Origin: a virus
IMG/VR virus record: IMGVR_UViG_3300045921_000191
Coordinates: 1 to 64,000 of that record
Reading direction: 5' to 3' (one strand)
DNA: 64,000 nucleotides
The notes below the pieces were generated by a model. That model was not told where the DNA came from. It worked only from the letters and a program-made list of their open reading frames with translations, and searched no databases. Position 1 is the stretch's first letter; the number at the start of each line of letters is the position of its first letter. The translations under genes and the position numbers were made by a program. Of the stretch, positions 1 through 64,000 are shown piece after piece.

Positions 1-2
1 AA

Positions 3-107
3 GAACTCCTTACCCAAGCAACTCAGGTAGTTAGCCAGTACGCTCACGCTCTTTGAGCCGAGAATGCCGAGCTTAGTCAAGCGTTACTGACTGCGTTAGA
101 TACTTGA
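3..107 (+). pseudogene. possible C-terminal coding remnant with an in-frame TGA
   Basis: Reading from base 3, the sequence looks like the end of a helical protein: ELLTQATQVVSQYAHAL, then TGA at 54-56, then AENAELSQALLTALDT, then TGA at 105-107. The composition (Ala, Leu, Gln, Glu) is continuous across the first stop. Either a gene entering from the left ends at base 56, or an older reading frame has acquired a stop. TGA serves as an ordinary stop elsewhere in the window, so recoding is not needed. The stretch is short and may be chance. Confidence 0.25.
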
Positions 108-137
108 AAGAAGGGAAGGCTAGATTTGCTCCCAATA

Positions 138-155
138 CCACGAATAGTTTCGTGG
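138..155 (+). terminator. hairpin, possible terminator
   Basis: CCACGAA-TAGT-TTCGTGG is a perfect 7-bp stem with a 4-nt loop, followed by ATGATTTTATT. It lies 30 bp after the end of the reading frame that enters from the left edge, where a terminator would be expected. The U-tract is interrupted, so termination strength is uncertain. Confidence 0.35.
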
Positions 156-391
156 ATGATTTTATTGCTGAGTGGGAAGTCTAACGCAGTGAGTCATAAT
201 ATTATGAAATCTAAAATTTTATCAGGAAAGTCAGAAGCATAAGAAGGTAAAACAGTTCTAGTAACCCTTTAGTACAAATTTGTATACTGAAGATACGCAT
301 TTTCTAATTAGTCAAGAGGACTATGAGAGAGTTTGCGTACACAAATGCTATGCACAGACTTGATTCCCAATAGCTCAAACGGCTCCCGAGG

Positions 392-443
392 TTGAGCCAG
401 GTTTGTAAGGGATTTGAGCCAGGGTTGTTCCAACCTTGAGCCA
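392..443 (+). repeat. three TTGAGCCA boxes with exact 22-bp spacing
   Basis: TTGAGCCA occurs at 392-399, 414-421 and 436-443, start to start exactly 22 bp each time. The first two copies share an extended match (TTGAGCCAGG). Two helical turns of spacing places all boxes on one face of the DNA, as in iterons or an array of regulator sites. An inverted TGGCTCA lies near 614. Candidate origin iterons or activator/repressor array. Confidence 0.55.
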
Positions 444-485
444 ATCAAACGTCGTGTAGCTCATTTTAGAGCGTTTAAAACAGTG

Positions 486-651
486 TCAACTTAAATTGTC
501 AAGTATTATATAATCAAATTAAACTTTATCAAACATATCAAGTAATTAATAGTGTACAAGAATGATCAAGTAATATATTGATCACTAATTTCAAAATTGA
601 GTAGTAGCTCACATGGCTCACACTCAACTAAATTAGTCAACTATTATATAA
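486..651. repeat. two copies of a 28-bp promoter-like element (486-513 and 624-651)
   Basis: Both copies read TCAACT, then five variable bases, then (T/A)GTCAA, then one base, then TATTATATAA, with 24 of 28 positions identical. Each carries one half of the TTGAC/GTCAA operator found at other promoters in this window and a strong -10-like TATTAT. A shorter third version (AAGTCAAGTATTAT) lies at about 1160-1173. Confidence 0.45.
563..584. repeat. inverted repeat TGATCAA / TTGATCA
   Basis: TGATCAA at 563-569 and TTGATCA at 578-584 form a perfect 7-bp inverted repeat with an 8-bp AT-only centre. Nearby ATCAAGTAAT words repeat the half-site. It could be a dimeric regulator site or an unwinding element. 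Confidence 0.35.
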
Positions 652-763
652 AGTACTCTTATTACGAGTCACCACTAGGTGCAATGCCTAGGGAGTTTCA
701 CTGTAGCATGACCTATCCCCCTGGTATCATTAGGTATTTGATCCCTATGTTAAGATAGTATGA

Positions 764-787
764 GCATGATAATAAACATTATCGTGC
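764..787. repeat. 10-bp stem-loop in control region
   Basis: GCATGATAAT (764-773) and ATTATCGTGC (778-787) pair along 10 bp with one G-T wobble and the loop AAAC. No T-tract follows, so a simple terminator is less likely than a regulatory or origin-associated hairpin. Confidence 0.4.
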
Positions 788-1266
788 ATTGTATAAAAAT
801 TAAACAGCCATGCCATGCGCTCGCTGAGCAATTGGAAAGTTATGCAATAGCCCTCGAAGCGGCGGTGCGGTATGTTTATTTGACCTATTAGCTATGCTCT
901 ATCGTGTCACCTATCCAATACCATGAGTGACTTAATAGCCTATCGCTTTACTGATATTAGCTATCCTGTTAATGTGAGTAAAGCCTATCTATTGACTTAA
1001 GGCTTTATGGACACGTTAACTATACTTTTCCTTAAGTGACCTTAATAGCAACTATGCTTTACATAACTAGTCTAAATAAAGCTAAGCGCAACGTGCCTAA
1101 AATCGCTCTATCCTAATGCATCTCAATTGACCTAATCGTCAATTCAAATACTTTACATATAAGTCAAGTATTATCACTTTTATGGCCTATCGGTATTATC
1201 GGCTTAATAGCCTATTTTGGATAATATAGGCTTTTACACCTATTGGCATGATTTTTGTTTGAGTTT

Positions 1267-1295
1267 TTGACTAAGCATTAGACGCACTGCATAAT
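1267..1295 (+). promoter_or_regulatory. sigma70-type promoter for the leftmost rightward genes
   Basis: TTGACT at 1267-1272, a 17-bp spacer and CATAAT at 1290-1295 give a near-consensus promoter pointing at the gene starting at 1455, leaving a leader of about 150 nt. Confidence 0.5.
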
Positions 1296-1367
1296 AGTTC
1301 TTCACTATTGATAAAGGCTTAATATCCTTGACCACTATCAGTGTTTTAACAGTCTCTTAACCGTGAG

Positions 1368-1403
1368 TGACTAAAAGTTCTCCATCATACAATCTTAATA
1401 AAG
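1368..1403 (+). repeat. upstream element copy 1 (36 bp)
   Basis: This 36-bp stretch matches 2913-2948 at 30 of 36 positions, sharing TGACTAA, AGTTC, CATCA, AATCTTAA and AAAG in the same order without gaps. Both copies lie upstream of a gene start (52 bp before 1455 and 83 bp before 3031). It could be a transcription or mRNA-leader control element; its role is unknown. Confidence 0.45.
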
Positions 1404-1454
1404 CTTTTAAAATCGCTGTTTTAGCATTGGTATGAGCATTGCAACGTATTAGGT

Positions 1455-1679
1455 ATGAACAACGTTAAAAGCAAAACGAAAGTAATCAGACAAGTCACTA
1501 TTCAAAACGTGCAATTAGAAATTTGGGAAAGTTACCATAACGGCGTGACTTTGTATCACGTCGATGGCTTGCATCCAGTGACTAAGGCGGTGTATCCCGA
1601 ATGCCACCTTGCACGCCATAATATCAAGAGTAAAACCGAACTAAACGCATACTTGATTAGTTTGATCGATTTTCACTGA
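1455..1679 (+). CDS. hypothetical protein, 74 aa
   Basis: I do not recognise a family. The protein is soluble, has no signal peptide or membrane segment, and has a mixed charged and aromatic composition with alternating hydrophobic residues in the middle (VTLYHVDGLHP). The ATG lies directly after TTAGGT, so the Shine-Dalgarno is poor or badly spaced, unlike its neighbours. It is the first gene after the 1.35-kb control region and is followed 12 nt later by another small gene in the same orientation, so the two are probably co-transcribed. Coding character and position support a real gene. Confidence 0.6.
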   Translation: MNNVKSKTKVIRQVTIQNVQLEIWESYHNGVTLYHVDGLHPVTKAVYPECHLARHNIKSKTELNAYLISLIDFH

Positions 1680-1691
1680 AAGGCGGCTCAA

Positions 1692-1916
1692 ATGAAAGTT
1701 TTTAGCGGCATTGATAATAAAAACCGAGTAAGAGAAAATTATACCTATTGGGCAATGATCTATCCAAAAAACGACGTAAAAGCCTACTCATTTAAAGAGT
1801 TTAGCGACGAATTCATGCTAATGCGCTTTATTGAGATCTTAAAAGCGCAAGGCACGCATGGCGGTTTTGGCATGATTCAAAACTCAGGAATTCAAGAAAA
1901 AGTGACGCATATATGA
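1692..1916 (+). CDS. hypothetical protein, 74 aa
   Basis: A small soluble protein with no recognised domain. It contains a basic, aromatic N-terminal half (YTYWAMIYPKNDVKAYSF) and a Gly/Met-rich C-terminal segment. The start is supported by AAAGGCGG about 8 nt upstream of the ATG. Its stop codon overlaps the start of the next gene (ATATGA), so translation of the tiny membrane protein downstream is probably coupled to it. Likely an early host-takeover or accessory protein, judged only from position. Confidence 0.6.
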   Translation: MKVFSGIDNKNRVRENYTYWAMIYPKNDVKAYSFKEFSDEFMLMRFIEILKAQGTHGGFGMIQNSGIQEKVTHI

Positions 1917-2020
1917 GAATTCTTAACCTAATACTCATTAGCATAATGGCTATTATAACAATAGCTTTAGTTTGGTTTTATATCGGCACGGCAATCGCAA
2001 TATACGGCCTATTATCTTAA
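1913..2020 (+). CDS. 35-aa single-pass membrane peptide
   Basis: The ATG overlaps the previous stop by four bases. After MRILN, almost the whole sequence is hydrophobic (LILISIMAIITIALVWFYI, then GTAIAIYGLLS), enough for one transmembrane helix. There is no lipobox or signal-peptidase site. Such peptides are common in early phage regions, where some modify host membrane proteins, but no function can be assigned. The overlap with the upstream gene and the clean hydrophobic profile argue for a real gene. Confidence 0.55.
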   Translation: MRILNLILISIMAIITIALVWFYIGTAIAIYGLLS

Positions 2021-2039
2021 CGTGAATTTAACTGGACTT

Positions 2040-2069
2040 TTGACACGTTGTGTCTTAAACTGATATTAT
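2040..2069 (+). promoter_or_regulatory. promoter with operator-like palindrome
   Basis: TTGACA at 2040-2045, an 18-bp spacer and TATTAT at 2064-2069, preceded by TG (extended -10, TGATATTAT). The bases after -35 form a perfect palindrome, GACAC-GTT-GTGTC (2042-2054). It drives the DUF932-like gene at 2096. The 10-mer ACTGATATTA at the -10 recurs in the promoter at 4843-4872 and at about 950-959. Confidence 0.7.
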
Positions 2070-2095
2070 AACAAGTAAAGGAAAGGGAAAATAAA

Positions 2096-2857
2096 ATGAA
2101 TAACTTAATCGATACAATAAACGAATTGCAAGCAAGGGCATTGCTTAACAGAAAAACGAGTGATCGTTACGCTATCGTGCCGACTAATGATCTAATTAGC
2201 AAGGTCAACGAAGTGTTGGACGGCAACGAAATTGCAGTCGATAGCATGAAGCTTTTGAAGTCAAATAGAGCGCTGAAAGGCTCAAGTCACGCTATTGAAT
2301 ATACGCTTAATCGGCCAATGAGCATTATGGGCGACGATATTAAGCCGCGCATTATCATTGTGAATTCGTACAACGGAGAAAAGGCCTTGACCGTTTTATG
2401 CGGCATCTTCCGCCTCGTATGTCTTAATGGCCTAGTCGTCGGATCGACGCTCTACAAAGAGCGTGCTATCCACGTCAAAGGTCAAACTTTGGACATGAAA
2501 CTCGACGCTTTAGCAAGCCGCGTGAACGATGCATTGCATTGGATTGACGGCAAGCTTGAGCAGACCGTTTCCGAGTTTCTCAGTATTGAGACCGATAGAG
2601 ACACTCAATTGCGCATCGTGCAAGGACTTGGTCTAAGCAAGCGTATTAGCGAAAGGCTTGAATTCGCTTTTAAAAACCCTAATCGCATGCTTCGCATCGC
2701 CGATCAAGGTCAAAACGCATGGGCGACTTATAACGTAATTAATGAAGTAATTGGGCGCTATACGCATAGCGATATTGCCCGCCTCAATAAGAACGTGACG
2801 CTAATGGATAGAGTTAAAGAATTAGCGTTGCAAGAGACGACTAAAAAAGCCGCCTAA
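2096..2857 (+). CDS. DUF932-like phage protein, 253 aa
   Basis: The protein resembles the DUF932 family found in phages and plasmids. After an N-terminal segment (YAIVPTNDLISKVNEVLDG) comes a beta-rich core and the segment LCGIFRLVCLNGLVVG, close to the family's CxNGL-type motif, then a helical C-terminal half. The biochemical role of the family is not established. A strong purine-rich ribosome site (GGAAAGGGAAA) precedes the ATG and its own promoter lies at 2040. The protein ends in KKAA. A hairpin terminator follows at 2887. Confidence 0.65.
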   Translation: MNNLIDTINELQARALLNRKTSDRYAIVPTNDLISKVNEVLDGNEIAVDSMKLLKSNRALKGSSHAIEYTLNRPMSIMGDDIKPRIIIVNSYNGEKALTVLCGIFRLVCLNGLVVGSTLYKERAIHVKGQTLDMKLDALASRVNDALHWIDGKLEQTVSEFLSIETDRDTQLRIVQGLGLSKRISERLEFAFKNPNRMLRIADQGQNAWATYNVINEVIGRYTHSDIARLNKNVTLMDRVKELALQETTKKAA

Positions 2858-2886
2858 GCTTTAGTCACTGTTTAAAACTTGGATAG

Positions 2887-2912
2887 CTGAATTCATGGAC
2901 GAATTCAGTTTT
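2887..2912 (+). terminator. rho-independent terminator merging into the next TTGACT
   Basis: CTGAATTC (2887-2894), a 6-nt loop and GAATTCAG (2901-2908) form a perfect 8-bp stem, directly followed by TTTTT. The T-tract runs into TTGACT (2912-2917), so the end of one unit and the start of the next element overlap. Confidence 0.6.
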
Positions 2913-2948
2913 TGACTAAGAGTTCGACATCACAAAATCTTAACAAAG
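2913..2948 (+). repeat. upstream element copy 2 (36 bp)
   Basis: Second copy of the element at 1368-1403, 30 of 36 bases identical without gaps. A TTGACT overlaps its left end, but no good -10 lies 16-18 bp further on, so it is not called a standard promoter. It precedes the small acidic gene at 3031. Confidence 0.45.
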
Positions 2949-3030
2949 TAATAAAAACAACGCCTTAAACGTTGGCACGTCTCATGCATCTATAAAAGTA
3001 TAGACCAAACGAAAGGGAAAGGGTTTTAAC

Positions 3031-3171
3031 ATGAACGAAAAACAAATCGAAGAGATTATGCAAGCGCGAGACGAAGAGTTTTTGATGGGCATTGAAGACT
3101 TGAGTTTTGAAAGTCTTAACGACGAAGAGCTAAACGAAATTGAAGAAATTAATTTCGACGAAGTGGCTTAA
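3031..3171 (+). CDS. small acidic protein, 46 aa
   Basis: The ORF follows a strong ribosome site (GAAAGGGAAAGGG). The product is very acidic: roughly a third of residues are Asp or Glu, with a C-terminal run ELNEIEEINFDEVA and only two basic residues. It has no membrane segment or known domain. Small acidic early phage proteins often bind and inhibit nucleic-acid-binding host proteins or mimic DNA; that is a possibility only. It is followed 28 nt later by the MGYTHYW-family gene. Confidence 0.6.
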   Translation: MNEKQIEEIMQARDEEFLMGIEDLSFESLNDEELNEIEEINFDEVA

Positions 3172-3199
3172 TTAAAAGCAATAGGAAAGGGAAAATATT

Positions 3200-3673
3200 A
3201 TGGGATATACGCATTATTGGAGTTTTAAACGTGATAAATCTATGAGCGCCGAGCAAGCCGAGCAAGCGCATCAAAAAGCTATAAAAGAATGCACGAAAGT
3301 TTTGCGCACGCTAAAACGCGACGGCATGAGACTTTCAGGCTATTCAGCTAATAGCGCTAAGCAATACGGCGGCTTAAAGGTCAATGGGAAAGGCGACGAT
3401 GGGCACGAAGATTTTGTTATTAGGGAACATTTTAGTCAAAACGTCGATCAAGGCGGCGATTTTTGTAAAACTGCGCGGAAAGAATACGACGACGCGGTGA
3501 CGGCATGCCTTGCTATCCTCAAATACCGCTTAGGCGAATGCATTAGCGTGGCGAGCGTCGGCCTCGCTTCGGATTGGCAACGCGGAGTTGAAATAGCTTC
3601 GCGCATCCTAAAGCGTAAAATCAAAAACCCAATGGGCGAAGTTATTAACACTTCGCAACGAAAGGCGGCTTAA
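3200..3673 (+). CDS. MGYTHYW-type conserved phage protein, 157 aa
   Basis: It starts with MGYTHYWSFKR, an N-terminus I recognise from a conserved family of phage and prophage proteins without known function. The middle carries the family-like segment GDDGHEDFVIREHF followed by FCKTARKEYDDAVTACL, with a helical C-terminal half. Cysteines are few and not arranged as a zinc site. The start is set by GGAAAGGGAAA upstream. The last residues are RKAA, like the KKAA end of the DUF932-like protein and the KLAA end of the metallopeptidase nearby. It probably shares a transcript with the genes up to 4823. Confidence 0.6.
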   Translation: MGYTHYWSFKRDKSMSAEQAEQAHQKAIKECTKVLRTLKRDGMRLSGYSANSAKQYGGLKVNGKGDDGHEDFVIREHFSQNVDQGGDFCKTARKEYDDAVTACLAILKYRLGECISVASVGLASDWQRGVEIASRILKRKIKNPMGEVINTSQRKAA

Positions 3674-3768
3674 CGTCACTATCAAAGAAATGAGATAAAA
3701 CCTAATTGATAATTGGGCGGACATTAAGGCTTTGTTTGAAGAGAATTTCGGAAAGGAAGAAGAATAAC

Positions 3769-3903
3769 ATGGGCGCTGAATTTTGCACAATGGAAGTCAA
3801 AGGTACTAATCGTAAAGATATTGAAAAGGCATTCGAAACCGCGCAATACAAAACTAAAGACGGCACGCTTGCGACGCTAATAGGCGCATGGTGTAGTTCT
3901 TAA
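3769..3903 (+). CDS. hypothetical protein, 44 aa
   Basis: The ATG at 3769 is chosen because a strong ribosome site (GGAAAGGAAGAAG) lies just upstream; a longer frame exists but would start at a TTG without such a site. The product begins MGAEFCTMEVKG and has a charged helical middle (RKDIEKAFETAQ). Its start resembles the N-terminus of small phage proteins of the same MG-aromatic style, but no family is certain. It sits in a run of tightly packed small genes. Confidence 0.5.
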   Translation: MGAEFCTMEVKGTNRKDIEKAFETAQYKTKDGTLATLIGAWCSS

Positions 3904-3918
3904 CGAAAGGAAAGTGTT

Positions 3919-4062
3919 ATGCAATACGCGGTTAAAGTGACTCACGCAATGGGCTTTGAATTGATTAACGGCTTTGACTCATACCTATCAGCGCTTCGCT
4001 TCGCATCCGAAGTTGCCGAGCGACGCATGGGCATAGTCGAAGTATTGGAAAGGCGGGCATAA
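3919..4062 (+). CDS. hypothetical protein, 47 aa
   Basis: A short ORF preceded by CGAAAGGAAAG, 7 nt before the ATG. The sequence (MQYAVKVTHAMGFELINGF, then a helical segment SALRFASEVAERRMGIVEV) looks like a compact alpha/beta peptide. Its stop overlaps the next start (TAATG), implying translational coupling. No family recognised. Confidence 0.5.
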   Translation: MQYAVKVTHAMGFELINGFDSYLSALRFASEVAERRMGIVEVLERRA

Positions 4063-4247
4063 TGAATAAATTGGAAAGATTTTTACTAAGTAAAACTAAA
4101 GACTTGCTCGAAGCTATCAGGCATAGCGCGGCATTCGAGACTTTGGACAGAGACTTGAGACTTAAAGTTGAGGCAATAGAGACCGAGACTAAAAAGCTCT
4201 TGAATGAAACGCCCGAAGTTGATCATTTTTCAGATTTGTTTGATTAG
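4062..4247 (+). CDS. hypothetical helical protein, 61 aa
   Basis: The ATG overlaps the previous stop. The product is almost entirely predicted alpha helix with heptad-like spacing of hydrophobic residues (LERFLLSKTKDLLEAIRH, then LRLKVEAIETETKKLL) and a short acidic tail ending DLFD. It may form a coiled coil or bind a partner through the tail. No family recognised. It shares the operon with the metallopeptidase that begins 16 nt downstream. Confidence 0.55.
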   Translation: MNKLERFLLSKTKDLLEAIRHSAAFETLDRDLRLKVEAIETETKKLLNETPEVDHFSDLFD

Positions 4248-4262
4248 GAAAGGGATTAGACC

Positions 4263-4823
4263 ATGAGTTTAATTAAATTTGTACGAAAGTCAATGGGCAT
4301 GCAGTCTAATGCCGAGCGTGCAAGTGATTTTGCAAGTCAATTAGGTATTAAATTGCTTAGCATTGAGCATGACTTTCATCCACGCAGCATCATGGATATA
4401 TTTGTGTCTTCTAATTCAGCGGGTTTATACAATCACGAATTAGATCAAGTCTTAATCAGTGAATTCTTGACCGATGCACAACGTGCTCAAGTGATTTTGC
4501 ATGAGGTAGCGCATTGGACTGGCGCTATTAACAGGCTTAATCGAGTATGGCTTTCGACTCAAGGCCGACTAAGCTTGCTAGCTGACGGTCAAGATTTAGA
4601 CGCCGCACGCAATCATGAGGAATGCGTGGCCGATATTGCCTCTAAAATGTTATGGCATTATCTGGGCTTAAACGCTAATGCCTTTAACGAAATTAGACAC
4701 GCTCAATACTTGCATTTACATGGGCAAGGTGTTGACGTGAAACTAGCAATGCAAGAGGCCTTTCAGGTAGTGGACTTTTGTGATGATTTGATTAAGGGTA
4801 CTGGGCAAAAACTCGCAGCTTAA
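4263..4823 (+). CDS. ArdC-like zinc metallopeptidase, 186 aa
   Basis: The segment ILHEVAHWTG carries the HExxH zinc motif (His80, Glu81, His84), followed by AINRLNR and, about 35 residues later, NHEECVADIASKML, which supplies the usual third ligand. This order matches the zincin-like domain at the C-terminus of ArdC antirestriction proteins and related phage proteins. ArdC's N-terminal ssDNA-binding domain is not evident, so this is the peptidase part alone. A role against host restriction or another host defence is possible but not shown. The C-terminus is KLAA. Ribosome site GGAAAGGGA. Confidence 0.65.
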   Translation: MSLIKFVRKSMGMQSNAERASDFASQLGIKLLSIEHDFHPRSIMDIFVSSNSAGLYNHELDQVLISEFLTDAQRAQVILHEVAHWTGAINRLNRVWLSTQGRLSLLADGQDLDAARNHEECVADIASKMLWHYLGLNANAFNEIRHAQYLHLHGQGVDVKLAMQEAFQVVDFCDDLIKGTGQKLAA

Positions 4824-4842
4824 CGATAACTTAACTTGCTTT

Positions 4843-4872
4843 TTGACGCATAATGGCGTAGACTGATATTAG
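4843..4872 (+). promoter_or_regulatory. promoter of the rIIA-like gene
   Basis: TTGACG at 4843-4848, 18-bp spacer, TATTAG at 4867-4872 with an upstream TG (extended -10). ACTGATATTA is identical to the promoter at 2040-2069. The spacer contains ACGC-ataatg-GCGT, a weaker version of the palindromes seen at the other promoters. Confidence 0.65.
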
Positions 4873-4901
4873 ATACTGGGGAATAGGGAAAGGGATTAAA
4901 C

Positions 4902-6926
4902 ATGAAACTTCAAACGACTAAGAATAACTTGCAATCTAATGCGGAGATGACCTCTAAAGATTTTGGCATAGGCGACCCGAGCGTGGTAATTGAGATTTTG
5001 CGCAATAGGCTCTATGCCTATCCAATTAGGACTTTGGTGCAAGAGTATATCTCAAACGGTCGCGACGCTATCCGAGAAAGTGGAAAGGCTGGGCGCTTAG
5101 TCGTTCATGCTCCGACTTCTTTCGAGCCGACTTTTAAAGTACGTGACTATGGCGTGGGCATTTCACCCGAGCGCATGGGCGACGTATTCGTTATGTATGG
5201 TGCAAGTACAAAACGTGCCACTAACGATCAAACTGGCGGATTTGGCATTGGCGCTAAGTCGGCATGGTCTTACACTGATAGCTTTACGATTAGGACTTTC
5301 GTTGACGGCACTTTGCGAGTATACGTGGCGCACGTCGGCGCTAATTCAAACGGTCGCCTTGACCTTGTGGAAACTCTTAAAACCGACGAAGCCAATGGCA
5401 CTGAAATTCAAATAGCTGTAAAACAAAATGATATTCGAGCATTTCAAGACGCTATTAAACGTTGCGTGTATTTTTGGAATGATTCTGATATGCCTGAAAT
5501 TAAAGGATTGTACGAACCTATCAACAAGACTAAAGGCATTGAATTGTCTGGGCTTGAGCTAATTGAAGAATTGCCGCATTATATCAACGGTGGCAACACT
5601 TCGGGCATGGTAGTGGTTGTTGATGGCATACCGTATGGTGTCGAGTCGAGTTTTGTGCAAGCTAATAAAGAACTGCACGCCTTTCGCGAGCTATTCAATT
5701 GGAATGCATCGGTAGCAGTACGCTTGCCTAATGGCACGGTCGAAATTTCCGCGTCGCGTGAAAAACTGGCCGATTCCGAGCGCACTCGAAGCGCTCTTAA
5801 TGCACTGGCTTTGACTTGGACTGCAACTGTTAAAAAACATTTTAATGCTGAATTTAAAAAGGCTAAAACTGTTTACGAATTTGCCAATACATACCGCAAC
5901 TTTGACCGCATATTCAAGCGCGATAGCATGCCTAAAACCTTTGGCAATATCACGGTAGCTAATGAAGCTTTGACTTGCGATCTATTCGGTAATATCACCA
6001 TGCTAAAAGTTTCCGAATGGCGTGGAAAGGTCTCTAAAGAGAAAACCAAAATCATTAAGTTTGACGACTTTGACCAAGTATTTTTTGACGACGTTGAGGA
6101 AAATCGGGTTTTGCGTGGCCGTCGCTATCGTGAGATGCTTAAAAATAAACACTCTTTTATTGTGGTGACTAATGAGCATATCGAAGTCACTAAAGACTTA
6201 GTGACTGGCAAAGGTGTTAAAACAGTTTCGACTAAAAAATTCAGTGACAAAGAGTTTAAAGCACTCATGAAAGAACTAAATGCCACCGCACTGTCAAGCA
6301 TTGTGGGGCCTGTACACGTTAAAGATCCGACTGTTAAGAAGTCTCGTGCTCGTGGAACTATTGCAGTACACATGGCGTCGCATCGTCGAGACGTTCGAGA
6401 CGTGCATTTAGACACTAATGCTGCTCAATTCCTTTACGCTACATTAGACTATCCTAGTTTTAAAATTGCAGAATTGAGAGACTTTGTTAAAAAAGCTACT
6501 GGCAAGGAACTATGCCGATTGTCTCAAGACGCAATTAAGAAAGTTAAGAATGATGCAAACTTTTCTCCGCTTAGCGATTGGCTTGCAAAATACAAGCCAA
6601 CTAAAGAAGTGATTAGCTCACTCATTGACTCGATTAAACAAAATAAAGATATTATAGAGCATTTGAAGGCTATCAAGGGCAAAATCCAGGTCAAAAAGAT
6701 TTTGTCTATGATCGAAACTTATGATGCATCGACTTACAAAGTGAGCGTGCCAACGGTAATTAAAGATTTAATCGAGAATTCTAAAGAGATTAAAGACTTT
6801 AAAGCCGCTGATAAAGACTTTACTAAGTTGATGCAAGATAAATATCCTCTTATCAAAGAGATTGATATTCGTTCCGCGCCACCTCGCATCAAAGAAGAAT
6901 TGGCTTGGTATTTGAGCGCTAAATAA
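4902..6926 (+). CDS. rIIA-like GHKL-family ATPase, 674 aa
   Basis: The N-terminal 200 residues form a GHKL (Hsp90/MutL/histidine-kinase type) ATP-binding domain: EYISNGRDAIRE (N box, Glu48 and Asn52), RDYGVGIS (about 81-88) and GGFGIGAKSAW (about 112-122). This matches the rIIA proteins of large phages. In T4, rIIA and rIIB are membrane-associated and act together in exclusion by lambda Rex and in control of lysis and DNA metabolism. The C-terminal half is Lys-rich and helical with no recognised domain. Its own promoter and a strong ribosome site precede it. The rIIB-like gene follows, which supports the call. Confidence 0.75.
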   Translation: MKLQTTKNNLQSNAEMTSKDFGIGDPSVVIEILRNRLYAYPIRTLVQEYISNGRDAIRESGKAGRLVVHAPTSFEPTFKVRDYGVGISPERMGDVFVMYGASTKRATNDQTGGFGIGAKSAWSYTDSFTIRTFVDGTLRVYVAHVGANSNGRLDLVETLKTDEANGTEIQIAVKQNDIRAFQDAIKRCVYFWNDSDMPEIKGLYEPINKTKGIELSGLELIEELPHYINGGNTSGMVVVVDGIPYGVESSFVQANKELHAFRELFNWNASVAVRLPNGTVEISASREKLADSERTRSALNALALTWTATVKKHFNAEFKKAKTVYEFANTYRNFDRIFKRDSMPKTFGNITVANEALTCDLFGNITMLKVSEWRGKVSKEKTKIIKFDDFDQVFFDDVEENRVLRGRRYREMLKNKHSFIVVTNEHIEVTKDLVTGKGVKTVSTKKFSDKEFKALMKELNATALSSIVGPVHVKDPTVKKSRARGTIAVHMASHRRDVRDVHLDTNAAQFLYATLDYPSFKIAELRDFVKKATGKELCRLSQDAIKKVKNDANFSPLSDWLAKYKPTKEVISSLIDSIKQNKDIIEHLKAIKGKIQVKKILSMIETYDASTYKVSVPTVIKDLIENSKEIKDFKAADKDFTKLMQDKYPLIKEIDIRSAPPRIKEELAWYLSAK

Positions 6927-6929
6927 TAC

Positions 6930-6958
6930 TTGACAAAACGTGTCAATAGTGCTATGCT
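6930..6958 (+). promoter_or_regulatory. strong promoter with perfect TTGACA-N5-TGTCAA operator
   Basis: TTGACA at 6930-6935, a 17-bp spacer and TATGCT at 6953-6958. The -35 box is the left arm of a perfect inverted repeat, TTGACA-aaacg-TGTCAA (6930-6946). It drives the rIIB-like gene and begins only 4 bp after the rIIA-like stop codon. Confidence 0.8.
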
Positions 6959-6992
6959 TAATAAAGATCATAAAAGGGAAAGGGAAACCAAA

Positions 6993-7916
6993 ATGAAAGT
7001 AAGTTATCACATCCTACCAAACTCAATTGCCTTGAGTTTTGAAGGAAAAATGTTCACTCTCCAAAAGGACGACTCTCGTTATTCTAAAGTCGTAGATGCA
7101 ATTAAAGCGGGCGATATGGAGTCAATTCCGTCACTCGTAGACGTGTCTAAGTTGCTCGAAGGATCTCCGTTCGAGCTAGTCGAAGGCGCGGTAGTTGTTC
7201 CAGGCGAAGGCGTATTGCCCGAAGCTTTGAGTCGACGCATCATTGCATTGCGCAACGAAGGCTTGCCTATTGAACCGCTAGTTAAATTTTGGGGCAAGCT
7301 TAAGCAAAACCCTTCCTATAACTCACGCCTAATGCTTTATAAGTTTCTAGAGCATAATGGGCATCCCTTGACTGAAGATGGCAACTTTATTGCCTATCGT
7401 GGTGTGTCAGAGGACTTTAAAGACAAGCATACTGGAAAGTTTGATAACTCAGTAGGTTCTGTGTGTGAAATTTCACGCGATCAAGTGGACGATAATCCTA
7501 ATAACACTTGCTCTAGTGGGCTGCATGTGGCGTGTTTTGATTACGCCAGAGGCTTTGGTGAACGACTTGTTGAAGTTGAAGTTGATCCTGCGGACGTAGT
7601 TGCAGTGCCTACTGATTATAACGGCACTAAAATGCGGGTATGTAAATTTGTAGTGGTGGCTGTGTGTGAAGAAATGCGTACCGAAGCGCTTTACGGCATC
7701 AAAGCCGCCGACGATATGCCTACCTTCGAATTTGAAGAGCATAGCGACAATCAAGAAACCATTGAAATGCTTAAAGAAGAGCGTGATTTAGTTGAAAGCT
7801 CTATTGAGGAATTTAACCCAATGCACGATTGTATTGAGGACCTAATTAAAATGCGTGACCGACTTAACGATTTGAATTTGAAAATTGAAGCTATGGAAAG
7901 TAAAGTGGCATCATGA
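6993..7916 (+). CDS. rIIB-like protein, 307 aa
   Basis: The protein matches the rIIB-like family of large phages: an N-terminal beta-rich domain, a central region (EALSRRIIALRNEGLPIEPL) and the family's conserved stretch containing GNFIAYRGVS, a Cys-Ser-Ser-Gly-Leu-His motif (SSGLHVACFDYARGF) and VCKFVVVAVCEE. In T4, rIIB partners rIIA. ATG 6993 is chosen because AGGGAAAGGGAAA precedes it and a promoter sits at 6930-6958; earlier in-frame starts lie inside the promoter. The C-terminal 60 residues are acidic and coiled-coil-like. The stop overlaps the next start. Confidence 0.75.
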   Translation: MKVSYHILPNSIALSFEGKMFTLQKDDSRYSKVVDAIKAGDMESIPSLVDVSKLLEGSPFELVEGAVVVPGEGVLPEALSRRIIALRNEGLPIEPLVKFWGKLKQNPSYNSRLMLYKFLEHNGHPLTEDGNFIAYRGVSEDFKDKHTGKFDNSVGSVCEISRDQVDDNPNNTCSSGLHVACFDYARGFGERLVEVEVDPADVVAVPTDYNGTKMRVCKFVVVAVCEEMRTEALYGIKAADDMPTFEFEEHSDNQETIEMLKEERDLVESSIEEFNPMHDCIEDLIKMRDRLNDLNLKIEAMESKVAS

Positions 7917-8158
7917 TTATCACTCAACAAATGATTCGAGATTGCCTTTATTACAAAGGTTCTTTGACTGCTTTGTCCTTGACAAAAGCACTTGGAATGC
8001 CTGATTATCAAGTCTTCACAGTGAATAGGCACTTACTTGCACTGCAAACGCAAGGCGACGCTTCGCCAGAGTACAATGCCCACGGCCACAAGGTTTGGAA
8101 CATTGCCGACTCGATTAGATTTATGCTAGATACCAGCAACAGGACGTTGATGGGCTAG
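7913..8158 (+). CDS. small possible winged-helix protein, 81 aa
   Basis: The ATG overlaps the stop of the rIIB-like gene (ATGA). Residues 2-60 read like a small winged helix: MIRDCLYYKGSLTALSLTKA, then a recognition-like helix (YQVFTVNRHLLALQTQG) and a short beta hairpin ending HKVWNIADSI. This is the layout of small replication-initiator or transcription-regulator modules, but the similarity is structural and weak. It could be a regulator of the palindromic promoters nearby; that is speculation. A hairpin follows at 8183. Confidence 0.5.
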   Translation: MIITQQMIRDCLYYKGSLTALSLTKALGMPDYQVFTVNRHLLALQTQGDASPEYNAHGHKVWNIADSIRFMLDTSNRTLMG

Positions 8159-8182
8159 AAAGATACTCCCTTCCTTCCCCTA

Positions 8183-8216
8183 GAGAGTGCTGTCAAACGG
8201 ATTTGGCAGTGCTCTC
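8183..8216 (+). terminator. 15-bp stem-loop after the rIIB operon
   Basis: Bases 8183-8197 pair with 8202-8216 over 15 positions, three of them G-U wobbles in RNA, with the loop CGGA. The wobbles mean the hairpin is strong only in the plus-strand transcript. The following bases are CACTTTAACG, a weak T-tract. It lies between the rII-like operon and the next promoter. Confidence 0.6.
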
Positions 8217-8235
8217 ACTTTAACGTGAACTTAAT

Positions 8236-8264
8236 TTGACTTAAAGAGTCAAGTTTGATAACCT
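8236..8264 (+). promoter_or_regulatory. promoter with perfect TTGACT-N5-AGTCAA operator
   Basis: TTGACT at 8236-8241, 17-bp spacer, TAACCT at 8259-8264. The -35 box is the left arm of a perfect inverted repeat TTGACT-taaag-AGTCAA (8236-8252). It precedes the lipoprotein gene at 8289. Confidence 0.7.
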
Positions 8265-8288
8265 AACAGAAGAAAGTGAGAATAAAAA

Positions 8289-9266
8289 ATGAAAAATAAA
8301 CTAACACTACTAATTATGTCCTTGATGCTCGCGGGTTGTGGTGACACTACCTATGTAGATACTCATGGCGACCGTATTGATGATTTGGAGCGTCGTGCAG
8401 ATCTTAACGACGCAATTAACGAACTTCAAAACCAGCTAATTCAAGCAAACAATGAAGCTATCGCACAAGAAGTCTCTGCTAGAATTGCTGGCGATAATTT
8501 GTTGACGGCCTTGATCGATCAAGAGAATGCTGCTCGAATTGCTGAAGACTTTGAACTTGCTAGCTCCCTTGCAGCTTCAATTGCCGCACAATCGGTGGTT
8601 AACGTGTTGGTTCAAATTCAAATTGCCAGCATCAAAAGCCGCTTTCCTGCAATTAACTCGACTTTGAACAGTTTGCAAGCACAGATCAACAATACAAACG
8701 CAAACCTGAATGCCTTGGAAGTGCAAATTAACTCCCTTAGCGCTAGTTTGACTAATTTGCAATTGCAACAAAACGCGCTTAGTGGCGATCTGGGCTTGCT
8801 TCAAGCCCAAGTTGCTGACTTGATTTTGCAAGTCAATGCACGAGGCGTGACTGTGTACGCTTGCAAACGTCCTGATAACTCGCTCTCGAAAGAACGCTTG
8901 TTCAAGATAGGTGATAAATTTTACGGAGCAATGAATTACGTTTCTACCGCATCGCAGCAAGTTATCACTGGCTCGTCTTCGGTAACGGTTAGCATTCCCA
9001 AGCTTTGCAGGAATAAAAACAATCACGACAAAACTAAACTGCCTAACAACGGTGGTCAGTGTACTCCTGCAAACGCCTGGGAAGTGGTTCCTGGCTCTGG
9101 CACGACTCAAACGATCCCTGCCTATACCACAGGCTCAACAACTGTAGTTACTAGCGTGCAAATTGCTCTTGAGGAATTGCTCTCTGGCTCTAATTACACC
9201 ACTACTGATGGTTCGGCGGCTTGTACCTTCAACGGCAACGGCACCAACTTGGTTCCCGTACAATAA
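8289..9266 (+). CDS. secreted lipoprotein with long coiled coil, 325 aa
   Basis: The N-terminus is a lipoprotein signal (MKNKLTLLIMSLMLAGCG; lipobox LAGC, lipidated Cys17). Residues of about 25-195 form a long coiled coil with repeated heptads (AINELQNQLIQANNEA; LNSLQAQINNTNANLNALEV; LQLQQNALSGDLGLLQAQV). A C-terminal domain of about 120 residues follows, with four cysteines and Ser/Thr-rich stretches. It should sit in the outer or inner membrane of the infected cell facing the periplasm or outside. Phage lipoproteins of this kind often block superinfection by binding receptors. The role here is inferred; no family match is certain. It heads a unit with the small exported protein behind it. 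Confidence 0.65.
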   Translation: MKNKLTLLIMSLMLAGCGDTTYVDTHGDRIDDLERRADLNDAINELQNQLIQANNEAIAQEVSARIAGDNLLTALIDQENAARIAEDFELASSLAASIAAQSVVNVLVQIQIASIKSRFPAINSTLNSLQAQINNTNANLNALEVQINSLSASLTNLQLQQNALSGDLGLLQAQVADLILQVNARGVTVYACKRPDNSLSKERLFKIGDKFYGAMNYVSTASQQVITGSSSVTVSIPKLCRNKNNHDKTKLPNNGGQCTPANAWEVVPGSGTTQTIPAYTTGSTTVVTSVQIALEELLSGSNYTTTDGSAACTFNGNGTNLVPVQ

Positions 9267-9277
9267 AGGAGATGACA

Positions 9278-9721
9278 ATGAAAAAGCTTATTACATTCGC
9301 AACTCTAGCTCTTAGTTTAAACGCCTTCGCAGTAGGGCCTGCGCCAAAAGCCCTCCAAGGTGGGAAGATCACTGTTACTACGGCAGACGGTAAGGTTTAT
9401 ACCTTCTCTTCTAATGAATACGCAGTAGTTAAACGCGGCACTGGCGACAAGGTTTTAACCTTGGCGGAAGGTAAAAGACTTTATCAAAGTGGGAAGTCTC
9501 AAGCCGAAGCAGAAGCTCCTAAAAATAGAATCACTGTTCATGGTGGTGTAGGATTTGATGGTAATAACGTCAAGTCTGATAACAACCAAACTACAGTTTC
9601 TGACAAACGCTCTCCCGTATTTGGAATGAGTTATAGCCGTAAAGTAAACAAAGACGTTTCCATTAGCGGCTCGGCTCTTACTAACTCTACTTTCCTTTTG
9701 GGAGTCGGAAAGGACTTCTAA
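9278..9721 (+). CDS. exported protein, possible small outer-membrane protein, 147 aa
   Basis: ATG 9278 follows AAAGGAGATGACA, a strong ribosome site; an upstream in-frame extension has none. MKKLITFATLALSLNAFA is a classic Sec signal peptide. The mature part begins with a beta-rich segment (GGKITVTTADGKVYTF) and a charged region. It ends in alternating strands (ITVHGGVGFDG; VFGMSYSRKVNKDVSISGSA; FLLGVGKDF) with a terminal Phe, the signature seen by the outer-membrane insertion machinery. Probably a small beta-barrel or periplasmic adhesin-like protein, co-expressed with the lipoprotein 11 nt upstream. A superinfection-exclusion or envelope-modifying role is plausible. Confidence 0.55.
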   Translation: MKKLITFATLALSLNAFAVGPAPKALQGGKITVTTADGKVYTFSSNEYAVVKRGTGDKVLTLAEGKRLYQSGKSQAEAEAPKNRITVHGGVGFDGNNVKSDNNQTTVSDKRSPVFGMSYSRKVNKDVSISGSALTNSTFLLGVGKDF

Positions 9722-9952
9722 ATGAGAGTGAGGAAGTTCAAACAAGGAGCTGTGATCCGAAGCATGAGAGAGTTACAAGAAGCTTTCGAAGCCCAAGATC
9801 ACATCTTCTGGGACTCTAGACCTACGCATCGAGCATGGATGATGTCGATGCACTACCACACTCTGCTGATCTACGTTAGGGGGCACCTTCATAGGGCAGA
9901 ACTAACTGATGAATGGGAGGCCATAGATTATGAAACACGTAAAGTCATCTGA
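9722..9952 (+). CDS. hypothetical protein, 76 aa
   Basis: The ATG follows the previous stop directly (TAAATG). The product is basic and aromatic with several His and Trp residues (FWDSRPTHRAWMMSMHYHTL) and no signal or membrane segment. It overlaps the start of the next gene by 22 bases. No family recognised. Confidence 0.5.
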   Translation: MRVRKFKQGAVIRSMRELQEAFEAQDHIFWDSRPTHRAWMMSMHYHTLLIYVRGHLHRAELTDEWEAIDYETRKVI

Positions 9953-10155
9953 TCCTAGGAAAAAAACGTATAACGGACGCTCTCAAAAAGCTAACTGGGG
10001 CTAACAAAGTGACCCTGGTAGTTGATAATGAGAATGGAACGTTCTCTGGACATTGCCTAAAAGGTGGGCGTCACGGTTACGACAGTCTGGGAACACATAG
10101 CGTTAGCATTGACTTCTCAAATGCTGAGCTGGAAAGTCTACGGAATCTAAAATGA
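9931..10155 (+). CDS. hypothetical protein, 74 aa
   Basis: The frame starts inside the end of the previous gene and runs MKHVKSSDPRKKRITDALKK, then LTGANKVTLVVDNENGTFSG, then a Gly/His-rich turn, ending ELESLRNLK. The strand-turn-strand pattern in the middle looks like real protein. GGGAGGCC lies about 9 nt before the ATG. The stop overlaps the next ATG (ATGA), the coupling seen throughout this phage. No family recognised. Confidence 0.55.
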
Positions 10156-10367
10156 AACCCTCAGAAGCTCATCTTAAAGCTAAACGCCAAATAGTAGAGG
10201 CTTTGGATCGTAGAATTACTGAGCTTGGAAAGCAAGTCAAAGTACTAGCTCTAGCCGATATGCGTAATAACTTCTACTGGGAAATGCACTCTAGACTGGA
10301 GGAGCTAGAGACGTTTCGTGATTATGTCCGTAATCATATTTTGTGGAATCTAAAGGATGGGGAATAA
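10152..10367 (+). CDS. hypothetical helical protein, 71 aa
   Basis: It starts in the stop of the preceding gene. Nearly all helix: HLKAKRQIVEALDRRITELG, then EMHSRLEELETFRDYVRN. The heptad pattern suggests a coiled coil or dimer. No signal peptide, no catalytic motif, no family recognised. It is followed immediately by the frameshifted membrane-protein gene. Confidence 0.55.
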   Translation: MKPSEAHLKAKRQIVEALDRRITELGKQVKVLALADMRNNFYWEMHSRLEELETFRDYVRNHILWNLKDGE

Positions 10368-10368
10368 T

Positions 10369-10567
10369 ATGAAAGCTCTGGAATTTTTGTTTACGGTCTT
10401 GTTTGTGCTAACTGTTAATATCGTATTATCTGCTTTTTGTTAAACTAGGTTGGAATTTATTCGCAGTGCCTATGTTTGGCGCTCCCTCAATGGGTTGGAT
10501 GGCGGCATTTGGCTTTGGCATTCTCACTAACGCTTTTAGACAAAACGTTAAGGTGCAAAAGGACTAA
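10369..10567 (+). pseudogene. small two-helix membrane protein, frame interrupted at a T5 run
   Basis: The frame from ATG 10369 encodes MKALEFLFTVLFVLTVNIVL, then SAFC, and stops at 10441-10443. The +1 frame then reads FVKLGWNLFAVPMFGAPSMG, then WMAAFGFGILTNAFRQNV, and ends at 10567. Shifting frame at the TTTTT run (10434-10438) joins both into a sensible 65-residue protein with two membrane segments. Either one extra T has broken the gene, the base is an assembly error, or frameshifting is programmed. GGATGGGGAATAAT is the ribosome site. The end overlaps the converging gene on the other strand by 4 bases. Confidence 0.5.
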
Positions 10568-10863
10568 GAACGATCTTCCAAATATTGCCGAAGCTCAGCA
10601 ATGAATGCTGGGCCTTTCTCTTTCAGTAAGGTAATAGCTGTTTTATTCTCTTTGTGTGGGATTGGTTTAGTTATAAACTCCAAAGTCTCTTGGAGAGTGA
10701 ATCCGAATTCCAGTTTATTTCCATAAGCAAGGAAATGAACCAATTCAATTAAGTCTTTTTCAAATCGGGACAGTTTTACAGCAGACGAAGGTCTTTTAGG
10801 ACTAACCGCATTTGATTGTCCACGTTCGATAGAACTTTTTGGCCTTGTTCGTCTTTTGTGCAT
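10564..10863 (-). CDS. hypothetical protein, 99 aa
   Basis: The start overlaps the end of the Rrf2-like gene by 88 bases in another frame, but a textbook ribosome site (AAGGAGACAAAGTT) sits before the ATG. The N-terminal 30 residues are very basic (MHKRRTRPKSSIERGQ) and probably unstructured. The remainder is helical (LSRFEKDLIELVHFLAYGNK; ITLLKEKGPAFIAELRQYL). It might bind nucleic acid or the regulator encoded just upstream. No family recognised. Confidence 0.55.
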   Translation of the reverse strand: MHKRRTRPKSSIERGQSNAVSPKRPSSAVKLSRFEKDLIELVHFLAYGNKLEFGFTLQETLEFITKPIPHKENKTAITLLKEKGPAFIAELRQYLEDRS

Positions 10864-11123
10864 AACTTTGTCTCCTTGGTGCTATAAAGTGCATTGTTCA
10901 CATCTAACACGTTAATCTCTTTTTTCTTTTGAACATATCCACCGCCAGGACCTTTTTTAGAAGTAATAAGACCTTCCATGCGAAGAAGTCTAGCAATTTG
11001 AGCCATGAAGTAAGAGCTAATCTTATACTCTTTCGCGAGCACGGCTATTCTAACTGGCTCCCCTCTTGACTTCCTAACCGCGTTTAGCAGCAAGATTGCA
11101 TATTGAAACTTAACGTCTAACAT
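10776..11123 (-). CDS. Rrf2-family transcription regulator, 115 aa
   Basis: The product has the Rrf2 winged-helix layout: YAILLLNAVRKSRGEPVRIA, recognition helix region ISSYFMAQIARLLRMEGLI, then SKKGPGGGYVQKKK, where GPGGGY is the family's wing motif. Bacterial Rrf2 proteins such as IscR, NsrR and CymR often use three cysteines to hold an Fe-S cluster; here only one Cys lies in the corresponding region, so a cluster sensor is unlikely. The likely role is regulation of phage or host genes. The ATG follows ACAGGAGTAATT, 2 nt after the protease gene's stop, so it is at the end of the leftward cluster starting at 13790. Confidence 0.65.
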   Translation of the reverse strand: MLDVKFQYAILLLNAVRKSRGEPVRIAVLAKEYKISSYFMAQIARLLRMEGLITSKKGPGGGYVQKKKEINVLDVNNALYSTKETKLCTKDEQGQKVLSNVDNQMRLVLKDLRLL

Positions 11124-11125
11124 AA

Positions 11126-11842
11126 TTACTCCTGTAAAACTCCAAATTGTCTCAAAAACAATCGTACATGTGATAAAGGAACATACATTCCTAAATCTGG
11201 CTCTCTAGATCTACTAGACGAAGCCATTCTAGCAACAATTCCTACTAATTCGTTATCTTCATTAAATACTCCAGACCCTGAAGCTCCTGGACGAACTTTA
11301 ATTTTAGCAACAGTGTGTTGCATACTATCTGCGTAATCTTTACCAATCACTTCACCGTATTCAGTAGTACCTTCTTGTCCGAAAGGCGAGCCGTGAGTAT
11401 AAATCTTTTGTTGCGGTTTGGCGGGCTCTTTAGCAAGTTTTACTACAGCTAGATTTTTAGCTTCCAGATGAATAAGGCATAAATCTGAATTTAAAGCTAC
11501 CGAAATAATTTGTCCAACAATAGGCCGCTTATTCATAGGCTTTGCAAATACCAATACAAAACTAGCAACTGGAATTTTCTGATCTTTAAGTTCTTTAGAA
11601 GTTTGTCGAGAGCCATGACATACGTGTTTATTGGTGACGATTAGAGATCCATCAGAATCCGATTTAACAACCACTCCACTGCCTTGGCCATGTCTAGTTA
11701 GTATAGTATAGGTAGCATCTTTGACGTTTTGAAGACCGTTTGCTTTAGCGGCCTCAGAGTATCCTGCTGAGATCATTCCTAGGCCTAAACCTGAAGAGAA
11801 TAATAGAGAAGACGATATTAATATGGATTTTAACTTTTTCAT
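11126..11842 (-). CDS. secreted trypsin-like serine protease, 238 aa
   Basis: An N-terminal hydrophobic signal (MKKLKSILISSSLLFSSGLG) is followed by a chymotrypsin-fold domain with the catalytic triad in order: TNKHVC (His73), NSDLCLI (Asp120) and RPGASGSGVF (Ser188 in GASG). The spacing matches HtrA/trypsin-like proteases but no PDZ domain follows. It should act in the periplasm or outside the cell. Such a protease is unusual for a phage; possible targets are envelope proteins during infection or host defence factors. Ribosome site AAAGGAACCA. It lies in a cluster with ClpP-like and FKBP-like genes. Confidence 0.75.
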   Translation of the reverse strand: MKKLKSILISSSLLFSSGLGLGMISAGYSEAAKANGLQNVKDATYTILTRHGQGSGVVVKSDSDGSLIVTNKHVCHGSRQTSKELKDQKIPVASFVLVFAKPMNKRPIVGQIISVALNSDLCLIHLEAKNLAVVKLAKEPAKPQQKIYTHGSPFGQEGTTEYGEVIGKDYADSMQHTVAKIKVRPGASGSGVFNEDNELVGIVARMASSSRSREPDLGMYVPLSHVRLFLRQFGVLQE

Positions 11843-11851
11843 TGGTTCCTT

Positions 11852-12094
11852 TTAATTTGCCGTATTCGGATCAGTGTTTGGCGGGGAAGCTGCTGCTGTT
11901 AGCGCTTCTGTAATTCTATTGATGACTTCGATTTGTTCTTCTAAAGATTCAAGAAAGTGCTGCTCGTCGGGAGCGAGAGTACTTATAGCCTGAAGATAAG
12001 CATCGTTCAGATCGTCTAAATACACATATAGAGCTTTCAAACTACCTACGTACAAGTTCTTTTTAACTAACATTAAATTAGATGAATCATTCAT
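11852..12094 (-). CDS. hypothetical protein, 80 aa
   Basis: Mostly helical and acidic (LKALYVYLDDLNDAYLQAIS; FLESLEEQIEVINRITEALT), ending in a Pro/Asn/Thr-rich tail (SPPNTDPNTAN). AGAGGAATAG precedes the ATG. It sits between the ClpP-like and trypsin-like protease genes with gaps of 5 and 9 bases, so it is in the same transcript. It could be a structural or adaptor protein. No family recognised. Confidence 0.5.
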   Translation of the reverse strand: MNDSSNLMLVKKNLYVGSLKALYVYLDDLNDAYLQAISTLAPDEQHFLESLEEQIEVINRITEALTAAASPPNTDPNTAN

Positions 12095-12099
12095 TAGAG

Positions 12100-12672
12100 C
12101 TATTCCTCTGTTCCTACGACTTTATCTGCTAGACCCAGCGCTACTGCTTGCTTCGCTTCCAAGATAAAATCGGTTCCACATTTCTTTTCCCAGTATGAAG
12201 TGGGCTTTCCAGATTTCTCAGCATAAATTTCATACATACGTTTTCTAATGATTTTAGAATGCTTTGCCCAGGCTTCAAAGTCGCGAGTATTTCCAACATA
12301 TCCATCGCTACCGTCATGAATCATGAAAGTAACTCCTGGATGCAGAATTCGCTCATCTGCGGCTTGAAGTATTACAGTGGCCATGGACATACAATTACCA
12401 TAAACTTCTATAGTAATATGCGCTGGACAAGCCTTAATAGCATCATAAATTGCCATGCCATGAGTCCAATATCCACCAGCAGAGTTAAGAATAAGCCTAA
12501 TCTCTTTACCAGCATCAGCAGTAACAAATAGGTGCAACGCCTTAATGACCCTTTCGGCCATCAAAGCGTCAACACCATCTTCAGACGCGTCTCCGACAAA
12601 GATTGTGCGCGTTTCCGTATGCAAATCATAGTCAAAGAATCTATCAATTGAATCTTTAGGAAGACGCGCCAT
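12100..12672 (-). CDS. ClpP-like serine protease, 190 aa
   Basis: The ClpP/crotonase fold is clear: a beta strand then ILNSAGGYWTHGMAIYDAIK (oxyanion and binding strand), the nucleophile in YGNCMSMATVILQAAD (Ser96), the catalytic His in TFMIHDGS (His119) and a C-terminal GTDF-to-GLADKVV segment where the Asp is expected. Length is close to bacterial ClpP (about 195). In phages, ClpP-like proteins often serve as prohead protease; free proteolysis with a host Clp ATPase is the alternative. Here it lies beside FKBP-like and trypsin-like genes and away from the portal, so either role is open. Confidence 0.75.
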   Translation of the reverse strand: MARLPKDSIDRFFDYDLHTETRTIFVGDASEDGVDALMAERVIKALHLFVTADAGKEIRLILNSAGGYWTHGMAIYDAIKACPAHITIEVYGNCMSMATVILQAADERILHPGVTFMIHDGSDGYVGNTRDFEAWAKHSKIIRKRMYEIYAEKSGKPTSYWEKKCGTDFILEAKQAVALGLADKVVGTEE

Positions 12673-12686
12673 TTTGAACCCCGTTC

Positions 12687-13241
12687 TTATGCTTCTTGAC
12701 CTTGATCAACTTCTTCAGTTTTAGATTTAGATTTCTCAGCAGCTTCTCTAGCAAGCTTGGCTTGAAGAGCTTGAACAGCGCTTTCGCCTTCGCGGAAGAC
12801 TTTAATGACTTGAACAAAAAAGTTAACGGTTTTGCTAGCAAGTTCAGGAGAATAATTTTCAGGGAAAGTGATTTTAAGATTAGCAGTTTCTCCAGCTTTC
12901 AATCCGATAAGTTGTTCTTCAAATCCAGGAACAAAACCGTTGGAACCAATCTCAACTGCTGCACCAAAATCAGTGCCGCCTTTGAAAGTTTCACCAAGAG
13001 TACCATCCTCGTTAACCAATTGGCCAAGATAGTCCACCAAAACAGTGTCACCTTTAGCCGCTGCTTCAGAAGTTTCAGAAGCGCGAAGAGTATTAGCAAT
13101 GCCCTGAATTGTATGAGAAAGTTGACGAACATTCTGAATAGCTTGCATCGCAGTATTAACTGCGAATTGAGCACGACCTTGAATATTATCTTGCACTTCT
13201 CGTTTAGTCATTGCCTGTTTGTTTTTGTTAAATCCGCTCAT
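12687..13241 (-). CDS. FKBP-type peptidyl-prolyl isomerase, trigger-factor-like, 184 aa
   Basis: Residues about 62-150 form an FKBP domain: GDTVLVDYLGQLVNEDG, then FKGGTDFGAAVEIGSNGFVP, then GFEEQLIGLKAGETANLKIT and FPENYSPELA. The order and the GFEEQLIGLKAGE motif match the isomerase domain of trigger factor and SlyD-type FKBPs. The N-terminal 60 residues are helical and Gln-rich; the tail is charged (KSKSKTEEVDQGQEA). It probably catalyses proline isomerisation or chaperones phage structural proteins. Phage-encoded FKBPs are rare. The start follows AAGGAGATAATA. It lies directly upstream of the ClpP-like gene in the transcript. Confidence 0.75.
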   Translation of the reverse strand: MSGFNKNKQAMTKREVQDNIQGRAQFAVNTAMQAIQNVRQLSHTIQGIANTLRASETSEAAAKGDTVLVDYLGQLVNEDGTLGETFKGGTDFGAAVEIGSNGFVPGFEEQLIGLKAGETANLKITFPENYSPELASKTVNFFVQVIKVFREGESAVQALQAKLAREAAEKSKSKTEEVDQGQEA

Positions 13242-13253
13242 TATTATCTCCTT

Positions 13254-13790
13254 TTATTCTTGAACTTCAATGTCTTCTTTAGGGACGTTAAATTGATAAC
13301 CTTCTTTAGTACGAAGGTTTACAAAACCATCTGGACGAACCATATTAACCAAAACTTCCATACCTGAAAAGGCTTTGGATTTTTGAGAAGGATGAATATT
13401 CTCGGTGTGAAGCAAAGTTGCTTTGCGGCCTGCAAGAGCATTGATCTGTCCCATAGGAATCTCATCATTAGATGGGCCAAACTTTACTTTTTCAGATAAC
13501 TTATTATCGCCTTTTTGAACCGTTGCGGCTCCGTTTGAACGTTTTTTAACAGTTTCTGATAATTGTTTAAGAATTTGAATATCTTCGCTATTAAGAGCTT
13601 CGGCTTGTTCTGGAATCTGATCCAAGTTCTCGGCACGCTTTGTGCAATAATCTTTAAGTTCTTGAACAATTTGCTCTTGAACGTCTTTAGGAAACCTATT
13701 CCCCCTACCAAAAGAAATTGATACAGCTAAGAACGCGTTTTTTAATGCCAATTCTCGTTGCAATTCCTTAATTTTAGCATCTAAAGACAT
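13254..13790 (-). CDS. hypothetical protein, 178 aa
   Basis: The N-terminal 80 residues are helical and charged (LDAKIKELQRELALKNAFLA; VQEQIVQELKDYCTKRAENL). The C-terminal 70 residues look like a small beta domain (FSGMEVLVNMVRPDGFVNLR, then GYQFNVPKEDIEV). ATG 13790 has AGAGAGG 7 nt upstream. It is the first gene of the leftward cluster (this gene, FKBP, ClpP-like, 80-aa, protease, Rrf2), driven by the promoter at 13816-13844. A scaffold or chaperone-related role would fit the neighbours, but no family is recognised. Confidence 0.55.
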   Translation of the reverse strand: MSLDAKIKELQRELALKNAFLAVSISFGRGNRFPKDVQEQIVQELKDYCTKRAENLDQIPEQAEALNSEDIQILKQLSETVKKRSNGAATVQKGDNKLSEKVKFGPSNDEIPMGQINALAGRKATLLHTENIHPSQKSKAFSGMEVLVNMVRPDGFVNLRTKEGYQFNVPKEDIEVQE

Positions 13791-13815
13791 CAAGACCTCT
13801 CTTTCTTAGAATTTA

Positions 13816-13844
13816 AGCATAACATGGGATACCTGATAGATCAA
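13816..13844 (-). promoter_or_regulatory. leftward promoter of the proteostasis cluster
   Basis: On the minus strand TTGATC (13844-13839), a 17-bp spacer and TATGCT (13821-13816). TATGCT is the -10 also used by the rightward promoter 40 bp away. A second minus-strand TTGACT (13874-13869) overlaps the shared operator and may give an additional start. Confidence 0.6.
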
Positions 13845-13857
13845 GTATATTTTTAAC

Positions 13858-13886
13858 TTGACAATTTGAGTCAAGTATAGTATGCT
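13858..13886 (+). promoter_or_regulatory. rightward promoter with TTGACA-N5-AGTCAA operator, leaderless
   Basis: TTGACA at 13858-13863, 17-bp spacer, TATGCT at 13881-13886. The inverted repeat TTGACA-atttg-AGTCAA spans 13858-13874. Only 8 bases separate the -10 from the ATG at 13895, so transcription should start 2-3 nt before the start codon, leaving no room for a ribosome site. Confidence 0.75.
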
Positions 13887-13894
13887 GTAAAGGT

Positions 13895-14374
13895 ATGTTT
13901 AAGAATTTAATCTTAGTCCTACTGACTACTTTTTCGACAGTTGCTTTTGCGCAAAAAACTTTCAACCTAAAATATGGGGTTGGAGTAATGCAGAGTGTTA
14001 ACAGTCAGGTCGTATCTATTGCAATTCAAAAACAACTCAAAGATAGCTACGCGCATCAATTAGAATGCGGTGCTTGGTTTGACCCTCAAGAAGAAAAGAA
14101 TCGACGATCTAGTGGATTTTGCTCTTATTCTTTGGGACTCCGAGTCATTTTGCCCAACTTTTATATGGAGAGCATGCACGGTATTGGAGGAATCTCACAC
14201 CCTGATTCCCTCCTAGGCGGTCGCTTTCAGTTCTTTCATAACTTTGGTCTAGGAATTAAGGACCGATCAGGAAACGCTTTGGGAGTAGTGTTTAAGCACG
14301 TTAGCAGCGCAGGTATTGAAAAGCCTAACATGGGACGGAACTTTGCGGCAGCAAAGCTTTCCTTTGGATTTTAA
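13895..14374 (+). CDS. PagL-like outer-membrane lipid A deacylase, 159 aa
   Basis: A Sec signal peptide (MFKNLILVLLTTFSTVAFA) precedes a beta-barrel-like sequence ending in Phe (AAAKLSFGF). Near the C-terminus is FKHVSSAGIEKPNMGRNF, which reproduces the PagL active-site region: His135-x-Ser137 as catalytic pair followed by the Ser/Asn-Ala-Gly and Pro-Asn-x-Gly segment. PagL removes the 3-O acyl chain of lipid A in the outer leaflet. Length (about 140 mature) fits the 8-strand barrel. In a phage this could alter the cell surface to block other phages or dampen envelope responses. It is transcribed alone with the ligase from an operator-bearing leaderless promoter. Confidence 0.65.
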   Translation: MFKNLILVLLTTFSTVAFAQKTFNLKYGVGVMQSVNSQVVSIAIQKQLKDSYAHQLECGAWFDPQEEKNRRSSGFCSYSLGLRVILPNFYMESMHGIGGISHPDSLLGGRFQFFHNFGLGIKDRSGNALGVVFKHVSSAGIEKPNMGRNFAAAKLSFGF

Positions 14375-14408
14375 GAATATGAGTTTAATGATTAGAAAGG
14401 AAGACTAA

Positions 14409-15542
14409 ATGTTTAAGTTACCAACTCTTTACAAAAAGAACAATCGCGGCTCTATTCAAGAGTGGACTATCTCTTGGGGCCGTAATTACGAAGGTCACGG
14501 CGTAATTCATACCCGATACGGCCAACTTGATGGCGCAATGCAAGAAGCTAGCGACGTGATCTCAGAAGGTAAAAACGTAGGTAAAAAGAACGAAACTTCT
14601 CCAGTTATGCAAGCCAAGTTTGAGGCCGAATCCAAATGGGAAAAGCAAAAGAAAAAAGGCTATGTTGAGAAGCTAGAAGATGCTACCGATGGCGTTGTAG
14701 ACGAGATTATTGAAGGTGGAACGGAGCCAATGCTCGCTCAAAGCTTTGATAAGCACGGCCATAAGATTTTGTTCCCTTGCTTTGCTCAGCCTAAACTTGA
14801 CGGCATTCGTTGCATTGCTATGATCAATCGCGGGCAAGTTTCTCTTTGGACTCGTACTCGCAAGCGCATCACCTCGATGCCGCACATTGAAGCGTCCCTT
14901 TCCAAGATGTTCCCTGATTCAACAATCAATCTGGACGGCGAGCTTTACAATCATGATTACAAAAAGGACTTTGAAAAGATCGCATCTGCGGTCAGAAAAG
15001 AAAACCCTGAACCAGGACACGAAGTCGTTCAATACCATATCTATGATATGGTTGATGCGACTTTGGACTTCAATGCTCGCTTTTTTAAAGCTAAAAAGCT
15101 GTGCCGAGTCAATTCGTTGAATGTTAGATTTGTGGAAACTTCTGAAGTAGCTAACTCCATTGTTGCAGCAGAATTTACAGACTCTATGATTGCTCAGGGT
15201 TTTGAAGGCGCTATGCTTCGTAATAAGCTAGGTGTGTACGAATCAAAACGTTCGTACAATCTTCAAAAGGTCAAACGCTTTGACGATGGTGAGTTTAGGA
15301 TTGTTGGAATTACTGAAGGTCGAGGCAAGTTGCGAGGCCACGTTGGAGCCTTCATCTGTCTTACTGAAGACGGCACTGAGTTTGAAGCGAAGCTAGAAGG
15401 GCACCTTTCCCAGCTTAAAGCTTATTTTGACCGCCACGAGCTTTGGGAGGGTAAAAAGTTAACCGTAAGATACCAAGGCCTTACAAACAAAAACAATGTT
15501 CCAAGGTTTCCAGTTGGAGTCGTAGTGAGGGATTATGAATAG
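14409..15542 (+). CDS. ATP-dependent DNA ligase with N-terminal WGR domain, 377 aa
   Basis: Residues about 10-90 match a WGR domain (EWTISWGRNYEGHGVIHTRY, Trp-Gly-Arg present), a nucleic-acid-binding module usually found in PARPs and in some phage ligases. The catalytic part has motif I with the adenylated lysine (CFAQPKLDGIRCIAM), motif III (NLDGELYNHDY), motif IV (QGFEGAMLR) and motif V with its lysines (YNLQKVKRF), then an OB-fold domain. It seals nicks during replication and recombination. AGAAAGGAAGAC is the ribosome site. A 9-codon ORF (14379-14408) ends right against its ATG and may couple translation. It overlaps the next gene by 8 bases. Confidence 0.85.
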   Translation: MFKLPTLYKKNNRGSIQEWTISWGRNYEGHGVIHTRYGQLDGAMQEASDVISEGKNVGKKNETSPVMQAKFEAESKWEKQKKKGYVEKLEDATDGVVDEIIEGGTEPMLAQSFDKHGHKILFPCFAQPKLDGIRCIAMINRGQVSLWTRTRKRITSMPHIEASLSKMFPDSTINLDGELYNHDYKKDFEKIASAVRKENPEPGHEVVQYHIYDMVDATLDFNARFFKAKKLCRVNSLNVRFVETSEVANSIVAAEFTDSMIAQGFEGAMLRNKLGVYESKRSYNLQKVKRFDDGEFRIVGITEGRGKLRGHVGAFICLTEDGTEFEAKLEGHLSQLKAYFDRHELWEGKKLTVRYQGLTNKNNVPRFPVGVVVRDYE

Positions 15543-15741
15543 CTATTTGATTGTAGAGCAAGTAACGCACCACAATCCTGTAAAAACAACTTTTGATGAT
15601 CTAAAAACAGCGTTGAAATATTATTTTTCGTCCATTTATCCTAAAAAGTTCTTTAAACTCAAAGAGGACGGATCTGAAGAGGTAGCTTTTGAAATGGAAT
15701 TGCCAGTTTTAAAGCAATACAAGGACAAATTAGGTGTCTAA
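15535..15741 (+). CDS. hypothetical protein, 68 aa
   Basis: It starts within the end of the ligase gene (ATGAATAG) after GTGAGG. The product is a small alpha/beta protein (NSYLIVEQVTHHNPVKTTFD, then LKTALKYYFSSIYPKKFFKL, then EEVAFEMELPVL). It has neither signal nor membrane segment and no recognised family. Translation is probably coupled to the ligase, which hints at a DNA-metabolism role without proving it. It ends 46 bases before the converging minor head gene. Confidence 0.55.
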   Translation: MNSYLIVEQVTHHNPVKTTFDDLKTALKYYFSSIYPKKFFKLKEDGSEEVAFEMELPVLKQYKDKLGV

Positions 15742-15786
15742 ATCTCGATGGTTACGAAGTATTCACGCCTCTTAAAGAAATTGAGC

Positions 15787-16626
15787 CTACTCTCGACGAG
15801 CTAATCGAATCATCTCAGGAGTAGCTTTTTTGAGAGTGCAGCGGCAATTTGGATGCGTTGCTCCTATCACAGCCTTCCATTGAGACTTTGGTCTACCAAC
15901 GTTTGAACCGTTTTGTTCCAATTCCTTAAGAGTGAATAACCTAGGGCTACCATCAGGATTGGTATACAATCGTTTACATTCGGGCGATAATCTGTTATCC
16001 CAAACTACCTGCTTAAAGACCTTTTCGTCCTCGGAAGTCTTACTTTCGAATCCAGCTAGCATTCGTAGTTCATCCACTACCGAGCTATTAATAGCGTTTG
16101 TTACGGCAGTCACGAACTCTTTTTTAAACGCTGCAGCAACGGCACCAACTGAAACGATGCTATCTAAACGGCCCATAAGACCTAGCAAGGCCTCTTCTTT
16201 TTGATTTTTACGCTCAACTGCGCGCTGTTCTTTGTGAGCCAAATTAGCAGTCAGAATCTCTTGTTTAACGCGTTTACGAAGGTCCTGCTTTGCGTTTTCA
16301 ACTAGCTCTTGAACTTGCACCTTAGCGTGATCGATTGTGTATTGGGATTCATCGTTTATGATTGGCAGGTGTCCCATTGAAAGAATAGACATCATAACGT
16401 CAGAAAGGGCTTGATTTTGATAAGTTCCAGGCTCAGTGCGTTGTCTAGCCAGGATGTAAAGAAGCTCAATCAGGGGCCGTCTACCGACAATAATGCCTAA
16501 AGAAGCTAGTTTCATCTTTTGCTCATCGCTTAAAAAATCTTCACCAACTAATGAGAAAGCAAAGCCTAGATAGGCTTTGTCGATTATCTCATCTATTCTG
16601 GCTAAAGATCTTTGCGAAATGAGCAT
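15787..16626 (-). CDS. minor head protein, Mu gpF / SPP1 gp7-like, 279 aa
   Basis: The C-terminal segment contains KSQWKAVIGATHPNCRCTLK; the H-P-N-C-R-C motif is the signature of the Mu gpF/SPP1 gp7 minor head family, which helps prohead assembly and DNA ejection. The upstream part is helical. The start overlaps the stop of the 76-aa gene (TAATG), and the gene lies directly downstream of portal, as in many phages. No capsid protein follows: the next genes on this strand are FKBP and ClpP-like beyond the rightward ligase unit. Confidence 0.75.
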   Translation of the reverse strand: MLISQRSLARIDEIIDKAYLGFAFSLVGEDFLSDEQKMKLASLGIIVGRRPLIELLYILARQRTEPGTYQNQALSDVMMSILSMGHLPIINDESQYTIDHAKVQVQELVENAKQDLRKRVKQEILTANLAHKEQRAVERKNQKEEALLGLMGRLDSIVSVGAVAAAFKKEFVTAVTNAINSSVVDELRMLAGFESKTSEDEKVFKQVVWDNRLSPECKRLYTNPDGSPRLFTLKELEQNGSNVGRPKSQWKAVIGATHPNCRCTLKKATPEMIRLARRE

Positions 16627-16856
16627 TACAGCACGCTGTTCTTTACTTCGTTTTTGATATCTTCTAGAAGGTTTTGAATAAGGGTTTGATGCTGTGCATC
16701 AACATCTCGAACCAGATCTTCAAATACTTGATCGGCGTAAGTCTCTGGCTTAGGTTCTTTTTTCTTAGCTTTAAGAGCTTTCTCAAGAAACTCGTCTGCT
16801 TGTTCTTCAGTCTCGCCCTTTTCTAGCTCAACTTTAATCTTCATTATCTTCGTCAT
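16626..16856 (-). CDS. hypothetical protein between portal and minor head genes, 76 aa
   Basis: Very charged, helical, Lys/Glu-rich (KVELEKGETEEQADEFLEKA; LIQNLLEDIKNEVKNSVL). The start at 16856 lies inside the portal gene's end; an alternative ATG at 16844 (MKIKVELEK) would shorten it by four residues. The ATG is preceded closely by AAGG. It may be a small head-assembly or scaffold-like helper, inferred from position only. Confidence 0.5.
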   Translation of the reverse strand: MTKIMKIKVELEKGETEEQADEFLEKALKAKKKEPKPETYADQVFEDLVRDVDAQHQTLIQNLLEDIKNEVKNSVL

Positions 16857-18651
16857 CCTTTAGGATATACGTGATAGATTTTTTAGCTTCGTCTTTCTTA
16901 GGTTCTGGATCAGCAGATTCATCAGGAAGTTCCATCAAAAGATCATTAAGCTCTTTTTCTAGCTCTTGAGAACTATCTTCACTCATGCCGTCTTCAAAAG
17001 GAGTGCCTTGAGCATCTTCGGGGCCACCTGCGGCATTCATTTGTTCTTGTTCAGCAGCTTGAGCTTGCATATCAGCATTGATCTTCATTTGCTTGTATTG
17101 AGTAGCAACTGCGCTGAGAACAATATCACCATCTTCAATGGGCTCTCGTCCTTGTTCTCTTCGAGCTTCGTTGAGAGTTTTCCACACTTGAGTTTCTTTT
17201 TCAAGACGCTCTGTTTCTTGCTTACGACTTTCTGCGTCAAGACCAACGAATTTAAACTTATATTTCTTCGCCAATTCTTTGTTCCAGCGAGGAAGAATGT
17301 GATCATTTAAGAGGCCTTCAATAAAATCAAGCAAAGGTTTAAGGCCTTTATCGCGAGACGATTTAATCCGAGTTTCATTAGAAGACTCGTTCAAAGTAGA
17401 AGTATTGACTTTGGAAATATCAAAGTTGATTTCGGCTGGATCAATCTGGTAAACAGCACAAATAATACGAATCAAGTAATGCATCCACGACTCAAACTCC
17501 ATTTCACGGTTAGTTTGAGCAAGAGGAACCCATTTAACTTCGTCAGCCATACCAATAATGGGAGGACGAAATGCGTTTTTAGAGTTAGCTACTTGGTTCC
17601 ACCATTGTCGTTTAAAGCCTTCAAGCTGCGCACGAGAGATATTATCTCCCTTGATATGCAATAAGCCTTTAGTTCCAATGCCTTGAGTGAAGAAGTTTCG
17701 ATTATGTGCCTCAGCAAACAAATGAGCGGTGATAGTTTGAATCAAAAGCTCAAGTTCACCCATTGCGTATCCGTTATCTTCAGGATCAACGGTAGGATTA
17801 GCGGCCTCAAATATAAAGTCATCTTCAGACCACGCCCAAACGATCTGACCACGTACTACCTGGACGTATCTGAGTGGCTTTTGGGAAAGCTTTTCTAGTT
17901 CTTCTTGGGAATAACCTTTATCGCGCAGGCGGCTAAGAAGAGCTGCCATAGTTGCGTCTTGACTACGCTTTGAGGTGTAGTAAATGTAACCAGCAGAGGT
18001 AGGGTAAAACTTAACAGCTCGGCTTCTATCTTTAGAAGGAATAAGTTCAATTGCTGCATAGTTATAAGTCAATCGATCACGAGTAATGAGGTTCAAGAAC
18101 TTTTTGAAAGTAACTCGTTTGTAGGTAGTATCAGCCTCTTCAATATCACTGCCGCAGTTCTTGATAAAATCTTTGATTTCTTGAATTTCTTTTTTTTGCT
18201 TAGAAAGCTTTTCTACTCGCTCTTTCTCAAATTCGTACTTTTTATTATTATACATTTCTTCATCTAGAAGAGGATCAGCTAGTTCTAGCTTCTGTTCATC
18301 TGTATAATCGGCGATTTCTTGAGCCTCTACAATCCATCCTGGAGAATATTTGTCTTTTTGTTCTTCTGAGAACTCATTGATTTGTCCAAGACGAGTTTGA
18401 TGAATAGCAATAATTACGCTATCTTTTCGAGCCATACTCCTAAGAGTCTGGTTAGAAACCATAGTTTGTTTTTGCTTCCAACCATATTGATCTCGTTCAG
18501 CCCATTCAAGCTCAACTTGAGATTTACGGTCTTCTTTTTCCATAACAGGAGATCCGTCAGAAGTGCGTGCTTTTGAAATATAAGAATCGAGAGTAGCTTC
18601 AACAGCTTCTCTGATCTTTCCTAGAAATGATTGTTTTTGCTGTTCAGCCAT
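16834..18651 (-). CDS. portal protein, 605 aa
   Basis: Placed directly after large terminase and before the minor head gene, with the size and layout of a portal: an N-terminal helical region, the central wing/stem region with FEAANPTVDPEDNGYAMGEL (the segment after which the portal stem helices follow), IICAVYQIDPAEINF typical of phage portals, and a Gln/Asp/Glu-rich C-terminal tail (about 540-605). It forms the dodecameric DNA channel at the head vertex and the docking site for terminase. Ribosome site TGGAGAATT. Its end overlaps the following small gene. Confidence 0.8.
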   Translation of the reverse strand: MAEQQKQSFLGKIREAVEATLDSYISKARTSDGSPVMEKEDRKSQVELEWAERDQYGWKQKQTMVSNQTLRSMARKDSVIIAIHQTRLGQINEFSEEQKDKYSPGWIVEAQEIADYTDEQKLELADPLLDEEMYNNKKYEFEKERVEKLSKQKKEIQEIKDFIKNCGSDIEEADTTYKRVTFKKFLNLITRDRLTYNYAAIELIPSKDRSRAVKFYPTSAGYIYYTSKRSQDATMAALLSRLRDKGYSQEELEKLSQKPLRYVQVVRGQIVWAWSEDDFIFEAANPTVDPEDNGYAMGELELLIQTITAHLFAEAHNRNFFTQGIGTKGLLHIKGDNISRAQLEGFKRQWWNQVANSKNAFRPPIIGMADEVKWVPLAQTNREMEFESWMHYLIRIICAVYQIDPAEINFDISKVNTSTLNESSNETRIKSSRDKGLKPLLDFIEGLLNDHILPRWNKELAKKYKFKFVGLDAESRKQETERLEKETQVWKTLNEARREQGREPIEDGDIVLSAVATQYKQMKINADMQAQAAEQEQMNAAGGPEDAQGTPFEDGMSEDSSQELEKELNDLLMELPDESADPEPKKDEAKKSITYILKDDEDNED

Positions 18652-18668
18652 AATTCTCCATTAGCTTA

Positions 18669-20444
18669 TCAAAATACGAAGAAGAAGTCACCATCTTCAT
18701 CGTTCTTTTCGCCAGATTCCTCTTCTTGTTTTTTAGCTTCTTCTTCCTTACGATTATCGTAAAAGTCGGCTAATCCAACATGGTCAGCTAGGTCTTGAGC
18801 GGTCGGCATTGCGATCTGTTTACCCAATGCGTCTTTAGTTTCTTTGTGATCATCTTTCTCTTCATGAGTATACCCTATGTACAAAGGGCTTGTCTTATCA
18901 AACTGATACACCACCAAAGCGATTGCGTTAGCAATGTCGTCTTTGCAGTTTTGGGCATGTTCAATACGTACCGTATTTGAATGAGAAGAGCGCTTTTCTC
19001 GAAGATCTTTCAAATGTTTAAATGCCAAAGGAACGTCAACAATTTGCAGTAGTTTGGAGTTTAAGGATACTTGTAAGCTATAGTAATATTTCAGTTTTGA
19101 AGCATTAGTTACTTTGTATTCTTTAGCCATGCAATTGTATTTCATGAACAATTGCTTCACTGCGGCAAAAGCGTATTGATCGGCAATGCAATAAGCTACT
19201 CGATATCTTTTAAGGTATCCAGAAATCTCTTCGATCACCGTGTCAGGATTAAGTTCAGCGCCGTCAGTTCCCTTCCAGTATTTTACCACGTCAATAACGA
19301 CGCGTTCTTTTCGAGTCTTATCGTTCTGATCGATATAATACTCTTTATGGCCAATCGTAAAGGCCCAGTAGTCTCTTTTAGTGGCATAGTCCATTGAGGC
19401 AGCATAACGGTAGGTAGGGTCAAATTCGCGCTCTGGAAGGCCTTTTAAACGCGTCTCCTCGATCAGAGCAGGATCAAGATAGGCTGCCTCAGAAGCTGTA
19501 TATTGGGCTCCGTACTCTCGGTTAAAGTACGACATTCCTTTTTTCTTCTGTTTATTCAAATACTTAACTGATATAGTAGGGTTGGCATACCAAGTAGGGA
19601 CTTGTAAATGCAGCACGTCGTCTTCTTTTCTACGCTCGAAGTCGTTAAACATAAGACCAGATTCGCCGTTAGGCGAAGAGATTTTAAGCACCATTGCCAT
19701 ACCTTCGATGGATTGGAACTGCGAGAGAGCAGGAGCCAAGGCTTCGTAGATAGAAACGTCGGTATTCTTGGAGTCAGTACCTTCGGCGCCAAAGAAGCAC
19801 ACCTCGTCTAGAATCGCAAAAGGAACGGCCATACCTCGAATCTTGGAGGTATCAGCAGCCATTACTTTAATGATGACTTTGTTATTCAAACGAATCTGGC
19901 CACCTGCCAAAACGCTAGGATTCTTCAAATCTTCTTCAGTGTATTCTTCTTTAAAAGAGCCCGTTTTACCATCAAGAAAAGTGTTAAAGAGATAAGGGCT
20001 GCGGAGAAAAAAGTACTTAATTGCCGCATAAACTTCTCCAGCCTGCTCTTTGGTAGGAGAAATAATTGGAATTGTGGCATGTGGCGACGTGCCTAAATAA
20101 GGTTTAAAGTCGAATTGCGTGGCGTAAAAGATAGCAAGGCCTGCACCGATTGTAGTAGATTTGCCAGATCGACGGCCCCAACATAGCGAAGCATCAGAAC
20201 AATGAGTAGGGATGTAGTCGTCTTTACCACTAAAATGCTTGAACATCTCGATTTCATTAGCAAAATCTAGATCTTGAAACTCGTGAGACGCAGGGATAGG
20301 AGTAGTTTCATCTAAAGGCTCTGCTCGAATAGCTTTCAGCGCTATCCTCTGAGCTGGAGAGAGATTCTTGACACCAAGAGTTCCTTCCCACTCAAAGAAA
20401 CTAACGATGTCCATTCCAAGATGAGTTTTATTCATCTGAAGCAT
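18669..20444 (-). CDS. terL: terminase large subunit, 591 aa
   Basis: The ATPase Walker A is LCWGRRSGKSTTIG (about 88-100), Walker B is VPFAILDEVCFFGAEG with the catalytic Glu after Asp, and an SPNGESGLMF motif III-like segment follows. The C-terminal nuclease has YAASMDYATKRDYWAF (first Asp), YCIADQYAFAAVKQLF and CKDDIANAIALVVYQF (last Asp pair), the RNase H-like set. It packages phage DNA into proheads at the portal. The start overlaps the small terminase gene by 17 bases; GAGAGGATAAAAACG precedes ATG 20444, while two other in-frame ATGs lie 9 and 30 bases on. Confidence 0.9.
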   Translation of the reverse strand: MLQMNKTHLGMDIVSFFEWEGTLGVKNLSPAQRIALKAIRAEPLDETTPIPASHEFQDLDFANEIEMFKHFSGKDDYIPTHCSDASLCWGRRSGKSTTIGAGLAIFYATQFDFKPYLGTSPHATIPIISPTKEQAGEVYAAIKYFFLRSPYLFNTFLDGKTGSFKEEYTEEDLKNPSVLAGGQIRLNNKVIIKVMAADTSKIRGMAVPFAILDEVCFFGAEGTDSKNTDVSIYEALAPALSQFQSIEGMAMVLKISSPNGESGLMFNDFERRKEDDVLHLQVPTWYANPTISVKYLNKQKKKGMSYFNREYGAQYTASEAAYLDPALIEETRLKGLPEREFDPTYRYAASMDYATKRDYWAFTIGHKEYYIDQNDKTRKERVVIDVVKYWKGTDGAELNPDTVIEEISGYLKRYRVAYCIADQYAFAAVKQLFMKYNCMAKEYKVTNASKLKYYYSLQVSLNSKLLQIVDVPLAFKHLKDLREKRSSHSNTVRIEHAQNCKDDIANAIALVVYQFDKTSPLYIGYTHEEKDDHKETKDALGKQIAMPTAQDLADHVGLADFYDNRKEEEAKKQEEESGEKNDEDGDFFFVF

Positions 20445-21072
20445 CGTTTTTATCCTCTCGCTCTTTCTTTACTCGGGTAAAATTACCTTCGATCACGTCT
20501 TTTAGATGTGATTTGGCGTCATAATCCACGCCTTCTTTTTTAGCTGACATGTATAACTTAGCCATTTCTGTGTAGTCAACATTTACTTGGGTATGTTTTG
20601 ATTCGATTTGCTTTTTATCTACTCCACCAGCTTGGGCAAAATAGTGAAGCTTAGTGAGTTTCTCTACAGCATCGGTAATAGTTTTAAGAGGAACAGAGCG
20701 AGCTTGTTGCTCTGCGTCAACTTCAAAAACCGAACGCTCAAGATCGGACACTAAACGGTAGCAGACTTTCAGAAGCTTGGAATATGTTTCCCTGGCAATC
20801 GTATCAACTTCAGATTCGTTCAAGAAGGCTTTTTGTTCAAGGTCCCGTTCCTTCCGAGCGTCCCATTCCAGCTTATCTTTATAACGCTTGATAGTGGCAT
20901 AACTGATTCCAAATTCCTCAGCGATAGCGGTCAAGGTGATACCTCTAACGAACCGTTGATACATTTTCTCTTGATCAAAAGTGCCAACTTCCACTGGAAG
21001 TGTTTGAACTTCTTGATTATCTTGTTTTGGAAACAAGGTAACATTGTTATCCGTAGTATTTTCGTCACTCAT
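20428..21072 (-). CDS. terS: terminase small subunit, 214 aa
   Basis: Residues about 38-70 form a helix-turn-helix (VRGITLTAIAEEFGISYATI, then KRYKDKLEWDAR), followed by helical oligomerisation segments and a Lys/Glu/Asp-rich tail. This layout and the position directly upstream of the large terminase mark it as the DNA-recognition subunit of the packaging motor. The ATG is preceded by AAGGA with almost no spacing, so initiation may be weak or partly coupled to upstream translation. Confidence 0.75.
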   Translation of the reverse strand: MSDENTTDNNVTLFPKQDNQEVQTLPVEVGTFDQEKMYQRFVRGITLTAIAEEFGISYATIKRYKDKLEWDARKERDLEQKAFLNESEVDTIARETYSKLLKVCYRLVSDLERSVFEVDAEQQARSVPLKTITDAVEKLTKLHYFAQAGGVDKKQIESKHTQVNVDYTEMAKLYMSAKKEGVDYDAKSHLKDVIEGNFTRVKKEREDKNDASDE

Positions 21073-21096
21073 TCCTTGAGTTTATCACGAAATGAG

Positions 21097-21717
21097 CTAT
21101 TTTTGGCTCATTGAAGCAACATATCGCTGTGAATCGAGAAAATCATTGATCTTTTCAAAAGCCTTATTTAGCCTGGCCTGGTAATCAGCCCTTTTTGAAG
21201 GAGTTCCAGAATGGTAACGAGTATACCAATTAAGCTCTTTATTACCATATCGTTTCTTATAATTTGCAAGAATCTTCGCAGTCATCATGATTGCGTATTT
21301 AGGATCAGTCTTAAGTTTCTTGGTATCTAAATTCAGAGCTTCTTTCCATACTCGACCATTGATCTGACCGATTCCATAATCTCCAGTGCATTTTTCTGGC
21401 TGTTTCAGACAATTCTGGGGATCAACTCTCAACGAAGACTCTTGAAACAAGATAGAAACAAACAGCTTCCAATCAATTTGATGAGGCTTTAGCGCTTTGT
21501 GAATGTGTTCAGCTATCTGAGTCGCCTTCAGAGGTTCCTTTTGATAGGCTGGCTGAAGAAATAAGATCACTTCCTGAATTTGAAGAACTTCCGATTCCTT
21601 CGGATTTAGAAAGGAAATCGTCTCTTGTGAACGTTTTTCTATCAAAGTTTTGCTGTAACTCAACAAGATCATCAGAATCGACATCACTACGAAGCTTCGA
21701 ACGAGTAGCTTTACCAT
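21097..21717 (-). CDS. membrane-anchored lytic transglycosylase, 206 aa
   Basis: ATG 21717 is chosen because AAGGAAGG lies 6 nt upstream; the frame extends six codons to a TTG without a better site. MVKLLVRSFVVMSILMILLS is a signal anchor. The catalytic domain has ILFQESSLRVDPQ (Glu in ES, SLT motif I), GDYGIGQINGRVW (motif II) and WYTRYHSG (motif III). It cleaves peptidoglycan in the periplasm, either at entry or at lysis. The first 209 bases overlap the end of the 181-aa gene in another frame. A short stem (TGAGC/GCTCA) overlaps its stop. Confidence 0.75.
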   Translation of the reverse strand: MVKLLVRSFVVMSILMILLSYSKTLIEKRSQETISFLNPKESEVLQIQEVILFLQPAYQKEPLKATQIAEHIHKALKPHQIDWKLFVSILFQESSLRVDPQNCLKQPEKCTGDYGIGQINGRVWKEALNLDTKKLKTDPKYAIMMTAKILANYKKRYGNKELNWYTRYHSGTPSKRADYQARLNKAFEKINDFLDSQRYVASMSQK

Positions 21718-22054
21718 TGGATACCTTCCTTTCAAGGTTAGATCTATAGAGAGCTACGCGAAGAGTGACTTTATAGTTCGGCAAGTACTCGCTGAACATT
21801 GCAAACATCTTGTCCATCATTCTCTTCTTGTTGGTAAATAATGCTCTCCAAAATCCTAAATACACCGTTAAATCCAATTCTTCGTTATCAGGGTCCATCA
21901 GATACTCTACGTATTTGATCGGAAACTGAACGTATAGATTTAAAACTATGGTGTTGTGAGTGAGAGTAGTGATGACATTGTTTGAACGTAACCAAGCATC
22001 ATATTGTGCTGCAAGTTCTCCCATGCCTTCTGTATCTTTCTTTTGCTCACTCAT
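21509..22054 (-). CDS. hypothetical protein, 181 aa, leaderless
   Basis: Residues 1-110 look like a folded alpha/beta protein (LAAQYDAWLRSNNVITTLTH; LYVQFPIKYVEYLMD; LTVYLGFWRALFTNKKRMMD). The last 70 residues, which overlap the transglycosylase gene, are Ser/Asp/Gly-rich and low complexity (SEGIGSSSNSGSDLISSA). The start codon lies 6 bases after the -10 box of the promoter at 22061-22089, with no Shine-Dalgarno, so the mRNA should be leaderless. No family recognised. The adjacent lysis gene suggests a late or lysis-linked role. Confidence 0.5.
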   Translation of the reverse strand: MSEQKKDTEGMGELAAQYDAWLRSNNVITTLTHNTIVLNLYVQFPIKYVEYLMDPDNEELDLTVYLGFWRALFTNKKRMMDKMFAMFSEYLPNYKVTLRVALYRSNLERKVSNGKATRSKLRSDVDSDDLVELQQNFDRKTFTRDDFLSKSEGIGSSSNSGSDLISSASLSKGTSEGDSDS

Positions 22055-22060
22055 ACTAGT

Positions 22061-22089
22061 ATGCTAGCATAGTTGACTATAAAAGTCAA
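22061..22089 (-). promoter_or_regulatory. leaderless promoter with perfect TTGACT-N5-AGTCAA operator
   Basis: On the minus strand TTGACT (22089-22084), 17-bp spacer, TAGCAT (22066-22061). The inverted repeat TTGACT-ataaa-AGTCAA occupies 22073-22089 and is perfect in both arms. The expected transcription start falls on or next to the ATG at 22054. Confidence 0.7.
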
Positions 22090-22095
22090 GTTCTA

Positions 22096-22362
22096 TTAGA
22101 TCAAGTAATTCGAATACTTATGCATCTCTAATGCTTTTCGTATGATTTGTCTAACTCGTTCACGAGTGCATTTAAATGCTTTTGCTATATCTGTTGGCGT
22201 ATAACCCATTGCGTAATAGTTGAGAATCATTGCTCTTTTTCGCTGGTTGTTACTCCTAGTAGCATAAAAACGGTAGTGAGTCTTAAGAAGATGCTGGACT
22301 TCTTGACGGCTAGGTTCACCGTCATTCAACCATTGAAGAAAAGCAAAGTAAAGTTTTCTCAT
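22096..22362 (-). CDS. small sigma-70 region 4-like DNA-binding protein, 88 aa
   Basis: The C-terminal half carries a helix-turn-helix that reads like region 4 of sigma factors: RAMILNYYAMGYTPTDIAKA, then FKCTRERVRQIIRKALEMHK; T-R-E-R-V-R-Q-I is the canonical recognition helix. There is no region 2, so it is not a full sigma factor. Small phage proteins with region 4-like folds can replace or block sigma region 4 (as T4 AsiA or similar regulators do by other folds). It likely regulates transcription. The start overlaps the dUTPase stop (ATGA). Confidence 0.65.
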   Translation of the reverse strand: MRKLYFAFLQWLNDGEPSRQEVQHLLKTHYRFYATRSNNQRKRAMILNYYAMGYTPTDIAKAFKCTRERVRQIIRKALEMHKYSNYLI

Positions 22363-22811
22363 GCGCCAGATGATCCAAATCCTCCACTTCCGCGAGCGGT
22401 GTCAGAGAGTTCTTCAGATTCTTCGAGTTCGATTTGAGGATAAGGCATGATTACGAGTTGACCAACACGCTCCCCGATTTCGTACAGATTTCCGTGAGTA
22501 TCCCACTTATCGCCCAAAACTTTTACTGGAGTAATTTTTGCTTCAAAGAAGAATTTGATTTCTCCACGATAACCAGAATCGATAACTCCAACTGAATTAG
22601 TCAATCGAAGATCTTTTTTACAAATACTGGAACGAGGGAAGATAAGTCCTACAAATCCTTCGGGAATCTCAATTGCTAAGCCAGTCCCATAAACGATTCG
22701 TCCATCCTTTATTTCCATCGTGATCGCTGTCAGATCCAGTCCCGCGTCTCCTAAATTGGCATACGTCGGGACTACCGCACGAGGGTCCAGCTTCTTTACT
22801 TTGACTTTCAT
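22359..22811 (-). CDS. dut: dUTP diphosphatase, 150 aa
   Basis: All five trimeric dUTPase motifs are present in order: DAGLDLTA (1), FPRSSI (2), SVGVIDSGYRGEI (3), IGERVGQLVI (4) and RGSGGFGSSG (5). It hydrolyses dUTP to dUMP and pyrophosphate, keeping uracil out of phage DNA and feeding thymidylate synthesis. Length is typical. The start follows AAGAAAGGGAAATAA. It belongs to the nucleotide-synthesis block with RNR, and the sigma-like gene follows in overlap. Confidence 0.95.
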   Translation of the reverse strand: MKVKVKKLDPRAVVPTYANLGDAGLDLTAITMEIKDGRIVYGTGLAIEIPEGFVGLIFPRSSICKKDLRLTNSVGVIDSGYRGEIKFFFEAKITPVKVLGDKWDTHGNLYEIGERVGQLVIMPYPQIELEESEELSDTARGSGGFGSSGA

Positions 22812-23043
22812 TTATTTCCCTTTCTTTTTCGACCAAACTAAGTTGATGACGCTTGATTGCCTCTCCGAGAGAATCGTATTGTCTTGGATAGACGAGTCCG
22901 TATCCAAAGTAGGAGATTGCAAAGAGAATAAGGACACAAAATAGAATATTTTCCCTGGAAATAGACGAATTATGTTCCTTTTTTGGCATTTTGAGCTTAG
23001 AATTTGGCTCAAATCCACTAATTTTGATCGTTTTTCGTCCCAT
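22669..23043 (-). CDS. single-pass membrane protein, 124 aa, overlapping dut
   Basis: Residues about 34-56 are a membrane helix (ENILFCVLILFAISYFGYGL) between a basic N-terminus and a charged helical segment (DSLGEAIKRHQLSLVEKERE). The frame continues 143 bases into dut, where composition turns Gly/Ser/Asp-rich and less protein-like, so the conserved part may end near residue 80. A competing frame that stops just before dut is less protein-like. ATG 23043 has no Shine-Dalgarno and lies 10 bases after a -10 box, hence probably leaderless; ATG 22989 is an alternative start. Confidence 0.45.
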   Translation of the reverse strand: MGRKTIKISGFEPNSKLKMPKKEHNSSISRENILFCVLILFAISYFGYGLVYPRQYDSLGEAIKRHQLSLVEKEREINESQSKEAGPSCGSPDVCQFRRRGTGSDSDHDGNKGWTNRLWDWLSN

Positions 23044-23053
23044 TTCATGACAA

Positions 23054-23082
23054 ATCGTACCAATTCTTAGTTAAAAAGTCAA
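23054..23082 (-). promoter_or_regulatory. promoter between nrdA and the membrane-protein gene
   Basis: On the minus strand TTGACT (23082-23077), 17-bp spacer, TACGAT (23059-23054). The second arm of the operator repeat is degenerate here. The predicted start leaves only about 4 nt before the ATG at 23043. Confidence 0.6.
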
Positions 23083-23085
23083 GAA

Positions 23086-24780
23086 TTATCCTTGGCAAGA
23101 CTCGCACTCTTCCAAAACATCACCTTTAATAGCAGCTCCAGTGCGCTCGTAGTAAAGAGTTTGTACCTTCATCTCCCATGCCAAAACGAAATCGTCCATG
23201 ACTTTCTGAGCATCAATGTTCAAAGGGTAAAATAGATTCAAACTTTGACCTTGATCCACCCAACGTTGTCGTTGTGCAGCTTGTGTAATTAGAGTTTTTT
23301 GGTCTATTTCTCTAGCAGTTCGAAATACTTTCTTTTCGTGTTCCGAAAGAAAATCAAGATGTTGCACTGATCCCTCGGCCTTGTTAATAGTCTTCCAAAC
23401 TTCCCAAACATCTTTATTTTTAGAAGCCAATAGCTTTTGCAATTCTTTATTTTTTACTGGAAAATCACCTTTTGCAGCTTCGTCGAGATAGTAATTAGAT
23501 ACCCAAGGCTCGATGCTCGGAGAAACACCACCGCAAATAGTTGAGTTTGATCGAGTAGGAGCATAGGCCAGTAGATGCATGTTACGACGACCTGAACCAA
23601 CAAGCCACTCTGGTTCTCCATACTCACTAGCAAGTTTTTGACTTGCTTCATCGGCTTCTGTTCTAAGCTTCCTACTGATCTCAGCGTTCAACTGCATTAC
23701 GTCCCACGAGGTATCAAATGCCATTCCTTGTGATTGAAGTAGGCTGTGCCAGCCCATCACTCCAAGACCTAGGCTACGAGCTTTCTCAGCCCCTCTCACG
23801 GCTTTATCAAGGCCAGGAATCTCTTTGGCCATTCTAATGAAAGCAGTCATCACAGCGTCTAAGAACCTGACTCCAAGCTCAATAACGCTCATATCATTGA
23901 TCTTTACTAGCTTCCACGTATGATAGGACGCTAGATTCAAGGAGCTAAGACAACACACTACGCTGTGCTGAGTATCTGTATATTGAAGGATCTCAGAGCA
24001 GATATTGGTTCCTTTGACTTTAAATCCTCTGTCTTTGTATTCTTTAGGAACTGCGTCGTTTACATGATCGTAGAACAACACATAAGGTTCACCGTTTTCC
24101 CATCGAGTATGAAGGAGTTTTCTAAGCTTGTTGCAAGCATCCTCGTCACCTGCTAGAGCTTTCTCCATAAAAGAGTTTTTAATCAGAGTACAAAGATGAA
24201 GACTTTTGACGCGACGCGCAGGATCGCCCTCAGTATTGCGCATCTCAACAAACTCATCCCAATCAGCACTCTCGATATCCAAATTGACTGAAGCAGCTCC
24301 GCGACGATTCCCTTGAGCAACGGTACGAACTACAACATCATAAACCTGACACCAAGGAACAATACCATTAGACTTACTTCCATTGGCAATAGGAGATCCA
24401 CGAGAACGAATGTTATCCAGAATAATACCTACCCCACCGCTGCATTTTGACATCATGGCAATCTCGTGAGCTACCTTAAAAATGCTATCAACAGAATCGT
24501 CTGGTTCAGTTTTGTAACAAGAAATAGGAAGACCTCGATTGGTTCCCATATTGCTAAGAACTGGAGTAGCTGGTCCAAGCCAACCTTCCCACATAATCAT
24601 AAAGAACGGCTCTTCTAGATCTGGTCTTTCGGCTTCTAGAGCCGCTGCCTTAGCCACCCTTCGATACATCCCTTTTGGAGTTTCTCCAGGTAAAAGATAG
24701 CCACCCTGAACGGTCTCAAAACTACGAGAATCATACCAACTTGGAGCTTCTTTAGCGACTTGAAGTTCTTCTAGGCTCAC
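23086..24780 (-). CDS. nrdA: ribonucleotide reductase large subunit, short form, 564 aa
   Basis: The catalytic barrel is clear: GPATPVLSNMGTNRGLPISC (redox Cys of the barrel), MSKCSGGVGIILDNIRSRGS, the specificity region, NICSEILQYTDTQHSVVCCL (active-site Asn/Cys/Glu and second redox Cys) and YAPTRSNSTICGGVSPSIEP. The C-terminal shuttle pair is CESCQG. It is about 200 residues shorter than E. coli NrdA and has no ATP-cone, so overall dATP feedback is probably absent. The start is GTG overlapping the nrdB stop, with AGGAG upstream. It reduces ribonucleotides to deoxyribonucleotides together with NrdB. Confidence 0.9.
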   Translation of the reverse strand: MSLEELQVAKEAPSWYDSRSFETVQGGYLLPGETPKGMYRRVAKAAALEAERPDLEEPFFMIMWEGWLGPATPVLSNMGTNRGLPISCYKTEPDDSVDSIFKVAHEIAMMSKCSGGVGIILDNIRSRGSPIANGSKSNGIVPWCQVYDVVVRTVAQGNRRGAASVNLDIESADWDEFVEMRNTEGDPARRVKSLHLCTLIKNSFMEKALAGDEDACNKLRKLLHTRWENGEPYVLFYDHVNDAVPKEYKDRGFKVKGTNICSEILQYTDTQHSVVCCLSSLNLASYHTWKLVKINDMSVIELGVRFLDAVMTAFIRMAKEIPGLDKAVRGAEKARSLGLGVMGWHSLLQSQGMAFDTSWDVMQLNAEISRKLRTEADEASQKLASEYGEPEWLVGSGRRNMHLLAYAPTRSNSTICGGVSPSIEPWVSNYYLDEAAKGDFPVKNKELQKLLASKNKDVWEVWKTINKAEGSVQHLDFLSEHEKKVFRTAREIDQKTLITQAAQRQRWVDQGQSLNLFYPLNIDAQKVMDDFVLAWEMKVQTLYYERTGAAIKGDVLEECESCQG

Positions 24781-25748
24781 AACACTCTCCTAACCAAAAC
24801 GTTACTGAAGTTCTTATTACCTTTTGCATAGTCCGTTTGACGTTCAAAGAAGAAATCACCTAGGGTAGAACCTCCGCTTTGAAGACTGAACCATTCGTCG
24901 ATCCTGCGAACAGCTTCTACATCGATAGTTTTCCAGTTCATCTTAAGTCCAAGCTCTTTAAGCTTTGAGTTAGCTCTATGTCTAATAAATTGCTTCAAAT
25001 CGTGCTTGGCTAAACCCTCTACGTCTCCAAGCTCGAAAGCCTTGTCAATGAAGTCGTCTTCTAGCTGAACCGCCATGCGAGCAGCATCGTATACTTTCTT
25101 TTTGAACTCATCAGTCATGAACTCGTACTCTTTTGTTAGAGTACGGAATAGCCAACATCCTGCCGCAGAGTGCATAGATTCGTCTCGAATAGAGTAAGTA
25201 ATGATCTTTCCGATACCAGGAAGGAGTTTTCTGCGCTTAAAATTGAGTAGAATTGCAAAGGCTGAGAAAAGACAAACGCCTTCAGTAAAAGCAGAGAAAA
25301 CAGCAAGCGAAACGGCTTTCTCTTCCCTAGTTTTAGCCTTGGTAGCTAGCATGTCTAGTTTACTGCGAACAATAGGATCTTCCAAGAATCCAGCGTAGTC
25401 TTTGATACCTAGATTTTCATCGATCTGTGAATACGCTACAGTATGATTCATTTCGTCAGCGGAGAACTGTAAACACATCATTTGAATCTCTGGTTTAGGA
25501 AACCAGTTGGCCATCTCAGCCCAATGCTCATTGCCGACGATAAGCTCAAGTTGAGTAAAACTCTTCAATACCTGGCCAATCAAAGATCTCTCTTTTTCAA
25601 CCAGCTTGGTTTTAAAGTCCATTACATCTTGTTCGTAAGTTTGATTGAAAGGGTGCCAATACGCATCAACACGCGCTTGTTTCCAGATGTTATATGCAAG
25701 AGTGTACTCAAACGGGCCATAAGTTGGCCTCGCGTCGAAAAGTCCCAT
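24777..25748 (-). CDS. nrdB: ribonucleotide reductase small subunit, 323 aa
   Basis: A ferritin-like four-helix protein with the metal ligands: FSADEMNHTVAY (Glu-x-x-His, with Tyr as radical candidate), FSAFTEGVCLFSAFAI (Glu) and YSIRDESMHSAAGCWLF (Glu-x-x-His). It generates the radical needed by NrdA. The far C-terminus (NVLVRRVL) is Arg/Val-rich and unlike the usual acidic R2 tail, which matters because that tail docks into R1. Ribosome site CGGAGGCGAC. Stop and nrdA start overlap (GTGA), giving coupled expression of the two subunits. Confidence 0.9.
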   Translation of the reverse strand: MGLFDARPTYGPFEYTLAYNIWKQARVDAYWHPFNQTYEQDVMDFKTKLVEKERSLIGQVLKSFTQLELIVGNEHWAEMANWFPKPEIQMMCLQFSADEMNHTVAYSQIDENLGIKDYAGFLEDPIVRSKLDMLATKAKTREEKAVSLAVFSAFTEGVCLFSAFAILLNFKRRKLLPGIGKIITYSIRDESMHSAAGCWLFRTLTKEYEFMTDEFKKKVYDAARMAVQLEDDFIDKAFELGDVEGLAKHDLKQFIRHRANSKLKELGLKMNWKTIDVEAVRRIDEWFSLQSGGSTLGDFFFERQTDYAKGNKNFSNVLVRRVL

Positions 25749-25760
25749 GTCGCCTCCGAT

Positions 25761-26354
25761 CTATCTATTTAAGAAAACTAAACCCACACAAATAGCATCA
25801 GCTACATCACCATCGGATTCCCTTTTGTCTACGTCAAGACCTAGGTCATAACGATCATTTACAAATCGTGCTGAAAGATGTTTCCAGTTCAAAACTGGAA
25901 TCTTTATCTTGGATTTTTTGTTATTTTTCCGAGCTTTAGCATTGTGCTTCTTATCCGCATCACTGAGTTTCATTTTTAAAAATGTTCTCCATCCCGAAGC
26001 CCCATTAGAATCTAAATATTCAAGTGAGTCAAGTAAGTTTGGAAAAGATTCTCTCAAAGAAAAAAGAACAAAGAAGTGTAGTGCATCAAGGCTTTTTTGA
26101 CCAATGCGAGAGATGCCGCGATTAACTTCCTCGACGACAAGCCTCTCTGGGGCAAGATCTTTTATGAGTTTAGCAACGTCAGTGGACATGCGAATGATTT
26201 GTTCTAAAGCTTTGCGTGGATATTTAAGCGTGGAAATACCCTTCTCATTGCTGCTAATAAAGCCGCATTTGATGAGTTTCTTGGTGTCTAAGTCAAATAA
26301 AGCCCAGCCAGTACATCTGTTACTCAGATCTAGGGCTAGAAGTCTTCTTTCCAT
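25761..26354 (-). CDS. RuvC-like Holliday junction resolvase, 197 aa
   Basis: An RNase H-like fold nuclease: RRLLALDLSNRCTGWALF (Asp9), ERLVVEEVNRG (Glu75/Glu76) and ESDGDVADAICVGL (terminal Asp pair, about 181-186) give the four acidic residues of RuvC-type resolvases. A Lys-rich insertion (about 135-150) precedes the last motif. It should cut four-way junctions that arise in replication and recombination before packaging. It overlaps the preceding small gene by 35 bases. Confidence 0.75.
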   Translation of the reverse strand: MERRLLALDLSNRCTGWALFDLDTKKLIKCGFISSNEKGISTLKYPRKALEQIIRMSTDVAKLIKDLAPERLVVEEVNRGISRIGQKSLDALHFFVLFSLRESFPNLLDSLEYLDSNGASGWRTFLKMKLSDADKKHNAKARKNNKKSKIKIPVLNWKHLSARFVNDRYDLGLDVDKRESDGDVADAICVGLVFLNR

Positions 26355-26532
26355 TAATAACTGCCTCGTAGTGATCGTAAAGTAAGCAGATTGCTTCCCG
26401 CTTCTTTTGAATCTCTTCTAACAGTTTACCGCGTTTTTGTTCATTTTTAACGGATTGACGCACCAAGTTTACAAGACGCAACATGTCATTGTCCATCTCG
26501 CGAAGAACTTTAAGGTTTAGAGTTAGATGCAT
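26320..26532 (-). CDS. hypothetical helical protein, 70 aa
   Basis: All-helical and strongly charged (LVNLVRQSVKNEQKRGKLLE; IQKKREAICLLYDHYEAVIN), which suggests a coiled coil or DNA-binding helper. The end overlaps the resolvase gene by 35 bases in another frame. A second ATG (AATGCATG) is near but out of frame. No family recognised. Confidence 0.5.
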   Translation of the reverse strand: MHLTLNLKVLREMDNDMLRLVNLVRQSVKNEQKRGKLLEEIQKKREAICLLYDHYEAVINGKKTSSPRSE

Positions 26533-26546
26533 TGCATTTTTGAATT

Positions 26547-26669
26547 TTAAACAAAACAGTTTACGATCAGTTGTTCAAAAGTTTCTCCTTGAGCGAAAAC
26601 AGAGGGTTCGTGCTTGTCTTCATTGTCGAAACCTTTTCCTGGAGTGTAACCGCTAGGAGTCAGAGACAT
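26547..26669 (-). CDS. hypothetical peptide, 40 aa
   Basis: A short frame fills an otherwise empty 150-base gap in a gapless operon: MSLTPSGYTPGKGFDNEDKH, then EPSVFAQGETFEQLIVNCFV. Composition is protein-like, but no clear ribosome site precedes the ATG; expression would depend on coupling to the gene ending 13 bases upstream. No family recognised. Confidence 0.4.
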   Translation of the reverse strand: MSLTPSGYTPGKGFDNEDKHEPSVFAQGETFEQLIVNCFV

Positions 26670-26681
26670 TAAGAGCTTTGT

Positions 26682-26999
26682 CTAGGTCTTTTTTATTTTC
26701 TTGTCCCATCCGTACCGCTTTGCGTCGTCCATACCGTATTTATCGATCTTTTCGGCAAGTTCATAACGGTCGTGATGCTCTCGCATCCGTTTCTTCATCA
26801 AGCCTTCTTGGTTCTTCATGTGCTTTTTACCACGACGCTTGTCTTTAGTTTCGTAGACAGTAGCGCTTACCGAGCTTACCAGTTCGGGCTCGTTAACAGT
26901 GCCGCATTCAGGACAAACCGCTTTCTTATCGTCCCCTCCTTGCAAGAGCTTTCGATAAGGAAAGCCGCAATCAATGCATTGGTAGTTTCTGACTGGCAT
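26682..26999 (-). CDS. FmdB-like zinc-ribbon protein, 105 aa
   Basis: The N-terminus has a two-Cys-pair zinc ribbon, YQCIDCGF and AVCPECGT, spaced as in the FmdB/regulatory zinc-ribbon family, followed by a long basic helical tail (RRGKKHMKNQEGLMKKRMRE; YGWDKKIKKT). Many phages carry such proteins; the role is unknown, but binding to nucleic acid or ribonucleoprotein is likely. It starts 1 base after the previous stop. Confidence 0.6.
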   Translation of the reverse strand: MPVRNYQCIDCGFPYRKLLQGGDDKKAVCPECGTVNEPELVSSVSATVYETKDKRRGKKHMKNQEGLMKKRMREHHDRYELAEKIDKYGMDDAKRYGWDKKIKKT

Positions 27000-27000
27000 G

Positions 27001-27381
27001 TTACGAATCTTCCTTTTTAACGCCCTTTACATCTGGACCATACTTTTGGAGCTTGGTCCTGTTTGGGCATTTATCACACTTTCGATAATAAAACACACCA
27101 TCTCTCCTGGAGACAGGGATAATAAACAAATGTCCGCCATCGCAATGAGGAGAATGACACTTCCATTGTTCCAGAATCTTTTGATTTTGTAAAGATTTTT
27201 CAGATTCGGCGTCTTTGCGAGCTTGTGATTCCACTAAGTCTTTAAGATTTTGATACCTATCGATATCAATTCTAGACAACTGCTTTCGGAGAGAGCTGAT
27301 TTGGTGTTTCAGTCTCTTATTTTCTTGACGCAATCGGTCAATTCGAGCTTCTTCTTTATCGAAACTGCGGCGTTTGCCCAT
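27001..27381 (-). CDS. coiled-coil protein with C-terminal zinc finger, 126 aa
   Basis: Residues 8-75 are a basic coiled coil (RIDRLRQENKRLKHQISSLR; KQLSRIDIDRYQNLKDLVES). The C-terminal part holds a four-Cys zinc site, KCHSPHCDGGHLFIIPV and YYRKCDKCPNR. A dimeric nucleic-acid-binding protein is likely. It lies next to another zinc-ribbon gene, just downstream of the RecA-like gene, so it may take part in recombination or late gene control. Confidence 0.55.
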   Translation of the reverse strand: MGKRRSFDKEEARIDRLRQENKRLKHQISSLRKQLSRIDIDRYQNLKDLVESQARKDAESEKSLQNQKILEQWKCHSPHCDGGHLFIIPVSRRDGVFYYRKCDKCPNRTKLQKYGPDVKGVKKEDS

Positions 27382-27406
27382 TTAAGGCTCCGTTCTTTGA
27401 CGTACT

Positions 27407-28387
27407 TTATTCTTCGTCTTTAATTGCGTCTAGTTCTTTTTGGCGCTTAATCATAAACTTCTTATTGGCTTCTAGCGCTTCTTTGGTCGCTGGAATGATG
27501 CCGCTAGCCACTGTATAAACGCTGGCTTTGACTTTGCGATTGCTGATGTGGTTCTTTTTCACTTCAAGAAGTGTTTCCAAACCAATCACAGCCTCTTTAC
27601 CGCCCACAGTAACTTTCAAATCACCTTTACGACGAGTCCTAATCACCAAAGCAGAAGAATAGGGCACTCCATCGCCACCGTAAGGGGTTTCAACAGACGG
27701 GCCATAAGAAGGCATCGACGCATAACTTTGATTAAGCAGCGTGACTCCGATCTTATCTCGAACTTTACTAAGGAAGTGGTTAATCCGTTTGGTAAGAGCT
27801 TTGATGGCTTTGGCGTGTTCGCCCATGCTCTTTTTCCAGTCTCCCACGGCGTACTCTAACTGAGCTTCTGACAAAGTGTTGCCGATAGAATCCCAAAACA
27901 AATAACAATCCAAATCGCTCAAGTCGATAACAATGTCATCGCCTTTTTCTTGTTCAACGACTAGTTTGCCAGTTTTAACATCTTTAATGATCTTTTCAGC
28001 GAAGGCGTAGCCTTGCTCAAGCGTGTCGGCGTGAAGAACAACCATTTCTGAAGCATCAGCGCCCATCCAATCACCCAGACGATCAAAGTCAAACTTATGT
28101 TCAGTTAAAATTAAGATAGGTAGGATGCCCTGACGCTGACAAGCGGCAATGCCTTCCATAAGCAGCGTAGTTTTACCAGTGTCAGGCTTGCCATAAATGC
28201 AAGTGATGACCCCAAAAGGAAGACCTGGAAGCTCGATAGAATCTTGAAACGCGTCGTTCATTTCTACCCACTTATTGACTGTAACTTTTGCAATAGCATC
28301 AGTGTCAGGGGTATAAGATACAGCCTCTTTATACTCGTTGTTAATGTACTGAGAAAAGGCTTTTGCGGCATCTTTAAGTTTTGACAT
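27407..28387 (-). CDS. RecA/UvsX-like recombinase, 326 aa
   Basis: A RecA-fold ATPase: Walker A YGKPDTGKTTLL (about 65-76), a catalytic Glu region after ILPILILTEHKFDF, and Walker B CYLFWDSIGNTL. A loop region SYGPSVETPYGGDGVPYSSA sits where L2 contacts DNA. It most resembles phage UvsX/Sak4-type recombinases, which pair ssDNA with homologous duplex. It belongs with the RuvC-like, UvsW-like, PD-(D/E)XK nuclease and possible annealing genes in one recombination system. Start ATG after AGGAGATCAA. Confidence 0.8.
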   Translation of the reverse strand: MSKLKDAAKAFSQYINNEYKEAVSYTPDTDAIAKVTVNKWVEMNDAFQDSIELPGLPFGVITCIYGKPDTGKTTLLMEGIAACQRQGILPILILTEHKFDFDRLGDWMGADASEMVVLHADTLEQGYAFAEKIIKDVKTGKLVVEQEKGDDIVIDLSDLDCYLFWDSIGNTLSEAQLEYAVGDWKKSMGEHAKAIKALTKRINHFLSKVRDKIGVTLLNQSYASMPSYGPSVETPYGGDGVPYSSALVIRTRRKGDLKVTVGGKEAVIGLETLLEVKKNHISNRKVKASVYTVASGIIPATKEALEANKKFMIKRQKELDAIKDEE

Positions 28388-28398
28388 TTGATCTCCTG

Positions 28399-28815
28399 TT
28401 AATCCAACATAGCTTTTCTAGCGTTGGCTGCCAAGTCTTTTAATGATTCGTGCCGTTGCCTGAAACACCAAACTACATCAGTTAGGTATTCAAACTGCGC
28501 TTCTGCGTCATCTAATTCGTTTTGAACTTGTAGAACGTTCTTATCAGTCTTAGCCATAAGTTCCATGTCCTTGACTTTAAGGCCCTTAAACGCAAGTTTA
28601 TCGTAGACCTGTCGTTCTACTTGATAGAGTTTTGCTTTGATTGCTTTGACGCGGCGGCCCGCTTGTGACTTGAGCTTGGCCCATTTGTGCATAAGCAACG
28701 GTTGATCCTGAAGTTCGCCATTTAGGTTGTTAATATCGATAAATAACTCTAGCTCGGCTGGATCTGTAATGATTTCGCTAGGTGGATTTGTTTTACGTTC
28801 AAATCTAGTGGTCAT
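28399..28815 (-). CDS. hypothetical coiled-coil protein, 138 aa
   Basis: ATG 28815 is chosen because AGAGGGG lies 6-7 nt upstream; a longer GTG start would sit inside the previous gene. The protein is largely helical and basic (KLKSQAGRRVKAIKAKLYQV; LQVQNELDDAEAQFEYLTDV). The pattern resembles recombination-mediator or ssDNA-associated helical proteins found next to phage RecA genes, but similarity is not strong enough to name. It starts 11 bases upstream of the RecA-like gene. Confidence 0.55.
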   Translation of the reverse strand: MTTRFERKTNPPSEIITDPAELELFIDINNLNGELQDQPLLMHKWAKLKSQAGRRVKAIKAKLYQVERQVYDKLAFKGLKVKDMELMAKTDKNVLQVQNELDDAEAQFEYLTDVVWCFRQRHESLKDLAANARKAMLD

Positions 28816-28816
28816 C

Positions 28817-29062
28817 TTAACCCCTCTTGACACGGAAGTCGTTTACTAGAACTCGCTCCTTGAGGTTGTATTCTTTCCATTTTGGAAGATCTTGATACTG
28901 AATTATTAGTAAATATTTTTCTGGAATAATAGTGTCCAAGCCAACTCCAATCACTACCCAACTGACTTCAAGATCAAGACCGCTTTCAGTGTCTTTAGCT
29001 TTAGTCACGAGCATTGCTAGATCTTTAAAAGAGTCGTGTTTGTAAGCTCTGCCTGGTTTCAT
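28817..29062 (-). CDS. hypothetical protein, 81 aa
   Basis: A small beta-rich protein (LDLEVSWVVIGVGLDTIIPE; KYLLIIQYQDLPKWKEYNLK) with a basic C-terminus (RVLVNDFRVKRG), possibly an OB- or SH3-like fold. It is translated just upstream of the 138-aa gene with the stop almost touching the next ATG. No family recognised. Confidence 0.5.
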   Translation of the reverse strand: MKPGRAYKHDSFKDLAMLVTKAKDTESGLDLEVSWVVIGVGLDTIIPEKYLLIIQYQDLPKWKEYNLKERVLVNDFRVKRG

Positions 29063-29070
29063 AACTATCC

Positions 29071-29217
29071 TTAGTTGTTAGGATAGCATGCACAAGTCAA
29101 ATTGTCATCCTGAAACTTTTGAACGTTACTATTTCGGCAGACTTTCTTACACTCAATCAATTGAGAAGTAGAAGCGCAGCCGCTTAAAAGCAATAATGTA
29201 ATAATGATTTTCTTCAT
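29071..29217 (-). CDS. small lipoprotein, 48 aa
   Basis: The ATG overlaps the stop of the gene before it (ATGA). MKKIIITLLLLSGCAS is a lipoprotein signal with lipobox LSGC (lipidated Cys14). The mature part is only about 35 residues with four more cysteines (ECKKVC; CACYPNN), so disulfides are likely. It follows a protein with a signal sequence, coiled coil and C-terminal membrane anchor; together they recall a spanin-like pair, though topology differs from lambda Rz/Rz1. Alternatively it is a surface-exclusion lipoprotein. Confidence 0.6.
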   Translation of the reverse strand: MKKIIITLLLLSGCASTSQLIECKKVCRNSNVQKFQDDNLTCACYPNN

Positions 29218-29603
29218 TTTCTCAGTTGGCCCGCTGACCATACAGCCAATCCAGTGAAGAGAACTCCACCTATAAAATAGAGAACTTTGTTAGATTCTTG
29301 AAGCTTTTCCATTGTATTGACGCGATCTTCTACTTTGTAAAGACTTTCTCTGAGCAATCCGTTTCGTTCGTCGGCTTTGTTCAAGGCTAGATCTTTTAGA
29401 TCCAAAGCCTTTTCAAGATGTTCAACTTGCTTTTCTCGTTTGTCAGCGTCTTCAACCAGTTTCCCGACTTTTTTATGACATTCTTTTGTATAAAGGTATC
29501 CAGTTCCACTGGACTGTACACCAGTGCTGAAGTCGCAGTCAGCCATTGCCACCTGCGACCCCAACATTGAGATCAAAACTAAGCTGTGGATTAGCTTATT
29601 CAA
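29214..29603 (-). CDS. exported coiled-coil protein with C-terminal membrane anchor, 129 aa
   Basis: It starts at TTG (29603), preceded by AGGGGAAG; no upstream ATG is available. MNKLIHSLVLISMLGSQVAM is a signal peptide with cleavage after ADC or AMA. Residues 45-100 form a coiled coil (EDADKREKQVEHLEKALDLK; ADERNGLLRESLYKVEDRVN) and a C-terminal helix (VLYFIGGVLFTGLAVWSAGQ) anchors it. The mature protein should span the periplasm from the inner membrane. With the small lipoprotein that overlaps its stop it may act in outer-membrane disruption at lysis. Confidence 0.55.
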   Translation of the reverse strand: MNKLIHSLVLISMLGSQVAMADCDFSTGVQSSGTGYLYTKECHKKVGKLVEDADKREKQVEHLEKALDLKDLALNKADERNGLLRESLYKVEDRVNTMEKLQESNKVLYFIGGVLFTGLAVWSAGQLRK

Positions 29604-29895
29604 GCACTTCCCCTGACTCGCAATCTACGCGATCAAGTTCCATTGCTTCCAAGTCAGCTTTACTAACAACAACAGGAAGCGCTAGACCAGGAGCAACTTG
29701 AACTGCAAGCAAGTATGCTTGACGTTCTTTGCTGAACTTGCGAACTTGTGCTGGAGGAGCGCTGCCATCTTTAGGTTGAATGCAGGTTCCTTCTGCGAAC
29801 ATAGGGCGAAGATCAAGTTGACGCTTGACTTCTACACCACCGAGAGCAAGTGCTGCTCCCAAAACTAGGCCGATTGAAAGTGATTTTTTGCTCAT
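29596..29895 (-). CDS. small exported or membrane-anchored protein, 99 aa
   Basis: The N-terminal segment (SLSIGLVLGAALALGGVEVK) is a signal anchor. The rest has two cysteines (FAEGTCIQPKDG; DRVDCESGEVLE) and strands (AYLLAVQVAPGLALPVVVSK). It belongs to a run of eight small membrane or exported proteins between 29071 and 31046. It overlaps the next gene by 8 bases. No family recognised. Confidence 0.5.
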   Translation of the reverse strand: MSKKSLSIGLVLGAALALGGVEVKRQLDLRPMFAEGTCIQPKDGSAPPAQVRKFSKERQAYLLAVQVAPGLALPVVVSKADLEAMELDRVDCESGEVLE

Positions 29896-30188
29896 TTAGG
29901 TCTCCTATTTTTGTGCCAGTCCTCTGAAACAGACGCAGCATCATTGTTTTTAATTTCTTCTTTTTTAGCATCGGCAAGTGCCTTATGCTTCTCAGACTCT
30001 TTGACGAGGTTATCTTGAGTGCTTTTAAGCTCATCGTCTTTCTTAATAGCGTTTTTAACTTCGCCTTTGACGCTTCGAGCCAAAAATGAGAATATAAGAT
30101 TCTTGAAGATAACTAAGATAACCAAAGGAATTAGCAAGAAAAAGATTATCTTATTCTTTTTATAAAGATTCTCAAGCCATTGTTCCAT
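29892..30188 (-). CDS. membrane protein with cytoplasmic or periplasmic coiled coil, 98 aa
   Basis: One membrane helix (IIFFLLIPLVILVIFKNLIF) is followed by a Lys/Glu/Ala-rich coiled coil (DDELKSTQDNLVKESEKHKA). This resembles small phage lysis accessory proteins such as Rz-type inner-membrane spanins, but no diagnostic feature is present. The stop overlaps the next start (ATGA). Confidence 0.5.
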   Translation of the reverse strand: MEQWLENLYKKNKIIFFLLIPLVILVIFKNLIFSFLARSVKGEVKNAIKKDDELKSTQDNLVKESEKHKALADAKKEEIKNNDAASVSEDWHKNRRPK

Positions 30189-30357
30189 CTTGTCTCCTGA
30201 TTCTATCTTCTACTAAATTGGCCACTTCCGTCAATAACATTTTTTGTTCTGGAGTAGTTTCTACCTTTTCAAATAAGTTCTTTGCAAACTGGAGTTGCAT
30301 TAGATCTTGACAAGACTCAAGCGAGTCTGCCATCCAGTTTATTAGTTCAAATTTCAT
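30172..30357 (-). CDS. hypothetical protein, 61 aa
   Basis: A soluble helical peptide (ELINWMADSLESCQDLMQLQ; QKMLLTEVANLVEDRIRRQD). Start and stop both overlap neighbouring genes, which favours a real gene in this operon of membrane proteins. No family recognised. Confidence 0.5.
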   Translation of the reverse strand: MKFELINWMADSLESCQDLMQLQFAKNLFEKVETTPEQKMLLTEVANLVEDRIRRQDGTMA

Positions 30358-30662
30358 TTAGGCTCTTCCTTACCACCTTTAGCTTCCATATCGAGGGATT
30401 TGGTGGAGCCATTACTTTGAAGCTTTCTACCAAGGTAAGCAGCAAGACAAATACCAAAAAGGTAGTTTGCTTGAGTCAGGTCTACAGCGCCTAGGAGATT
30501 GGTAACTTTACCAATTTGACCTAAAAGAGCAGTATTAAAACTGATGAATACCATAGTTCCTGTGAATGTAGGGTATCCATTAATTCTGATCAAAGGCAGA
30601 GGGACGCCGTACTCATTAAGCTTTTGAATCGATTTCTTAAGAAACGCAATAATCTTGTCCAT
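30354..30662 (-). CDS. putative holin-like membrane protein, 102 aa
   Basis: A basic amphipathic N-terminus (MDKIIAFLKKSIQKLNEYG) is followed by two hydrophobic segments (TMVFISFNTALLGQIGKV; YLFGICLAAYLGRKL) and a charged C-terminal tail (KSLDMEAKGGKEEPK). Size, two membrane helices and a charged tail fit a class II-type holin, and it lies in a group of small envelope proteins. No sequence-level family match is certain, and the endolysin-like gene is far away at 21.1 kb. Confidence 0.4.
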   Translation of the reverse strand: MDKIIAFLKKSIQKLNEYGVPLPLIRINGYPTFTGTMVFISFNTALLGQIGKVTNLLGAVDLTQANYLFGICLAAYLGRKLQSNGSTKSLDMEAKGGKEEPK

Positions 30663-31046
30663 TTAAAATTCTCCTATGTAAATATAATTCTTTTTCATCA
30701 TGGCCTTATTAACGGGCCACTTGTAGTTCTCATCTTGTGCCATTTGCATCTTAGGATCATAGATAATTACCTTCTCAAGTTCTTCAATTCGATGAATATA
30801 GACTTGAGTAGGATTAAAAGCGTCTTCGGTTTCTTTGGAATTATCTACTAAACCAGCGAGAGGATCTGGACTGTGCATAGCTTTCTCTAGTTGAGCAGCC
30901 ATTCCCAGCATTGCTTCTTGAACTGGAGTTTTAGGTACTTTAACCTTGACTTTTGGAGTATTAAGTTTCTTGTTCTCTCGGAAACAATAAACAGCCCCGT
31001 AACTAAATACGAAAAATACTGCTAATACTGCTAGAATTTCGATCAT
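30663..31046 (-). CDS. membrane-anchored hypothetical protein, 127 aa
   Basis: An N-terminal membrane helix (IEILAVLAVFFVFSYGAVYC) is followed by a basic Pro/Val-rich linker (KLNTPKVKVKVPKTPVQEA) and a soluble helical part ending in MMKKNYIYIGEF. The start overlaps the previous stop (TAATG). No family recognised. Confidence 0.5.
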   Translation of the reverse strand: MIEILAVLAVFFVFSYGAVYCFRENKKLNTPKVKVKVPKTPVQEAMLGMAAQLEKAMHSPDPLAGLVDNSKETEDAFNPTQVYIHRIEELEKVIIYDPKMQMAQDENYKWPVNKAMMKKNYIYIGEF

Positions 31047-31693
31047 TACTTCCTCCTAACAAACATTTGAAAAAGACTTTTCTTAAGCCGCTTCCTGGCA
31101 TTAATCCCAAGAGGTTCTAGAATCTTCTCATATTTAGCGATGATAGCAAAAGCTTCATCTGGAGTCATATTTTTTATCTTCTCTTCACAGACTTCTATCT
31201 CAATAAAAGAATCTGCCTTTTTGGGCTTGCCATCCGTAGTGTCGTACACAGTGTAGAAAACTACAGTGGCATCATCCATTTTATAGATATGACAATTTTT
31301 GATGATCGAGAAATTAAATGACGCACCGCTTCGTTCTAGTTGTCGCAAAACAGTCTTTTCGTCAGTTTCATTCTTAAGATCCCAATTAAGCTCTTCACGT
31401 TGAATGTTGTTCTTAGAATCAATAGGCTTGTATTTCCAAGTAACCTGTCTACGGCCATTATCCAAACCATAAGAAGGCTTTCGGTAACGTGCAAAAGTGC
31501 CTTCTGCGTCCCATTGTTGATTGTTTTTAAACCACCAATCAGGATAGGTAAAATAAAGGTCAGGACCCTCGACGTAAATAAAAGCTTTAGTTTCAGGCAA
31601 GGCTTCAACAATCTGCTTGAACTCAATCAAGAGATGATCTTCGATCGAATACTTTGTTTCAAACTCTATGTGCTCAAGGGTTTCCGTAGTCAT
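31046..31693 (-). CDS. hypothetical protein, 215 aa
   Basis: An alpha/beta protein with many aromatic residues (FIYVEGPDLYFTYPDWWFKN) and a C-terminal helical segment rich in Arg/Lys (ARKRLKKSLFQMFVRRK). No signal or membrane segment. It sits between dNMP kinase and the membrane-protein run with overlapping stops and starts. I do not recognise a family. Confidence 0.5.
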   Translation of the reverse strand: MTTETLEHIEFETKYSIEDHLLIEFKQIVEALPETKAFIYVEGPDLYFTYPDWWFKNNQQWDAEGTFARYRKPSYGLDNGRRQVTWKYKPIDSKNNIQREELNWDLKNETDEKTVLRQLERSGASFNFSIIKNCHIYKMDDATVVFYTVYDTTDGKPKKADSFIEIEVCEEKIKNMTPDEAFAIIAKYEKILEPLGINARKRLKKSLFQMFVRRK

Positions 31694-32463
31694 TAATCAC
31701 CGAGAAGGGTTTTACCTTTCTCGTCGGAGAACTTAAACTTGCTCCTCTTTTTACCAGAAGATACAGGCTTTTCTCCCGTGACGAACGGAAGATTTTTTAG
31801 TTTCTTCTCTAGATCAGCTAGATCTCCATCGTTTTTAACGACGTTCTCTTCTCCGACTAACTGCCTAACCTCAATAACCTGTCGTTCTGATGGATGCGTA
31901 GCGGCTTTCAAGCGCTCTTCGGCTTCAGGACGTTCAATATAGTAACCATAAAAGCTCTCAGCGAACTTGTCTCGGAGAAATTTAAACTCATTAGGAAATC
32001 TAACATCGGTGACGCAGTAAGTTCCTTCTGGATTCAAGCGAGACAAAACTCTATTAGAGAACGCTGCTTGAAGGTGCCAATCAGGATGTACTTTGTTGCG
32101 AATAACTTCAGTTCCAACGAATTGAAGGATATGTCGAATAGACTTCATTGTGACGCCGACTACGCCATACTCTGTCACGGTATTGATGTTATAAGGAAAC
32201 TCTTCTGTTGGAAGCGCTTGTACCATTAGGTTCAAAATTTCGCGAAGATGTTTTCTAGTAAAGGCGAACGGCTCTGCAAAAGGTTCAACCTTTTTAACTG
32301 GATCTTCCATATCTTCACGCTTGATATTGAATACTTTGGCGCAAATATCTTTCATAGGGCCAGCGAAGCTGATCTTACCTTGAGAAAGTCCAATATCAGA
32401 AAGTAGTTTTGCGGAAGCGTCTTTTCCACCACCAATAGGTGCAGTAAAGCTTACGATTTTCAT
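31693..32463 (-). CDS. deoxynucleoside monophosphate kinase, 256 aa
   Basis: The N-terminus has a P-loop, VSFTAPIGGGKDASAKLL, followed by substrate-site segments (ISFAGPMKDICAKVF; LNLMVQALPTEEF) and GTYCVTDVRFPNEFKFLRDK, which matches T4 gene 1-type dNMP kinases and related phage kinases. It phosphorylates dNMPs for DNA synthesis, complementing RNR and dUTPase in the same operon. The last 30 residues are Lys/Ser-rich. The start overlaps the previous stop. Confidence 0.75.
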   Translation of the reverse strand: MKIVSFTAPIGGGKDASAKLLSDIGLSQGKISFAGPMKDICAKVFNIKREDMEDPVKKVEPFAEPFAFTRKHLREILNLMVQALPTEEFPYNINTVTEYGVVGVTMKSIRHILQFVGTEVIRNKVHPDWHLQAAFSNRVLSRLNPEGTYCVTDVRFPNEFKFLRDKFAESFYGYYIERPEAEERLKAATHPSERQVIEVRQLVGEENVVKNDGDLADLEKKLKNLPFVTGEKPVSSGKKRSKFKFSDEKGKTLLGD

Positions 32464-32651
32464 TGATTATCTCGTTTTGCTGCTTGATAAATAGCGCGAG
32501 GAGATCCCTTAGCATTAAAACGTTGATGAACGTTTTCTACCTTGCCATCTTCCATCAACTTACGACCGACTACTTTGTCGGTATATTGACGTGGAGCTTT
32601 AGGGTCGAAACCTAATTCTTTACGAAGGGCTTTTGCCTTTTTGGTGCGCAT
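32460..32651 (-). CDS. small basic protein, 63 aa
   Basis: Strongly basic (MRTKKAKALRKELGFDPKAP; FNAKGSPRAIYQAAKRDNQ), likely nucleic-acid-binding. It is the first gene of the leftward operon that starts at the promoter 32684-32712; TATAGGAAAGGAAG is the ribosome site. No family recognised. Confidence 0.6.
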   Translation of the reverse strand: MRTKKAKALRKELGFDPKAPRQYTDKVVGRKLMEDGKVENVHQRFNAKGSPRAIYQAAKRDNQ

Positions 32652-32683
32652 TATTCTTCCTTTCCTATAGAAGTTCTAGTGTG

Positions 32684-32712
32684 AGACTACCAAACTTGAT
32701 GCAAAAAGTCAA
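32684..32712 (-). promoter_or_regulatory. leftward promoter with near-operator repeat
   Basis: On the minus strand TTGACT (32712-32707), 17-bp spacer, TAGTCT (32689-32684). The plus-strand view shows TTGATG-caaaa-AGTCAA (32696-32712), two bases off the perfect repeat. It should drive the 32651-to-left operon (nucleotide, membrane and recombination genes). Confidence 0.65.
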
Positions 32713-32715
32713 GTT

Positions 32716-34023
32716 TTATTTAACGTCTAGATCTTCCCTACGGAAAGGCTTGATAATCTTATCTAAAGAAGCATCTTTATCTGCATTTTTAACTTGAATC
32801 AAGCGAATATCGCCTACTGCGTGAGACCTAGTAATTTCGAATAATTGCTGAGTAGGATGACTCTCGAAGATCGAGATAGACTGCGCATAAGGATCAAGAC
32901 CGCTCAAACAACCGTTGATAATTAGCATACAACCGTTTTCCATAAGTTGCACGGTAGGCGTATGAACGTGACCTGCTAGAATGGCTGCAAACTTCACTTG
33001 ACCACCAATATCTGACACATTGAGCTTGTTAACTTGGGCGCTGATGGAGCGCATGTTAAGAGAGTTTCCAGGATTGCCAACGTTAATAATCGTATCACCA
33101 TGAGTCACAAAGAATTGATGCCCTTGCGCTTCTACGATTGCAAACGGAGCCATAGGAATGTGCATCTTAACATTCTTACAAGCAACAAGAGCTGCTTTAA
33201 CTGAATGATAAATGATGTTTTCATGTGAGTCGTATTTGTGAGTCGTTGCGCGAGTTCCGCTAGATTTATGCATCATACGACCGTGATTACCAGGCGTACA
33301 GTACACATCAACTTTATCAAACTGGGTAGCAAGATAGCTGATAAACTGTGTAAGCAAAGACATGGTTCCTAAATGTTGAACTGTCAAAAGATCTACGAAC
33401 CATTCTTGGTTGTGAATCATGCCAGCTATAATGTCACCATTAATGCACAGAACAAGGTCAGTATCTTTACGATAGTTACGTTTGTAATTTGCAATTTGTT
33501 GAGCAAAGGCCGCTAATCGACGAGAAGCAATTTCCCAGTTAAACTGGTTTGCTCCACCCATTTCAGCAGAATCAATGTTAGCCCCAAAATGCGTATCTGA
33601 GAGGTGAGCTAAAATTGTGCGTGATTTTTTAGAAGACTTGGCTACTTGAGTTACAGGCTTGTGAATATTAAATTTAATTCTACTAACTGCGTCAGTAATG
33701 GATCTAGATAGCTCTTCCATTGTATAGATGCGATTGCCGTATTGCTTGTCTAGTTTCTTTCGGTGTGCAGCGACTAGTTTAGAAGCCGTGTCTGCTACAA
33801 CGTCGGTGTCTGCATGAAAGTACATCTTCTTCATGTTCTCAAATCCGCCAGAGGATTTGATCGCCCAGGCGGTTAGTTCGTTAGGATCATTTGCAAAAAA
33901 TTCAGCTTGAGTAACTTCGGCTGGCTCTTTTCCTAGCATGGTGCCAACTTTCTTCATTGAGTCAACAAATTTCTTGTTGACTTCTTTAGGAGAGAGGGCT
34001 TTGGGTTGTTTTTTCTTAGACAT
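32716..34023 (-). CDS. calcineurin-like metallophosphoesterase, 435 aa
   Basis: The two-metal phosphoesterase motifs are all present: AHLSDTHFGAN (D-x-H), LCINGDIIAG (GD), YCTPGNHGRM (GNH), FVTHGDTI (second His) and AILAGHVHTP (GHxH). An N-terminal helical part of about 130 residues precedes the domain. The family includes SbcD/Mre11-type nucleases, but no gp46/SbcC partner lies next to it and the capping domain is not obvious, so nuclease versus phosphodiesterase activity is open. It is downstream of the DNA polymerase gene and has its own promoter. Confidence 0.75.
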   Translation of the reverse strand: MSKKKQPKALSPKEVNKKFVDSMKKVGTMLGKEPAEVTQAEFFANDPNELTAWAIKSSGGFENMKKMYFHADTDVVADTASKLVAAHRKKLDKQYGNRIYTMEELSRSITDAVSRIKFNIHKPVTQVAKSSKKSRTILAHLSDTHFGANIDSAEMGGANQFNWEIASRRLAAFAQQIANYKRNYRKDTDLVLCINGDIIAGMIHNQEWFVDLLTVQHLGTMSLLTQFISYLATQFDKVDVYCTPGNHGRMMHKSSGTRATTHKYDSHENIIYHSVKAALVACKNVKMHIPMAPFAIVEAQGHQFFVTHGDTIINVGNPGNSLNMRSISAQVNKLNVSDIGGQVKFAAILAGHVHTPTVQLMENGCMLIINGCLSGLDPYAQSISIFESHPTQQLFEITRSHAVGDIRLIQVKNADKDASLDKIIKPFRREDLDVK

Positions 34024-34040
34024 TAGAACTCCTTAAATTT

Positions 34041-34069
34041 AGATTAGCAAATTCTTTAAAAATAAGCAA
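34041..34069 (-). promoter_or_regulatory. leftward promoter before the metallophosphoesterase
   Basis: On the minus strand TTGCTT (34069-34064), 17-bp spacer, TAATCT (34046-34041), in the only sizeable gap between the polymerase and phosphoesterase genes. AAGGAG follows as ribosome site. The operator repeat is absent here. Confidence 0.45.
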
Positions 34070-34087
34070 CGACACTTTATTGTACCA

Positions 34088-36466
34088 CTATTTAGCTTCT
34101 GCAAAATTATCCCCAATTAAAGGTTCCGCTTTAATAGGAATATCAATTTGTCTGGTTACTTCGTTATTTTCCATAGCGTCTTTTAACATCTCAGCTACTA
34201 TCGAAGCTTGATCTTCCTTGACAATGCACGTTATTTCATCGTGGATGGTTAATGCTATCCAGCCATCAATATTGTGTTTTTTCATTTCTTTTGCAAGCTT
34301 AATCATAGCAGCATTACATACATGTGCTGCTGTTGCTTGAATGGGAAAGTTCTTAGAGTTATTTAAAAGATTACGATATTTGTAATAAATTTCACTGCCT
34401 AGCTGCTCGCCTAAGTGTTCTTTCATTAGTTTTTTACTTTTTAATAGGCCACGAAAACGTTCGTTTAACTCTTTGCATTTTGGAAGGTGACGCACTCTAC
34501 CAAATTTAGTTTTAACAAAGCCTTTTGTCGTTGCTTCGTATTCCTGATTACGCATGTATTTTTGCAATTCTGGATAAGCATTGAGATATCTATCAATGAT
34601 TTGTTGAGCGTCTTCTACTGGCACGCCCATAAGCTGGGCAATACGCCATGCGTTAGCGCCATAAACTACGGCAAGTGTAAACACTTTTGACTTCTGCCTG
34701 AAGTCGGGTTGAACTTTTTTTAGATAATTTTTGTCAGTCTCTTTAGCAGAAACGTCCTGCAAATCGAATACGTCAATTGCAATCTGCGAGTAAAGATCAA
34801 GCTCATTAAGCCAAACAGCCTTAAGTCCTGCATCACCTGATACCCACGAAAAGATCCTGGGTTCTAGTGCTGAAAAGTCGGCGTTGACAATCTTATAGCC
34901 CTCGGGGGCCACAAAGCCTTTTTTAATGCGTTTATCGTCGCGAGGCAAGGTTTGTAGGTTTAGTCCACCTGCGCATGAATAACGACCCGAAGTCGTTCCA
35001 AATTGAAGCATGGAGGGATACAGCCAGCCGTCAATCTGTTTTTCAAGAATGGGCTGAACGTAAGTAGACAATAACTTCTCTTGCTTCTTAAGTTCTGATA
35101 GTTTGGGAACAAATGGGAGATGATCGAAACCCTCTAAAGCTTCTTTATCAACTTTAGCGGCTCCAGTCTCTCGGGAATGGGATTTCGCCTTGCATCCATG
35201 ATGCTCAAAGAGCAACCAAGACAAGTGCGCATTAGATGACAAGTTGAATACTTCTGGTTTATCAGGATTCTTTTCAACAAAGATAGCCTTTTTCACCGCG
35301 TAAACAACTTCATCCTCGAGAGTGGGAGGATTTGGGTCCTCTAACACTCGCTTTACTTTTACAGGCATAATAGCTTTTGTGCCATCTTTTTGTTCAACTT
35401 CTTGCATCTCTTCGAACTCCTCGAAAGGAGGCTCGTAAAGAAGCCAAGTCAATGCTACATTGTCTGGATAATCAACTGCTAGAGACTGCAAAGCACTTTT
35501 AGCCAGTGTGGGCTTGCCCGTCTTCTTATTTGAAGGAATCGGGATCTTATAATAACGCAGCAACTCTTCAGCAAATCGTCCAGTCTTAGTGGCCTTAACG
35601 TGATCGTCGAGGTAAGACCGAATAAACGGCTGAATATCTTCTCGGATCAAGTCAAATACTTCGCCTGACAATCTCATTATATCAGAATTGATTTGCGTTT
35701 CCAAGTTTTTAAAATATTCTAGGTCAATCTTAAGTCCTTGAATTTTCATGGGAATTGTGACCAGCTTATAAAGGGGCATCACTTCTTGGTTATAAAAGAA
35801 GTCAGTCAGACCCTCTTTTTCCATCAATTTACTGAAGTACTCAAACAAGCGAAGGGTCAAATCCACGTCTGCACAGCAATACTTTCCGATGATTTCGACA
35901 TCAGCCTTGTAGATGTCCATTTGAGTCTTAGTAGCTTTACCGCCTGCCTTCGTAATAGACTCTTTAAGCTCGATCTGTTCTTGGTTGGCCACTTCCTCTT
36001 CTGGGATGCCAAGCTGCTCCTGGAGGTTCACAGCAACTTCTTTAAGGCCGAATGGACCCTCCTCATCGAGAGTATGCTTCATAAGGATCGTATCAGCGTA
36101 TAGGGCTGGTAAAAGGTTTACGCCGTAATAGTCTTCCATGACCGTGATATCGTACACGCCGTTGTGCATAATGAGCTTCTTTTTGATTAGAATCTCGCTC
36201 ATTGCCCAAATGAACTTTTCTTCGTCTTCCGCTGAAACAAGCCTAACTAGAGCTTGTGACGCGGCATCCCATTTCCAGAATGCCACATAAAAGCCCTGGT
36301 TAACATGACCAGTTACGCCAACGCCGATAACCCGCGCGCGCTTCTCCGTCGCAGAATCGGTTTCTAAGTCAAATGAAACATATTCACAAGTCTTGAGATA
36401 ACTCAAAACCTGTTGATACGTCTTATTTGTTAGAACGTTTACGTATTGCTTGCTCATCGATTTCAT
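34088..36466 (-). CDS. family A DNA polymerase with 3'-5' exonuclease, 792 aa
   Basis: The N-terminal exonuclease has YVSFDLETDS (D-x-E), an Exo II-type HNGVYDITVM and YCCADVDLTLRL. The polymerase domain has NLQTLPRDDKRIKKGF, motif A VNADFSALEPRIFSWV, motif B region FRQKSKVFTLAVVYGANAWR and motif C ALTIHDEITC. There is no 5'-3' exonuclease domain, as in T7 DNA polymerase. It replicates the phage genome with the primase-helicase just upstream, whose coding end overlaps this start by 44 bases. A second ATG 9 bases on is possible. Confidence 0.92.
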   Translation of the reverse strand: MKSMSKQYVNVLTNKTYQQVLSYLKTCEYVSFDLETDSATEKRARVIGVGVTGHVNQGFYVAFWKWDAASQALVRLVSAEDEEKFIWAMSEILIKKKLIMHNGVYDITVMEDYYGVNLLPALYADTILMKHTLDEEGPFGLKEVAVNLQEQLGIPEEEVANQEQIELKESITKAGGKATKTQMDIYKADVEIIGKYCCADVDLTLRLFEYFSKLMEKEGLTDFFYNQEVMPLYKLVTIPMKIQGLKIDLEYFKNLETQINSDIMRLSGEVFDLIREDIQPFIRSYLDDHVKATKTGRFAEELLRYYKIPIPSNKKTGKPTLAKSALQSLAVDYPDNVALTWLLYEPPFEEFEEMQEVEQKDGTKAIMPVKVKRVLEDPNPPTLEDEVVYAVKKAIFVEKNPDKPEVFNLSSNAHLSWLLFEHHGCKAKSHSRETGAAKVDKEALEGFDHLPFVPKLSELKKQEKLLSTYVQPILEKQIDGWLYPSMLQFGTTSGRYSCAGGLNLQTLPRDDKRIKKGFVAPEGYKIVNADFSALEPRIFSWVSGDAGLKAVWLNELDLYSQIAIDVFDLQDVSAKETDKNYLKKVQPDFRQKSKVFTLAVVYGANAWRIAQLMGVPVEDAQQIIDRYLNAYPELQKYMRNQEYEATTKGFVKTKFGRVRHLPKCKELNERFRGLLKSKKLMKEHLGEQLGSEIYYKYRNLLNNSKNFPIQATAAHVCNAAMIKLAKEMKKHNIDGWIALTIHDEITCIVKEDQASIVAEMLKDAMENNEVTRQIDIPIKAEPLIGDNFAEAK

Positions 36467-38486
36467 CAGTTGACTTTCTAAGATTCAAACGGTCGGTCTG
36501 AACCACTTCTCCAGTGGATAATTTTTCCTTAAACATGGTAGGAGCTTTAAGCTTCAGTTGGGTGCAAATTTCTCGATATTCCACGTATTCTTGGAACGAT
36601 ATATCTCGGATTACACCCTTGATACCTTCCCACATAAATACACCTTCTTCAATTCGACCGCTTCGGTTTTTGCCGATGTAAAGGTGCATGTAATTATCAT
36701 AGTCTGGATTGGCCCCATCTGCAAGAGGTCTCCAACAGTTGATTACGCAAGTAGCGTTTTCTTCCCAAGCTCCTGATTCTTTTGCCACGCGAGAGGTACG
36801 CATTGGAGTCGTATGATCGCCTTGCTCTCTTGAGACCTGAGAAAGATAAATCAAGTGACAATTAGTGTTCTTAGCATTGTCGGAAGCCGTAACTGCGTTA
36901 TGAGTTGCGCTCATGTACGAGTTGTCTGCTTCTGAAGTTAGCTTACCCGCGTAATCGATGAAAGCAACTTCAATGCGAATGCCAAACTGCGCATTTGCGT
37001 TATTAATAGTTTCCACGATCTGCTCAGAAGTAACTGCTGAAGTAAAATCAAAAATGGTGTACGGAAGTCGCTCTTTAATAGCGGTCATCACAACTTGCAT
37101 GACACTTTCGTCGCGAGTGTGGATATTAAATGCTCTTTCTACTTCTTCTTGGGTATAGTTAGTGAATCGTGCTCCAAGCTTCTCGAACAAACTAGAATCC
37201 GCCATATCCATTGAGAACATGATGTTATAAATCTTCTGACGATTCAAATTCTCCATAATTTGAACTGCAAGACTAGTTTTACCAGAACCATTGGCCCCGT
37301 TGATAACCGAGAAGTTTTTGGGGCGAAGTCGGATACGCTCATCAAGCCATTTCAAACCCGTCTTAGGATACTGAAGCTGGGCTTCGTTACCGTATTTAAC
37401 GTAAATGTCACATAAGTCTTCTGCTCGAAACAATTTAGAAGAGCGCTGCTTATGTTCACATCCAGCGTGGCGACACCATTTCGCTATCTTAACGTCGTGA
37501 CATTTGTAAATGCCTCCGCGATAATTTTCGTTAGCATAAACCTGAGTAATAGGGCGCAAGAATTCCATTTCAGTAAAGTCTTTAACTTCGGGAAAGATAC
37601 GCTTTCGCTTCTCAAGTGCGGTGGCAATAATAGCCACACTCTGCTCTTGATCATATCCAGAGTATCGGTGGTAGGCCGCTAGATAGTTACAAGCTACTTC
37701 GCGTTCTCCAGGACCAAAATACCCATTCTCAAGCAAATGCACGCAACGACGCTTACCTTTGGGTACGTGAGCTAAAATCTCTTCTGGAGCTGGAACATCT
37801 TCTCCAGTTGCTGGCTTAACTAATTGGAGCTTGGTTTTAGGAGTCTCTGGGACTTTGTTGTAAGTTTCATACAACACGTCTACGTTCTGACGCTCAGTTT
37901 TGATCGCGATATCTCTAGGCTTAGCTGCCAAGAGTCTAATTTCTTTTTCACTCTTCTTCTCTACCTCAGAAAGGTCTAATTCGATTTTATACAAACCAGA
38001 CTTTTGATGCCTAGTGTTAGTGATTCGGAGGATGCGATTGACGTTGTAAACAGAAGCATCAAATACATCAGGATCTACATCTGCATCTTTGGCTAGGTTG
38101 TAGCAAATGTTTGCCGTCTCAATTGGAGTGAACTTTCTAGTAGTTTCCAGGAAAAGGTGAAACCCTTTATTGCCACTGAAGTAAACTCGAAGTCCTTTGT
38201 CCAAGCCAAGATCCGCAAGTTTATAAGCAAGCTTCATCAAGTTAGAATGAGCCTTCTTATAGTCGCCCTCTGCGTCCAAATCCCAATAAAGAGTATCTGT
38301 GTACACTTCTCCAGTGTACCCATTCACGCTATTGTTGTGAGTTTGAAAGTACTCAAATGCGTCTTCGCCGTAAATAAAAGTCGAGCAATACCAGTCAACA
38401 GTTCGGTCCAATACATTGGATTCGATCTGATCGATTGGCAGCAACTTGCCTTTATCTGCGACGGTTTTTGTCAACCGTCTGTACAT
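36423..38486 (-). CDS. AEP primase fused to DnaB/gp4-like helicase, 687 aa
   Basis: The N-terminal 200 residues are an archaeo-eukaryotic-type primase: DTLYWDLDAEGD (catalytic Asp69/Asp71), VYFSGNKGFHLFLE (substrate-binding S-x-x-KG-x-H) and NVNRILRITNTRHQKSG. A small Cys/His cluster (YKCHDVKIAKWCRHAGCEHK) links to the helicase: Walker A INGANGSGKTSLAV, Walker B VAFIDYAG, and CHLIYLSQVSREQGD as DnaB-type motif. It unwinds and primes at the fork. T7 gp4 has the same helicase but a DnaG-type primase, so the primase half is of a different fold. Confidence 0.85.
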   Translation of the reverse strand: MYRRLTKTVADKGKLLPIDQIESNVLDRTVDWYCSTFIYGEDAFEYFQTHNNSVNGYTGEVYTDTLYWDLDAEGDYKKAHSNLMKLAYKLADLGLDKGLRVYFSGNKGFHLFLETTRKFTPIETANICYNLAKDADVDPDVFDASVYNVNRILRITNTRHQKSGLYKIELDLSEVEKKSEKEIRLLAAKPRDIAIKTERQNVDVLYETYNKVPETPKTKLQLVKPATGEDVPAPEEILAHVPKGKRRCVHLLENGYFGPGEREVACNYLAAYHRYSGYDQEQSVAIIATALEKRKRIFPEVKDFTEMEFLRPITQVYANENYRGGIYKCHDVKIAKWCRHAGCEHKQRSSKLFRAEDLCDIYVKYGNEAQLQYPKTGLKWLDERIRLRPKNFSVINGANGSGKTSLAVQIMENLNRQKIYNIMFSMDMADSSLFEKLGARFTNYTQEEVERAFNIHTRDESVMQVVMTAIKERLPYTIFDFTSAVTSEQIVETINNANAQFGIRIEVAFIDYAGKLTSEADNSYMSATHNAVTASDNAKNTNCHLIYLSQVSREQGDHTTPMRTSRVAKESGAWEENATCVINCWRPLADGANPDYDNYMHLYIGKNRSGRIEEGVFMWEGIKGVIRDISFQEYVEYREICTQLKLKAPTMFKEKLSTGEVVQTDRLNLRKSTDEIDEQAIRKRSNK

Positions 38487-38491
38487 TTTAA

Positions 38492-38944
38492 TTACCCCTC
38501 GATCAATGAAGCACTACCAACTACGAAGTCAGGAGATTCCTTGTGAGGTTTAAAATTGATATGAATCAAATCGCCATTGCGAAGTTCAAGTTCACGGTTT
38601 TCATCTTTTCCAAGATAGATCTGAAGACGAAGATCATATTCAAATTCTCTACCACCGCCGAGGTCTCTCAAATCATTAATGTCATTCTGACTAGTGCCTT
38701 TTTTCATGGCCATATTGCCAAGATAAAGACCCACATGACCTACTACGAAATCTGCGTCTTTTTCACGCGTTCCGAAGCGGAGATCAATACAAGCCCCGTT
38801 AGCCACCACAAGTTTGGTGTTAGGCATGTACAATTTAACATTCATTCCAAGACCCGATTTACGAAGTTCTTGAACAGCTTGCCTGTTTAGGCTCTTAGAA
38901 GCTGATACTGATCCAATATTAATAAAATTACCCTCTTTTGCCAT
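38492..38944 (-). CDS. hypothetical protein, 150 aa
   Basis: A beta-rich soluble protein (VKLYMPNTKLVVANGACIDL; DFVVGHVGLYLGN; YDLRLQIYLGKDENRELELR) whose last residues DFVVGSASL echo the internal DFVVGHVGL, hinting at a repeated strand motif. It lies between the primase-helicase and PhaR-like genes in a replication operon, so a small single-strand-binding or processivity role is conceivable. No family recognised. Confidence 0.5.
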   Translation of the reverse strand: MAKEGNFINIGSVSASKSLNRQAVQELRKSGLGMNVKLYMPNTKLVVANGACIDLRFGTREKDADFVVGHVGLYLGNMAMKKGTSQNDINDLRDLGGGREFEYDLRLQIYLGKDENRELELRNGDLIHINFKPHKESPDFVVGSASLIEG

Positions 38945-38946
38945 GA

Positions 38947-39231
38947 CTAAACTCCTTCCTTAATGTGCGAAGACATAGGTTCTGTTGAGCGAAGAATTTG
39001 CTTTAACGCTGCTACAGAACTAGCATCCTTGAAAAGTTCTTTCCTGTCAAGTAGTGCTGCTGCTAAAATTGGTCCAGTGATATCTTCTTTACTTTTAGCA
39101 TCTTCTACTTTGAGATCTACGCCATTACGCAACAAGACAATAAGACCAGTCAAGGTAGTATAGCTAGACGCTTTGGTATCGTAGAGTTTTCGGTTAGAGT
39201 AACGCTTGATAACAACTTGTGTGTTTTCCAT
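38947..39231 (-). CDS. PhaR-like PHA/PHB accumulation regulator domain protein, 94 aa
   Basis: Residues 6-55 match the DNA-binding N-terminal domain of PhaR-type polyhydroxyalkanoate regulators: VVIKRYSNRKLYDTKASSYT, then a segment of the type LxxLVRxGVDLKVEDAKSKE, then DITGPILAAAL. Y-S-N-R-K-L-Y-D-T is the diagnostic motif. In bacteria PhaR represses phasin and PHA genes and also binds PHA granules. Here the protein is short, in a replication operon. It may act as a phage regulator or rewire host carbon storage. It starts 2 bases from its neighbour. Confidence 0.75.
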   Translation of the reverse strand: MENTQVVIKRYSNRKLYDTKASSYTTLTGLIVLLRNGVDLKVEDAKSKEDITGPILAAALLDRKELFKDASSVAALKQILRSTEPMSSHIKEGV

Positions 39232-39233
39232 AA

Positions 39234-39884
39234 TTAAGCTCCTGCTCCGCGAGTAAATCGTGATCCACTCTTAAACGGACGCGATGAACGAAGTGGGGTT
39301 TTATCCTCGGATGAATCTTCGTTCGATGACTCTTCCTTTGCCTCTTCTTTTTCAGAAGATTTAGTTTCTTTGCTTTCTGACGATCTAGAAGAAAAACGTG
39401 AACTCTTTGGAGCTTCTTCTTCAGAAGCTTCTGGAGCTGCTACTTTTTCTTCTTCTTTCTTTTCTTTAGAGGAACGATTAAACCATCCACCTTTCTTTTC
39501 TTCTTTAGCATCTTCTTTTTTAGAAGAACCAAAACGAGAAGCGCCTTCTTCGCGTTCTTGGAATTGTTCAATCTCTTCAGCAGAAGCAAGACCTTTCTTA
39601 ACTTCATATCCAAGGATAGCAAGAGCGCGACCAATTGCTACCGTTTCGGCTTTTTCAGAAGCCTTTTTACCGTTCTCAGTCACATCTGCATGGCCTGAAG
39701 CAGCAGCTAGGCTAGGGAAAAGTTTAGCTTCTTCGTAGTTACGAAATACTACAGCCTTAAAATACTCGCCGTCAGCGGTTTTTTCTCGGAAGGTAGTAAT
39801 CATTCCTTGTTTGTGCTCTTCTCGGAACTTCGCGATGCGCTCATGCACACCCACGTAATTATCTTTATCGAAATATTGACTCAT
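39234..39884 (-). CDS. possible Rad52/Erf-like ssDNA annealing protein, 216 aa
   Basis: Residues 1-115 look like a compact recombination domain: VHERIAKFREEHKQGMITTF, EYFKAVVFRNYEEAKLFPSL and KASEKAETVAIGRALAILGY, the last resembling the helix motif (E-x-A-E-T-x-A-I-G-R-A-L) of Rad52/DdrA/Erf-type annealing proteins. The C-terminal 100 residues are disordered, Ser/Glu/Lys-rich. It lies between the PhaR-like gene and the PD-(D/E)XK nuclease, the usual pairing of annealing protein and exonuclease. The family call is moderate. Confidence 0.55.
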   Translation of the reverse strand: MSQYFDKDNYVGVHERIAKFREEHKQGMITTFREKTADGEYFKAVVFRNYEEAKLFPSLAAASGHADVTENGKKASEKAETVAIGRALAILGYEVKKGLASAEEIEQFQEREEGASRFGSSKKEDAKEEKKGGWFNRSSKEKKEEEKVAAPEASEEEAPKSSRFSSRSSESKETKSSEKEEAKEESSNEDSSEDKTPLRSSRPFKSGSRFTRGAGA

Positions 39885-39885
39885 T

Positions 39886-41052
39886 TCAGTCTCCTTTTTG
39901 GTGCTTAGGTTTGATCTCTTTTATTTTATCAAGCGGCTTACCGTTCCAACAGTGATCATAAAATTCACAGCGCCGACCATATTGCATACAGCTATTAGGA
40001 TTTTTAAAGTTAATCTCGTTTTTCACTGCTACTAGAACATTTGAATAGTCTTCCATCTGGGAATCCAGCTCAGACTCTTTCATAGTTTTAGTAAGCAATT
40101 GACAAACAGCTTTTAACTTAGGGATCAAATAAGAGCCTTTACAATCTTTTTGAGTACAATTTCTAGCTTTGCTACCGTGAGGTCGAACGTGTCCGCAAGT
40201 GTCGCAGCTAACCGAGTCGTTCTTCAATTTCTTGACAAGAACAAGGTAGCCTACATCTAATGAACCGATCTTCTTACTAAGCGCTGAAGCGTACGTTTTT
40301 AATTGTTCACTCGTATTGATATTATGGGAAGTATACTCTGCTGCGGCAGTTTTGCAATCTAAAACTACAGGAAACTCTTTACTCTTAAATTTAACTACGT
40401 AATCCACGTATCCGACAATCTCATCGCCGTCGTTATTGGTAATAGAAACTCTATATTGACAAGCAGGGACTCCATCGATCTCTACCAGATATTCAAAATC
40501 TGGCATAATATCATTCCACAATGCGGTCAGCATTAGAGCTGCTCGTTCTGCTAGAGATAGCCAGTGAATTCTTGCATAAAAGCGTTTTCGTTCCAAGCTA
40601 ACTTTATATCCGTTATCGAAGTCTGAATAAATCTCTGCAATAATAGACTGCCAAGTAACTACTTTAGCTTTGCCGTCTTTATCTGGACGAGTAGCGTTAA
40701 ACTCTTCTGGAACTAATTCCGTTGCCCAATCTTTGATAAGATCGGCATGTTGAACCAATAATGACTCGTCTAAGTCTGATTTAAAGTATTCTACTTCTGG
40801 ATTATCAAAAATTGGAGAAGCTCTGGATGGCTGATCTACGTTCTCGGTTTCCCAGTTACGATCAAACTCTGCAATGGAATCTTTCAAATCGGCGCCCTTG
40901 AACATAGCAGTAACGCCCGCCTCGACAGCCGTTCCAAATGCAAAGTACGAGGGACGGCCAGTTGACTGGTACTGTTTTGAAAGATAGTACTTAGTAGGAC
41001 ACGCCTTAAACGTGTTGGCCGCTGAGTAGCTTAATTTGACTGGCTTACTCAT
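39886..41052 (-). CDS. PD-(D/E)XK nuclease, Cas4/RecB-like, 388 aa
   Basis: LSYSAANTFKACPTKYYLSK at the start and NSCMQYGRRCEFYDHCW near the end are the split Cys set (one plus three) of Cas4/AddB-type Fe-S nucleases. The catalytic core is IVGYVDYVVKFKSKEFPVVL, then DCKTAAAEY (Asp and D-x-K motif). An internal zinc-finger-like insert (CDTCGHVRPHGSKARNC, then CTQKDC) precedes the C-terminal part. It should resect DNA ends to give ssDNA for the annealing protein or RecA-like recombinase. The start overlaps the GroEL stop. Confidence 0.75.
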   Translation of the reverse strand: MSKPVKLSYSAANTFKACPTKYYLSKQYQSTGRPSYFAFGTAVEAGVTAMFKGADLKDSIAEFDRNWETENVDQPSRASPIFDNPEVEYFKSDLDESLLVQHADLIKDWATELVPEEFNATRPDKDGKAKVVTWQSIIAEIYSDFDNGYKVSLERKRFYARIHWLSLAERAALMLTALWNDIMPDFEYLVEIDGVPACQYRVSITNNDGDEIVGYVDYVVKFKSKEFPVVLDCKTAAAEYTSHNINTSEQLKTYASALSKKIGSLDVGYLVLVKKLKNDSVSCDTCGHVRPHGSKARNCTQKDCKGSYLIPKLKAVCQLLTKTMKESELDSQMEDYSNVLVAVKNEINFKNPNSCMQYGRRCEFYDHCWNGKPLDKIKEIKPKHQKGD

Positions 41053-42713
41053 TCCAGTCCCATCATAGCCAAGGGATTAGGCTTACCTTCGTTTGAGCTA
41101 GCGGCAAGAACTACCGCACCACCCGTGGTTAGTAGTAGGCCAGCAATTGATACTGCGTTCTCAAGAGCAGATTTGGCCACTTTTGCTGGATCAACAATTC
41201 CAGATTCCAAAAGATTGCAAAAGACTTTACGCCTAGCGTCAAATCCTTTGCCAAGTTCAGTCGATCCTAATTGATGAAGGATTACCGCAGGATCAAGGCC
41301 AGTATTAGTAATGATTTGTTTAATCGGTGCTTGAAGAGCTTCTTGCATGATCTTTCCAGCAATCGTATTGGTATTGATTTCTTTTGAAATCTCAAAGAAA
41401 GTCGATCCTCCGCCTGGAAGAATACCTTCTTGAATAGCCACGCGAGCTGCACAAAGCGCGTCCTCGATACGATCTTTTTTCTCAAGCATCTCAAGTTCGG
41501 TCTCACCGCCTGCGCGAATAATAGCAATACCGCCTACAAGCTTACCAATTCGGATACGAAGATTTTCTTGATCGAATTCGTATTGTTTAATCTCAAGGCC
41601 CTTTTTAAGATCATCCACGCGAGATAGAATTGCTTCCTCATCACCTGCACCTTTAAAAATCACAGTCTCTTCTGATCCAACTTCAACTTTATCGCAAGAA
41701 CCTAAATCGTCAGAAGAACCATCTTTTAGTTCTCTAATTCCTTTAGAAAAAACTTTACCGCCTGTAAGAACCGCGATGTCTTCCAAAATCTCAGTGATTG
41801 CATTGGGACTTCCGTCAAATGGAGCTTTGATAGCTACGATTGGAAGTTTACCTTGAACTCGGTTAGCTAGGAGCATGTTCTTTACGTCATCTGAGAAATC
41901 AGAAGCGATAATAAGAAATGGAACTGGTTTTTGAATTTGACCACTTTGAGGGTCAACTTCCATTACACTCATCATGAGTTTTGCAAGCTCATGAAGCTCT
42001 GAAAGTTTGCCGTTATAAAGAAGCACTGCTGGCTTCTCTAGCTGCGCACAGTCTTTAACCTTGTCAGTAACAAAGTGTGTTCCGAATGGTCCAAAAGACT
42101 TCCAGCCCTTTTTGTAGACCGCACCTTGTACGACACTCAACTCAGTATGACGTGAGTTGGCGTCCTCGACTGTAACGTGCCCATCTTCTCCGACTTGCTC
42201 TAGAGCATCGGAAACGATTTGAGCGATCTCTTCTTCTCCGTTCGCGGAGATTTTAGCAACGTTATAAACGTCCTTGAGACCCACTGGGATTTTACGCTCA
42301 TCGATTTTTGCGATGATTTCGTTTTTAATAGCTTTGAGTTCGTCGTAAAGCTGAATACCGTTCATTCCACGAGCGAGTTGCGAATAGCCAGCTTTAAAAA
42401 TAGCTTCGGCAAGTACAATGGCGGTAGTCGTTCCGTCGCCAGCTTGATTTACGGTATTCTTAGCAACTTGAAGAACGGCTTTAGCTATGGTGGACATAGC
42501 GTGATCTTTAAAATCTACAGATTCAGCGACAGTCACTCCGTCTTTAGTAATGAGTGGTCCGATTGGCGAGCCGTCTGAATTTTGCCCAGTGCGCTGGATA
42601 ATAATAGGATTCCCACCTGGGCCTAGGGTCGCTTTAACAACGCTTGCCATCTCTTCTACAGCAGCGAGAGCTTTCTTTTTGGAAGCATCAGAACTGAGAA
42701 TTGTCTTGCTCAT
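41049..42713 (-). CDS. GroEL-type chaperonin, 554 aa
   Basis: Full-length group I chaperonin: VVKATLGPGGNPIIIQ, the ATP motif GDGTTTAIVLAEAI with its Asp, KISANGEEEIAQIVSDAL, IRAGGETELEMLEKKDRIED and ALCAARVAIQEGILPGGG. Length is like E. coli GroEL (548). The C-terminus ends NPLAMMGLE rather than the usual Gly-Gly-Met repeat. No GroES-like gene is visible in the window, so it may work alone, as the known phiEL chaperonin does, or use the host GroES. It probably folds phage structural proteins. The start overlaps the upstream small gene (ATGA). Confidence 0.92.
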   Translation of the reverse strand: MSKTILSSDASKKKALAAVEEMASVVKATLGPGGNPIIIQRTGQNSDGSPIGPLITKDGVTVAESVDFKDHAMSTIAKAVLQVAKNTVNQAGDGTTTAIVLAEAIFKAGYSQLARGMNGIQLYDELKAIKNEIIAKIDERKIPVGLKDVYNVAKISANGEEEIAQIVSDALEQVGEDGHVTVEDANSRHTELSVVQGAVYKKGWKSFGPFGTHFVTDKVKDCAQLEKPAVLLYNGKLSELHELAKLMMSVMEVDPQSGQIQKPVPFLIIASDFSDDVKNMLLANRVQGKLPIVAIKAPFDGSPNAITEILEDIAVLTGGKVFSKGIRELKDGSSDDLGSCDKVEVGSEETVIFKGAGDEEAILSRVDDLKKGLEIKQYEFDQENLRIRIGKLVGGIAIIRAGGETELEMLEKKDRIEDALCAARVAIQEGILPGGGSTFFEISKEINTNTIAGKIMQEALQAPIKQIITNTGLDPAVILHQLGSTELGKGFDARRKVFCNLLESGIVDPAKVAKSALENAVSIAGLLLTTGGAVVLAASSNEGKPNPLAMMGLE

Positions 42714-42913
42714 TTGTCGCTCGCTTCCTCGACTTTAGTAGGTACGATAGCAGAAGCCATACGGTCGGCCATGGCCTGCATTTGGCGCTCGTTTAGAGTA
42801 TCAACGATGAATTTCTCAAAGTCCTCTACCATACCTTTTCGAATATGTGGAATGCTGCCTTTATTAACTTGCCCGTGAAGAAACTCTAGAACCTTAAGTT
42901 TAATATCTTGCAT
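42710..42913 (-). CDS. small protein upstream of groEL, 67 aa
   Basis: A helical, charged protein (DIKLKVLEFLHGQVNKGSIP; IVDTLNERQMQAMADRMASA) located where groES would lie in a bacterial groESL operon. It does not have the GroES mobile loop or beta-barrel pattern, so it is not called GroES. It might be a GroEL substrate or helper. It is the first gene of the long leftward operon; the divergent helicase promoter lies just upstream. Confidence 0.5.
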   Translation of the reverse strand: MQDIKLKVLEFLHGQVNKGSIPHIRKGMVEDFEKFIVDTLNERQMQAMADRMASAIVPTKVEEASDK

Positions 42914-42956
42914 ATCTTGCTTTTACACCCTTTCCTGTAGTGCGTCAACAACAATT

Positions 42957-42986
42957 TTGACAATGACAACTTACGACTAATACGCT
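42957..42986 (+). promoter_or_regulatory. rightward promoter of the split helicase gene, leaderless
   Basis: TTGACA at 42957-42962, 18-bp spacer, TACGCT at 42981-42986. An oppositely oriented TTGACG lies just to the left on the minus strand, giving back-to-back -35 boxes (GTCAA-caacaatt-TTGAC). The start codon GTG at 42998 is 11 bases after the -10, so the leader is about 5 nt. Confidence 0.55.
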
Positions 42987-42997
42987 AAGCTGATCAT

Positions 42998-44650
42998 GTG
43001 ATAAAGATAACAGTTTCTAACTCATATTGTCAAGTGGAAAACTCGACGACTTTTCAGGATGAGAAGTTTGCGAAGGAATTGTCGTATCTTGATCAGAATG
43101 TTAATTTTCAATACAACAAAAACCTAAGATACATCAAAAGCTTAAATGACAAGATTTCGTCGGATCGTTATAACTCAGCCGCTAAAGTAGGCTTTCAGAG
43201 TGAACTAAAAAGAATGCTATTCTTAACTCGCGAGCTTGAAAAGGCTCGCGTTATCTTTCTTTATAAAAATAAGAAGTTCCCTTCTGGACTTTTGCCCAGA
43301 TTCCTTGACTATTTATATTCTGAAAAAATAGACGTAGAAGTTCTTGACAAACGTAAAAAGCCTAAAACTAATCAAATTAAATTCGTGACTCAAAAGCCTC
43401 TGCCACAACTTCGTTACTGCCAAAAAGATGCCGTGAAACTCGCTGTTAGCGAGGGTCGTGGAATTCTAGTAATGCCAACTGGAGTTGGTAAGACAGTAAC
43501 TGCGGTTAAGATTGTCTGGGAACTAGGTCTTCCTACTTTGTTCGTGGCTCCTAGTAAATCAATTGCTGAAATGATGTTTGACACTATGACTGAGTTTTTT
43601 GGTAAAGGGAAAGTGGAAAAGATCACCTCGAAGACCAAAGTCACTAAGAAGCCAATTGGCATCTGTAATATTCAAGGACTTATCAAGGTTCCACCTTCAG
43701 CCGTGAAACAGTTTCAAGTAGTTGTAATTGATGAATTTCATCATTGTCTAGTAGGTGGGACTAAGCTTTTTACTGATAAAGGGGTAAAAAGTATTAAACA
43801 AGTCTTTGATTTTGAAGAGGAGATTAAAGTATTAAGCTTTGACAAACAAGCCAAGCAGTTTGAATTTAAAAAGGTTTTGAATAAATTTGAATACAACGCT
43901 CCTACCAGCTTTATTAAAATCCATTTAGATAATGGTAAAAAGTTAGTTCTTACAGAAGACCATTTAGTATTAACGAATACAGGTTATAAAAAAGCAAAAG
44001 AACTCAAATGCACCGATATTCTAATCGACGGTAAATATACGTGCTTTATTTGCAATAAAAATTTTGAAGATGAGTGTTCTTTAGGCGGTCATATAGCTGG
44101 GCACTTGACTCCTACGGAAGTTAAATTGGAAAATGCTAAACGAATGCTAGCGAGTCCAAATTGGAATTCAGAAAAGGCTAGAAAATTAAATAGCAAATCT
44201 AAAATGGGTGATAAAAATCCTTCAAAAAGGCCAGAAGTTAGAAAGAAAAAAAGCGAATCTCAAAAGCGCTGGTTTAACTCCCTATCTTCTGAGGAAAAAG
44301 CTTGGAGAATTCAAACATTCGTAAATGCACCACTTCAAGGACTTAGAAAAGGTCCTACCTCTTTGGAAAGAAGAATCATAGAATTAAATATTAAGGATCT
44401 TAGATTTGTTGGAGACGGAAGTTTGTGGTTTAAATCTAAAAATAGATATCTAAATCCAGATTTCATAAAAGGAAATAAAGTTATTGAAGTAGGAGATGTG
44501 GAATTTTGGCATTCACAGGAAGATATAGAAGAAAGAATCAAATTACTAGCTAATGTAGGTCTAGAGTGTTTATATCTCACTTCTGATCAATTAAAATTGT
44601 TAAATAATGATGATCTTAAGAAAGTTGTACAGGAATATCTAAATGGCTAA
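42998..44650 (+). CDS. UvsW-like helicase N-part + intein N-half + Vsr-like homing endonuclease, 550 aa
   Basis: Residues 1-249 are the N-terminal half of a superfamily 2 helicase of UvsW/Rad25 type: LRYCQKDAVKLAV, Walker A PTGVGKT (160-166), and VVVIDEFHH (241-249), where the sequence is interrupted inside the DExH box. From Cys250 it is intein: CLVGGTKLFTDKGVKSI (block A) and GKKLVLTEDHLVL (block B, Thr319/His322). Then follow a C2H2 finger (Cys349, Cys352, His365, His369), a NUMOD3-like motif MGDKNPSKRPEVR (about 403-415) and a Vsr-like nuclease (LNPDF, VIEVGDVEFWH, 485-505). It starts at GTG with no ribosome site and ends in overlap with the gene for the other half. Confidence 0.85.
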   Translation: MIKITVSNSYCQVENSTTFQDEKFAKELSYLDQNVNFQYNKNLRYIKSLNDKISSDRYNSAAKVGFQSELKRMLFLTRELEKARVIFLYKNKKFPSGLLPRFLDYLYSEKIDVEVLDKRKKPKTNQIKFVTQKPLPQLRYCQKDAVKLAVSEGRGILVMPTGVGKTVTAVKIVWELGLPTLFVAPSKSIAEMMFDTMTEFFGKGKVEKITSKTKVTKKPIGICNIQGLIKVPPSAVKQFQVVVIDEFHHCLVGGTKLFTDKGVKSIKQVFDFEEEIKVLSFDKQAKQFEFKKVLNKFEYNAPTSFIKIHLDNGKKLVLTEDHLVLTNTGYKKAKELKCTDILIDGKYTCFICNKNFEDECSLGGHIAGHLTPTEVKLENAKRMLASPNWNSEKARKLNSKSKMGDKNPSKRPEVRKKKSESQKRWFNSLSSEEKAWRIQTFVNAPLQGLRKGPTSLERRIIELNIKDLRFVGDGSLWFKSKNRYLNPDFIKGNKVIEVGDVEFWHSQEDIEERIKLLANVGLECLYLTSDQLKLLNNDDLKKVVQEYLNG

Positions 44651-45473
44651 GATTTTGAAAATAGAAAGAATTGCAAATTCTTACGAACTAGATCAATACA
44701 GAACTCGTCGCATTTATTCTAAAGTATACGATATCGAAGTAGAAAAGAATTCAAATTTTGTTGCAAATGGAATAGTAGTTCATAACTCAGCCGCTGAAAC
44801 ATATCAAGAGGTTAACGAGAAGCTTTTGAACGAGGCCTACTTCCGCATTGGTCTAACGGCCACTAACTTCAGGAACGACGGCGCAGATCTTGCACTAGAG
44901 GCTGTTTTGAGCGAAGTCCTTTATGAATATACGGTTAAGCAAGCTTTTGAAGATGGCTTCTTGGTTAGGCCCAAATTTAACATTATACCTATCTCATTCC
45001 CCTCTGAGGGCAAATATCAGGACGTTTACCGCCAAGGTATCGTTGAGAACGTTCAGCGCAACAGAGTCATCTCAGAGCTTGCTATAGAGCATAAGAAAGA
45101 CTCTGTGATTATTTTAGTTCAACAAATTGAACATGGGGAATTGTTAAAAGGTTTGATTCCAGGTTCAGAGTTTATTAATGGTCAGGAAAAAGACACCATG
45201 CGTCAGAAGGCTATGGCCGACTTTCGTAAAGGAAAGCTCAAGTGTTTGATTGGTACTTCAGTGATTGGAGAAGGTGTTGACCTTCCAATTGCAAACGTGC
45301 TCATCATGGCTGGTGGTGGAAAGGCCAGGAGTCAGATCATTCAGAATATCGGTAGAGTATTAAGACTTTATCCTGGTAAAGATGGTGCTTTGATTTACGA
45401 CTTCACAGATCAAGATGGCTCGTTTCTTCAAGAGCATTCAATGCTTCGTCGTGAAGTTTATTCAGGATATTAA
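44643..45473 (+). CDS. intein C-half + UvsW-like helicase C-part, 276 aa
   Basis: Residues 1-48 are a split-intein C-half: after MAKILKIERI, block F reads VYDIEVEKNSNFVANGIVVHN with the terminal His47-Asn48; Ser49 is the first residue after the splice point. Residues 49-276 complete the helicase: SAAETYQEVNEKLL, RIGLTATNF (motif III), a RecA2 domain, GTSVIGEGVDLP (motif V) and IIQNIGRVLRLYPG (motif VI). Joined after splicing, the junction reads VIDEFHH-SAAETY, restoring an intact DExH box in a protein of about 477 residues. The ATG overlaps the upstream stop by 8 bases; AGGAA lies 7 nt before it. Confidence 0.85.
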   Translation: MAKILKIERIANSYELDQYRTRRIYSKVYDIEVEKNSNFVANGIVVHNSAAETYQEVNEKLLNEAYFRIGLTATNFRNDGADLALEAVLSEVLYEYTVKQAFEDGFLVRPKFNIIPISFPSEGKYQDVYRQGIVENVQRNRVISELAIEHKKDSVIILVQQIEHGELLKGLIPGSEFINGQEKDTMRQKAMADFRKGKLKCLIGTSVIGEGVDLPIANVLIMAGGGKARSQIIQNIGRVLRLYPGKDGALIYDFTDQDGSFLQEHSMLRREVYSGY

Positions 45474-45773
45474 AAGGTAAGCTATAGCTTTATTTAGAAG
45501 CTTTTCGCTGTCTTTAAACATTCCTAGACCTACGTTGCATTTTCTGCACAATAGGCCTCTAGTTTTGCCAGACTGGCGATTGTGATCTATACAGATCTTA
45601 TCTTTTGGAACAAAATCTTCGCAGATAGCGCATTTTCCTAGCTGAATTTCATACATTTTTTCAAAGTCTTCAAGACTGATCTTATATAGGTTTTTTAATT
45701 TAGACTTCCTGGCAGCTTTGGCTTGCGCAAGCGCAGGACGTTTGGAACACGATTTACACCAAGACTGTAAACC
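45462..45773 (-). pseudogene. 5'-truncated endonuclease VII-type HNH nuclease
   Basis: The frame from ATG 45656 encodes 64 residues: MYEIQLGKCAICEDFVPKDK, then ICIDHNRQSGKTRGLLCRKC and NVGLGMF, the endonuclease VII HNH core (C-x-x-C, D-H, C-x-x-C). Homologous-looking sequence continues upstream in frame without a start codon (GLQSWCKSCSKRPALAQAKA; LKNLYKISLEDFEKM) to a stop at 45774-45776, with the CKSC pair typical of these proteins, but the further N-terminus is missing. The remnant lies between the terminator of the tail operon and the split helicase gene, which suggests a decayed homing endonuclease. Confidence 0.65.
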
Positions 45774-45775
45774 TT

Positions 45776-45822
45776 ACAAAAAGCAAAACCCCCGATCACT
45801 CCTTCCTAGGATGATCGAGGGT
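45776..45822 (-). terminator. terminator of the leftward tail operon
   Basis: On the minus strand an 11-bp stem with one mismatch (45822-45812 with 45798-45788; arms ACCCTCGATCA and TGATCGGGGGT) and a 13-nt loop is followed by TTTGCTTTTTG. It lies 30 bases after the tail chaperone-like gene and ends the long transcript coming from the right. Confidence 0.8.
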
Positions 45823-45851
45823 CGCTGTCCTTTGCCGAAGCTTAGGAGGGA

Positions 45852-46259
45852 TTACGGCTGTTCAGGCCATTCAGGGTTCAGAGGATCTAGAGTATTCTCA
45901 GGAAGATCGCGAAGGTTTTGACGATAGGTCGCCCAAAGAGCTTTATCTTCAACTGAAAGAGGTGAATCAGGCAACTGAGTCCAATCACAAGCGCTCAAAC
46001 GCGTGTTGCGTTCTGCACGAAGTGAGTTCATATCTTGCTCAGCAGCAGCCTCTTGAAGTGCAGCATCGACTTGCAGTTCCAACTCGTTTTCTTCATTTAG
46101 AACAGCTTTCATTGCTCTGGGATCGCCAGAAGCTAATTCCAAGTGAGCAAACTGTTCAGGTTGACCCCAAGGTCCACCATACATTCCCTGATTGGCTTCT
46201 TCGGCATCATACCAGCTTGCGATTTCGAGGGTTTCTTTGTTTACGATTGCTACTTTCAT
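45852..46259 (-). CDS. tail assembly chaperone-like protein, 135 aa
   Basis: The C-terminal half carries the motif of phage tail-fibre assembly proteins: RNTRLSACDWTQLPDSPLS, then VEDKALWATYRQNLRDLPE, seen in the Phage_tail_APC group. The N-terminus is a small beta domain (VAIVNKETLEIASWYDAEEA). Such proteins help fold or attach tail fibres. It is the last gene of the fibre operon, downstream of the three adhesin-like genes, which fits. Ribosome site AAGGAGAAAAGAA. Confidence 0.7.
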   Translation of the reverse strand: MKVAIVNKETLEIASWYDAEEANQGMYGGPWGQPEQFAHLELASGDPRAMKAVLNEENELELQVDAALQEAAAEQDMNSLRAERNTRLSACDWTQLPDSPLSVEDKALWATYRQNLRDLPENTLDPLNPEWPEQP

Positions 46260-46295
46260 TTCTTTTCTCCTTCGAGCTACTAGCTCTTAATTAAA

Positions 46296-46316
46296 CCCAC
46301 TAATTTTGTGGGCGTT
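46296..46316 (-). terminator. weak hairpin after the 354-aa fibre gene
   Basis: On the minus strand CCCAC-aaaatta-GTGGG (46312-46296) is followed by TTTAATTAAG. It may attenuate transcription before the last gene of the operon. Confidence 0.45.
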
Positions 46317-46318
46317 GT

Positions 46319-47383
46319 TTACAATTCTGCGTCGAACCCAAAATTTGATATACTTATAAGAGCAGCGTCAGTCAGACCATGACCACTTTTTGTCGCAGTA
46401 ATTTCCAAGTCACAAGCATTAAGAGATGCCGTGTAAGCACTTAGACTAAGTGAAAAACCACTTTGGGCAGTATTGCCAACAGTTCTTACTTGCCAGTTAG
46501 TTCCTTCAACATTGTTTATAAGTGTAGGGGTTGCTCTCATTGGGACTGGAACACGCAATCCGAAGACGATGGTGTTAGCGGTAGGCACACATCCAGCGCG
46601 GTTTCCGAGGTTGCCGTTAGTGAGGAAGGAACAATATCTCTGACAAAGAGCCAGTTCATCAGCGTAGCTTTCTCCAGCCAAAGAGAAAGGAGCCGTCTCA
46701 GTTCCAACATTTAACATTACTTGAGCAATTCTAAAATTAGTCGCTCCAGTATTAACGCCGTTGACCTGATTGGATGTGGCGTATAGGTTTCCAGATTGCC
46801 AAACGTCTTGTGCGGCTTGAAACGAAGTTCCTGCGGCTAATATAAAGCGTAGCCAAAGGCCGACGCCGTTGGAATAGTTCCACGTTCCTGCGGACGGAGT
46901 GGCTTTTAAAGGTATTACAATCTTTTCCCAAGTATTGGCTGAAGTGATTGTGTACTCTTTAATGTAATTCAAATCTAACGCAGAATTAGCCAAAGAGACG
47001 CAATAAATTCCAGGAATAGTTGCTTTTACCCAAAAACTGAGTACCATTGGTTTTTGAGCAATTCTTGCAAAATTAAAACCTTCAATTTTTTGAGCAAGAT
47101 ACATGAGATCGCCAGCAGCAATTGAAGTATCTGGGGTTGTCAAATTTAGTCGAAGTGATCTAGTAGATACTACTCCTGACTCGGCAAAAGTTGGAACGTC
47201 GGTATCCTGAGAAACCGTATGAACCATTGCTCCAACTTTATGATATACCCATCTATCCAAAGAATAAGCCCCATTTGCTATTGCTGCAAAACTAGTTCCT
47301 CGCTGGGCGAAGTCCATATTACCGTTAATAATAAAATTTTGAAGAGGATTATCTCTTAGATCTAAATTTAAAATTTTAGCCAT
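46319..47383 (-). CDS. adhesin-like tail-fibre protein A (FIINGN family), 354 aa
   Basis: The start contains NFIINGNMDFAQRGTSFAAI and YSLDRWVYH, the opening of a carbohydrate-binding-module-like domain common in phage fibre tips. Further conserved parts are VLSFWVKATIPG, IAQVMLNVGTETAPFSLAGE and ADELALCQRYCSF, and it ends in GFDAEL. Two paralogues lie at 47393-48481 and 49928-50914 and share all these landmarks. It likely binds a host surface glycan. It is the most divergent of the three at the C-terminus. Confidence 0.7.
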   Translation of the reverse strand: MAKILNLDLRDNPLQNFIINGNMDFAQRGTSFAAIANGAYSLDRWVYHKVGAMVHTVSQDTDVPTFAESGVVSTRSLRLNLTTPDTSIAAGDLMYLAQKIEGFNFARIAQKPMVLSFWVKATIPGIYCVSLANSALDLNYIKEYTITSANTWEKIVIPLKATPSAGTWNYSNGVGLWLRFILAAGTSFQAAQDVWQSGNLYATSNQVNGVNTGATNFRIAQVMLNVGTETAPFSLAGESYADELALCQRYCSFLTNGNLGNRAGCVPTANTIVFGLRVPVPMRATPTLINNVEGTNWQVRTVGNTAQSGFSLSLSAYTASLNACDLEITATKSGHGLTDAALISISNFGFDAEL

Positions 47384-47392
47384 ATATTCCTC

Positions 47393-48481
47393 TTAAAGTT
47401 CCGCGTCCGCAGTCCAATGCATTTTAATTTGTGCTCCTGCCGTTTGACTGTTAACTAATGCACCAAAATTTCGGTCGTTGGATTCAGAACCTATTGTAAG
47501 AGCTACATCAGAGGCGCCGACTCGGATTTGGTTGACCGCGCCCGTATCTGCACTATAAAGAATAACAGAAGGTGAAGCTCTCTTGCGTACAGCATAAGTA
47601 TTTCCAATTCTAAGTTGACCAGTCGAACCTACGCTGCCCCAATCAGGACCAGCATTGCTTATCGCTGCTGGAACTACATCGATTGCGTAGCTTTTTTCAT
47701 AGTAACGTTGGCAAAGAGCAAGCTCTTCTTGAATGGTTCTTCCTGCGCGAGAAAAGCCAGTGGCCCCCATGCTGGAACCTTCAACCAGAGATACTTGAGC
47801 AAATAGCATATTGTTAGTATTCAAATCCATAATATTTGCAAATGCTGCAGCAGTAGTCGTGTAAAAAGTACCAGTTGACCACGCGTTTAGGCTTCCACCT
47901 TGCCAAGTTGTTCCTTGGGCCGCTGGAGCTAATGTGATTTCCATTGCAAGTTGATTATCAAACAAGTAAGCCCCAGTGCTTTCAAAAGTCACTGCTACAG
48001 TTTTGAATTCCCAAGTATTAGCGGCGCTGATTGCAAATGTTGAAATTAAATTTCTATTTGGGCCAGAAACCGTATTAAAAGCTACTGGAAAAGTTCCTGT
48101 CTTAGAGGACTTGACCCAGAAAGATAAAGTACAAGCTTTTCCATGAAGACGTTGGTAGTCTTGACCTTCCATGCGGTAGGTAAGAGGACGCACAAGATCT
48201 CCAGCAGCAGGAGAGGTAAGAGCAGTTAAACAATTGAAGCGGTAGCTGTATAAAGACGCGTTTCCCGATTGTGCAGGAGTAGGAACATCAGTAGATCGCA
48301 GAATTGAAAAGTTTTTAGAAGTAGCTCCAGTGCCGTAACAGCTCATGCGATCTGCCGTATAAAGGTATACCGTAGAAGCCGTATTCACTGTAGTAGTTGT
48401 GCCTACCACTCGTTGCCAAAAATCAAAATTACCATTTATGATAAAGTTTCGATCATTTCTATCAATTCTAGGTGTTCCCAT
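47393..48481 (-). CDS. adhesin-like tail-fibre protein B (FIINGN family), 362 aa
   Basis: Paralogue of the genes on either side: NDRNFIINGNFDFWQRVVGT, YTADRMSCYG, CTLSFWVKSSKTGTFPVAF, FAQVSLVEGSSMGATGFSRA and ELALCQRYYEKSY, ending HWTADAEL. The DNA near its 3' end is almost identical to that of paralogue C, which shows recent duplication or gene conversion. It should bind the cell surface. Confidence 0.7.
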   Translation of the reverse strand: MGTPRIDRNDRNFIINGNFDFWQRVVGTTTTVNTASTVYLYTADRMSCYGTGATSKNFSILRSTDVPTPAQSGNASLYSYRFNCLTALTSPAAGDLVRPLTYRMEGQDYQRLHGKACTLSFWVKSSKTGTFPVAFNTVSGPNRNLISTFAISAANTWEFKTVAVTFESTGAYLFDNQLAMEITLAPAAQGTTWQGGSLNAWSTGTFYTTTAAAFANIMDLNTNNMLFAQVSLVEGSSMGATGFSRAGRTIQEELALCQRYYEKSYAIDVVPAAISNAGPDWGSVGSTGQLRIGNTYAVRKRASPSVILYSADTGAVNQIRVGASDVALTIGSESNDRNFGALVNSQTAGAQIKMHWTADAEL

Positions 48482-48494
48482 TACTCATCCTTCC

Positions 48495-49742
48495 TTAAGG
48501 CACAAACGTAGGCTTGCCATTTAATTGAACATCTCCAGAAACGACCCACTCGGTGGCTGCGGCATTTGCTGCCACGAGCATAGTCGCAGCATTATTGTTT
48601 GCTACGGCGTACCATCCGATAGATCCGCCATTGTTTCCAGCAGCGCAGCAGGCCTGACCAGATGTAAAACCATTTGCAAATGTTAACCCAGTAAATGTTA
48701 AGGTTGTTGAAGTGGCGGAAGCAGTTGTGCCTCTTAGATTAAACTTCATCCTCCATGAGCCATCCCGAGTTCTATAAGGAACTCCGACTCCTTTTGTCAG
48801 GGAGAAAGAGTTGGTGCCAGAAACAGTCAAATCATACTGAGTCAAGGCTGAAAGATTATCTCCTACGTAATTATCAATACTCTGCTTATTGCTGAGTACA
48901 GTATCACCAAAAGCTTTACGCTCCACTTCCGTAGGCGAAGCGGTCAAGTAATCCGTTACTGGATTACCAAACGCAATCGCAGCATCTTCAGCTAATCGTT
49001 GAATGATCCCTTGTTGACGCTCAAGATCTGAAAAGATCTGAACATCGCCACTGTAAATCTGAAATCCGATCTCAAACTGAATCAAATCACTTTGAACAGC
49101 AGGAGCGTTATTGAGTTCTATAGTAGTTCCGTACCCATTGCCAGCATCAATTTCTTGATAGTTACCATCAGCGCTAGGAGAGGCTGTAGCGTTACCTGTG
49201 TTACGAACTTGTAATACACCGTTACGCCAGATCTTAACTGCTCCAATTTGCATTGCAGCATTTTCGTTAACTTTGAAAATAGATCCCAAGTTGACAGTAG
49301 TGTTTCCTACGGGAACTTCTACAGTTCCTTTGATATTACGGCCTTCGCTAACGATTAGATCGCTAACAGGCACTTGATCAATCACACCTTCAAAAATCTC
49401 ACCATCAGCAGCACCTACGTTTAAGTAGTTACCAATGAGCATGATAGTTGTTGCGGTTACTGGAATAAAATCTAGATCTTGAATGAGCATTCCGCCCAAA
49501 GAAGATTTAAGTGAGAGGTTCTTTTTATTGATGGTTAGACGCGCAGCAGCAATTTCAGCAGCCGAGGCGTTAACAAAACTTGGCATTTCAGGAGGAGTCG
49601 TAAGAGCGTTCAAATCGATAGTCGTTTGCCCCAGAGTTGCCTTATGAGCAAAACGAATTTTACGCGTTGCGACAGCAGGAGAACGCGAAGGAGCAACGTC
49701 CTTCTTCCTGATCGAGATAGCTTGTTTTCCGAAAGTACTCAT
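48495..49742 (-). CDS. structural tail-fibre protein, 415 aa
   Basis: Beta-rich, Asn/Thr/Ala-rich sequence with repeated strands (TVEVPVGNTTVNLGSIFKVN; AVKIWRNGVLQVRN) and a C-terminal domain (YRTRDGSWRMKFNLRG; FTSGQACCAAGNNGGSIGWY) resembling a small tip domain of phage fibres. The segment RNGVL is shared with the 834-aa protein's repeats. The position between fibre paralogues supports a distal tail role. No specific family. Confidence 0.6.
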   Translation of the reverse strand: MSTFGKQAISIRKKDVAPSRSPAVATRKIRFAHKATLGQTTIDLNALTTPPEMPSFVNASAAEIAAARLTINKKNLSLKSSLGGMLIQDLDFIPVTATTIMLIGNYLNVGAADGEIFEGVIDQVPVSDLIVSEGRNIKGTVEVPVGNTTVNLGSIFKVNENAAMQIGAVKIWRNGVLQVRNTGNATASPSADGNYQEIDAGNGYGTTIELNNAPAVQSDLIQFEIGFQIYSGDVQIFSDLERQQGIIQRLAEDAAIAFGNPVTDYLTASPTEVERKAFGDTVLSNKQSIDNYVGDNLSALTQYDLTVSGTNSFSLTKGVGVPYRTRDGSWRMKFNLRGTTASATSTTLTFTGLTFANGFTSGQACCAAGNNGGSIGWYAVANNNAATMLVAANAAATEWVVSGDVQLNGKPTFVP

Positions 49743-49770
49743 ATTCCTTTTACCTTATTCTAATCAAAGA

Positions 49771-49926
49771 TTACAAGTCCTTGATGGGAGTATTTGACCA
49801 ACCAGTAATTGGTGCTTCGACCTCTACCGTATAATTTGTTCCATCAAAATTGCAAGTAATAATTCCTGCTGAGTGAGAAAGAACGATCCTAGGTTTGTAA
49901 GTAGATCTAGTAATTAATTGTGCCAT
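49771..49926 (-). CDS. small protein within the fibre operon, 51 aa
   Basis: A short frame fills the gap between the 415-aa protein and paralogue C: MAQLITRSTYKPRIVLSHSA, then GIITCNFDGTNYTVEVEAPI, then TGWSNTPIKDL. The strand pattern is protein-like and the ATG lies 1 base after the previous stop, so coupling is likely. It may be a small structural or capping piece. No family recognised. Confidence 0.55.
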   Translation of the reverse strand: MAQLITRSTYKPRIVLSHSAGIITCNFDGTNYTVEVEAPITGWSNTPIKDL

Positions 49927-49927
49927 C

Positions 49928-50914
49928 TTATAGCTCCGCGTCCGCGGTCCAATGAAAAGCTACTCGGTTTCCAGAAACAGTTGTGCCTGTAAATATAACA
50001 GAGTCTCCAGATTCAGATGGATCGTTAGTTCTAGCACATGCTATGTTTGTGCCTGCGGTAATGTCCCTACCTGAACCTGAAGCTCCAGTTGCGGTATTAT
50101 ATGTTAAAAAAGTATAGTTTGAAGTTCTTTTAAGAACCCTAAAATACACATGATACGTTACGTTAGTTGTAGTTGGGCTTGTTTCAAAATGTGCTCCATT
50201 TAAAACTGCGGTTCCAGGAGCATCATCTAATCTATAACTTTTCTCATAGTAACGTTGGCACAATGCTAATTCGCCAGAAACATCTTCTCCAGCTAAAGCA
50301 AAATTAGCTGGCGCAGCGCCTTCATTGAGCATCACCTGAGCCAGATCAATAGTCATTGTGGTATTTAGCGGTAATGCTAATATTAGTCGAATATAGTCAG
50401 AACTAGTTCCTAATGTTTTACCTGCGATTGAGGGAATAGAGAAAGTTAAAGTAAATTTTTTCCAACTGGTAGTTAGGTTTACGGTCTGAGCTGCGGTTGA
50501 AACAGGACTTGAGGGAGATCCTCCTGAACCAAACACTTGTTGAAAACTAACGTTCACGCTGCGTGCTGCATCTGCTTTTGCATAAAAACTAAGGGTTGCT
50601 TGTTTTCCAGCTAGAGTTCTGACAGATTCAATTTTGTGTTGAATTTGTCTAGCAGTAGACCCAGAGCCAGCTACAGTCTGCGCCCATCTATAAAAATAAG
50701 TAGGTTCTCCTGGAACATCTGTTTGGCCAAGAGTAAAAGCTTGTCTGGAAATTGTAAATGTTCCAATTGAACCGTCGTAGAAATGCGTAAAACGATCAGC
50801 CGTGTACGCTCCAGAAGAAGGGGTGGTAAACGACGTGCCGCGTTGCCAAAAGTCAAAGTTACCATTTATGATAAAATTTGGACTTGAATTTTTAATTAAT
50901 CCTATTGTCGCCAT
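49928..50914 (-). CDS. adhesin-like tail-fibre protein C (FIINGN family), 328 aa
   Basis: Paralogue of the proteins at 46319 and 47393: SSPNFIINGNFDFWQRGTSF, YTADRFTHFYDG, ATLSFYAKADAARSVNVSFQ, DLAQVMLNEGAAPANFALAG and ELALCQRYYEKSY, ending HWTADAEL. The YEKSY and HWTADAEL segments are shared exactly with paralogue B. The three copies give the phage several related binding tips. The stop of the upstream gene overlaps its start. Confidence 0.7.
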   Translation of the reverse strand: MATIGLIKNSSPNFIINGNFDFWQRGTSFTTPSSGAYTADRFTHFYDGSIGTFTISRQAFTLGQTDVPGEPTYFYRWAQTVAGSGSTARQIQHKIESVRTLAGKQATLSFYAKADAARSVNVSFQQVFGSGGSPSSPVSTAAQTVNLTTSWKKFTLTFSIPSIAGKTLGTSSDYIRLILALPLNTTMTIDLAQVMLNEGAAPANFALAGEDVSGELALCQRYYEKSYRLDDAPGTAVLNGAHFETSPTTTNVTYHVYFRVLKRTSNYTFLTYNTATGASGSGRDITAGTNIACARTNDPSESGDSVIFTGTTVSGNRVAFHWTADAEL

Positions 50915-52860
50915 TAGGTGCTCTCAAAAATGATGTTGTTACTGTTGTCTAGTCTCATTTCCACTAGAGTTCCATCGGGCCTGCGAAGAAGCACGCCACG
51001 ACCAGCTAACGATCTATCCACAGAAGGATCTGTTGAACCCAAATGATTGGCTGCAATCGTTGCCGCATTGTAGTCCGAATTATCAAATCCGCTTCCTTGA
51101 GATTGATCAAATATTAATTTAAACTTTTGACCTGCGTGTACAAATTGTCCACTTGGGAAAGTTACAGCATTACCATTGAGTCCGAACATTCCATAACGAT
51201 ATACTTGACCAGTAAATCCGTCATAAACTTTCAGATAACGAGCATCAGGTAGGAAATTAGTAATAGTAAAAGAGGTAGTATTTGCGTCCCCGTCTACTTC
51301 AAAGGCTTGAATAGCGTCATCGCCTGTTACTACGTTTGCAATCTTCTCTGCGTAAAATACTGCGTATCCGTTTAACTTACGATTCGCAGCACTCGAAATA
51401 ACCTTGACTCGTAGATCATACACATGACCTCTAAGTAGATAGGTAAGAGATACGCCAGAAGAAGTAGACCAAGTCGTGCCGTTGAAAATAGAACTGTTAT
51501 TAGGACCTGCACTATTAGCTCTCCATCGCAATGCGGTTGTGGAAGTAACAAAACTATTCTTATACGCTGCGTCAGTAATTACTGATAACCAATATGTGCC
51601 AGCGGGTAGAATTGCTTTTAAATCGCTAAGAACTACGGTATTGTCGCCTGCTGACAAAGATGAAATGCTTTGAGGAGACGATTCGTAAATCAGATCTGTT
51701 TGAGCAGTGGAGGGTTGTCCAGCACTGTCTCGCACCAATCTAACTCTAAAAGTACCAAGAGGAGATCCTACCTTATTCAGGTAAGTAGTGATTTCTCTGA
51801 CGGCAGTTTTAGTAGATAGTGTAAAAGGAGTAGCTCTGCTTTGCGCTGTTGAAGCGTTTAACTCTTGATCCGAGTTTTCGTTAACTGCTGCATACTCGTC
51901 TTGGTTAGCTAAGGCTGGTTCTGCTAGAACTTTATATCCACGAAAACGCTCAGTGGTTCCAAGGCGTTCCATGTCTAAAGTCTCAAAGTTAGTGCCATCA
52001 ATTGCTACAGATACTTGCGAAGCGCTGGTTTCTTCTGAACCAGAGAACCAATCCGTAATGACTTCGATTTGACGAGAGTCTTCTTCGGTCAAAAGCCATT
52101 CTGCGTCAAACATTTGAACAGATAACAGGAACTCTGTATTGTCCATATCATAAGTGTTGTCGACTAGGTTATAACTTCCAGTGGAAGCTCCGTCGATCAA
52201 AGTATCAGTAGATTGAGCAATAACGTTAGGAGTAAGATACTCGAAGTATGAATCGAAAAGGCGAATCTTCATCTCTTCGACGAATTCGTTTGCATTTCCA
52301 GATCCAGAACCTCCTCCGCCGCCTCCGACCATTTGAAAGATCGAAGTGTTAGTGATGTTTTCTATTGTTCCAGCGTTGTTAAAGATTGAAACGTATCCAA
52401 TCTTAAAAGTGCCAGAGGGAGCAGGAGGAACGGGGGCAGACGCTTCTACAGCGTTCGATGCTCCAACTACTACTCCTAGGTTTCCGATAGCAGTCAAGTA
52501 AATAGTTACTTTGACGTATTCGTTAGGAGGACAAGTTAGAATTCCGTTGTTTCCAGGAGAAACTGTGATAGTTCCGCCAGTAGAGGCAGGAAAAGTAATG
52601 GTTCCAGAAGTGAAAGCTGGGAGTAGGCCCCCGATATGAGGAATCGTGCGGTTGCGAAGAGTTACAGGATTTTGTACTTTGATGCTGCCGATGTTAAGAA
52701 CTAGGTTAGGTGTTGCTGTTGCAAACATGTGCAGAGGCGGAGTCGCTTCTGCGTTAAGTGATCTCAAGAGATCGTCTAATTCTGTTCCAGAAGCGAGGGC
52801 AAGGCGGTTCAAGGTATCCCTTGAAATTACTTGACGAGCATCAAATTTCGTGATAGCCAT
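50914..52860 (-). CDS. large tail or baseplate structural protein, 648 aa
   Basis: An N-terminal helix-containing attachment part (FDARQVISRDTLNRLALASG), a Gly-rich hinge (MVGGGGGGSGSGNANEF, about 180-196), then beta-rich domains including FRVRLVRDSAGQPSTAQTDL, TYWLSVITDAAY and a C-terminal GRGVLLRRPDGTLVEMRLDN. The layout fits a baseplate-proximal fibre or tail-spike shaft that carries the FIINGN proteins. The first residue overlaps the stop of the upstream gene (TAATG). No exact family. Confidence 0.6.
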   Translation of the reverse strand: MAITKFDARQVISRDTLNRLALASGTELDDLLRSLNAEATPPLHMFATATPNLVLNIGSIKVQNPVTLRNRTIPHIGGLLPAFTSGTITFPASTGGTITVSPGNNGILTCPPNEYVKVTIYLTAIGNLGVVVGASNAVEASAPVPPAPSGTFKIGYVSIFNNAGTIENITNTSIFQMVGGGGGGSGSGNANEFVEEMKIRLFDSYFEYLTPNVIAQSTDTLIDGASTGSYNLVDNTYDMDNTEFLLSVQMFDAEWLLTEEDSRQIEVITDWFSGSEETSASQVSVAIDGTNFETLDMERLGTTERFRGYKVLAEPALANQDEYAAVNENSDQELNASTAQSRATPFTLSTKTAVREITTYLNKVGSPLGTFRVRLVRDSAGQPSTAQTDLIYESSPQSISSLSAGDNTVVLSDLKAILPAGTYWLSVITDAAYKNSFVTSTTALRWRANSAGPNNSSIFNGTTWSTSSGVSLTYLLRGHVYDLRVKVISSAANRKLNGYAVFYAEKIANVVTGDDAIQAFEVDGDANTTSFTITNFLPDARYLKVYDGFTGQVYRYGMFGLNGNAVTFPSGQFVHAGQKFKLIFDQSQGSGFDNSDYNAATIAANHLGSTDPSVDRSLAGRGVLLRRPDGTLVEMRLDNSNNIIFEST

Positions 52861-53159
52861 TAAGCACTCCTATCTACTCTGAATCTTACAGCATCTCCAA
52901 CTAGTAAGTCAAAGGTAAAAGATACCTCAGTCCTAGGCGGAGATCCTTCGTAATTATAATCAACCAACTGCTCTAATCGTTGTCCACCCAAATACACTTC
53001 TAGTTCATCAGCGGAGTAGGTGCCTGATGCGGGAAGTTCTACTGGGGTTCCAGTTAAAATGGGAGACGCTACTATGAAACTTTCATCGTAAATGGAGATC
53101 GAGCCTGCTTCATCGAAGGATCTCGGAACTCCATTTGAAAGTCTTAGAAACTTACCCAT
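52860..53159 (-). CDS. small tail structural protein, 99 aa
   Basis: A beta-rich domain: SIYDESFIVASPILTGTPVE, then YSADELEVYLGGQRLEQLVD, YNYEGSPPRTEVSFTFDLLV and GDAVRFRVDR. The pattern Y-S-A-D-E-L-E-V-Y-L-G-G-Q-R-L resembles the strand-hairpin modules repeated in the 834-aa tail protein (LLVYRNGVLM), so it may be a single free module of that kind. It sits between two fibre genes. Confidence 0.6.
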   Translation of the reverse strand: MGKFLRLSNGVPRSFDEAGSISIYDESFIVASPILTGTPVELPASGTYSADELEVYLGGQRLEQLVDYNYEGSPPRTEVSFTFDLLVGDAVRFRVDRSA

Positions 53160-53175
53160 TCATTAATCCTCTCTC

Positions 53176-54630
53176 TTAGTTAACGCCCATTATTTGAATT
53201 TGAACTTCAAGGTTGTTGGCATCTCGTGCCATAGCAACTTTGACCACGGCTTCGTCAGCAGCGGAAGGAGCAGTGTTTGACAAAGCTCCAGCAGCGTTCA
53301 AATAAATAGGCGCGCCTACTGTAAACCCGTGTGAAGGGGCGTTCAGCAAACCAGCCTTAGTTACCGTAACAGGATCTCCTGCGGCAAGCGAGGTAGAAGG
53401 ACGAACAAGTCCCATAACATGGAAATTATCCACAGAACTTGCATCTTTGTCCGCCTTATAAACTCTACCAGCTACAAAACCTGCGTCGGCGGCTTTAGCC
53501 CATCGAACTGCGAACAGAGTTGCAGAAGCCATTGCTTCCCCAGCGTTAAGCGTTTCTTTAAGAGACGCGGAGCCAGCTTCGACTGTAACAAGGCGATCGG
53601 CCAATTCGTCCAAATGAGCGGCAATCGAAGAACCGTCGGCAACGGTCCAATCCGAAGCATCAGCTTGGGTATGGTTAAGATCTGCCGAATCTTTTGTGGC
53701 AAAACGAGTATCAAATCGAGCATTTGTGTAGTAAAGGTTAGTCGAACCTTCATCCAAGTCGTCTGTGTCTTTAGCAGCAAAAGCTGAATCAAATCGAGCT
53801 TGTGTGTAGTAAAGGTTAGCAGCGCCTTCAGCGATATCATCAGAATCTAGCACAACAACGCCAGTCATGCCGTTTACAGACATTACTGCGTCAGCATTAT
53901 CCGTTTGTTGCCAGATCGAACCATTGTAAACTACCCAATCTCCAATAGAGAAAGTTTGGTTTCCAGATCCAAGATCTTGAGTTCCAGCAACGCTAACTCG
54001 GTAAACCATACCAGCATCGCCAGTACCGTCTTGAAGTTGGGGATCATTAGCAGAAGCATCCCAAATACCTTCGTAGGTCATTACCGCAGAAGGAAGTTGA
54101 GCTACAGGAATCTTGCCACCACCATCAAGGGTAGCAACGCCGTTTGCTGCGCCTTTTTCGGTAAGTGCAATCTTTTCAGAATCAAGTTCGTTAAGAGCAG
54201 CTTGAACGTTAGTGGCCGCTAAATTGCCAGCAGGAACAGAGCTGATTGCAGAAGCGTCGTGCGCGTCTGCTGAGTCTGCAAGGTGGTCATCGATGTCTTG
54301 TTGAGCGTCAGCAGCGTCAGACAAAGCCTGAGTAGCGTCTGCTTGTGCGGCTTGTGCTGCGTCCAACGACTCTGCCAAAGCAGCTTCTACGTTAGTAGCG
54401 GTAAATTGTGCTGCTGCGTCTTCAATGCCAACTAGCGAAGCGCCAAGAGCGTTCGCATTAGAAGCAAGGTCTGTACGAATTGCAAGAAGCGAATCGAGTA
54501 ATGCTTTAGTCAGTTCAGTGGGAGACGAAGTTCCTACTTTAAGTGACCCAACAATAAGGGAGTTTTGAGAAAGGTCCACATGACGTTGTATGCCTGCGAC
54601 CAGTCTTGAGAGTCTTGAAATATCGGCCAT
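53176..54630 (-). CDS. tail-fibre protein with coiled coil and NLYYT repeats, 484 aa
   Basis: An N-terminal helical region (ISRLSRLVAGIQRHVDLSQN) is followed by an Ala/Asp-rich coiled coil (AALAESLDAAQAAQADATQA). Then comes a fibre module (GGGKIPVAQLPSAVMTYEGI; SIGDWVVYNGSIWQQ; SVNGMTGVVVLDSDDI) and two repeats with NLYYTQARFDSAFAAKD and NLYYTNARFDTRFATKD. The C-terminus has another small beta domain (GDPVTVTKAGLLNAP). These modules are widespread in phage tail fibres; the protein probably forms a trimeric shaft. Confidence 0.7.
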   Translation of the reverse strand: MADISRLSRLVAGIQRHVDLSQNSLIVGSLKVGTSSPTELTKALLDSLLAIRTDLASNANALGASLVGIEDAAAQFTATNVEAALAESLDAAQAAQADATQALSDAADAQQDIDDHLADSADAHDASAISSVPAGNLAATNVQAALNELDSEKIALTEKGAANGVATLDGGGKIPVAQLPSAVMTYEGIWDASANDPQLQDGTGDAGMVYRVSVAGTQDLGSGNQTFSIGDWVVYNGSIWQQTDNADAVMSVNGMTGVVVLDSDDIAEGAANLYYTQARFDSAFAAKDTDDLDEGSTNLYYTNARFDTRFATKDSADLNHTQADASDWTVADGSSIAAHLDELADRLVTVEAGSASLKETLNAGEAMASATLFAVRWAKAADAGFVAGRVYKADKDASSVDNFHVMGLVRPSTSLAAGDPVTVTKAGLLNAPSHGFTVGAPIYLNAAGALSNTAPSAADEAVVKVAMARDANNLEVQIQIMGVN

Positions 54631-54635
54631 TTGGG

Positions 54636-54839
54636 TTAGTTTCCTTGTTTCTTATCGAAATCTTTGGGTTTGATTTCAAACTGCATCATGGCTTTCATAC
54701 CGTAAACTTCCAAGATGCGGTTTGCTTGTTCGCATGCGTTATCGCATAGTTCTCGTAGTTTCTGTCCGATTGCTTCACTAAGTTGTTGAAGTTGTTCATC
54801 AGATAGATTCTCTGCATTTACGCGGCGTTCTCTGTTCAT
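54636..54839 (-). CDS. hypothetical helical protein, 67 aa
   Basis: Helical and charged (AENLSDEQLQQLSEAIGQKL; ELCDNACEQANRILEVYGMK), ending in a Lys-rich tail. It is located between two fibre genes, 5 bases from the next. It may be a chaperone or small structural helper. No family recognised. Confidence 0.5.
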   Translation of the reverse strand: MNRERRVNAENLSDEQLQQLSEAIGQKLRELCDNACEQANRILEVYGMKAMMQFEIKPKDFDKKQGN

Positions 54840-54884
54840 AGTATACCTCGATTCTTTCTGGGTTTTCTTTCCTATGTAAATGTA

Positions 54885-55958
54885 TTAAAGTTGTCCAACT
54901 AGTTGAATATTAACATGTAAATCCTTCAAAGATGGGTTAGAAGAATTCTCCATAATAGTTCCGATCTTTATTACAAAATCGCCCTCTTCAAATCCTCCTG
55001 ATCCAATATCAGGCTCTACGTCTGTTATTCCGCCAGTTTTGGATAAAAACACTGGAGATCCTACTGCAATGGCAGTACTAACGTCCTCTAAAATGCCACT
55101 CAAAACTACCACACCAGAGGCAGAGTCCGCTGTATTAGCTTTAACTACTCCAATGGTAGATAAGGCTTCGGCTTCTACGGAAGGATCTATCTCGTCCATC
55201 TCACCGTCTGAATTAACTCTTACTGGAGTGAGTTTGGTAATAGTGGACCCAGAGTTGTTATCCATCTCTTTTTCAAGAGCATTTGACGCACCGCCTCCAC
55301 CACCTGCTTCTTGAATCGCTGCGTCAATTAAGAAATTATCCCTATTTCTTATAACAGTCCTAGCTGCATCAGAAATAGGAGATCCTTGAAATAAAGCAAA
55401 ATTAGAAGTAGATCTGTATAAACTGGCCTGCCCTGCGGCTGGAGTAATTCCTACTTTCTCAACCTCCTGTATTACAACAGTAGTTGCCCATTTTGTTGTG
55501 GGATTAGAAAATGACAAAATCTTGTACTCTTTTCCTGTCGAATCAACTACTGAATCTCCTATCTCGGAGGCATTCGCCGAAGAGGAAGAGTCCCAACTAG
55601 CGGTCACAGTATAACTAAAATTTGGACCAGAAAGTAAAACAGCAGAATTTAAAGTTCCAGCAGTTCGCACAGCAGGTCTAAGATCGACTTGTCCTGGAGT
55701 AGCTATTGTAGAGTTGTAGTCGTCATCTTCTACTGGGAGTACATTGTTAGATAAGGCCGTCACGGTTACTACGTCGCCGTCTCCTACGGGTAGCGAAGTT
55801 GAGTTCGCTATCTCGTAAGTATTCATCGCTGTGTCCGTTATTACATCACCGTGTCTTGTAAATTTGGCGCTTGAGGCTGGGGAATAGTACAGTTCGATTG
55901 TATAAGTATTTCCTGCTATAAAAGTCGGATTAAAAATAAAAACAGATGTTGATAACAT
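54885..55958 (-). CDS. tail structural protein, 357 aa
   Basis: Beta-rich N-terminal two-thirds (AGNTYTIELYYSPASSAKFT; FSYTVTASWDSSSSANASEI), a Gly-rich hinge (IQEAGGGGGASNALEKEM) and a C-terminal domain of about 130 residues (ITKLTPVRVNSDGEMDEIDP; GDFVIKIGTIMENSSNPSLK) which resembles the ends of the 484-aa neighbour. The N-terminal domain probably attaches to the baseplate. No family name is supported. Confidence 0.6.
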   Translation of the reverse strand: MLSTSVFIFNPTFIAGNTYTIELYYSPASSAKFTRHGDVITDTAMNTYEIANSTSLPVGDGDVVTVTALSNNVLPVEDDDYNSTIATPGQVDLRPAVRTAGTLNSAVLLSGPNFSYTVTASWDSSSSANASEIGDSVVDSTGKEYKILSFSNPTTKWATTVVIQEVEKVGITPAAGQASLYRSTSNFALFQGSPISDAARTVIRNRDNFLIDAAIQEAGGGGGASNALEKEMDNNSGSTITKLTPVRVNSDGEMDEIDPSVEAEALSTIGVVKANTADSASGVVVLSGILEDVSTAIAVGSPVFLSKTGGITDVEPDIGSGGFEEGDFVIKIGTIMENSSNPSLKDLHVNIQLVGQL

Positions 55959-55968
55959 TTTTAAACTC

Positions 55969-56952
55969 TTAAGCTAAGCTTACTAGTTTTACAAAAATTA
56001 TTACTTTAAAAGACGCGTCAGTAGAGGCTACCAAATCTGCTATAGAAAAGCTGTTTAAAGATATATTAGCTTTAACGTTTGCGTCAGCAAACTTGTTAAC
56101 TAAATCGTAACGTTGAACAGCAGCAGGACCTGAGTCTCTGACTTGCATTATCGAAACTAAAGCAGGCATCATGGCTAAACCGTGAGTTACAGCTAGATCT
56201 GCTGCCGTAGAATGTATGCCAGTAATGGCTGCGACTGATGCTGGTTGAACTGACCATCCAGCTGGAACTGAGGTAAAGCCGTCAGCAATTCTAGTTGCTA
56301 AATCTGATCCTGCACCTAATTTAATGACAAATTCATTAGAAGATCCACCGCCCTCCGCTAAAGCTGCAATAGCCTGTGCAGTTCTAAGAGGAGTCATGAG
56401 TTTATCATTCACTGCTCCAGCTTCCGCTTCACTCTGTGAAGCAATAGACGCAGAGATTGTAATATCGTTAGCGTTTTGAGCTGTTGCAAGAGGGGCAGAA
56501 GCGATCAAAGATCGCATCTCAAAATTTACTCCAGTCTTTTGTTTAAAAACTTGAGCTCCTGAGCCAAGGTTAGAAGCGGTATTAGCTTCGCCGCTTCCTC
56601 CGCCAGAGGCTGAGATTTCAATATCATCAGCATTTTCAGTAACGGTTACGTTAGCTCCAGCTTTAATTTTTCTAAATTGAAGTTGAACGCCTGACTTTTG
56701 TTTAAAAACTCCAGCTCCAGTAGCGCCTACGTTAGAGCCTGTGTTGGTTTCCCCGCCACCTCCGCCGCCTATAGGAGATCCACCGCTAGTAAGCTGGACC
56801 TCGTTTCCATTGCTGTCGATATACATACCTTCAGCAACTCCGTTAATTACTTTAACGCCCCAAGCGCCTTTGCTTGCGCCAGTGGTTGGTGCAGACGAGT
56901 ACGCGCTTTGTGAAAGCGGTTCTGGAGAAAGTTGATTTGGTTTAATGGCCAT
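55969..56952 (-). CDS. tail-fibre protein with two VFKQK modules, 327 aa
   Basis: After an N-terminal attachment segment and a Gly hinge (GGSPIGGGGGGETNTGSNVG), two similar modules follow: ATGAGVFKQKSGVQLQFRKI then ENADDIEISASGGG, and GSGAQVFKQKTGVNFEMRSL then QNANDITISAS. A third copy is in the neighbouring 834-aa protein. The C-terminal half ends in a domain with SWSVQ-like strands (TSVPAGWSVQPASVAAITGI). A fibre shaft built from repeated modules. Confidence 0.65.
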   Translation of the reverse strand: MAIKPNQLSPEPLSQSAYSSAPTTGASKGAWGVKVINGVAEGMYIDSNGNEVQLTSGGSPIGGGGGGETNTGSNVGATGAGVFKQKSGVQLQFRKIKAGANVTVTENADDIEISASGGGSGEANTASNLGSGAQVFKQKTGVNFEMRSLIASAPLATAQNANDITISASIASQSEAEAGAVNDKLMTPLRTAQAIAALAEGGGSSNEFVIKLGAGSDLATRIADGFTSVPAGWSVQPASVAAITGIHSTAADLAVTHGLAMMPALVSIMQVRDSGPAAVQRYDLVNKFADANVKANISLNSFSIADLVASTDASFKVIIFVKLVSLA

Positions 56953-56964
56953 GATAATCCCTCG

Positions 56965-59469
56965 TTACTTCCTGATGAAAGTAAAGACTTCCGAAACTGT
57001 TGCGGCGGAAGCCAATGTTATTGAAGTTGTACTAGTTTCTTGATAGCGATCAGTCGCTGAGCCAAGAGACAGCGAGTTAAACATAAGAACTCCGTTTCTA
57101 TAAACAAGTAGTTCACCAGTACCCACTGTATAAGTAGGAACTGAAAGAACGGTTCCGCTCAAACCAGATTGATCATATCGATATTGAGGAACATCTTCAT
57201 ACATTACCACAAGAACATCTGAAGCTACTAGAGCAACTGCTAAAGTAATTGAAGTGGCCGAAGTTTCTGTGTACTGATCTACAGCAGAACCTAGAGCCGA
57301 AGCGTTCATCAAAACCCCGTTTCTAAAAACCCTAAGAGAGTTGTTTCCAACTGTATAAGCTGGGACTGAAATAGAGGTTCCAGAAAGTCCCGTCATTTCG
57401 ATTCTATAGTTTGGTTTATCGTAATTATGAATTAACGAGAACACGTCGGTTCCCACTGCTGCTGCTCCGAGTTTCAAAGTTGAATCGCTGAGTTCAGTAT
57501 AACGTGCCGCTGCAATGTCTAGAGTCGCAGTATTAACCATTAGTAGTCCGTTTCGATAAGCCTCTAACCTATTAGAACCAGTATTGTAATCTGCTCCTGT
57601 AGGAATAATGTTGCTAGTCTGACCGCTAACTAGGTTATGAAAGAAGTTGTAATTCTGACTTCCAGATTGAGCAATAACAATATCATCGCCAACTTGAGTG
57701 ATACTAATTCCAGCTCCAGCCAACAGTCTGCGAAGTTCCATATTAGAACCAGCGACTTGTTTAAATACGTTTCCAGTTCCAGTTCCAACGTTAACTCCAG
57801 AAGTTACGCCTGCGCCGCTGCCTGCATTAAAGCCTCCAAGAGTACCAATGCGGAAAGTAATAACATCATCGACCGTAAGGTCCATGTTAATTTCGATTTC
57901 ATTACTGAGGGTATCAACTGCGCCGACCTCTAACCAATCAGTTCCTAATCGAAGATACTGACCATTAAGGAAGAGTTCTAAAATACCACGACCAACTACG
58001 TACTCTTCAATCGTGTTAGAGTCTCTACTATCTAACGGAAGAGTAATAATGGTTCCAGCAATTACTGGTCCAGTAATTTCATGGTCGTCAGCAGGCGCTC
58101 CAGAAACAACTGTTACCGTTTCGTCGTAGATGTTACCTTGAATAGCAAGTCCAAGAGCGTTAATGTTATCGGTGTTGGTGGAGATCGCTTCTACTAAATG
58201 ATCGCTAGTAGAGAATGTATTAGTGAAAATATTAGGATTAGGTGTGATCGAGTATGGAACGCTAGTGGCTGTCTCGGGATTAAATCCAAGTAGCATTTGA
58301 AGAGTACGAGTCGTCTCGTCATTAATTTGTTTTTCTTCGCCAGGTTCCAACTCACCCATACCGCGAAGATATACGCGAGTACCTTCTCGGTAAGCAAGCC
58401 AGTATGTTTGTTCTGAAAGAGGAACGCTTCCACGAGGAGAAACTTTGTAATTAGTGGATAAAGCTCCGACTCCATCATAAACAATGTTTGCGGTGGGGCT
58501 AGGAAGGGATACGTATAAAACTTCTTGGTCAGAAAGTGCAATGGCGTTTGCGCCATCTTGACGAGTAAGGAATATGTTCGAACTATCATTGAGTGCTCGA
58601 ATAGCAGATAGTTGATCGGAATCTAAAGGAGTTCCAGAGTCATCAGTGATACTAAGAGCTGAACCGTCCCAAGAGAATCTAGCGCTAGAAGATAATCCTA
58701 CTAAAGTACTGAGTCCAGTGTTTTGAAATACCGCAGGTGGTGAAACGATAGAAGCTTCATACCAATAATTAGTACCTTTAGACTCTCGAATAGAGTCCAT
58801 AACGGCATCAGCCCATTGTTTAAAGTTTTTAAGATCTTTATCGGCACCAGTAAATTGAGTGACTGGGGGTTCGGTTCTAGAAGCCCAAGGATGAGAGTAA
58901 CCAGCGTTGCCGCTTCGCCCAAGTCTCCAGAACATGTTTCTGGAATCTCTAATTGCAGTAATGATACCGCTTCCGTTTACGTCAACTTCACAAATTCTAA
59001 CTTTGTCAGGATCGCCAGTAAAGTTAGTGGTTGAAATGTTTAGAGAAGCTTTTAAAAAGATAAAAGTATCTACGATCTGAGAAAACTCTCCGCCAGCTCC
59101 GCCATTAGCTGTTTGGTCCCAAAAAGCACGAGAGTCAGCACCACCAGTATCCTGGTCTACGGATATTTCAATGTAGTTTGTTGCGCTAGGCGTCAAAGAT
59201 GCAGTGGACAGGTTTGAAAGGCTTGGAGCCCCGATGTACATTACCCCGTCATCCTCTCCAATGAGAAGGGTAGAGCCAGCTAAAACGATGTCGAGAGTGT
59301 CAGTGCCAATCCCAGAAGCTTCAAAACCAGAGATAACAAAGTTGCCGCTGGTCCAAACATTCTTATGAATAGCTTTAAAATCGGCGCAAACAAAGTCCTC
59401 AATATTATTGAAGTCTGGGCGATCCAGGCGCTCGTTTGGAAGAATTCTGACGCGTTGCAATAAAGCCAT
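56965..59469 (-). CDS. large baseplate or tail-fibre protein with C-terminal hairpin repeats, 834 aa
   Basis: The N-terminal 240 residues form a baseplate-type domain (LPNERLDRPDFNNIEDFVCA; NFVISGFEASGIGTDTLDIV). A central part contains VGTGTGNVFKQVAGSNMELR, a copy of the VFKQ module. The last 230 residues have three tandem repeats of about 75 residues: NRLEAYRNGLLMVNTATL, GLSGTSISVPAYTVGNNSLR with VFRNGVLMNA, and GLSGTVLSVPTYTVGTGELL with VYRNGVLMFN. It likely bridges baseplate and fibres. It lies directly downstream of the two baseplate genes. Confidence 0.65.
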   Translation of the reverse strand: MALLQRVRILPNERLDRPDFNNIEDFVCADFKAIHKNVWTSGNFVISGFEASGIGTDTLDIVLAGSTLLIGEDDGVMYIGAPSLSNLSTASLTPSATNYIEISVDQDTGGADSRAFWDQTANGGAGGEFSQIVDTFIFLKASLNISTTNFTGDPDKVRICEVDVNGSGIITAIRDSRNMFWRLGRSGNAGYSHPWASRTEPPVTQFTGADKDLKNFKQWADAVMDSIRESKGTNYWYEASIVSPPAVFQNTGLSTLVGLSSSARFSWDGSALSITDDSGTPLDSDQLSAIRALNDSSNIFLTRQDGANAIALSDQEVLYVSLPSPTANIVYDGVGALSTNYKVSPRGSVPLSEQTYWLAYREGTRVYLRGMGELEPGEEKQINDETTRTLQMLLGFNPETATSVPYSITPNPNIFTNTFSTSDHLVEAISTNTDNINALGLAIQGNIYDETVTVVSGAPADDHEITGPVIAGTIITLPLDSRDSNTIEEYVVGRGILELFLNGQYLRLGTDWLEVGAVDTLSNEIEINMDLTVDDVITFRIGTLGGFNAGSGAGVTSGVNVGTGTGNVFKQVAGSNMELRRLLAGAGISITQVGDDIVIAQSGSQNYNFFHNLVSGQTSNIIPTGADYNTGSNRLEAYRNGLLMVNTATLDIAAARYTELSDSTLKLGAAAVGTDVFSLIHNYDKPNYRIEMTGLSGTSISVPAYTVGNNSLRVFRNGVLMNASALGSAVDQYTETSATSITLAVALVASDVLVVMYEDVPQYRYDQSGLSGTVLSVPTYTVGTGELLVYRNGVLMFNSLSLGSATDRYQETSTTSITLASAATVSEVFTFIRK

Positions 59470-59528
59470 TTTATCCTAAATCCTTATTATATATTCCAGT
59501 CCAGTTTATCATATAAGTCTTCATTTTA

Positions 59529-61418
59529 TCAGAACACCAGAGGTCCCGAACCAGAAAGACTTCCGACTTGATCTGGACTAGTTGATGGTTCACAGCCTCG
59601 ACAAACACACTCAAATAACACTTCGGGAAACTCAATAATGAATCTAACGACTACGCCTGCCGCTAATAACGATCTTATCAGAGATTGAGCGGCTGTTCTA
59701 GCTTCTTCTGTTCCTACTATGTAGACTGGATAATCGTCCCCTGTTACGCGAGGGAGTGTAGGTTGGTCTGAAATAAAATTTACTTTACTTCCTGGCAAGT
59801 GCTCTTTACCAAATACATAACTGGCGTCAATTAGTAGGGTGGAGTTATTAGGCCTACTGTTGTATGTAATTGGTCCTTCTTGTTTAGATCTGCCAAAGTC
59901 TAATAGTATCTTTCCACTTTGATTTGGAAAAATACTAGCATTATTAAGTACTAAGCTAGGAGATACTTGACCTTCATTTACAGTTGCGGCTAGTTCTGAA
60001 GCAATTCCAGTAACAGTGAATAACTGCCCAACAGGATCGAAAATATAAGCAGAAGGATAGTTAGTTTGGATCAAATCGGGATCTTGCTGCAATGCGGTAT
60101 CAAAAAGCAAAACCGTATTAGAGGTGCCGCCCGTGATTTGGTATTCAGAGCTGCCGACGGTAGTTCTAAGTCCGACTCGTTTGTAGTTTCCCGCAATTCC
60201 ATCAGTAAAAGCTTGCAAAAAGCTAAGTTGAGAGTTTATTTGAGCAACTATCTCTTCAGAAGTTACAGCGGATACGTTTCCAAACTCTGAATGAGTAAAG
60301 GTTACTACATAAGGTGAACCATCAATATCTAGGTTTAGAGTTGAGGAAGCGCCTAGAGCGCTAAAGTCGAATACTTCTTTTTCGGAGAAGATCTCAGTTT
60401 TGGTTTCTTTTGGATGAACGGAGCCCTTTAAGCTTCTACGAAGAACTGGAACAGAACTAGGAATCTTAATTACAACTTCGTTAGGGTTAAGCTCATATAC
60501 GGCAGCTCTTACTTCAGTCATTTTTTCTAAAGAGAAATTTAGTCTAGATGGCGAGTTTGCAGTTCCACCATGTATCTGAATGCTTCCGAGTAGTCCAGGT
60601 GTATTGGTTCTAAGGTTTAATTTATTTCCAGACAAAGGGTCCACAAACACGCTAGCAGTAATGTTCCCATTATGCTCTACGTTTGAGTTGATAAAATTAA
60701 CAAGTTCTTGAACAGAGATGTTGGTAATATCCTCGAATGCGTTTGGAATGAAACGAATCATTCGACGGTCTCGACCATTATCGACTTCATAGTCTAGCTC
60801 TAAGGGATCTACTATAGCCACTGTAGCAGCTACTGCTACTAGATTTTCAACTACTTTAGATAGAATAATCTCAGTATTTGAGACTACTGCTGAAACTTTG
60901 TAGTAGTTTTTATCAGAAAATCCGATAGGTTTTATATATTGGCCAACAGTTACTTCGCTTAAAAACGCAGAACCAACTCCGATGACTCGGTTTGAATTCT
61001 TTTTAAAAGTTGCAGTTCCAGAAAGAGTTCCTGCGGGTCCAAAATTAAAACTCTCTTCGTTACCGCTATTGATATTAGGTCTAGTAAATCCACTTCCCCA
61101 AAATACGTCTAACAATGCTATTAAAGTTTTACGAACCTGTTTAGGATAGTAAGACAGAACTGGAATTAGTTTTCTAAAGTCGGCATCTTCTATGCCAAGT
61201 TCTGGACCACGAGATACTCCAACGTTGCTAGCTAGCATGTCTAGATATCTTGCCGAAGCAGTGTCTACAAAGATTTGATCTTTAGTTTCTTTAATCTGCA
61301 CTTCTACTTCATCGTCACTTACAGCCCAAGCCTTAAGCAAGCCGCGAATCATAGTGTTCACCTCCGCTTTGTAAAGCGAGGGTAATGACTTACTCATCCT
61401 GGTAAATTTATCCGCCAT
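59529..61418 (-). CDS. gpI-like baseplate/tail protein, 629 aa
   Basis: The first 120 residues resemble P2 gpI-type baseplate proteins: MSKSLPSLYKAEVNTMIRG, then IKETKDQIFVDTASARYLDM, then LASNVGVSRGPELGIEDADF and RKLIPVLSYYPKQVRKTLIA. The remainder is a series of beta domains with repeated VVSNTEIILSKVVE and GSSEYQITGGTSN strands. It follows the baseplate J-like gene, the order found in contractile tails. C-terminal residues contain a Cys cluster (ECVCRGCEPS). Confidence 0.65.
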   Translation of the reverse strand: MADKFTRMSKSLPSLYKAEVNTMIRGLLKAWAVSDDEVEVQIKETKDQIFVDTASARYLDMLASNVGVSRGPELGIEDADFRKLIPVLSYYPKQVRKTLIALLDVFWGSGFTRPNINSGNEESFNFGPAGTLSGTATFKKNSNRVIGVGSAFLSEVTVGQYIKPIGFSDKNYYKVSAVVSNTEIILSKVVENLVAVAATVAIVDPLELDYEVDNGRDRRMIRFIPNAFEDITNISVQELVNFINSNVEHNGNITASVFVDPLSGNKLNLRTNTPGLLGSIQIHGGTANSPSRLNFSLEKMTEVRAAVYELNPNEVVIKIPSSVPVLRRSLKGSVHPKETKTEIFSEKEVFDFSALGASSTLNLDIDGSPYVVTFTHSEFGNVSAVTSEEIVAQINSQLSFLQAFTDGIAGNYKRVGLRTTVGSSEYQITGGTSNTVLLFDTALQQDPDLIQTNYPSAYIFDPVGQLFTVTGIASELAATVNEGQVSPSLVLNNASIFPNQSGKILLDFGRSKQEGPITYNSRPNNSTLLIDASYVFGKEHLPGSKVNFISDQPTLPRVTGDDYPVYIVGTEEARTAAQSLIRSLLAAGVVVRFIIEFPEVLFECVCRGCEPSTSPDQVGSLSGSGPLVF

Positions 61419-61420
61419 AT

Positions 61421-64000
61421 TTATCCAATAATCAAATCCACATCATCAAGACGGGCTAATTCGCCATCTGCGATGGTGATGTTTTCGGTATGGTTAGAAA
61501 TCTTAACGTCAAATACTCCAGGAATTCCTTGGGCTGCAAATATAATTTCAGACAATACCACGTCTTGACCAACATCCCTAGAGTTCACGTATCCAGTGAT
61601 AGCGCTTGCGATGCTGTTTGTGATTGCGCTTAGGTTAACGCCTTCCTCGGTAGTCACGTCGACGATCAACTTAATCTTGATAAGAACTGGGGAAATTACT
61701 TCAAACTGAGTTCCAGCGGCACCAAGACCAGGAAAGTTATTAGAATCTCGATCTAAACCGTCAATAGTCCACTGAGCTAATTGAATCAATCCAGTGAAAT
61801 ATTTGTAACCGTCAATACCCTCTATTTGAGTGGTAGAGAAATTTAGACCATTCAAGTCACGAATTGCCGCACTGAGTTGAGGAGTAAATCCAGAAACATC
61901 AATCGGAGTATTTGTTTCGTCGTTTAGGGAAATAGTGTAAGGGGCTGAAGTTCCTACTACGTCTACTATAAATGCTCGCTTAGAAATTCTAAAAGACGTT
62001 CCAATAACTAATGGGTTTGGAGCACTATCGGTTAAAACTATTTCTCCAGTAGCATTATTATATGCTGCCACTGTTGTAACATGTCCTGCGTTTAGTCCTG
62101 ACAAAATCTCTAGTTCTAATCCGTCAAAATATGCGGGTAGTCCAGAAATCAAAGAGGTCGCGATTAAAGTGTCGTATGGCGCTACTGCATCACCAGTGGT
62201 AATTGTAGAGTCTACCGTTAACAAGACTGGTAAACCTTTTGCTAATCCAGCTTTTGAATTGGTAGTAACGTCGTTTACTGGAGCGCCTGCAACAATGCTT
62301 TCGATAGCAATGCCGATTCTATTACCAGACCCGCCCGTAACAAATACTTTTCCAGAAGAGCCAGGAGTCTTAGTGGATAGCTGTACCAGGTCGCCTTTAA
62401 TACCAGTAGCTTCTGCTTTAGCGACTACCGATATAGTGGTAGTGTTTAGATCGTTTAACAGCGTTACCACGTTGCTCGCAGTTCTGGGAACTATAGCAAA
62501 CGTATCCCCTGCCGCGATTGTGATCGGTGCTGTTGAAGGGAATATAGAAGTCGTGGTAAATAGTCCAGTGACCCCAGTATAAGTAAGTACGTATTGAAGT
62601 GTTCCTTCATTTGCTCCACTAGTCCAATAAATCCAAAAATCGGTAAAGAAGTTTGAGGTTAAATATTTTGCGCCCAAAGCTGGAACTGCAAAAGAATTTG
62701 ACCCACCAGTAACAACCTCTTCAGCAATACTCAAAGGAACTGAAAAAGTTTTATTAGTATTGTCGCCATCGAAAATCGCAACTAGAGTTTGATCGGGTCC
62801 GAGAGTAAAGCCTAATGCTCCAACGACTCCATCTCTATCTGAGTTAGAGGAAGTTAGATATGCAGTATTAGTTTCTTGGTTGTTTTGTTCTTCGGTAGAA
62901 AAGGCAAGAACTCCATTTGCCGAACCGCCAAGAATCTGAATAGAGCCAGCATCCGTAAAATTAGTTGTGCGAAGTCTTACTTTTCCGTTAGACAGTACTT
63001 CTGAAGTACCGCCGAGTAGTTCATCATTGATGGCTGCCACAACTTCTAAAGCGAATACGTTAGTGGGATCTGCAAAATCAGAAGCGTGTACAAATTGAAC
63101 TACTTGAGACAGTATGAACCTGTCTCCTAAAGCAATAGGATTAGTAAATCCAGTAGTGGTTTGAAGCTGGCCGTTACTAGGATTATATGCGGCTACGTAG
63201 CTTACTTCTCCCAAGTTATTCCCACTGATCCATTCGATATGGAATCCAACAAAGAAATTAGTATCAAAATCAATTAAAGAAGTTGATCTGAAAGTATCAT
63301 AAGCGGCTACAAAATCTCCAGTAGTAACAGTGGCTTCGATTCCGCCATCAATTCTTACGATGAGAGATGAAGAAGCTCCTAGGATAGAAAAATCAAAAGT
63401 TTCAATAGTAGAATCTACGAACGCACGAGTATTCACGCTGCCCGCAGTTAAACTATCTCCGACGACAAGTGGGACGGCTAGTTCGATCTGACCGTTAGAT
63501 CTATTAAGAGTATAATCTTTGTTCTGGCCTTCAACTAACTCGCTAAAGTTCATTTTAGTGCCTGCAACGTTAGTGTGAGTACCGCCTCGATAAACTTCTG
63601 TAAGATATAATTGCGTATCACTTTCTATAGATTCTATTTTAGTCCACGAGCCTGTTCCGTCTAGCCCAGCTTTAATCCATTGGCCTTCTTCTAACTCGGT
63701 AGTGAATTGTGTTCCAGTTCCGCTAATAGATTTGTTGCCATAAGTTGTGGATATTTGACCAGAGATAGACTCGGCTGTGCAATAACCCATAGCTACTGCG
63801 CCAGCGCCTCCAAGAACTTGAATCTTAGAATCTGCGCTATTTTCTTTTTCAGAAAGCAAAAGCACTCTAGTACCGTTTACTGCGAGTTCGGCTGAAGACA
63901 AATTGAGTTCTGTTTGAATCCTAATCAACGCTTCCGAAGCTAATCCTTGAGCTGGGTTTGCAAAGTCGGTTGGAGCAAAACTAATTACTTCAGTTTCTAC
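61421..64000 (-). CDS. baseplate J-like protein, partial (at least 860 aa)
   Basis: The frame runs beyond the right edge; upstream of residue 1 of the visible ATG-free part it continues without a stop. The C-terminal 110 residues match baseplate J-like proteins: SPVLIKIKLIVDVTTEEGVN, then IASAITGYVNSRDVGQDVVL, then SEIIFAAQGIPGVFDVKISN and ADGELARLDDVDLIIG. Before that, repeated beta modules of about 150 residues (IATSLISGLPAYFDGLELEI; AAYNNATGEIVLTDSAPNPL and similar) occur several times, which makes it far larger than P2 gpJ. It should form the baseplate periphery. Confidence 0.75.
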   Translation of the reverse strand, partial: VETEVISFAPTDFANPAQGLASEALIRIQTELNLSSAELAVNGTRVLLLSEKENSADSKIQVLGGAGAVAMGYCTAESISGQISTTYGNKSISGTGTQFTTELEEGQWIKAGLDGTGSWTKIESIESDTQLYLTEVYRGGTHTNVAGTKMNFSELVEGQNKDYTLNRSNGQIELAVPLVVGDSLTAGSVNTRAFVDSTIETFDFSILGASSSLIVRIDGGIEATVTTGDFVAAYDTFRSTSLIDFDTNFFVGFHIEWISGNNLGEVSYVAAYNPSNGQLQTTTGFTNPIALGDRFILSQVVQFVHASDFADPTNVFALEVVAAINDELLGGTSEVLSNGKVRLRTTNFTDAGSIQILGGSANGVLAFSTEEQNNQETNTAYLTSSNSDRDGVVGALGFTLGPDQTLVAIFDGDNTNKTFSVPLSIAEEVVTGGSNSFAVPALGAKYLTSNFFTDFWIYWTSGANEGTLQYVLTYTGVTGLFTTTSIFPSTAPITIAAGDTFAIVPRTASNVVTLLNDLNTTTISVVAKAEATGIKGDLVQLSTKTPGSSGKVFVTGGSGNRIGIAIESIVAGAPVNDVTTNSKAGLAKGLPVLLTVDSTITTGDAVAPYDTLIATSLISGLPAYFDGLELEILSGLNAGHVTTVAAYNNATGEIVLTDSAPNPLVIGTSFRISKRAFIVDVVGTSAPYTISLNDETNTPIDVSGFTPQLSAAIRDLNGLNFSTTQIEGIDGYKYFTGLIQLAQWTIDGLDRDSNNFPGLGAAGTQFEVISPVLIKIKLIVDVTTEEGVNLSAITNSIASAITGYVNSRDVGQDVVLSEIIFAAQGIPGVFDVKISNHTENITIADGELARLDDVDLIIG

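What the first reader, a model, noticed from the sequence alone, without database searches (positions are those of the whole stretch)
42998..45473. Fractured helicase gene: split intein in the DExH box with a fused Vsr-like homing endonuclease
The helicase stops at DEFHH and turns into an intein at Cys250 with blocks A and B. A C2H2 finger, a NUMOD3-like motif and a Vsr-like nuclease follow in the same frame up to a stop. A new gene, overlapping by 8 bases, begins with blocks F and G (VVHN) and Ser49 and continues the helicase. Removing the intein restores VIDEFHH-SAAETY. Split inteins of fractured phage genes with Vsr-like nucleases (gp41, NrdJ, IMPDH types) are known from metagenomes, with the nuclease as a separate ORF; here the nuclease is physically part of the N-half. 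The precursor would carry about 300 residues after the N-extein, and the intein sits exactly in the ATPase active site, so helicase activity needs trans-splicing.
Basis: partly seen in the sequence, partly recalled or inferred. Interest (0 to 1): 0.92.

Follow-up and report, generated by a model that had tools for sequence, protein, structure and literature searches.

The report
Split-intein helicase carrying a fused nuclease
A phage helicase gene is cut in two inside its ATPase motif by a self-splicing protein element whose DNA-cutting homing nuclease is fused to one half; the same layout recurs in other phages, which makes it a real and rare variant of the known 'fractured gene' arrangement.

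Summary
ORF N (42998-44650) reads helicase motifs I-II up to DEFHH, then an N-intein from Cys250, a C2H2 finger, a NUMOD3-like stretch and a nuclease domain. ORF C (44643-45473) overlaps it by 8 bp in another frame; it begins with the C-intein (VVHN|Ser49) and finishes the helicase. Both intein halves pass curated cut-offs. The spliced 477-aa product aligns in one piece with intein-free phage helicases. The nuclease model's best PDB match is I-Bth0305I, an EDxHD (Vsr-like) homing endonuclease.

It is not an isolated case. Three other phage contigs (L096, L175, L176) have the same fused split layout at the same DEFHH|S site, and three have it in other genes (L080, L143, L157). Of 59 split-intein loci surveyed, 46 leave room for a separate insert between the halves; only 5 have a nuclease fused to IntN. 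At the same site one relative (L019) is a contiguous mini-intein keeping half the finger, and another (L177) has the nuclease in a different frame inside a contiguous intein.

Best reading: a variant of the fractured gene. Trans-splicing rebuilds the helicase and should release an intein-nuclease fusion. Splicing and cleavage are inferred, not shown.

The parts
42998..43744 (+). N-extein: UvsW/XPB-like SF2 helicase, residues 1-249, ending at motif II DEFHH (GTG start)
   Evidence: ResIII 2.8e-21, PHROG 16 DNA helicase, contiguous alignment after splicing
43745..44029 (+). IntN, residues 250-344: block A CLVGGTKLF, block B LVLTEDHLVL
   Evidence: TIGR01445 over cut-off; Intein_splicing PF14890 36.0 bits against 35.8 for the isolated part
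44036..44104 (+). C2H2 zinc finger CFIC..HIAGH, residues 347-369
   Evidence: weak zf-C2H2/zf-met matches, E 0.02-0.07; half of it is retained as CPICNKLFDN in relative L019
44132..44266 (+). NUMOD3-like DNA-binding stretch (GDKNPSKRPEVRKKKSE)
   Evidence: PHROG 12434 HNH endonuclease profile 1.6e-4; same motif in L080
44360..44650 (+). EDxHD (Vsr-like) nuclease domain; conserved Asp488 and Glu497; stop TAA 44648-44650
   Evidence: D and E invariant in 14-row alignment A6; AlphaFold pLDDT 82-97 over most of the domain; Foldseek top hit I-Bth0305I 3r3p, prob 1.00, E 2.4e-3
44631..44634 (+). AGGA Shine-Dalgarno-like site, 8 nt before the ATG of ORF C; a TAA in the IntC frame lies directly before the ATG
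   Evidence: read directly
44643..44650 (+). 8-bp overlap ATGGCTAA: start of ORF C and stop of ORF N
44643..44786 (+). IntC, residues 1-48: block F VYDIEVEKNSNFVANG, block G IVVHN
   Evidence: TIGR01443 1.7e-11 over cut-off
44787..45473 (+). C-extein: helicase residues from +1 Ser49 to the stop
   Evidence: Helicase_C 2e-15, PHROG 16 1.9e-50

Best explanation
This is a fractured phage helicase gene with a natural split intein, in which the homing endonuclease has become the C-terminal part of the IntN-bearing precursor instead of a separate gene. Ribosomes make precursor N (helicase 1-249, IntN, nuclease) and, by restart at the overlapping ATG, precursor C (IntC, rest of helicase). IntN and IntC associate and splice in trans (Cys250, Asn48, Ser49), giving a 477-aa helicase. 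The other product is a 301-aa IntN-nuclease fusion with IntC probably still bound. The nuclease would then cut intein-free copies of the helicase gene at the DEFHH|S codons and spread the whole insert by homing. Shown here: the anatomy, the intein and nuclease families, and the recurrence of the layout. Inferred: coupled translation, splicing, release of the nuclease and its target.
For: Curated intein N and C models over cut-off at exactly complementary places. Contiguous alignment after removal. Foreign base composition of the whole insert. Nuclease fold closest to I-Bth0305I with invariant catalytic Asp and Glu. The same fused split layout at the same helicase site in L096, L175 and L176, and in unrelated genes L080, L143, L157. 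Eighteen stop codons in the IntC frame between IntN and IntC, so no readthrough. Intein-free alleles L097 and phiSA_BS1 at the junction.
Against: No expression or splicing data. The window has no close relative, so selection on its own halves could not be measured. The nuclease is divergent (17-22% identity to the nucleases at the same site) and its finger and NUMOD3 matches are weak. L096 and L019 have Ser instead of His before the terminal Asn, so block G is not fully canonical across the relatives.
Confidence: 0.85

Rival explanations
1. An ordinary contiguous bifunctional intein (IntN-nuclease-IntC in one frame) that looks split because of one assembly or sequencing indel.
For: One indel inside 44643-44650 would join the nuclease frame to the IntC frame. 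Canonical in-frame inteins with this nuclease type exist (L159). A search for an independent copy of the junction found none.
Against: The error must fall in 8 bp. ORF C has its own ATG with AGGA 8 nt upstream and a TAA immediately before the ATG. L096, L175 and L176 show the same split layout independently, with about 91-94-bp overlaps.
Confidence: 0.07
2. The fracture is real but the intein is dead; the helicase works as two non-covalently assembled chains, or not at all.
For: Non-covalent two-piece enzymes made by a homing endonuclease insertion are described for a phage ribonucleotide reductase (Friedrich et al., cited in PMC10448857). No splicing data exist here.
Against: All splicing residues of blocks A, B, F and G are intact and both halves score well over intein cut-offs. 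The break lies inside motif II, where leftover chains of 301 and 48 residues would sit in the ATP site.
Confidence: 0.07
3. The nuclease is fused on paper only: an internal start inside ORF N makes a separate nuclease, so it behaves as a free-standing homing endonuclease.
For: In-frame ATGs at 44144 and 44204, the first with GGAA about 12 nt upstream. Free-standing or out-of-frame nucleases are the rule in related loci.
Against: These starts lie after the finger, and neither has a good ribosome site. No stop separates IntN from the nuclease, unlike the loci with free-standing nucleases, where IntN usually ends within about 30 residues.
Confidence: 0.15
4. Programmed frameshifting at the overlap yields some contiguous IntN-nuclease-IntC precursor.
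For: Overlapping start and stop with a +1 relation.
Against: The shift would have to occur within 8 nt with no evident slippery sequence; overlap length and frame relation differ among relatives (+1 or +2).
Confidence: 0.02

Closest known systems
Fractured genes with split inteins (Dassa et al. 2009; gp41-1, NrdJ-1, IMPDH-1 types)
   Same: Conserved phage DNA-metabolism gene broken at an intein site, split at the canonical nuclease position, Vsr-like nuclease lying between the halves
   Different: There, as I recall the paper, the nuclease is a free-standing gene; here it shares one ORF with IntN. The paper itself was not held.
Salmonella phage S16 UvsW (gp114, gp114.1, gp115)
   Same: Fractured UvsW-type helicase in motif II with a NUMOD3-bearing nuclease between the halves
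   Different: Insertion three residues upstream (DE|CH), nuclease is a separate gene
I-Bth0305I, EDxHD homing endonuclease
   Same: Closest solved fold to the nuclease domain (3r3p); same core with the conserved Asp and Glu
   Different: 22% identity over about 100 residues; here fused to IntN with an added finger
Bifunctional contiguous inteins
   Same: Nuclease joined in frame to IntN at the same position of the intein
   Different: IntC is in a separate, overlapping ORF here
Out-of-frame HNH insertions (ShiLan and Pacc40 methylases, PMC11855218)
   Same: Homing nuclease with an unusual frame relation to its host gene
   Different: Those have no splicing domain and the nuclease is in a different frame from the host gene

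Membership tests
Split intein (trans-splicing, class 1) | IntN with block A nucleophile and block B TxxH; IntC with blocks F and G ending in (H)N; +1 Cys/Ser/Thr | tested here: met
   TIGR01445 and TIGR01443 over cut-off; C250, LTEDH, VVHN, S49
Split intein (trans-splicing, class 1) | The two halves are separate translation products | tested here: met
   Different frames, 8-bp overlap, 18 stops in the IntC frame between IntN and IntC; an indel error in the 8 bp is not excluded
Split intein (trans-splicing, class 1) | Protein trans-splicing activity | not testable with these tools
   needs co-expression
Fractured gene in the sense of Dassa et al. 2009 | Conserved enzyme gene broken in two by a split intein with an endonuclease gene between the halves | tested here: met
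   helicase halves, intein halves and nuclease in order
Fractured gene in the sense of Dassa et al. 2009 | The endonuclease is a free-standing gene | tested here: not met
   nuclease in the same ORF as IntN with no stop between
EDxHD (Vsr-like) homing endonuclease | PD-(D/E)xK-like core with the family's conserved Asp and Glu | tested here: met
   Foldseek top hit I-Bth0305I, prob 1.00, E 2.4e-3, TMt 0.62; D144 and E153 of the fragment invariant in A6; no sequence-profile hit in Pfam
EDxHD (Vsr-like) homing endonuclease | Cleaves the intein-free allele | not testable with these tools
   needs an assay
Bifunctional cis-splicing intein | IntN, nuclease and IntC in one reading frame | tested here: not met
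   IntC in the +1 frame of a separate ORF
UvsW/XPB-like SF2 helicase | Walker A, DExH motif II and helicase C domain restored by splicing | tested here: met

The most novel reading that the evidence does not exclude
One intein site in phage helicase motif II (DEFHH|S) holds related inteins in four coding layouts: empty, contiguous mini-intein with a stump of the finger (L019), contiguous intein with the nuclease hidden in another frame (L177), and split intein with the nuclease fused to IntN (window, L096, L175, L176). The fused split state has arisen at least twice. It is a stepping stone between free-standing or hidden nucleases and contiguous inteins, and splicing itself sets the nuclease free.
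Probability: 0.5. Interest if true: 0.75.

Novelty: new variant of a known kind. Interest (0 to 1): 0.62.

Why it matters
How homing nucleases enter inteins, and how contiguous inteins become split, is an old question. It has been argued from separate end states: contiguous inteins, and fractured genes with free-standing nucleases. This locus and its relatives show an intermediate state, and several states at a single insertion site, so the order of events can be tested. If active, the window pair would also be a natural split intein whose IntN carries a large C-terminal cargo, and the nuclease would be released only after the helicase is repaired by splicing.

Tried and rejected
(1) Single-sequence scans of viral contigs with the N ORF or its nuclease gave no usable relatives; alignment-based and DNA-pattern scans did. 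(2) Group I intron or other known RNA element: no Rfam hit, no tRNA. (3) Readthrough or out-of-frame contiguous intein in the window: rejected, 18 stops in the IntC frame. (4) Search for an independent copy of the junction: none in viral contigs. (5) AlphaFold of the whole 550-aa N ORF with 4 rows: pLDDT 46, discarded. (6) Opposite charges of IntN and IntC as a sign of a natural split: not seen (+3 and +2). (7) Dassa et al. 2009 and the bioRxiv preprint 2025.01.02.630785 are not held, so the claim that fused split nucleases are undescribed is not proven.

Full report
WHAT IS THERE. The window lies in a 110,655-bp IMG/VR virus record. ORF N, 42998-44650, is 550 aa; ORF C, 44643-45473, is 276 aa in the +1 frame; they share ATGGCTAA. 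N holds the N-terminal part of an SF2 helicase (ResIII 2.8e-21) up to DEFHH. It then holds IntN (TIGR01445 2.8e-10, over cut-off, residues 250-326), a weak C2H2 finger, a NUMOD3-like stretch (PHROG 12434) and about 95 residues of nuclease. C holds IntC (TIGR01443 1.7e-11), +1 Ser49 and the helicase C domain (2e-15). Joining 1-249 to 49-276 gives 477 aa that aligns in one piece, across the junction, with intein-free helicases of many phages. The insert has 29-33% GC against 38-43% in the exteins. ORF C has AGGA 8 nt before its ATG, and TAA directly before the ATG in its own frame.

THE NUCLEASE. No Pfam model names it. An alignment of 14 nucleases from related loci keeps one Asp and one Glu invariant (Asp488 and Glu497 of ORF N). 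The AlphaFold model of the 206-aa fragment has pLDDT 82-97 over most of the nuclease domain. Its best PDB match is the I-Bth0305I catalytic domain (E 2.4e-3, prob 1.00, TM 0.62 by target length), and a small endonuclease-like Neisseria protein (3hrl) follows at E 0.11. I file it as EDxHD, the Vsr-like homing family, on fold and residues.

IS THE SPLIT REAL. Only an indel within 8 bp could make the window a contiguous intein. Eighteen stops close the IntC frame between IntN and IntC. The layout recurs. L096, L175 and L176 are homologous helicases interrupted after DEFHH. Their nuclease is in frame with IntN, and the IntC ORF overlaps by about 94, 91 and 94 bp (starts assigned by eye at the first ATG). 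Here the IntC frame is +2, not +1, and again closed by 6-23 stops. In unrelated genes the same is seen in L080 (radical-SAM/SPL-like, 20-bp overlap), L143 (head protein, 4-bp overlap) and L157 (DNA polymerase, HNH nuclease, 14-bp overlap). Gene names in this sentence are read from sequence, not tested.

HOW COMMON. Two scans with IntC alignments gave 59 distinct split loci. In 46 IntN ends shortly and at least 400 nt follow before IntC; most of those read out hold a free-standing nuclease-like ORF (GIY-YIG, HNH or EDxHD). Seven have no room for one; one is a partial fusion with a broken frame (L076). Five have a nuclease fused to IntN (window, L096, L080, L143, L157). The sample is biased to IntC relatives of this intein. 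Cultured precedent for the free-standing form in the same kind of gene is Salmonella phage S16 UvsW, split at DE|CH.

OTHER STATES AT THE SAME SITE. L097 and phiSA_BS1 are intein-free. L019 (37% identical over the C-half) is a contiguous intein without nuclease: IntN runs into CPICNKLFDN, the first half of a C2H2 finger where the window has CFICNKNFED. It is then joined to MSKIKSIKRI, whose Met aligns with the start Met of the window's ORF C (MAKILKIERI). The simplest reading is that the nuclease was deleted from a window-like state and the gene healed; the reverse order is not excluded. L177 is a contiguous intein with a finger-NUMOD-EDxHD nuclease in the +1 frame inside it.

A TREE. In a tree of 36 EDxHD domains the fused nucleases L096, L175 and L176 sit inside the clade of out-of-frame ('nested') nucleases (starred branches). 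The window's nuclease, a long branch, falls weakly among free-standing ones; the fused state needs four changes, at least two of them forced by starred branches. So the fusion probably arose more than once, with the window's own origin unsettled.

MECHANISM. Inferred: coupled translation, capture of IntC by IntN, class-1 splicing at Cys250/Ser49, and release of a 301-aa IntN-nuclease. Because the insert lies inside motif II, unspliced chains should lack ATPase activity. The nuclease would cut intein-free helicase genes at the junction. None of this has been measured.

NOVELTY. Fractured genes with split inteins and Vsr-like nucleases are known (Dassa et al. 2009, cited in PMC3229294, PMC7090010 and PMC11766414). 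As I recall that paper, the nuclease is free-standing; it was not held. The in-frame IntN-nuclease fusion with a separate IntC is therefore a variant of a known kind, probably undescribed, but this could not be checked against the full paper. The related out-of-frame nucleases have a published parallel in the ShiLan insertion, which lacks splicing domains (PMC11855218). A preprint it cites on actinobacteriophage inteins with 'non-canonical architecture' could not be read.

Noticed in passing
L142, L025, L079, L039, L032, L135, L035, L075, L138, L086, L064, L091, L063, L050, L082, L088, L046, L125, L177: Contiguous phage inteins whose homing nuclease (HNH or EDxHD) is encoded in the +1 frame inside the intein. 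The intein frame has 0 stops where shuffling the nuclease's synonymous codons predicts 5-16 (P <= 5e-4 in each of 19 loci).
   Followed up: partly
L179 (Vibrio phage CP-T1 gp10), L180 (phi673 gp43), L181 (MR14 gp44), L178 (Gordonia phage Clown gp5), L182 (S-EIVl terminase): The same hidden +1-frame nuclease occurs inside single annotated helicase or terminase genes of cultured, sequenced phages, so it is not an assembly artefact; the annotations shown do not name it.
   Followed up: partly
L002 (Bacillus phage G, locus 2256-3254 and 3626-4915): Phage G gp221 and gp223 look like the two halves of another helicase split at DE|CHH by a split intein, annotated separately, with a small ORF between; phage G also has an intein-free homologue gp400.
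   Followed up: no
L062: Two successive split-intein breaks in one DnaE-like gene: the middle piece carries an IntC at its start and an IntN at its end.
   Followed up: no
L017: Fractured DnaE-like polymerase with a free-standing nuclease bearing several zinc fingers between the halves; its IntC resembles the window's.
   Followed up: partly
window 41049-42713, 12100-12672, 12687-13241, 11126-11842, 10776-11123: The phage also encodes a chaperonin (Cpn60), a ClpP-like protease, an FKBP-type isomerase, a trypsin-like protease and an Rrf2-type regulator, a rich protein-quality-control set for a phage of this size.
   Followed up: no
window 45462-45656 (-): A 64-aa endonuclease VII/HNH fragment (PF02945 3e-17) ends tail to tail with the helicase C-half, overlapping its last 12 bp.
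   Followed up: no
L099 50-997: Another split helicase at DE|CH whose IntC starts MAKILKIEKI, almost the same start as the window's ORF C; the N-half is off the contig.
   Followed up: no
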